From assembly GCA_002731985.1 (NCBI GenBank), contig PCCT01000014.1:5233-23493 (forward strand): DNA of 18,261 bases, written 5' to 3'. This stretch comes from Nitrospinota bacterium (GTDB lineage Bacteria; Nitrospinota; Nitrospinia; Nitrospinales; VA-1). The stretch's first letter is position 1; each line of letters starts with the position of its first letter. The notes below the pieces were generated by a model. It ran no database searches. It saw only the letters and a program-made list of their open reading frames with translations, and had not been told where the DNA came from. A program made the translations under genes and the position numbers. This document shows positions 1 through 18,261 of the stretch, piece by piece.

Positions 1-592
1 GGGCCATTTTATTTCCCCAGGGCAGGGATCTCTTTGACGGACCTTGCGCCGCTGTCTCCCATTCTTCCTCAGTCGGCAATCGCTTACCAACCGAACTGCA
101 GTGCAGGTTAGCTTCGTTCCAGTCAACACCCATTGCCGGGCAGGACGGGCAACCTTCTTTTCCGGTTACAGAGGTTTCATCGTACTTCGGGTGCGACTTT
201 TTGTATTGCTCTGCAGTCACTTCTGTGTGGTCGATGTAAAACGCTTTTATTTCCAGTGAAGCATTTGCTGTGCTATTTGAATGAGTCAAGGTTCCCATCG
301 GTGTCTTCAACTGATGGGGTTTTTGAGCTTGTGGATTGACCAGAACCATCAATGTTCCATCAACCGGATGGATTCGCGTGGGTAATAATATTTTTTTATT
401 GAAATCCTTTGAGGGCAAAACAGACTCTTGGGTTTTCTTTTTTTGTTTGTTAATAGTGGGCGCAGGTTGTTTTACTTGCCCCTGTTTCTGGGGTGGACGT
501 TTCGACATGCGTTTGCGGTGCTTGGTTGGACTGGAACTGCATGCTGATAGTACAAGGAGGGCGATTAATGTAAGGGCGATTGTGGCTCTCAA
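1..592 (-). CDS. Lipoprotein with FGE/sulfatase-modifying-factor domain (partial, C-terminus off the left edge)
   Basis: The reading frame is open to the window edge; 197 residues are visible. It starts with TTG at 592, with GGAG about 5 nt upstream, and that TTG overlaps the TGA of the upstream TPR lipoprotein gene (TTGA), so translation is probably coupled. Residues 1-18 form a lipoprotein signal ending in the lipobox LSAC (Cys18), followed by a Lys/Gln/Pro-rich linker to about residue 60. From about residue 113 the sequence matches the formylglycine-generating-enzyme fold: FYIDHTEVTAEQY at 118-130, PAMGVDW at 152-158, GKRLPTEEEWETAA at 169-182 and PWGN at 191-194. Such domains include true sulfatase-activating enzymes but also many non-catalytic or ligand-binding relatives; the catalytic Cys pair of FGE lies further C-terminal and is not visible here. 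The location is expected to be membrane-anchored in the periplasm or at the outer membrane. Family assignment is firm; the specific role is unknown. Confidence 0.82.
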   Translation of the reverse strand, partial: MRATIALTLIALLVLSACSSSPTKHRKRMSKRPPQKQGQVKQPAPTINKQKKKTQESVLPSKDFNKKILLPTRIHPVDGTLMVLVNPQAQKPHQLKTPMGTLTHSNSTANASLEIKAFYIDHTEVTAEQYKKSHPKYDETSVTGKEGCPSCPAMGVDWNEANLHCSSVGKRLPTEEEWETAAQGPSKRSLPWGNKMA

Positions 593-1011
593 GGTTTCTC
601 CTGTTCCTTCGCAGTCATAGTTTCAAGCCTTTTCTTCAAACTATCGTAGCGTGCAAACTCTGCTTTTGCCAGCTCTGGTTTTCCTAGCTTCTCATAGGTG
701 AAGCCCAGGCTGTAACGTGCGTTGAAATGGGCGGGGTCCAGTTTGATGACGGTCTGGAATGCTTGTTTGGCTTCTTCGTGTTTGTTCTGGTAATTAAACA
801 TCCCGCCTAATCCGTAATGGGCGGCCGGGTTTTTCGGGTCGAATTCCGTTGCCTTCATAAAGGCATCGAAGGCATTTTTGTAGTCGCCTTTTTCGCTGAG
901 CGCGATTCCTTCCTTGACTAATTCATCGCTGGTTTTTGATGAACATTGGGTTAACAGCAAGGCCATCAAGATCATAAAAAAACAAAACAGGATACGGTTG
1001 GAAGAGTGCAT
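589..1011 (-). CDS. Small TPR lipoprotein
   Basis: A 140-residue protein read from ATG at 1011. An upstream in-frame ATG at 1074 would add 21 polar residues in front of a clear lipoprotein signal and overlap the preceding gene, so the shorter form is preferred, although no strong ribosome site precedes it. The hydrophobic stretch at residues 7-20 ends in a lipobox LLTQC (Cys23). About three TPR units follow: roughly 28-61 (SEKGDYKNAFDAFMKATEFDP), 62-95 and 96-129 (GFTYEKLGKPELAKAEF), with the usual Gly, Tyr, Ala and terminal DP positions. It resembles small TPR lipoproteins of the PilF/NlpI kind in architecture, but I do not assign it to either. The gene lies 47 bp after the GRDP-like gene and overlaps the FGE-domain lipoprotein gene, so the three are probably one transcript; it may act as a scaffold for its lipoprotein partner (inference). 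Confidence 0.85.
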   Translation of the reverse strand: MHSSNRILFCFFMILMALLLTQCSSKTSDELVKEGIALSEKGDYKNAFDAFMKATEFDPKNPAAHYGLGGMFNYQNKHEEAKQAFQTVIKLDPAHFNARYSLGFTYEKLGKPELAKAEFARYDSLKKRLETMTAKEQEKP

Positions 1012-1058
1012 AACGTTATGGCAATTATTATGTTGCCTTGGTATATCAGGTTTTGAGT

Positions 1059-1556
1059 TCAGTTGGCCATCCACATTCCGGCCAATGTCGGTCGTTCATT
1101 CGGGTAGAGGTTGTTGTCTTCATATTTAGGAGTGGGTTCGTTGCACAGCGACCCGCAGTCGGCAATTCCTGTGCTCAAAGGTGATTCTCCAAAATGCAGA
1201 AGGTATAATTCGTCGGTCTCGCTGAAAGCTTCTTCCAGATTACTCCGGTCTTTCTTGCCACGCATCCCGAAATAAGGGAAATGGTGAAAATATTTTCCAA
1301 ACAAAGTTTCGCAATCGGCCATATACTTTTGTGTGTCGAGGATGTGAGTGTGCCAGAATATGTCGATGTCCTTACTGGGCACGATTGCTTTCTCCGGATA
1401 TAAGCGGGCCAGATACAAAAACCTGCGATACCAGACCTCCAGCATTACTGTCTTATCCAAAGACCAGCCAGCACCTTCTTCCCGTTGAGTGAGAGAAAAC
1501 TTGATCGGTTCCAAATCCAGATTGCAGTTGAATTCATCAAACGAAAGCATTTTCAT
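1059..1556 (-). CDS. GRDP-like (DUF1399) protein
   Basis: A 165-residue protein without signal peptide or membrane segment, so probably cytoplasmic. The start at 1556 has AAGGA about 8 nt upstream; an alternative ATG two codons later is possible. The central part carries the pattern of the glycine-rich-domain-containing-protein-like family (PF07173): YRRFLYLARLYP at about 43-54, then DIDIFWHTHILDTQKYMADC at about 63-82, then FGKYFHHFPYFG at about 86-97. The D-x-F-W-H-x-H-x-x-D-T-x-x-Y core is the family hallmark, and its His and Asp residues are intact. The C-terminal 40 residues look unstructured and contain a CGSLC pair. The family is widespread in plants, fungi and some bacteria, and its biochemical role is not established. 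It is probably the first gene of a transcript with the two lipoprotein genes downstream. Confidence 0.75.
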   Translation of the reverse strand: MKMLSFDEFNCNLDLEPIKFSLTQREEGAGWSLDKTVMLEVWYRRFLYLARLYPEKAIVPSKDIDIFWHTHILDTQKYMADCETLFGKYFHHFPYFGMRGKKDRSNLEEAFSETDELYLLHFGESPLSTGIADCGSLCNEPTPKYEDNNLYPNERPTLAGMWMAN

Positions 1557-1915
1557 ATTTCAGTTCCTTCCCAAAATGTTTAATCAATAACACACTGCCA
1601 AAACAAACCTTTTTCCAAGATGTGGTATCGGCAACTATCTGTCAAAGCAGACCATTAATCTTGTGTTCAGTCAAGGGGTATTGAAGAAAATTAGTAGCGA
1701 TTGTTACCACTAAAGCTGAGGAGGAAGCCAAAGTGCAGAGCATGCAAAGGTTGCAAAGAAACCCTGATTTTATTTAAAAGTATTTTAAACTTGAATCAAA
1801 GGCGAAACCTTGCTCGTCGATATTTGCTTCTCTTTGCGCCCTCTGCGTCCCCAGCCCCCCAGTCCTTAAAATTAAAGGTAAGCTGGACGGGTTTGCGGTT
1901 CAATTGCCTGTCCCG
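1557..1915. other. Gene-free stretch with inverted repeat
   Basis: About 360 bp lie between the GRDP-like gene and the end of the methyltransferase gene. A short plus-strand frame here (1701-1934) has no ribosome site and a composition explained by the repeat, so I do not call it. The stretch contains the 5' region of the GRDP-like gene near 1557-1620, the inverted repeat at 1735-1846, and a possible weak hairpin just after the methyltransferase stop (GACGGG at 1886-1891 against CCCGTC at 1912-1917, loop of 20 nt, no T-run). I see no tRNA, small ORF or convincing terminator. Confidence 0.6.
1735..1846. repeat. Imperfect inverted repeat of GCARAG units
   Basis: The left arm GCAGAGCATGCAAAG (1735-1749) and the right arm CTTTGCGCCCTCTGC (1832-1846) are inverted copies matching at 12 of 15 positions, differing only in the three-base spacer. 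The left arm continues with another unit (GTTGCAAAG), giving a 9-base periodicity. The arms are separated by about 82 bp. This looks like the dispersed GCAAAG/GCAGAG intergenic repeats seen in many bacterial genomes. Whether other copies exist cannot be told from one window. Confidence 0.5.
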
Positions 1916-2740
1916 TCAGGTTTCGAGTCTATAGGAAACGCGTATTCCGCTGGCGTAGACGTCGGCCCAGTGGGAAGCGAGTTTTTGCTCGGGCGTTAAC
2001 AGGTCTTTAAATGAGCAGGGACGCGTGATGTATTTTGACCAGTCGAGTTGCTCCCAGCGCAGTCCCAATGACTCAAACCATAATTCCAGCAGGGCGTGAG
2101 TGGGTAACGTGGTCAGGCTCAGGTCGCGTCCTTTGCGATCAAAATATTCCGGCAGGCGGTAATCTTTTTTTTCTGCCTGTGTGGGAGCCACCATCATCAT
2201 TGGCAGATTGAGAACCTCTTCCGTCAAGTGCAGGTGTGTTGCTGGCGCGTCTTTTCCCTGCACCGCAGAATAGGCTGCGGTGAAGGTGTCTATAAGGATC
2301 GTCTCTTTCGCCGCATGTGCCATGAGTTTGAGTAGACGGTGGGGTTCTGTCGTGTAATACATCACGCCAAAACACAGGACCGTATCGAACTCGTTTTCTT
2401 CAACTCCTTCCAGAAATTCGAACACATCTCCAACTTCAAATTTGTAATTCGATTTTTTTACGCCTTCTTGTAGGAATAAATCTTCACAACGTTTTACGGT
2501 TCGGTCTTCCACATCGATTCCGTGAACCCGTTTCGCCCCGAGTTGCAATGCGGCCCAGGCGAAGGTGCCGATGTGGGAACCCACATCCACAACCGATTTT
2601 CCTGCAAGTGCATTGCTGTTACGTTCAAGCAAAACATCAATGCGCCCGTTAACACATTCCGGATGATAAGGAATCGCCCAGCGTTTTGTACGGGTATCCG
2701 TTGTTAGGAACGGGGAGTTTGGTGGAATAAAAATTTTCAT
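1916..2740 (-). CDS. Class I SAM-dependent methyltransferase
   Basis: A 274-residue cytoplasmic protein. The Rossmann-fold methyltransferase core is visible. Motif I is VVDVGSHIGTFA at residues 50-61; the acidic residue binding the ribose of SAM is in VHGIDVED (Asp76); GDVFEFL at 104-110 carries the adenine-contact Asp; motif IV is FDTVLCFGVMYY at 118-129. The region after residue 140 is a family-specific C-terminal part rich in Leu, Tyr and Trp that probably builds the substrate pocket. The substrate cannot be read from the sequence. The first 45 residues lack a signal peptide. The ATG at 2740 has only a weak ribosome site. The gene appears to be monocistronic, with 256 bp upstream and a gene-free stretch downstream. 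It could be a CmoB-like tRNA enzyme or a small-molecule methyltransferase, but neither is supported by specific residues I can identify. Confidence 0.78.
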   Translation of the reverse strand: MKIFIPPNSPFLTTDTRTKRWAIPYHPECVNGRIDVLLERNSNALAGKSVVDVGSHIGTFAWAALQLGAKRVHGIDVEDRTVKRCEDLFLQEGVKKSNYKFEVGDVFEFLEGVEENEFDTVLCFGVMYYTTEPHRLLKLMAHAAKETILIDTFTAAYSAVQGKDAPATHLHLTEEVLNLPMMMVAPTQAEKKDYRLPEYFDRKGRDLSLTTLPTHALLELWFESLGLRWEQLDWSKYITRPCSFKDLLTPEQKLASHWADVYASGIRVSYRLET

Positions 2741-2996
2741 CGTTTAGCTCTGAGGGTTTTGCACCGGCGTACCGGAACACCCCCTTCAGGGAGGAGTATG
2801 AGTCAGACACCCGCTTTTTCTCAGTGAAAAACGCCGAAATGAGCAAAAACGGGCTCCCATGAACAAAAACTCATGGAAAAATAATCTTCCTATTAAGCCT
2901 GTTAGTCGAGATAAATTCAATTACTATTAAGGGTATTATGTGTAAACTATTGGTTTGATAGTCTAACTTTGGTTAATTACCTCTATTAAATGTCTA
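2741..2996 (-). other. Upstream/leader region of the methyltransferase gene
   Basis: This is an AT-rich spacer between the carbonic anhydrase stop and the methyltransferase start. Small stem-loops can be drawn: CCATGA/TCATGG with an 8-nt loop (2857-2876) and CCGG-CGTA-CCGG (2764-2775), close to the start. No confident -35/-10 pair was found, and no match to a known riboswitch was recognised. Confidence 0.35.
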
Positions 2997-3569
2997 TTAC
3001 AAAAACTCCACTTCGCCGGTGTCGAGGTTGTAATATGCGCCGGCGGTTTGCATTTTTCCTTCCCTGATCATTTCTTCGAGAACGTGTGACTGGGTTTTTA
3101 TTTTTTGGAGGTTGAGTTCCACGTTTTCTCTTGCTGTGTTATCGACTAGGTCGCCGGGTGCATTCTGTGTTTTTGTTACTGCGCGTAATATGGCGCGGAC
3201 GAGGCTTCCGATATTGCCATGCACGGTGCCTCCTCCTACGGTGGCACTTACCGCGCCGCATCGGTTGTGTCCGAGTACAACGATTTGCTGAACGCCTAAA
3301 TGCTCGGCGGCATATTCCAGACTCCCCAGAATTTCACCATTGATGATGTTTCCTGCCACTCGGGTGATGAAAAGATCGCCCAGCCCGCAATCGAAAATAA
3401 TTTCCGGCGGGACACGCGAATCGGAACAGCATACAAGCGCGGCGAAAGGGGATTATCCGCTGGCGAGTTCTTCGCGCCGTCCAGTGCCCTGGTTGGTGTG
3501 ACTCAAGTTGCCTTCGACAAATCTGCGGTTGCCCGCGATTAGTTTTTCTATCGGATTATCAGACGCCAT
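2997..3569 (-). pseudogene. Beta-carbonic anhydrase, interrupted by one in-frame TAA
   Basis: Read from ATG at 3569 (GAGG about 6-9 nt upstream) the frame codes for a full-length beta-class carbonic anhydrase of 190 codons, except that codon 39 is TAA (3455-3453). The family has the pattern L-A-x-G-Q-x-P here, so a CAA or CAG to TAA change of the Gln codon is the simplest explanation. Everything else is intact and in one frame. The N-terminal PIEKLIAGNRRFVEGN precedes the stop; after it come CSDSRVPPE with the zinc-ligand Cys and the catalytic Asp-Arg pair (about codons 48-52), RVAGN, GHNRCGA with zinc-ligand His and Cys, and a normal C-terminus ending in GEVEFL. The enzyme would hydrate CO2 to bicarbonate. 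A GTG at 3359 could restart translation but would lose the first zinc ligand. It is either a very young pseudogene, a sequencing error, or a readthrough product. It is divergent from pstS. Confidence 0.85.
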
Positions 3570-3705
3570 TTCATCCTCATATAATTAAAAAAGTTGTAGG
3601 GTTTTCCCAATATTATCGACTATATAACGGTTGGCTGATTTTGGGAAGCCTGAGACGCAAAAAGCTCCAAGTGAGATGGATTTATGGTGTTTTATATATC
3701 TAACT

Positions 3706-4602
3706 ATGTACATATGTAAATATAGTAAAAAGTGGGTTTGTTTGCTTGTCCTGACCTTGGTTTTCATGACGAGAGACTTTTCTTTGCTGTGGGCCGGGGA
3801 GCGGGAGACTCTTCGTATCGTGGGGTCAACCACTGTGCTTCCCATTGCCTCTAGGGCGGCGGAACAGTTTAAGGCTCTTAAGGGAGGCACCTTCCGGATC
3901 ACTGTGAACGCAGGCGGGTCTGGTGTGGGTGTGAATTCTGTAGCTGGACGCCGGGCAGATATTGGGATGATTTCAAGGGAACTGAGTGATGGTGAACGTA
4001 GGCGGTTTCGAGATTCTCATCTGACACTTCATCAGGTTGCGCGTGATGGGGTGGTCTGCGCGGTGTCGTCGGAAGTTTATGAGGGTGGGGTTCGGGCACT
4101 GACTAAACAGCAGATTTCTGATATCTACCGGGGGCGATTGACCAATTGGCAGGAAGTGGGTGGTCCCGACCGACGGATTGTTGTTGTCGACAAAGAGAGG
4201 CACCGGGGAACGCGGCATGTGTTTATGAAGTATATTTTTGGCAACGCAACTGCACGCGCTCCAGCGGCCAGATTGGTTACCGGATCAAATAATGAGGAGC
4301 AGGCAAAGATTGCACAAAGCGACGGGGCCATCGGTATGCTTTCTGTGGCTTGGTTGAATGAGGATGTGAAAGGGACTGGCATTCGGGAAGGTGATCGCGT
4401 TATTGAACCTACCCGCGAACATATTGTGTCTGGAGATTTTCCCATGGCGCGAAGTCTTGTTTTTTTAACGGTGGGAGAGCCGAAGGGGCTGGCACGGGAA
4501 TTCATAGCTTTTGTACTTGGTCCCAAGGGACGCCGTATCATAGAAAACAGCGGGTATACTCCAATGCCTGCGACGACTACGGCCCAGGTAACCACTCCCT
4601 GA
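3706..4602 (+). CDS. pstS: PstS-type phosphate ABC transporter substrate-binding protein
   Basis: Periplasmic binding protein that delivers phosphate to PstCA. The start at 3706 gives 298 residues. Alternatives in frame are ATG 3676, which has a weak GTGAG in front, and TTG 3631. The chosen start places a basic segment (KYSKKW, residues 5-10) directly before the hydrophobic signal core VCLLVLTLVF, with a signal peptidase site near WAG (29-31). The fold is recognisable from VGSTTVLPIA at 39-48 and NAGGSGVGV at 68-76, which supply phosphate-binding Ser/Thr residues, and from ADIGMISREL at 84-93. Later come ISDIYRGRLTNW and GAIGML, typical of this superfamily. It is shorter than E. coli PstS and resembles the PBP-like type common outside enterics. 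pstC follows after 7 bp. I saw no clear Pho box upstream, so phosphate control is inferred only from the gene set. Confidence 0.9.
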   Translation: MYICKYSKKWVCLLVLTLVFMTRDFSLLWAGERETLRIVGSTTVLPIASRAAEQFKALKGGTFRITVNAGGSGVGVNSVAGRRADIGMISRELSDGERRRFRDSHLTLHQVARDGVVCAVSSEVYEGGVRALTKQQISDIYRGRLTNWQEVGGPDRRIVVVDKERHRGTRHVFMKYIFGNATARAPAARLVTGSNNEEQAKIAQSDGAIGMLSVAWLNEDVKGTGIREGDRVIEPTREHIVSGDFPMARSLVFLTVGEPKGLAREFIAFVLGPKGRRIIENSGYTPMPATTTAQVTTP

Positions 4603-4609
4603 CTAAAAT

Positions 4610-5497
4610 ATGAATATCAACTTGACCATACCAGCCAGATCGAACAAAGTTGATCCGCTTTTGTGGATCGTTGCGCCGATGGCTGCCCTGTCTGTAGTTT
4701 GTGCTGGCACGATATTTTTATATCTTCTACGGGAAAGCGCTCCTGTTTTTTTCGCGGAAGGAAGCGGCTTTCTAACACGATCTGATTGGTGGGTGGGTGA
4801 ATCTTACGGTGCCGGGTCAATGATCTTCGGATCGTTCATGGTGACAGGAATTGCTTTAATAATTATTTTGCCTTTCGCTTTGGGCGGTGCTGTTTTTACC
4901 TCCGAGTTTCTTTCTCCTCGTTGGCGTCTCGTTATTAAATCGGTGATGGAACTGCTGGCGGGAGTGCCCGGTATCGTTTACGGATTGCTCGGGATGAGTA
5001 TGCTTGCCGTTTGGGTCAAATCCGGATTCGGTCTGATCGATGGCAATACAATATTTACGGCAGGTCTTCTTCTTGGAATCATGATCTTGCCAACGATCAT
5101 AACATTGTCGGAAGATGCGTTGCGTTCTGTTCCGGGTGAGTATCGTGAGACGGCGTTGGCATTGGGTTTAACGAGAATTGAAATGGTGTGGAGTACGGTG
5201 ATTCCTCAGGCAGTTCCCGGTATCATCGGCGCAATATTTTTGGGAATGGGCAGGGCTATGGGGGAAACCATTGCCGTCATGCTGGTCATTGGCGGACTGG
5301 ATAAAATTCCCGCACCCTGGTTCGATGTGTTTCAGGCGGGCCAGAGTATTCCATCCAAACTGGGCCGGGAAGCGGCGGAAGCAATTGGATCGGGTTTGCA
5401 CTGGAACGCATTGATGGGGCTGGGCCTGACATTATTTCTTGTCGTGATGACGCTGTCCATGGCAGGAAACATGTTTCTAAAAAGGGTCAGGATGTGA
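4610..5497 (+). CDS. pstC: Phosphate ABC transporter permease PstC
   Basis: Inner-membrane permease of 295 residues, about six membrane segments. The first lies at about residues 16-41 and a second at about 72-95 (GSFMVTGIALIIILPFALGG). The PstC/PstA signature is present: VMELLAGVPGIVYGLLG at about 111-127, and the cytoplasmic EAA loop EDALRSVPGEYRETALALG at about 168-186, which contacts the PstB ATPase, followed by GRAMGETIAVMLV. It pairs with PstA to form the channel. It starts 7 bp after pstS and its stop codon overlaps the pstA start, as expected for equimolar subunits. The name PstC rather than PstA rests on gene order and on the long loop between segments 1 and 2. Confidence 0.92.
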   Translation: MNINLTIPARSNKVDPLLWIVAPMAALSVVCAGTIFLYLLRESAPVFFAEGSGFLTRSDWWVGESYGAGSMIFGSFMVTGIALIIILPFALGGAVFTSEFLSPRWRLVIKSVMELLAGVPGIVYGLLGMSMLAVWVKSGFGLIDGNTIFTAGLLLGIMILPTIITLSEDALRSVPGEYRETALALGLTRIEMVWSTVIPQAVPGIIGAIFLGMGRAMGETIAVMLVIGGLDKIPAPWFDVFQAGQSIPSKLGREAAEAIGSGLHWNALMGLGLTLFLVVMTLSMAGNMFLKRVRM

Positions 5498-6342
5498 AAA
5501 GAGAAGTAGTCGAAAAATCCGCGCTGGGTGTTTTGGCGATTTTAACTGGAACAGGGGTGTTGCTTCTTTTGTTAATCCTTGGTTCTGTGATATGGAAAGG
5601 TGGACCGGCCTTAAGCTGGGAATTTTTGTTTGAGGCATCCAGCGATTTTGGAAATGCGGGGGGAATTTATTATCAGACTGTGGGTACTCTCCTGTTAATG
5701 CTTGGAGCGGCGCTTATCAGTATGCCCATTGCCTTAGGAACGGCGCTCTATCTAACCGAATACACGCAGTCCGAAACCGTCAAAAAAGTTTTACGTAATC
5801 TGATTTATTCTTTAAACGCGATGCCGACGATTCTATTTGGTTTGGTTGGCTACTTGTTTTTTGGTGTTTTTCTTAACACAGGTGTTTCCTGGCTCACTGG
5901 AATGCTCATTCTAGCTGTAATGATTCTTCCCACTCTGCAAGTGAGTATTCAGGAAGCGATTGAAGGTATACCGGAAAAATACCGTGAGACGGGAATGTCT
6001 CTCGGACTTGATCATTTGGCTCAGGTACGTTCGGTGATTATTCCGCATAGCTGGCACGGAATGATAACGGGAGTTTTGCTGGGGTTGGCTCGCGCCGCCG
6101 GGGAGACAGCCGCCATCATGTTCACAGCGACAACATTTTCTGGAATATTACTTCCGCAGTCCTGGGCCGATCCTGTTCCTACTTTGCAAACGCATATACT
6201 TGTTCTGGCACAGGATGCTGTGAATTCGGCCGCTTTGACTAAAGCCTGGGGGGCGGCATTGATTTTGCTGTTTATTGTGTTTATTCTGATTTCATTTTCC
6301 TTCTTGCTTCGCGAAAGATTGAAGATGGAGGCTGAGTTATGA
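5494..6342 (+). CDS. pstA: Phosphate ABC transporter permease PstA
   Basis: Second permease subunit, 282 residues. It starts with GTG at 5494, overlapping the TGA of pstC (GTGA), so translation is coupled. The N-terminal membrane segment at about residues 9-33 is followed by a periplasmic loop (SWEFLFEASSDFGNAGGIY), then the permease core: LNAMPTILFGLVGYLFF, and the EAA loop QEAIEGIPEKYRETGMSLG with GLARAAGETAAIMFTAT after it. The ending is a membrane segment and a short basic tail. Length and motifs are normal for the family. The last bases overlap pstB by 4 (ATGA). Confidence 0.92.
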   Translation: MKREVVEKSALGVLAILTGTGVLLLLLILGSVIWKGGPALSWEFLFEASSDFGNAGGIYYQTVGTLLLMLGAALISMPIALGTALYLTEYTQSETVKKVLRNLIYSLNAMPTILFGLVGYLFFGVFLNTGVSWLTGMLILAVMILPTLQVSIQEAIEGIPEKYRETGMSLGLDHLAQVRSVIIPHSWHGMITGVLLGLARAAGETAAIMFTATTFSGILLPQSWADPVPTLQTHILVLAQDAVNSAALTKAWGAALILLFIVFILISFSFLLRERLKMEAEL

Positions 6343-7118
6343 GTAAAATAAAAAACGTTATGGAGATGGACAATGCCGCTATCTTTTATAACGGCAAACC
6401 GGTTCTGGACAAAGTGTGTTGCGGTTTTCGCGTTAACGCGGTGACCGGTGTAGTGGGGGCATCGGGCTCTGGGAAAACCACCCTGCTTCGCACTTTAAGC
6501 CGCTTGAATGACAGGGTCGGTGGGTTTCGAGTCCATGGTCAGGTGCGGCTGGAAGGACATGAAATCTATGGGAATGGGACCGATGTCTATCAGCTCAGAC
6601 GTAGAGTTGGAATGGTATTTCAAAAGCCTGTGGTGTTTCCCAAGAGCATTTTTAAAAATGCAGTATTTGGATTAAAACATCTTGCTCCGGAAATGAAAAA
6701 GGAATTTCCTCAAGCGGCGGAACGAGTTCTCAGAGAAGTTTTCCTTTGGGATGAGGTGAAGGACAGATTGCACAAGCCGGCTCAAACTCTTTCTCAGGGT
6801 CAGCAACAACGTCTCGCGATTGCCCGGACACTGGCTGTTGATCCTGAAATTATTTTAATGGATGAACCCACTTCCTCCCTCGACCCAAAATCATCCACCG
6901 CAATTGAGGAATTAATCGTATCGCTTAAAAACCGTCATACTCTTGTATTGGTGACGCATCATCTGGCTCAGGCTAGAAGAGTGTGTGACGACCTGCTGTT
7001 TCTTAATGAAGGGACTGTGTGGGAACAAGGGGGATGTCTTGAAATGTTTGAGAATCCAAAAAGAAAAGAAACCCACGAATACCTTTCCAGATGGAATGTT
7101 GATGAACCTGCCGTCTGA
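6339..7118 (+). CDS. pstB: Phosphate ABC transporter ATP-binding protein PstB
   Basis: Cytoplasmic ATPase of 259 residues that drives phosphate import through PstCA. All ABC motifs are visible: Walker A GASGSGKTT at about 40-48, Q-loop VGMVFQKPVVFP at about 89-100, signature LSQGQQQRLAIARTLA at about 151-166, Walker B IILMDEPTSSLDP at about 171-183, and the switch His in VTHHLAQA. The signature has Q where most PstB proteins have G (LSGGQQQR); this is tolerated in other ABC proteins and need not mean inactivity. The gene overlaps pstA by 4 bp. No phoU follows, although phoU often ends pst operons. Assignment to phosphate rather than another oxyanion is from the pstSCAB order. Confidence 0.92.
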   Translation: MSKIKNVMEMDNAAIFYNGKPVLDKVCCGFRVNAVTGVVGASGSGKTTLLRTLSRLNDRVGGFRVHGQVRLEGHEIYGNGTDVYQLRRRVGMVFQKPVVFPKSIFKNAVFGLKHLAPEMKKEFPQAAERVLREVFLWDEVKDRLHKPAQTLSQGQQQRLAIARTLAVDPEIILMDEPTSSLDPKSSTAIEELIVSLKNRHTLVLVTHHLAQARRVCDDLLFLNEGTVWEQGGCLEMFENPKRKETHEYLSRWNVDEPAV

Positions 7119-7146
7119 CCCTTGCTGTGTAAGCTCGAACCGCCTC

Positions 7147-7175
7147 TTTTAATAGTCCTCCCAACCCATTATAAT
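7147..7175 (+). promoter_or_regulatory. Possible sigma-70 promoter before the TPR gene
   Basis: A perfect -10 TATAAT (7170-7175) has a weak -35 TTTTAA (7147-7152) with 17-bp spacing. It sits in the 89-bp gap between pstB and the following TPR gene and could give that gene pair transcription independent of pst. The weak -35 keeps confidence low. Confidence 0.3.
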
Positions 7176-7207
7176 GAGGGCAATCCTCAACCAACCATTT
7201 ATTTCCA

Positions 7208-8788
7208 TTGAAGAAGAAAAATAAAGGCAACAAAAAATTAATCGGTGAACATACTTTTGAAGATGAAGGTTTGTCGACTATCGGTGAAGCGTTACGAGTA
7301 TTAAACCCTGATATGGCGATGCGGTTTAAGGCGCTTCAGGGTGTTGAGTCACCCGTTGAGCGGGTCATGGAAGTGATCTTTGATCTGTTTCCCTATGCGT
7401 GGAAGGATACCGAATTGCTTGGGGAGGGACTCCTTAATATTTTCGCGTGCGAATTTGAAGAAGCGGTAGAGGCATTGAAAGGAACATTGCAAATGAACCC
7501 AGATGCCTACCCGGCCTACCACCTTCTGGGGCATGTGTATGGTTGCTTGAAGGATTATAAGGAAGAGATCGAGTGTTATCGCAAGGCTTTGAAACTGAGG
7601 AGCGATTATCCACATATTCATTACAGTCTTGGGGTGGCTTATTGGCTGTCTGGACGTGAGAAGAAAGCGATGGCCGCTTTTCACACTGCGGTGCCGATGG
7701 CTCCTGAGTTTTCGGTTCCAGAATTCTGGCTGACTTTCACTTTCGCAAGATTAAAACGTTACCCCAGTCAAAATAACGGAACGGGAGATAAAAATTCTAT
7801 CGAAAAATCCCGTATTTTTGCTCAGGCCTTTTACATGATTGGATTGGAATTCATTGAGCATGGTCACAATTCAGAGGCACGGCTGGCATTCAAAGGAGCG
7901 GTTGAGCATTGCCCGGACTTCGCGGAGGCTTATTATCAATTGGGTGTGGTTCATGTAAGAAAATTAAGAAATACAAAGCGGGCAAAAAAATATCTGGAAA
8001 CGGCGGAACACTTATTCCAACAGCAAAACGAATTGCAAAGAGCAATGTTGTCTCGCCAGCTTTATCTTTCTAAAGAGGATGCATCTGATGATGGAGAGGC
8101 GGCGGAAAACTGGCTTAAGGAAGGATTGCGGCTTCAGCAATCGGGAATGAATCAGGGGGCGGTCGATGCGTACAAAGTAGCGATTGCTTTTAAAAGGGAT
8201 TTTCTTGATGCGTACTACAACATGGGTATCGCTTATGGGAGTTTGGAGGAGTCGGGAGTAAAAGTCCTCGATCATGCCCTGGGTGCGTTCAAACAATCGG
8301 TGCGATTAAATCCGAAATTTATCCATGGATATGTAGCTCTTGCGGCGGCTTATGTCAGGAAGGGTGAGTATGAGGAGGCGCTGGAGGTTTTAAGTCGGGC
8401 CGTACTGGTGGATCAAAATGAATCCAATGTGCATTACTACATGGGAGTCGCCTACCGAGCGATTAGGGATGTTGAGAAGGCTGTCAACTCTCTCCAGCAA
8501 GCTGTGTTGCTTAAACCGGATTCGGTACAAATGCAGTTTTCTTATGGTCTCACTTTAACGGATTGCGGAAGATATGAGGAAGCATGTGACGCTTTTCAGG
8601 AGGCTGTGCGCGTCAAACCCGATTTTGCTGAGGGACATTATATGTTGGGCCATGTGTACCTTGACAAACTTTCTGAATCTGAACAGGCGATCCATCATCT
8701 TAAAAAGGCGGAAAAACTGTTTATCAAGCTGGAAGATTTTGAACGTCTCGCAAGGGTCAGGCGAGTACTGGCAAAACTACAAGGATGA
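7208..8788 (+). CDS. Long cytoplasmic TPR protein
   Basis: A protein of about 526 residues, without signal peptide or membrane segment, made mostly of TPR helices. At least nine TPR-like units are visible. Examples are AYHLLGHVYGCLKDYKEEIECYRKAL near residue 98, YPHIHYSLGVAYWLSGREKKAMAAF near 133, and a C-terminal run from about 300 to 500 of consecutive 34-36-residue repeats ending in DP-like or KPD turns. The start is uncertain: TTG at 7208 has no clear ribosome site, and the first in-frame ATG is about 35 residues further in. The first repeats are divergent. TPR proteins act as protein-binding scaffolds; no enzymatic domain is present. It lies 89 bp after pstB in the same direction and 28 bp before an exported TPR-like protein. 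A link to phosphate physiology is possible but unproven. Confidence 0.8.
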   Translation: MKKKNKGNKKLIGEHTFEDEGLSTIGEALRVLNPDMAMRFKALQGVESPVERVMEVIFDLFPYAWKDTELLGEGLLNIFACEFEEAVEALKGTLQMNPDAYPAYHLLGHVYGCLKDYKEEIECYRKALKLRSDYPHIHYSLGVAYWLSGREKKAMAAFHTAVPMAPEFSVPEFWLTFTFARLKRYPSQNNGTGDKNSIEKSRIFAQAFYMIGLEFIEHGHNSEARLAFKGAVEHCPDFAEAYYQLGVVHVRKLRNTKRAKKYLETAEHLFQQQNELQRAMLSRQLYLSKEDASDDGEAAENWLKEGLRLQQSGMNQGAVDAYKVAIAFKRDFLDAYYNMGIAYGSLEESGVKVLDHALGAFKQSVRLNPKFIHGYVALAAAYVRKGEYEEALEVLSRAVLVDQNESNVHYYMGVAYRAIRDVEKAVNSLQQAVLLKPDSVQMQFSYGLTLTDCGRYEEACDAFQEAVRVKPDFAEGHYMLGHVYLDKLSESEQAIHHLKKAEKLFIKLEDFERLARVRRVLAKLQG

Positions 8789-8816
8789 TCAAGTCATCCC
8801 GGTCGAACGGGTGAAA

Positions 8817-10109
8817 ATGTTCCGATTTAAAATCAAATCACATGGGGTCATGTATTTTGTTTTTGTTGTCCTGATTTATCTTGCGTTGGGTTCTGTTCTT
8901 TGGAGTCCAGCCTGGGCAGAGCATTATGTCCTGCGAGCGGAAAACAAAGACGCAAAATTCATTTCGGAGAGGGCTACACGGCTCGCGCTGGTCGATACGC
9001 TGTATTATAGATACGATAAATGGTTTTCGATTTTCAAGATTGAGATTGAGCGCCTGCGTCGTTCCCCTGAAAGCCTGCAAAATAAAATCGAATTGATGAA
9101 GTTTCATTTTGCGGTTTCCGGTCTTGTTGGAGAACTCTCTCATACGCTGGCTTTCACTAGCAAATTTTCCATTCCAGAAATAAAAGAGGATTTTATTTTT
9201 CATAGCGAGCGAGTCAAGGAATTGGCCAATGACATTTTGGATCAGGAGAATACCGATGTGAAGCAAAGAGCGGAAGCGTATTTCTATCTTGGCGCTTCCG
9301 AAGGGTACATCGGTGTTTTTGAATATGGAGAAGGCAACCTGTTCTCGGCTTTGATCAACGGACTTCAAGCAGACAATCATTTGGAAAAATCTTTGGAAAT
9401 GGATTCGGCAAGGGTCGACGCTCATTTTGGTTTGGGTGTTTACCGCTATGGTAACAGCCGGCTGGGAGGATTGGGTAACTTCATTATGCAAGGAGGCAGC
9501 GACTTGCGGGAAGTGGGTCTCAATCATCTTGAACAGGCATTGCGAATGAATACGGGAGCCAAACCTCTGGCCATGAAAACCCTCGCATGGTTCTATATTT
9601 CAGAACAGATAAATCCAGATAACACCGAACTTCCAATAAGTAACCCACTTAATCCATCGAAAAGCAGGCTCCGCTCAATGGAACTGATCGCTGAAATGGA
9701 GGAACATTATTTCAAGGAATCACCTTATAGTGATTTCATGGGGAATAAAGAAGTGGCATTGATGAAGGCGATTCAATATGTGCTCGACAAAAACTACGGT
9801 AAGGCGCGGGAAGAGTTCGTTAAGGTTCAAAACATATCAGCATATCTTGTCGGTCGAGGATTAAAGATAAATTCTCAGTTAACAGATTCTGTTCAGGCGG
9901 GAATTGAGTTTTGTGATTTGATGTTTTTGTCAGGGAACATCAGGGGCAAGGTGGAGAAGGATTCAGCATGCTCCAGAATTGATGAGAAAATTTCCTTCCT
10001 TCGTAGCGGGGGTTCAATGGTCGAGTACGATTCGAGAAAAATCAGAGGCGAGCTTCATGATGTTTTCTTTGGTGCGTTGGATGAATTATCCCGAAAAATG
10101 AATTGCTGA
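8817..10109 (+). CDS. Exported alpha-helical TPR-like protein
   Basis: A 430-residue protein read from ATG 8817 (GTG 8811 is an alternative). The frame is open further upstream into the preceding gene, but a proper Sec signal begins here: basic FRFKIK, a hydrophobic core at about 12-28, and cleavage after AWA at residue 34. The mature part is helical and periplasmic. In the middle it has the pattern YFYLGASEGYIGVFEYGEGN, then DARVDAHFGLGVYRYG-like and GGSDLREVGLNHLEQAL blocks. These recur in a family of uncharacterised bacterial TPR-related proteins with GLGxYxY and GGDxxxGLxxL signatures. No catalytic motif was recognised. The gene follows the cytoplasmic TPR gene by 28 bp and is likely co-transcribed with it. 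Confidence 0.75.
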   Translation: MFRFKIKSHGVMYFVFVVLIYLALGSVLWSPAWAEHYVLRAENKDAKFISERATRLALVDTLYYRYDKWFSIFKIEIERLRRSPESLQNKIELMKFHFAVSGLVGELSHTLAFTSKFSIPEIKEDFIFHSERVKELANDILDQENTDVKQRAEAYFYLGASEGYIGVFEYGEGNLFSALINGLQADNHLEKSLEMDSARVDAHFGLGVYRYGNSRLGGLGNFIMQGGSDLREVGLNHLEQALRMNTGAKPLAMKTLAWFYISEQINPDNTELPISNPLNPSKSRLRSMELIAEMEEHYFKESPYSDFMGNKEVALMKAIQYVLDKNYGKAREEFVKVQNISAYLVGRGLKINSQLTDSVQAGIEFCDLMFLSGNIRGKVEKDSACSRIDEKISFLRSGGSMVEYDSRKIRGELHDVFFGALDELSRKMNC

Positions 10110-10217
10110 AAATGGATTCTTTTCCTCTTTAAAATCCCTCCCTGTGTAAGGTTTTTACCCCCTTCCCGACGTAATCAATTAGCATAACTTTTTAAACCTA
10201 TTCACGGTGATTGGCTT

Positions 10218-11138
10218 ATGAGTTTAAATACTTCTATCGTGAAAATATTAGTTTTTGGGTTCCTGGTGTTGTTTCTGTCGGGATTCGATTATTCAAAACA
10301 CAGCATCCCCAAAGATGAAATTTATGATGGCGGACCGGGCAAAGATGGAATTCCAGCTATCATGAAACCAATATTTGTTTCAGCAGATGAGGCGGGCTTT
10401 CTGAAGAGTAAGGACCGGGTGATAGGATTTGCGTACAAGGGAGAAGCCAAGGCTTATCCGGTGAAAATTCTCAACTGGCATGAGATTGTGAATGATCGAG
10501 TTGGAGGTTTTCCCATCGCTGTCACGTTTTGCCCTTTATGCGGAACGGGTATGGTGTTTGATGCTATGATAAAAAAACGGAAGATGACTTTCGGCGTGTC
10601 TGGGCTTTTATATCAGAGCGACATGTTGATGTACGATCACCAGACAGAAAGTCTATGGTCGCAGATCCGTACAGCGGCAGTGACGGGTCCGCTCACTGGA
10701 ACTCAATTGAAATTACTTTCTTCTACGCAGACTACATGGGAGCAGTGGAAGAAAAAGTATCCTGGATCGCTGGTTTTGTCTGAAAAAACTGGATACCGCC
10801 GCGACTATGATCGCGACCCTTATGATGGTTACGAAAAAAGCCCGCGTTTGATTTTTGCTGTTGATAACGTTAGCGCGAAGTTTCACCCTAAGGAAAAAAT
10901 CATTGGTGTGGAGTTTGATGATACGGTCAAGGCCTATCCATTTTCAGAACTGGAGAAGCATCAGGGACTGGTGAACGATACGATAAATGAAAAGCGGATT
11001 ATCATTCAATATGACAAATCATCGGCAACAGCATCTATTCTTGATGAAAATGGAAGGGAACTGCCTTCGGTGGTTGGGTTCTGGTTTGCATGGTACACGT
11101 TTCATCCTGAAACCAAAGTTTATACGAATAAGAAATGA
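10218..11138 (+). CDS. DUF3179 domain-containing exported protein
   Basis: A 306-residue protein with an N-terminal hydrophobic signal or anchor (residues 7-22, no lipobox Cys). The rest matches DUF3179 (PF11376) over nearly its full length: GIPAIMKPIFVSADEA at 44-59, the AYPVKILNWHEIVND block at 79-93, a paired-cysteine CPLCGT at 105-110, SGLLYQSDMLMYD at 128-140, SLWSQ at 145-149, and a second AYP block at about 240. The Trp-His-Glu and Cys-x-x-Cys residues look like a metal or haem-type ligand set, but the function of the family is not known. The ATG at 10218 has a weak GGTGA about 10 nt upstream. It overlaps the next gene by 4 bp (ATGA), implying coupled expression with the TVP38-type protein. 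Confidence 0.88.
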   Translation: MSLNTSIVKILVFGFLVLFLSGFDYSKHSIPKDEIYDGGPGKDGIPAIMKPIFVSADEAGFLKSKDRVIGFAYKGEAKAYPVKILNWHEIVNDRVGGFPIAVTFCPLCGTGMVFDAMIKKRKMTFGVSGLLYQSDMLMYDHQTESLWSQIRTAAVTGPLTGTQLKLLSSTQTTWEQWKKKYPGSLVLSEKTGYRRDYDRDPYDGYEKSPRLIFAVDNVSAKFHPKEKIIGVEFDDTVKAYPFSELEKHQGLVNDTINEKRIIIQYDKSSATASILDENGRELPSVVGFWFAWYTFHPETKVYTNKK

Positions 11139-11833
11139 ATAAAAAGCTGATCTTGCTAGCTCTAGTTGCTGTGGGTATTGCCTTGTTCTATGTTTTTGAC
11201 CTGCAACAATACCTATCCCTTGAAAGTCTGAAGGGTAATCGAGATAGGTTGGATGCGGTCTACCAGGAACATTCTGTGGCGGTGGTTTTGAGTTTTATTG
11301 GGATTTATTTTCTGGTGGTTGCTATTTCCTTGCCGGGAGCAACTATCCTTACGCTTGCCGGCGGCGCCATTTTTGGGTCTGTGGCAGGAACGCTAGTCGT
11401 GAACGTTGGGGCGACTCTGGGGGCGACTGCCGCTTTTCTTGTCGCTCGTTTTATTTTGCGTGACTGGATCGAGAAAAAATTTGGCGACAAGCTGGAACCC
11501 ATCAACAAAGGACTCTCCGAAAACGCAATCAACTACCTGCTGTTCTTGCGGCTGGTGCCATTGTTTCCCTTTTTTCTAGTCAATCTGGTTTCAGGGCTCA
11601 CGAAGGTTCGGCTTCCGGTTTATTTTTTTGGTACGATGTTCGGGATCATGCCCGGTTCCTTTGTCTACGCCAATGCGGGGAGTAATCTCGCGCGTATCAA
11701 TTCAATCTCAGATATTGCTTCGTTTGAGGTGCTGGGGGCGCTGGCGTTACTAGGCGTGTTCGCGCTGATCCCCACTCTTTACCATCGCTATAAAAATAAA
11801 AAATCAGCATCCACCACAGCGGGGCTTGGCTGA
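11135..11833 (+). CDS. TVP38/TMEM64-family (VTT domain) inner-membrane protein
   Basis: A 232-residue polytopic membrane protein. An N-terminal segment (residues 4-20) is followed by the VTT/SNARE-associated Golgi domain (PF09335) at about 50-190: a SLPGATILTLAGGAIFGS re-entrant motif at 65-82, GATLGATAAFLVARFILRDW at 92-111, and the second conserved LRLVPLFPFFLVNLVSGL at about 138-155, then GIMPGSFVYANAGS. A final membrane segment lies at about 200-216, before a basic tail. DedA/TVP38 relatives include undecaprenyl-phosphate and lipid scramblases or flippases; substrates for TVP38-type proteins are mostly unproven. The start overlaps the DUF3179 gene stop. It converges with arsM at 82 bp distance, so an arsenic role is not implied by operon structure. 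Confidence 0.88.
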   Translation: MNKKLILLALVAVGIALFYVFDLQQYLSLESLKGNRDRLDAVYQEHSVAVVLSFIGIYFLVVAISLPGATILTLAGGAIFGSVAGTLVVNVGATLGATAAFLVARFILRDWIEKKFGDKLEPINKGLSENAINYLLFLRLVPLFPFFLVNLVSGLTKVRLPVYFFGTMFGIMPGSFVYANAGSNLARINSISDIASFEVLGALALLGVFALIPTLYHRYKNKKSASTTAGLG

Positions 11834-11871
11834 CTTCTAATAAAGACTTGTTCAATGAGGTTTAATCTGGT

Positions 11872-11895
11872 GTCATGCTGAGCCTGTCGAAGCAC
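11872..11895. repeat. Dispersed intergenic repeat fragment (GTCATGCTGAGCCTGTCGAAG type)
   Basis: The 24 bp between the convergent TVP38 and arsM genes match the widely seen bacterial intergenic element whose complement reads CTTCGACAGGCTCAGCATGA. Only one arm is visible. It is recognised from memory of the motif; copy number in this genome is unknown. Confidence 0.45.
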
Positions 11896-11915
11896 CTGCC
11901 TGTTTACCTTGCGTG

Positions 11916-12899
11916 TCAGCCGCAACAGGAAGATTCTGAATTCGATTCCGCAGGCTTCTCCGTTTCCGGGTCGGTGATAATAAATTGTCCTGCGTAAGAA
12001 TGGGAAGACATCATCTGTGCGGTGTCTTCAGCCACTTCGACAGGAACGTTCATTGGAAATACAGTGCTCTGGAGAGTCACTGACTCGAAAGGCCCTGCAT
12101 AGGTTGCGATAAGCGATTTACAGCAAGACGCGTTTTCATCGGGCACATGTTTGAATCCTTCTATTGTGTAGGAATAGAATTTAATGCCTCCGACTTCTTT
12201 CCATAGATAATCTTTTTGCACTCGCAATCCTTTGAACGTGTTGTTCCCGGCATAGTCGAGGAATTCGTTTAATGTGAGCGCACCGGAAACACATTCTCCC
12301 CACAGCTCCTTGTTGTTTTGCATATCCTCAGGAACCTCTTTTTCTGAAATAATGTCGGCGATCAGGAATCGTCCGTTTGGTTTTAGAATTCGGTGGATTT
12401 CCTTGAAAACAGCGTTTTTGTCGGTAGAAAGATTGATCACGCAATTGGAGGTAACGAGGTCGACGGAAGTGTCGTCAATTGGAATGGTTTCAAGAAACCC
12501 TTGTTTGAATTCTATGTTGTTGTAGCCGAGGTTTTCTGCGACACGTTCAGCATTTTTTCTGGCGACTCCCAGCATTTCTTCGGTCATGTCGATACCGAAG
12601 ACCCGGCCTGTTTTTCCCACATGCTTTGCGGCGATAAAGCAGTCGATGCCGCCGCCTGATCCCAAGTCTACCATCACTTCACCTTCGCGGAGCCCGGCTC
12701 GCCCGACAGGACTGCCACAACCATACGAAATTTCCGTTACCTCTTTGGGAATGTGCGACAGGTCGGTCAAGTCATATTGTGTTGGACAACACAGGCTTTC
12801 CTGAGCTGTGGTCGCCGCGTTTGAATAGAAGTCGCGAACATCGTTTCTGGAAACATCTTCGTCAGAATCGTTATTGCAACAGGATGACTCGTCGTTCAT
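11916..12899 (-). CDS. arsM: Arsenite S-adenosylmethionine methyltransferase ArsM
   Basis: Cytoplasmic enzyme of 327 residues that transfers methyl groups from SAM to trivalent arsenic, giving methylated arsenicals. The SAM fold shows VMVDLGSGGGIDCFIAA at 75-91, VFGIDMTEEML at 100-110 and FLETIPIDDTSVDLV at 135-149. The arsenite-binding cysteines expected for the family appear as SYGCGSP (Cys61), SNCVINLS (Cys153) and GECVSGAL (Cys203); the 50-residue spacing of the last two equals that between Cys174 and Cys224 of the algal enzyme CmArsM. Extra Cys pairs lie at 7-8, 37-38, 259-260 and at the tail 325-326 (SSCCG). The start at 12899 has AAGGA 9 nt upstream. It sits 36 bp after the anti-sigma gene in the same direction, so it is probably the last gene of the sigma operon. 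Confidence 0.93.
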   Translation of the reverse strand: MNDESSCCNNDSDEDVSRNDVRDFYSNAATTAQESLCCPTQYDLTDLSHIPKEVTEISYGCGSPVGRAGLREGEVMVDLGSGGGIDCFIAAKHVGKTGRVFGIDMTEEMLGVARKNAERVAENLGYNNIEFKQGFLETIPIDDTSVDLVTSNCVINLSTDKNAVFKEIHRILKPNGRFLIADIISEKEVPEDMQNNKELWGECVSGALTLNEFLDYAGNNTFKGLRVQKDYLWKEVGGIKFYSYTIEGFKHVPDENASCCKSLIATYAGPFESVTLQSTVFPMNVPVEVAEDTAQMMSSHSYAGQFIITDPETEKPAESNSESSCCG

Positions 12900-12935
12900 G
12901 TGGTTTTTCCTTTCAATAGGGTTGCTTGTCCAGGT

Positions 12936-13238
12936 TCATTGCTGGGATTTAAGAACTTTCTTTAATTGTGCTTTTGATTCAGGACTCAGGGAGACATCCA
13001 TTTTTGCGGGCGAATCTTCATCCGCAAGCTCATGCGTTACCCGAGTCAGGATCTCCAGTTGAGTTTTATAATAACGGCAAACGCTGCACATCGCCAAATG
13101 GATCCTAGTCCGCCAGTATTTTGCAGAAGATACCGGTTGATCCAGCATTTCAGAAATGACAGGAGAAGTATCCTTGCAGGTGATGTGCATCAACTGCATT
13201 AAGGGATTCATCAATTTAGATAGAAAAACCTTTAACAT
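12936..13238 (-). CDS. Soluble zinc-finger anti-sigma factor
   Basis: A 100-residue protein started at ATG 13238, only 2 bp after the stop of the sigma gene; AAGG of that gene's end serves as ribosome site. An extended reading to 13274 would overlap the sigma gene and is less likely. The zinc-binding pattern of ZAS-type anti-sigma factors is present: Cys21 (HITCKD) and then H-x3-C-x2-C in RIHLAMCSVCRYY (His47, Cys51, Cys54). No membrane segment follows, so it is cytoplasmic, unlike many anti-sigma factors that sense envelope stress. The tail (65-100) is charged and helical. It should hold the neighbouring ECF sigma factor inactive until the zinc site is disturbed, for example by oxidants or thiophilic metalloids (inference). 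Confidence 0.82.
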   Translation of the reverse strand: MLKVFLSKLMNPLMQLMHITCKDTSPVISEMLDQPVSSAKYWRTRIHLAMCSVCRYYKTQLEILTRVTHELADEDSPAKMDVSLSPESKAQLKKVLKSQQ

Positions 13239-13240
13239 GA

Positions 13241-13804
13241 TCAGACCTTGTTGACCCAATGAATCTCCAGGCACTTTTTGAGCTGATTACGTGCTCTATG
13301 CAGTATCACCCAGAGATTTGTCGGTTTGACATTAAATTCATTACAAATTTTATCGGAGCTGAGGCCTTCGATTTCCTTGAGGACGAAAATTCTACGGAAC
13401 TTTTCAGGCAGTTTATCCATACATCCCGCGAGTGCCCTCACCAGTTGGGTATTTTCCGCGGCTTTTTCCGGGTCCAGCTTCCAGTCTATCGGCAGGGATT
13501 TCCAATGTCCATCCGGTTGATAGTCAAAAGGATCGGTATCGTCTTCGGGTAACAAGTCAAAGGTTTTGTGTTTTTTGAGTCGCCGATAATGATCGAGAAT
13601 TTTATGTTTTAATATGCCAAACAGCCAGCTTTTCTCAGAAGAGCGTCCTTCAAATGATTTGTTTGCTTCCAGAGCCGCCAGCAGGGTGACTTGAACAATT
13701 TCCTGCGCCGCGTCGGGGTCATTTACCCTCACCAAGGTATAGCGATACAGGAGATCACCATACCGGTCTACCCAAAGGTCGCTGTCGAGGCTTTCTTTAT
13801 TCAT
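13241..13804 (-). CDS. ECF-family RNA polymerase sigma factor
   Basis: A 187-residue sigma-70-family factor of the extracytoplasmic-function type. Region 2 covers about 13-77, with NDPDAAQEIVQVTLLAALEA (28-47) and SWLFGILKHKILDHYRR (59-75), which contact core polymerase and the -10. A linker with DDTDPFDYQPDGHW (88-101) follows, and region 4 covers about 120-178 with LPEKFRRIFVLKEIEGLSSD (132-151) and an NLWVILHRARNQLKKCL recognition helix. This linker and the short HCC anti-sigma partner are a recurring pairing. The gene is followed by its anti-sigma after 2 bp and then by arsM, and is divergent from arsR. Its target promoters cannot be read from this window. Confidence 0.92.
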   Translation of the reverse strand: MNKESLDSDLWVDRYGDLLYRYTLVRVNDPDAAQEIVQVTLLAALEANKSFEGRSSEKSWLFGILKHKILDHYRRLKKHKTFDLLPEDDTDPFDYQPDGHWKSLPIDWKLDPEKAAENTQLVRALAGCMDKLPEKFRRIFVLKEIEGLSSDKICNEFNVKPTNLWVILHRARNQLKKCLEIHWVNKV

Positions 13805-13841
13805 TATTAACCGTTTAAATTGGTGATAGTCCTATAGATGC

Positions 13842-13870
13842 TTGAAGCCAGCCTCGTGAACTTCTATACT
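13842..13870 (+). promoter_or_regulatory. Candidate sigma-70 promoter of arsR
   Basis: The -35 TTGAAG (13842-13847) and -10 TATACT (13865-13870) are spaced by exactly 17 bp, placing initiation near 13877 and leaving a leader of about 40 nt. A perfect palindrome ATGCGCAT (13904-13911) lies just before the gene start and is a possible operator half or full site; this is speculative. Confidence 0.5.
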
Positions 13871-13891
13871 TAATGACATGACCCGTCTCAA
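13863..13891 (-). promoter_or_regulatory. Candidate sigma-70 promoter of the sigma/anti-sigma/arsM operon
   Basis: On the minus strand, -35 TTGAGA (13891-13886, 5 of 6 consensus bases) and -10 TATAGA (13868-13863, 4 of 6) are spaced by 17 bp. Initiation would fall near 13856, about 50 nt before the sigma factor start. The -10 overlaps that of the opposite arsR promoter. Confidence 0.5.
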
Positions 13892-13916
13892 GAATTCAGG
13901 TGAATGCGCATAAATT

Positions 13917-14201
13917 TTGAAAGCCCTTGGGGACGAAACGCGATTGCGAATGGTTCGGCTCCTTCTGCAAGGGGAACTGAGCGTATCCGATATTGTTCGC
14001 CAACTTGATATGGCGCAACCTCAGGTACCGCATCACCTCTCCATACTGAGGACTTCCGGTCTTGTTGAGACGCGGCGGGAAGGAAACCGGATCATCAACT
14101 TCATCGATCCGGAAAAGGCCTTACCAAAAATGAAAAATAGCGGGATCGACCTGGGTTGTTGTTCAATCAGTTTCGATTCAGACGCTAACCCACAGGCTTG
14201 A
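13917..14201 (+). CDS. arsR: ArsR/SmtB-family metalloid-responsive repressor
   Basis: A winged-helix repressor of 94 residues that should release DNA when arsenite binds. KALGDETRLRMVRLL at 2-16 is the family's N-terminal helix, and LSVSDIVRQLDMAQPQVPHHLSILRTSGLV at 21-50 is the recognition region. The usual CVC metal site in the helix after EL is absent (SVS instead), but a Cys pair sits near the C-terminus (GCC, Cys81-82), as in ArsR types that bind arsenite through C-terminal cysteines such as the Acidithiobacillus ferrooxidans protein. The start is poor: a stop (TAA, 13911-13913) is just upstream, only TTG at 13917 is available, and AGGTGA at 13898 is 13 nt away, so about eight residues normal for the family are missing. 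An ATG at 13904 in another frame would join the family start (NF-KALGDE) if one base were deleted. Confidence 0.82.
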   Translation: MKALGDETRLRMVRLLLQGELSVSDIVRQLDMAQPQVPHHLSILRTSGLVETRREGNRIINFIDPEKALPKMKNSGIDLGCCSISFDSDANPQA

Positions 14202-14206
14202 TTTGA

Positions 14207-14524
14207 TTAGTCCTCATTTTTATAGCGCATCGTCAGGATTGTTCGGAGCCGTTCCATTTCAGAAGCCTCAATGACCTGATCATTTCCCTCTTCCTCTTCC
14301 GCCAAGCATAAGCCCATGGGTTCATCGTTGGTCATGAAATGTAGCAAAACGGTAGTCAGGAAAAATTTCCCATCACCCCAGCCACCGGGGTTGAGGAAAA
14401 TATAGTTTCCAGCCTCACTCCAGTATACTTTCAATTCTCTTCCCGTGTTGTCCTTGAGCACAGTTTCGCCATCTATCCCGTGCGTGTCCAACAGTTTTTG
14501 ATGCTCCAGACTCAGTCGGTCCAT
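14207..14524 (-). CDS. Small acidic protein of unknown family
   Basis: 105 residues read from ATG 14524, which has AGGAG 7 nt upstream (a TTG two codons earlier is less well placed). No signal peptide or membrane segment. It begins with a helical MDRLSLEHQKLLDTHG, then a beta-rich part with LKVYWSEAGNYIFLNPGGWG and GKFFLTTVLLHFM, an acidic EEEEG stretch and a helical basic end. I do not recognise a family. The good ribosome site, base composition like the neighbours and a 21-bp gap after the DUF362 gene argue that it is a real gene in the same transcript. It ends 5 bp from the end of arsR, convergent. Confidence 0.65.
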   Translation of the reverse strand: MDRLSLEHQKLLDTHGIDGETVLKDNTGRELKVYWSEAGNYIFLNPGGWGDGKFFLTTVLLHFMTNDEPMGLCLAEEEEGNDQVIEASEMERLRTILTMRYKNED

Positions 14525-14545
14525 TGCCAAGCTCCTGAGTAAAAT

Positions 14546-15511
14546 TCAATTTGAACCAGCAAGTTTCTCTTTGATTCCCACTTCGTAAAACTGTTTGAGA
14601 AACGATTTGACCAATCGAAACGGATTGAAAGAGATGTCCACGGGATATTTGGCGAGTTTGAAATCGGATACCTTCAGCGAGTCCAAATCCGTTTCGCCGA
14701 CACATTCTATGTGTTGTAAATCCCATTGCCCGTACTGTCTGATACGGGCCGCTTCAAGCGCATACACTTTGTCGACAGGTACATCGACGATTTCGGCCAG
14801 CACACGGTCCAGCGCCGTCATATCCGTTCCGGCGGCGAGCAGGCCGAGCGGGTAGGGCGTGCCGTTGATCGGGCCGTTGCCCTGCATGGCGGAGATGCCA
14901 TCCACAATTGTTAAAGACGGAGCAACATGCTTCGCGATGTCGATCAGCATCTTGCCGAAAGTGACCTTATCGTTTTTGACCAGGCAATGCAGAACCGGTT
15001 TGCGTTTTCCAATGACCAGACCGAACAGGTTCTTGATCGCCAACGTCAGCGTCATCTGGCAGTGCGCTTTAAACTTTGGCAGATTGATGGTGCTGTCATA
15101 TTCGCGGATACTGCCCGCGATTTTGAGATGTGCGATATTTTCTTCAGTGACGAGAGGTACTGGGTCGGTTAATGGTACGATGCGAACGCCATATCGCTTT
15201 CCCAGATCACCGTAACCCGCACTGTTGGCCACTGCCTTAAGACTACCGATAGCCGGGCTATCGCTGAGATCGACCTGGCCCACACCAAGATCTTTGAGCA
15301 CACGACACACAGCGTCGATTACGGCAGGGTGTGTCGTGACACAACGTTCCGGAGCAAATCCGCGTAAAAGATTGGGCTTCAGTAGAACCTTGTCACCCGA
15401 TGAAAATAGTGGACCCCGACTGCTGAATAGACCCACGCTTTCACGAACAAAACCTTCAATATGCCCCGGATGGTAAGCGTCAAATTTGCGGACCAAAATT
15501 TTCGGGTTCAC
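14546..15511 (-). CDS. DUF362 domain-containing protein
   Basis: 321 residues from GTG at 15511, chosen because GGAGGT (15522-15517) lies 5 nt upstream; a TTG at 15517 overlaps that ribosome site and is less likely. The DUF362 pattern (PF04015) is clear: KVLLKPNLL at about 41-49, CVTTHPAVIDAVCRVLKDLG at about 57-76, DSPAIGS near 84, TINLPKFKAHCQMTLTLAIKNLFGLV at about 141-166 and LTIVDGISAMQGNGPINGT at about 198-216. No 4Fe-4S ferredoxin part follows, although some members have one. Family members are predicted iron-sulfur or cofactor-related enzymes, without settled function. Probably cytoplasmic and transcribed with the small gene downstream. Confidence 0.87.
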   Translation of the reverse strand: MNPKILVRKFDAYHPGHIEGFVRESVGLFSSRGPLFSSGDKVLLKPNLLRGFAPERCVTTHPAVIDAVCRVLKDLGVGQVDLSDSPAIGSLKAVANSAGYGDLGKRYGVRIVPLTDPVPLVTEENIAHLKIAGSIREYDSTINLPKFKAHCQMTLTLAIKNLFGLVIGKRKPVLHCLVKNDKVTFGKMLIDIAKHVAPSLTIVDGISAMQGNGPINGTPYPLGLLAAGTDMTALDRVLAEIVDVPVDKVYALEAARIRQYGQWDLQHIECVGETDLDSLKVSDFKLAKYPVDISFNPFRLVKSFLKQFYEVGIKEKLAGSN

Positions 15512-15535
15512 AGACAACCTCCATTCTATCTAGCT

Positions 15536-15541
15536 ATTATA
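15536..15541 (-). promoter_or_regulatory. Possible -10 box of the DUF362 gene
   Basis: A perfect TATAAT on the minus strand lies about 25 nt before the GTG start and just ahead of the GGAGGT site. No good -35 sits at 16-18 bp, so it may be fortuitous. Confidence 0.25.
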
Positions 15542-15628
15542 CCTGTTTGGGCGAATATTAAACAGTCCTGCTGTAAGGGTATGGTTTGAAAGGCGTTAGA
15601 ATCTTATCAGCCACGGGTGCTCCCCAGC

Positions 15629-15646
15629 CCCTCCTTTCAAAGAGGG
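15629..15646. repeat. Hairpin repeat CCCTC...GAGGG after the miaA-slt frame
   Basis: CCCTC (15629-15633) and GAGGG (15642-15646) form a stem with CTTT/AAA extension, located 18 bp beyond the lytic transglycosylase stop. It resembles the dispersed CCCCTCCTTT...AAAGAGGGG intergenic elements found in many bacteria. It has no T-run, so it is not called as an intrinsic terminator. Confidence 0.4.
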
Positions 15647-15664
15647 ATTCATCCTGTAATCCTG

Positions 15665-18261
15665 TCAGGGGCCAGTTTGCGGGTAGAGGGTTCGGTAGAT
15701 GCTGTAGTTGCGGAGGACTTTTTTAACGTATTTTCTGGTTTCGGGGTAGGGGATGGATTCTATGAACACATCGGGGTCGTCGAGGTGGCTGAAACGTTTC
15801 AGCCATTTTTTCAGCATATGAGGTCCGGCGTTGTATGAAATAAGAATATGTGTTCCATTCTTATCAAATTTCCGGTTGAGCTGGCTGATGTACTGGATTC
15901 CCAATTGGATATTCGTTTCAGGATCAAACAGGATGTCGGTGTTGTAAGGTCCGTTCATTTTGGAGTTGGCGTGCAGTAGTCGTCCGGTCTCGGGCATGAT
16001 CTGCATGAGTCCGATTGCTCCGGCCCGTGACTGCACCTGGGCATCGAACAGGCTTTCCTGACGGATGAGACCTTTAACGAAGTAGGGGTCGACTCCATGA
16101 CTTTTCGCGCTGTCGCGGATGGTTTCAGCATATGCCAGTGGATAAAAGTTGCGCCAGAAGTTCTCGGTGAGTTCCTTTTCCTTAATTTTAGTTTTGAAGT
16201 CTTTATAAAGTTGCATGATGCGCACTGCATCAGGATAAGCGTGCGCGTTATTGAAAAGCGTGGCGAGCCACATCACCCCCGAAAGGTTTTTGCGTATGGA
16301 GTTTTCCAGTTTTTTAATTTCATAACTTGCGTCTTCATAGAACCCGGTCGCAGACAGTTCCACACCTCGCGAATAATGAAACCGTGCATTGGCGGAGAGA
16401 CTGGGTTTCTGGAGTGATATTTCCCGATGGTTGTTTTGTCTCGAAGCCGAAGACTTGTCGTTTCTCTTTTTCCCGGCGCGGATTCCGTAGTAGGTATAAG
16501 GCAGTCGATTGTTAACGTCTTTATAAAGTTGTTGCGCCAGGTCGACACGCCCGAGTTTTTCAGCCGATTTCGCGGCCCAGAACATACTGCTTTCGATGAA
16601 GAGTCCGGACGGGTACTGGCGGGCGCTGTCCATAAAGTAGTCGAGAGCTTTCTGGGAATCTCCTTTTGTGTAATGGAGCCAGCCCAGTTGCCACGCGGCA
16701 CGTTCGGCGAATTCGTCATTCCCGAATTGTTCGACCAAGGTCGTGTAATGTTTGGTTGCCTGGGAGTACCGTCTTTTTTCCTCATGCATTTTGCCGATGA
16801 AGAAACGTGTCTGGCTGGCGAGAGATGATTGCGGCGACTTGTCGATGGCTTTCTGAAAATATTTTAGTCCGTCACGATAATACCCTGTGTTCCAGAAGTT
16901 GCGTCCGATGGTGAACAGCGCTTCCTGAACCCGGGCGTGTTCCGGATAGTGTTTGAGAAATTTTCTGAGAGCGGCGTTGGCGAGGTTTCTTTTGCGAAGC
17001 CCTTTTTGCGCGTTAGCCAAGTAAAAATAGAATCTCCCGGGAAGCGGAGATTTGTTTTTCAGTAGTTCGTTAACTTCAGTTATCGCCCGCTGGTATTGAA
17101 CCTCCTTGAGGAGTGCGCTGATGCGTTGTCCGTGTTCATCAATGGTAAGAGCTTTGATGGTAACGTCGGCCTGTTTGCCCAGCTTATTTATCTCTGCTTT
17201 GGCTTGTTGTGTCAATTGATGCGTAGGGTAAGCGATATGGAGCAGACGATAGCGGTCGTAGGCTTTATTCCTTTGTTTCAACTGCTGGTAAAGTTGGCCC
17301 TGCTGGAAAATGATTTCAGGCAAATGAGAGCGTGACGGGGAAGTTTTTGAAAATCCCGATAGACGTTGTTCCGTTTCAGCAAGTACCCGGAGAGCATCTT
17401 CTTTTTTAGGCTCTTGCTCCAGGATTTTTGCCCGCAGGAGCTGGTGCTGGGCATAGAGCAACGTATTTGGAAAATTTTTCTGTAAAATATTAATTTGTTT
17501 CAGCGCGTCCGCGCCCTTTCCTGAATCCACCAATACTCTGGCCAGGTGATAGCGGATGTAGTCCTCTATTTCCGGGTAGGATTTGATAGCAGACTGAAAC
17601 GCCTTTATCGCTTCTTGAGGCTTGCTGATATGCGTCAGACTGTGCGCTTCTAAATATAAAGAACGTTTTCCCTCTGTTGATTCCGGGGCCGATGCGTGAA
17701 CAGAACGAAACAAAAGCGCCGCCTGATGGTAATCCCCTTTTTGGTATGTTAAAAACGCTTCTGAGTAGGGGTCTTTATCGTTGGCGACTGAGGGTAGCGG
17801 ATTAGTAAAAGTCAGGCACAATGTCAGGAGAAAGACTGCTACTGTTTGTGGAAGCAGTGAAAGAATTTTATCGCGCAGACTGGCAGGGTTGTCCAAAGAA
17901 TTGGCATGAATGGTTTTAGCGTCACGGGATTTTTTAAACCATGTGATCTGGCGTTTCGCGTAGCGTCGGGTGTCCCGTTTTATCAGGTCCACCGTTTGTT
18001 CCATTGAGAGCTTGTCATCCAGGAAGTCTACAATTTGTGAGTAGCCGATGCTTTGGAAAGGTTTTAGAGATTTTGAGAATCCGCGACCTAGAATATTCTT
18101 AACTTCATCGATCCATCCCCGTTGCATCATGTGATCCACCCGTAGGTTGATGTTGTCATAAAGCTCTTTCCGGTCGCGCTCTATTATAAAAGTATGGATG
18201 GGAAACTCATATTCAGGTGCTGGATTAGTTTTAACGAATTCGGATAAAGCTTTGCCCGTTT
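15665..18261 (-). CDS. MiaA (C-terminal part) fused in frame to Slt-type lytic transglycosylase (5' end off the right edge)
   Basis: One open frame of 864 visible codons. Residues 1-110 are the C-terminal part of tRNA dimethylallyltransferase MiaA: TGKALSEF at the edge, ERDRKELYDNINLRVDHMM at about 27-45, QSIGYSQIVDFL at about 69-80 and KRDTRRYAKRQITWFKK at about 94-110. No stop follows. After about 20 linker residues comes a hydrophobic segment (about 138-152) ending PSVAND, a good signal peptidase site after Ala159. The rest is a periplasmic Slt70-like enzyme: many TPR-like helices (160-690), then the SLT domain with GLIRQES (catalytic Glu735), AGAIGLMQIMPETG, ISYNAGP and IPYPETRKYVKKVL, which cleaves peptidoglycan to anhydromuropeptides. 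Read separately, slt could only start at TTG 17896, which lacks a ribosome site. It is either a true fusion cleaved at the signal site or a lost miaA stop codon. Confidence 0.85.
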   Translation of the reverse strand, partial: TGKALSEFVKTNPAPEYEFPIHTFIIERDRKELYDNINLRVDHMMQRGWIDEVKNILGRGFSKSLKPFQSIGYSQIVDFLDDKLSMEQTVDLIKRDTRRYAKRQITWFKKSRDAKTIHANSLDNPASLRDKILSLLPQTVAVFLLTLCLTFTNPLPSVANDKDPYSEAFLTYQKGDYHQAALLFRSVHASAPESTEGKRSLYLEAHSLTHISKPQEAIKAFQSAIKSYPEIEDYIRYHLARVLVDSGKGADALKQINILQKNFPNTLLYAQHQLLRAKILEQEPKKEDALRVLAETEQRLSGFSKTSPSRSHLPEIIFQQGQLYQQLKQRNKAYDRYRLLHIAYPTHQLTQQAKAEINKLGKQADVTIKALTIDEHGQRISALLKEVQYQRAITEVNELLKNKSPLPGRFYFYLANAQKGLRKRNLANAALRKFLKHYPEHARVQEALFTIGRNFWNTGYYRDGLKYFQKAIDKSPQSSLASQTRFFIGKMHEEKRRYSQATKHYTTLVEQFGNDEFAERAAWQLGWLHYTKGDSQKALDYFMDSARQYPSGLFIESSMFWAAKSAEKLGRVDLAQQLYKDVNNRLPYTYYGIRAGKKRNDKSSASRQNNHREISLQKPSLSANARFHYSRGVELSATGFYEDASYEIKKLENSIRKNLSGVMWLATLFNNAHAYPDAVRIMQLYKDFKTKIKEKELTENFWRNFYPLAYAETIRDSAKSHGVDPYFVKGLIRQESLFDAQVQSRAGAIGLMQIMPETGRLLHANSKMNGPYNTDILFDPETNIQLGIQYISQLNRKFDKNGTHILISYNAGPHMLKKWLKRFSHLDDPDVFIESIPYPETRKYVKKVLRNYSIYRTLYPQTGP

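Follow-up and report, generated by a model that had tools for sequence, protein, structure and literature searches.

A MiaA-Slt reading frame with an internal signal peptide-like segment, conserved across an order of Nitrospinota

FbcH of Bradyrhizobium joins cytochrome b and cytochrome c1 in one precursor, and signal peptidase separates the two by cleaving at an internal signal. By analogy, FbcH appears to be the nearest precedent for the fusion described here; both would have one bacterial reading frame, an internal signal peptide, and two expected mature proteins, an expectation that for the fusion comes from the motif. However, the products of FbcH share one membrane complex, whereas MiaA and Slt belong to different compartments and have no known common task. 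Each half of the fusion also resembles a described family. MiaA (PF01715, TIGR00174) is similar in equivalog score (3/3 full-length relatives) and in the fold of E. coli MiaA; in the fusion, in contrast, no stop follows the MiaA tail, a predicted signal peptide and Slt come next, and the P-loop glycine is lost in part of the group. Similarly, the Slt70-type soluble lytic transglycosylases (PF01464) share with the fusion a TPR superhelix and an SLT domain with RQES and GLMQ motifs, and the fold matches Slt70 and P. aeruginosa Slt. In contrast, the fused Slt has neither a start codon nor a signal peptide of its own, and its predicted export signal is internal and uses the MiaA tail. In an open full-text search, judged from titles and the beginnings of abstracts, no paper describing a MiaA-Slt fusion was found.

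The window, that is, the whole stretch of DNA analyzed, comprises 18,261 nt of Nitrospinota bacterium GCA_002731985.1 (contig PCCT01000014.1; G000:C14:5233-23493). Its right edge is the end of the contig (23493) in a genome that is 65% complete, and the 5′ part of its miaA is missing because the contig ends there. On the minus strand, a frame at 15665-18259 runs for 864 residues without a stop from the right edge of the window to the stop codon at 15665-15667, and it represents the C-terminal 864 of about 1033 residues, as judged from the closest relative, G006, whose full-length fused protein has 1033 residues and is 85% identical over the window's part. Residues 1-110 (17930-18259, minus strand), up to KRQITWFKK, match PF01715 (IPPT) with 111.5 bits (cut-off 23.6), while residues 714-827 (15779-16120, minus strand) match PF01464 (SLT) with 96 bits (cut-off 21.3), and matches to TPR families lie between the two domains. 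TIGR00174 gives 95.3 bits on the window's MiaA piece, which is truncated by the contig end, against a cut-off of 148.65, and this cut-off was reached by all three full-length relatives tried (292.7 bits for L006, the locus of G006, 294.9, and 307.2). Thus, MiaA and Slt lie in one uninterrupted frame, as the original prediction stated; the full miaA that it expected upstream exists in G006, but the window's own copy is cut short. Downstream of the window's fusion lies a gene for a DUF362 protein (14546-15517), and a protein that looks similar by eye follows the fusion in several relatives. Upstream of the fusion, a methyltransferase gene (PF05175; for example, L022:222-1040:+) shares 47 bases with the beginning of miaA in 6/9 listed loci; by eye it resembles a tRNA methyltransferase, and no NCBIfam model matched it at E 1e-20.

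The frame was searched in 60 relatives, then in 64 genomes of the order, and then in 77 of the phylum. The junction is read through without a stop in 59/59 loci that cover it, representing 58 of the 64 order genomes (G029 has two), and it is open in relatives down to 34% identity. Of these loci, 52 were scored for the signal and 7 were read separately, and all 59 were recounted. At least 700 residues follow TWFxx in 53 loci, and the other 6 reach contig ends. The window, lying at a contig edge of a genome that is 65% complete, might in principle owe its open frame to a sequencing or assembly error that removed the miaA stop. The same frame in 58 genomes, three of them single-contig (G008, G009, and G037), refutes this explanation, since a one-off slip would not recur in 59 loci, and we regard its probability as negligible; chance is excluded likewise. 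The junction thus recurs in related genomes as had been anticipated, and a miaA stop stands there in none of the 59 loci. The six order genomes without a readable junction are G015, in which a contig edge falls inside MiaA, and G023, G026, G045, G060, and G066, which have no MiaA match at the search threshold. Additionally, two contigs each carry part of the fused gene in G011 and G016, the break lying away from the junction, and the MiaA part of G035 is interrupted upstream of the junction, where it falls into two frames.

PF01715 was searched in the 60 relatives. Of the 55 that belong to the order, 52 had a match and 3 (G023, G026, and G045) had none, and every MiaA matched there was part of the fused gene; a search of all 64 order genomes with the fused protein likewise revealed no separate MiaA. 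A second PF01715 match in the window's own genome, at 19 bits, is below the cut-off and was left uncounted. G029 carries two uninterrupted fused genes, G029:C12 (L052) and G029:C39 (L012). G023, G026, and G045 have MiaB above the cut-off yet no MiaA match, which may reflect incomplete assembly or loss. Among the best 120 of 248 homologous protein matches of fusion length, 39 of which were aligned as A2, some source names are Nitrospinae, Nitrospinaceae, Nitrospinales, or Nitrospina; the product names given there are MiaA or tRNA dimethylallyltransferase, although the precomputed Pfam lists include SLT. Collectively, the sequences show one fused frame with signal-peptide anatomy, two intact domains, and no separate MiaA found.

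Among 13 genomes of the class outside the order, a MiaA match at the search threshold was found in 10, and none of these is fused. In six of the ten (G057, G058, G071, G072, G073, and G075), slt shares its contig and strand with the unfused miaA. One base is common to the stop of miaA and the start of slt in G057 (TAATG); in G058, a gap of about 770 bases or more separates the two genes; and in G071, G072, G073, and G075, the slt frame is already open upstream of the miaA stop, and a signal-like stretch follows that stop. In a tree of 69 MiaA rows, of which 49 are fused and 20 separate, the two states require one change (SH-aLRT 99), in a quick search with several long branches and with the window's row 40% filled. 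On this tree, the fusion is of single origin, and repeated fusion was rejected, as one change suffices. The fusion would accordingly have arisen once, in an ancestor in which slt adjoined miaA, and a small indel at a TAATG-type overlap, as present in one sister genome, would have been enough to join the two genes. Outside the Nitrospinota, the fusion was found in 0 of 80 MiaA loci, sampled from 584 and with no Nitrospinota record among the matches listed; all of these end 15-54 residues after KRQxxWFxx.

The stretch between the two halves is present in the window as residues 111-139 (17843-17929, minus strand), and it proved to be an ordinary C-terminal tail of MiaA rather than the linker that the original prediction had supposed. 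The tails of the ten unfused MiaA of the class are similar in length (28-38 residues after WFxx) and align with the stretch from WFxx to the hydrophobic core in the 17 fused rows shown, including the last helix, which reads LRDKIL in fused rows and AEKIF in two unfused ones. Therefore, the fusion holds a complete MiaA and gained no extra linker. In the AlphaFold2 model of a close relative, P0001, the tail contains a strand at 283-287 and a helix at 294-304. From the alignment, the last helix of MiaA occupies the place of the n-region of a putative signal peptide.

The hydrophobic core of this internal signal, VAVFLLTLCLTF, covers residues 140-151 (17807-17842, minus strand), and the most hydrophobic 15-residue segment of the protein overlaps it (2.12; next best, 0.79). 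The c-region (17783-17806, minus strand) ends in SVA, and the motif SVA|N predicts a signal peptidase I site at 159|160, between 17783 and 17782. Core and site therefore stand where they had been placed originally. The Slt part has no N-terminal signal peptide; instead, its predicted signal lies inside the fused protein, some 310-330 residues after the N-terminus. In 52/52 scored loci, a 12-residue hydrophobic core begins 26-32 residues after TWFxx, with a mean Kyte-Doolittle value of 1.86-3.41. A site with A at −1 and a small residue at −3 is found 13-23 residues past the start of the core in 45/52 loci, whereas the mean for other places in the same Slt parts is 0.31; under a looser rule (A, G, or S at −1), a site is found in 52/52 loci versus 0.54 elsewhere in the same Slt parts. 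The control is weak, as the place of the site was picked after the core and the counts, coming from related loci, are not independent draws. Of the seven loci without A at −1, four belong to the window's genus and have G instead.

These observations suggest that the internal signal directs Slt out of the cytosol and that signal peptidase I probably sets it free, which would leave a hydrophobic membrane tail on MiaA. The signal-like core and site thus support the polyprotein proposed in the original prediction, of which cleavage and the membrane tail are the conjectural parts. Alternatively, the fusion might be exported uncut as a type II bifunctional membrane protein, with MiaA in the cytosol and Slt in the periplasm across one transmembrane segment. 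The single hydrophobic segment, the positive residues on its MiaA side, and the seven loci lacking A at −1 are consistent with this arrangement. However, the core is short, and small residues follow it at −3 and −1 in every scored locus under the loose rule; the segment also has a pLDDT below 50 in the model, although this is compatible with an anchor. We therefore consider an uncut product rather unlikely. Selection on the short tail and core is noisy, being evident in some pairs rather than in every pair. Between the window and L006, dN/dS is 0.043 for MiaA, 0.081 for the tail, 0.46 for the core and c-region, and 0.11 and 0.068 for Slt, while close pairs give values near or above 1 (L010/L054 tail, 1.03; L020/L026 core, 1.19; L008/L009 core, 0.92); the partial Slt of L010/L054 gives 0.41.

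A further explanation is that an internal start in the miaA tail yields additional Slt, or even most of it, with the fused product as a by-product. Consistent with such a start, an in-frame ATG, GTG, or TTG occurs after TWFxx and ahead of the core in 40/52 order loci, and in many an ATG immediately follows TWFxx. The residue at that place is M or V in many fused loci; among 80 MiaA from other groups, E or D predominates there and M occurs just once, so M is a feature of this class and not of MiaA at large. In contrast, the corresponding residue is V, M, or T in 10/10 unfused MiaA of the class, and this feature therefore predates the fusion. Moreover, 12/52 loci have no candidate codon, including 7/8 of the window's genus. 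The window itself has an in-frame TTG at residue 122 (17894-17896, minus strand), at the position first given; no Shine-Dalgarno core precedes it, as the original prediction noted, and it is not conserved as a start, being TCG in L006. A Shine-Dalgarno core precedes 3/87 in-frame start codons in the first 30 positions of the tail, no more than the background of 80/1560 codon positions, as compared with 16/49 of miaA's own starts (one of them, L063, from a locus without the junction). Finally, without a stop, translation of MiaA would always continue into Slt. A separate internal start as the main route was thus rejected, there being no conserved start and a background rate of Shine-Dalgarno cores, and an internal start of any weight appears very improbable.

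One fused polypeptide with an exported Slt is the preferred reading, and the features of the Slt part are in line with it. The TPR superhelix extends over about residues 160-640 (16340-17782, minus strand), as indicated by TPR families, by helices from residue 333 of P0001, and by Slt structures among the fold matches. In the catalytic domain, which carries the RQES and GAIGLMQ motifs, RQES of the window's Slt aligns with RQES of a solved Slt, the Glu of which we take to be the catalytic residue. Q-E-S precedes GLMQ in 52 of the 53 loci in which the Slt part is complete, and its columns are invariant in the alignments A1 and A2; in L014, the GLMQ spelling is absent. The best NCBIfam transglycosylase model, NF047373, is below its cut-off on the fused protein. 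The P0001 model, built from the 39-row alignment, has a mean pLDDT of 86 and a pTM of 0.61, with two confident parts, MiaA before 310 and Slt from about 333, and pLDDT below 50 at 310-312, 316-330, and 773-784. Foldseek matched it to E. coli MiaA (TM 0.85 by target), Slt70 (0.57), and also P. aeruginosa Slt; the many unrelated TPR proteins among the fold matches were disregarded.

The MiaA part differs within the group at its P-loop. The glycine of GxTxxGK[ST] is G in 41/55 readable junction loci and K, N, or E in 14/55 (L006-L012, L014, L044, L047-L049, L052, and L054); the P-loop is unreadable in 4/59 junction loci, including the window. L063, whose junction is off its contig, also has K, and some of the best 120 of 248 fusion-length protein matches have R. 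In the window's genus, K or N replaces the glycine in 7/7 loci read. In contrast, the glycine is kept in all 90 unfused MiaA, of which 10 belong to the class and 80 to other groups; on the MiaA tree it changes five times, and every row without G is fused. These sequences suggest that MiaA may be altered in such loci, which lowers confidence in an unchanged MiaA chemistry but not in MiaA ancestry.

Taken further, the five changes and their absence from unfused MiaA might mean that MiaA is now mainly a cytosolic head of Slt that is losing its tRNA role where the P-loop is altered. However, purifying selection on MiaA is strong, with dN/dS of 0.03-0.20 over ten pairs; D34, S35, and Q37 do not vary across the 17 rows of A1 or the 39 rows of A2; and L006, a K variant, still scores about twice the TIGR00174 cut-off, so that we consider a lost role improbable. 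MiaB is above the cut-off in 50/60 relatives, and the pathway, in which MiaA would transfer dimethylallyl to A37 of tRNA, therefore appears, on this indirect sign, to be in use. MiaA is more plausibly altered than dead, although unproven, because it is otherwise constrained and MiaB is present.

We therefore consider it likely that the locus encodes one polypeptide consisting of a cytosolic MiaA, an internal Sec signal, and an exported Slt, with a probable signal peptidase I cut. In this mechanism, the complete MiaA would fold in the cytosol while leaving the ribosome. The emerging signal, with the last helix of MiaA (LRDKIL) as its charged n-region, would then bring the chain to the Sec translocon, through which the TPR-rich lytic transglycosylase would be threaded out. 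Signal peptidase I would probably cut after the A-x-A-like site, so that MiaA would stay at the inner membrane by a short hydrophobic tail while Slt would be free in the periplasm, the two in a 1:1 ratio. More tentatively, the fusion could be an order-wide polyprotein that sets one ratio for tRNA modification and wall turnover and holds MiaA at the translocon, and the P-loop changes could be adaptations of a tethered enzyme.

In this order, a core enzyme of translation is stably joined to a wall enzyme that is predicted to be exported, and the fused MiaA is the only one found across the order genomes examined. In practical terms, a database entry labeled MiaA may at once be the Slt of the cell. 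The fusion would also illustrate how the last helix of a protein can become the n-region of a signal peptide, and it bears on the export of proteins placed behind a large folded N-terminal domain. A coupling of tRNA modification and wall turnover also becomes testable.
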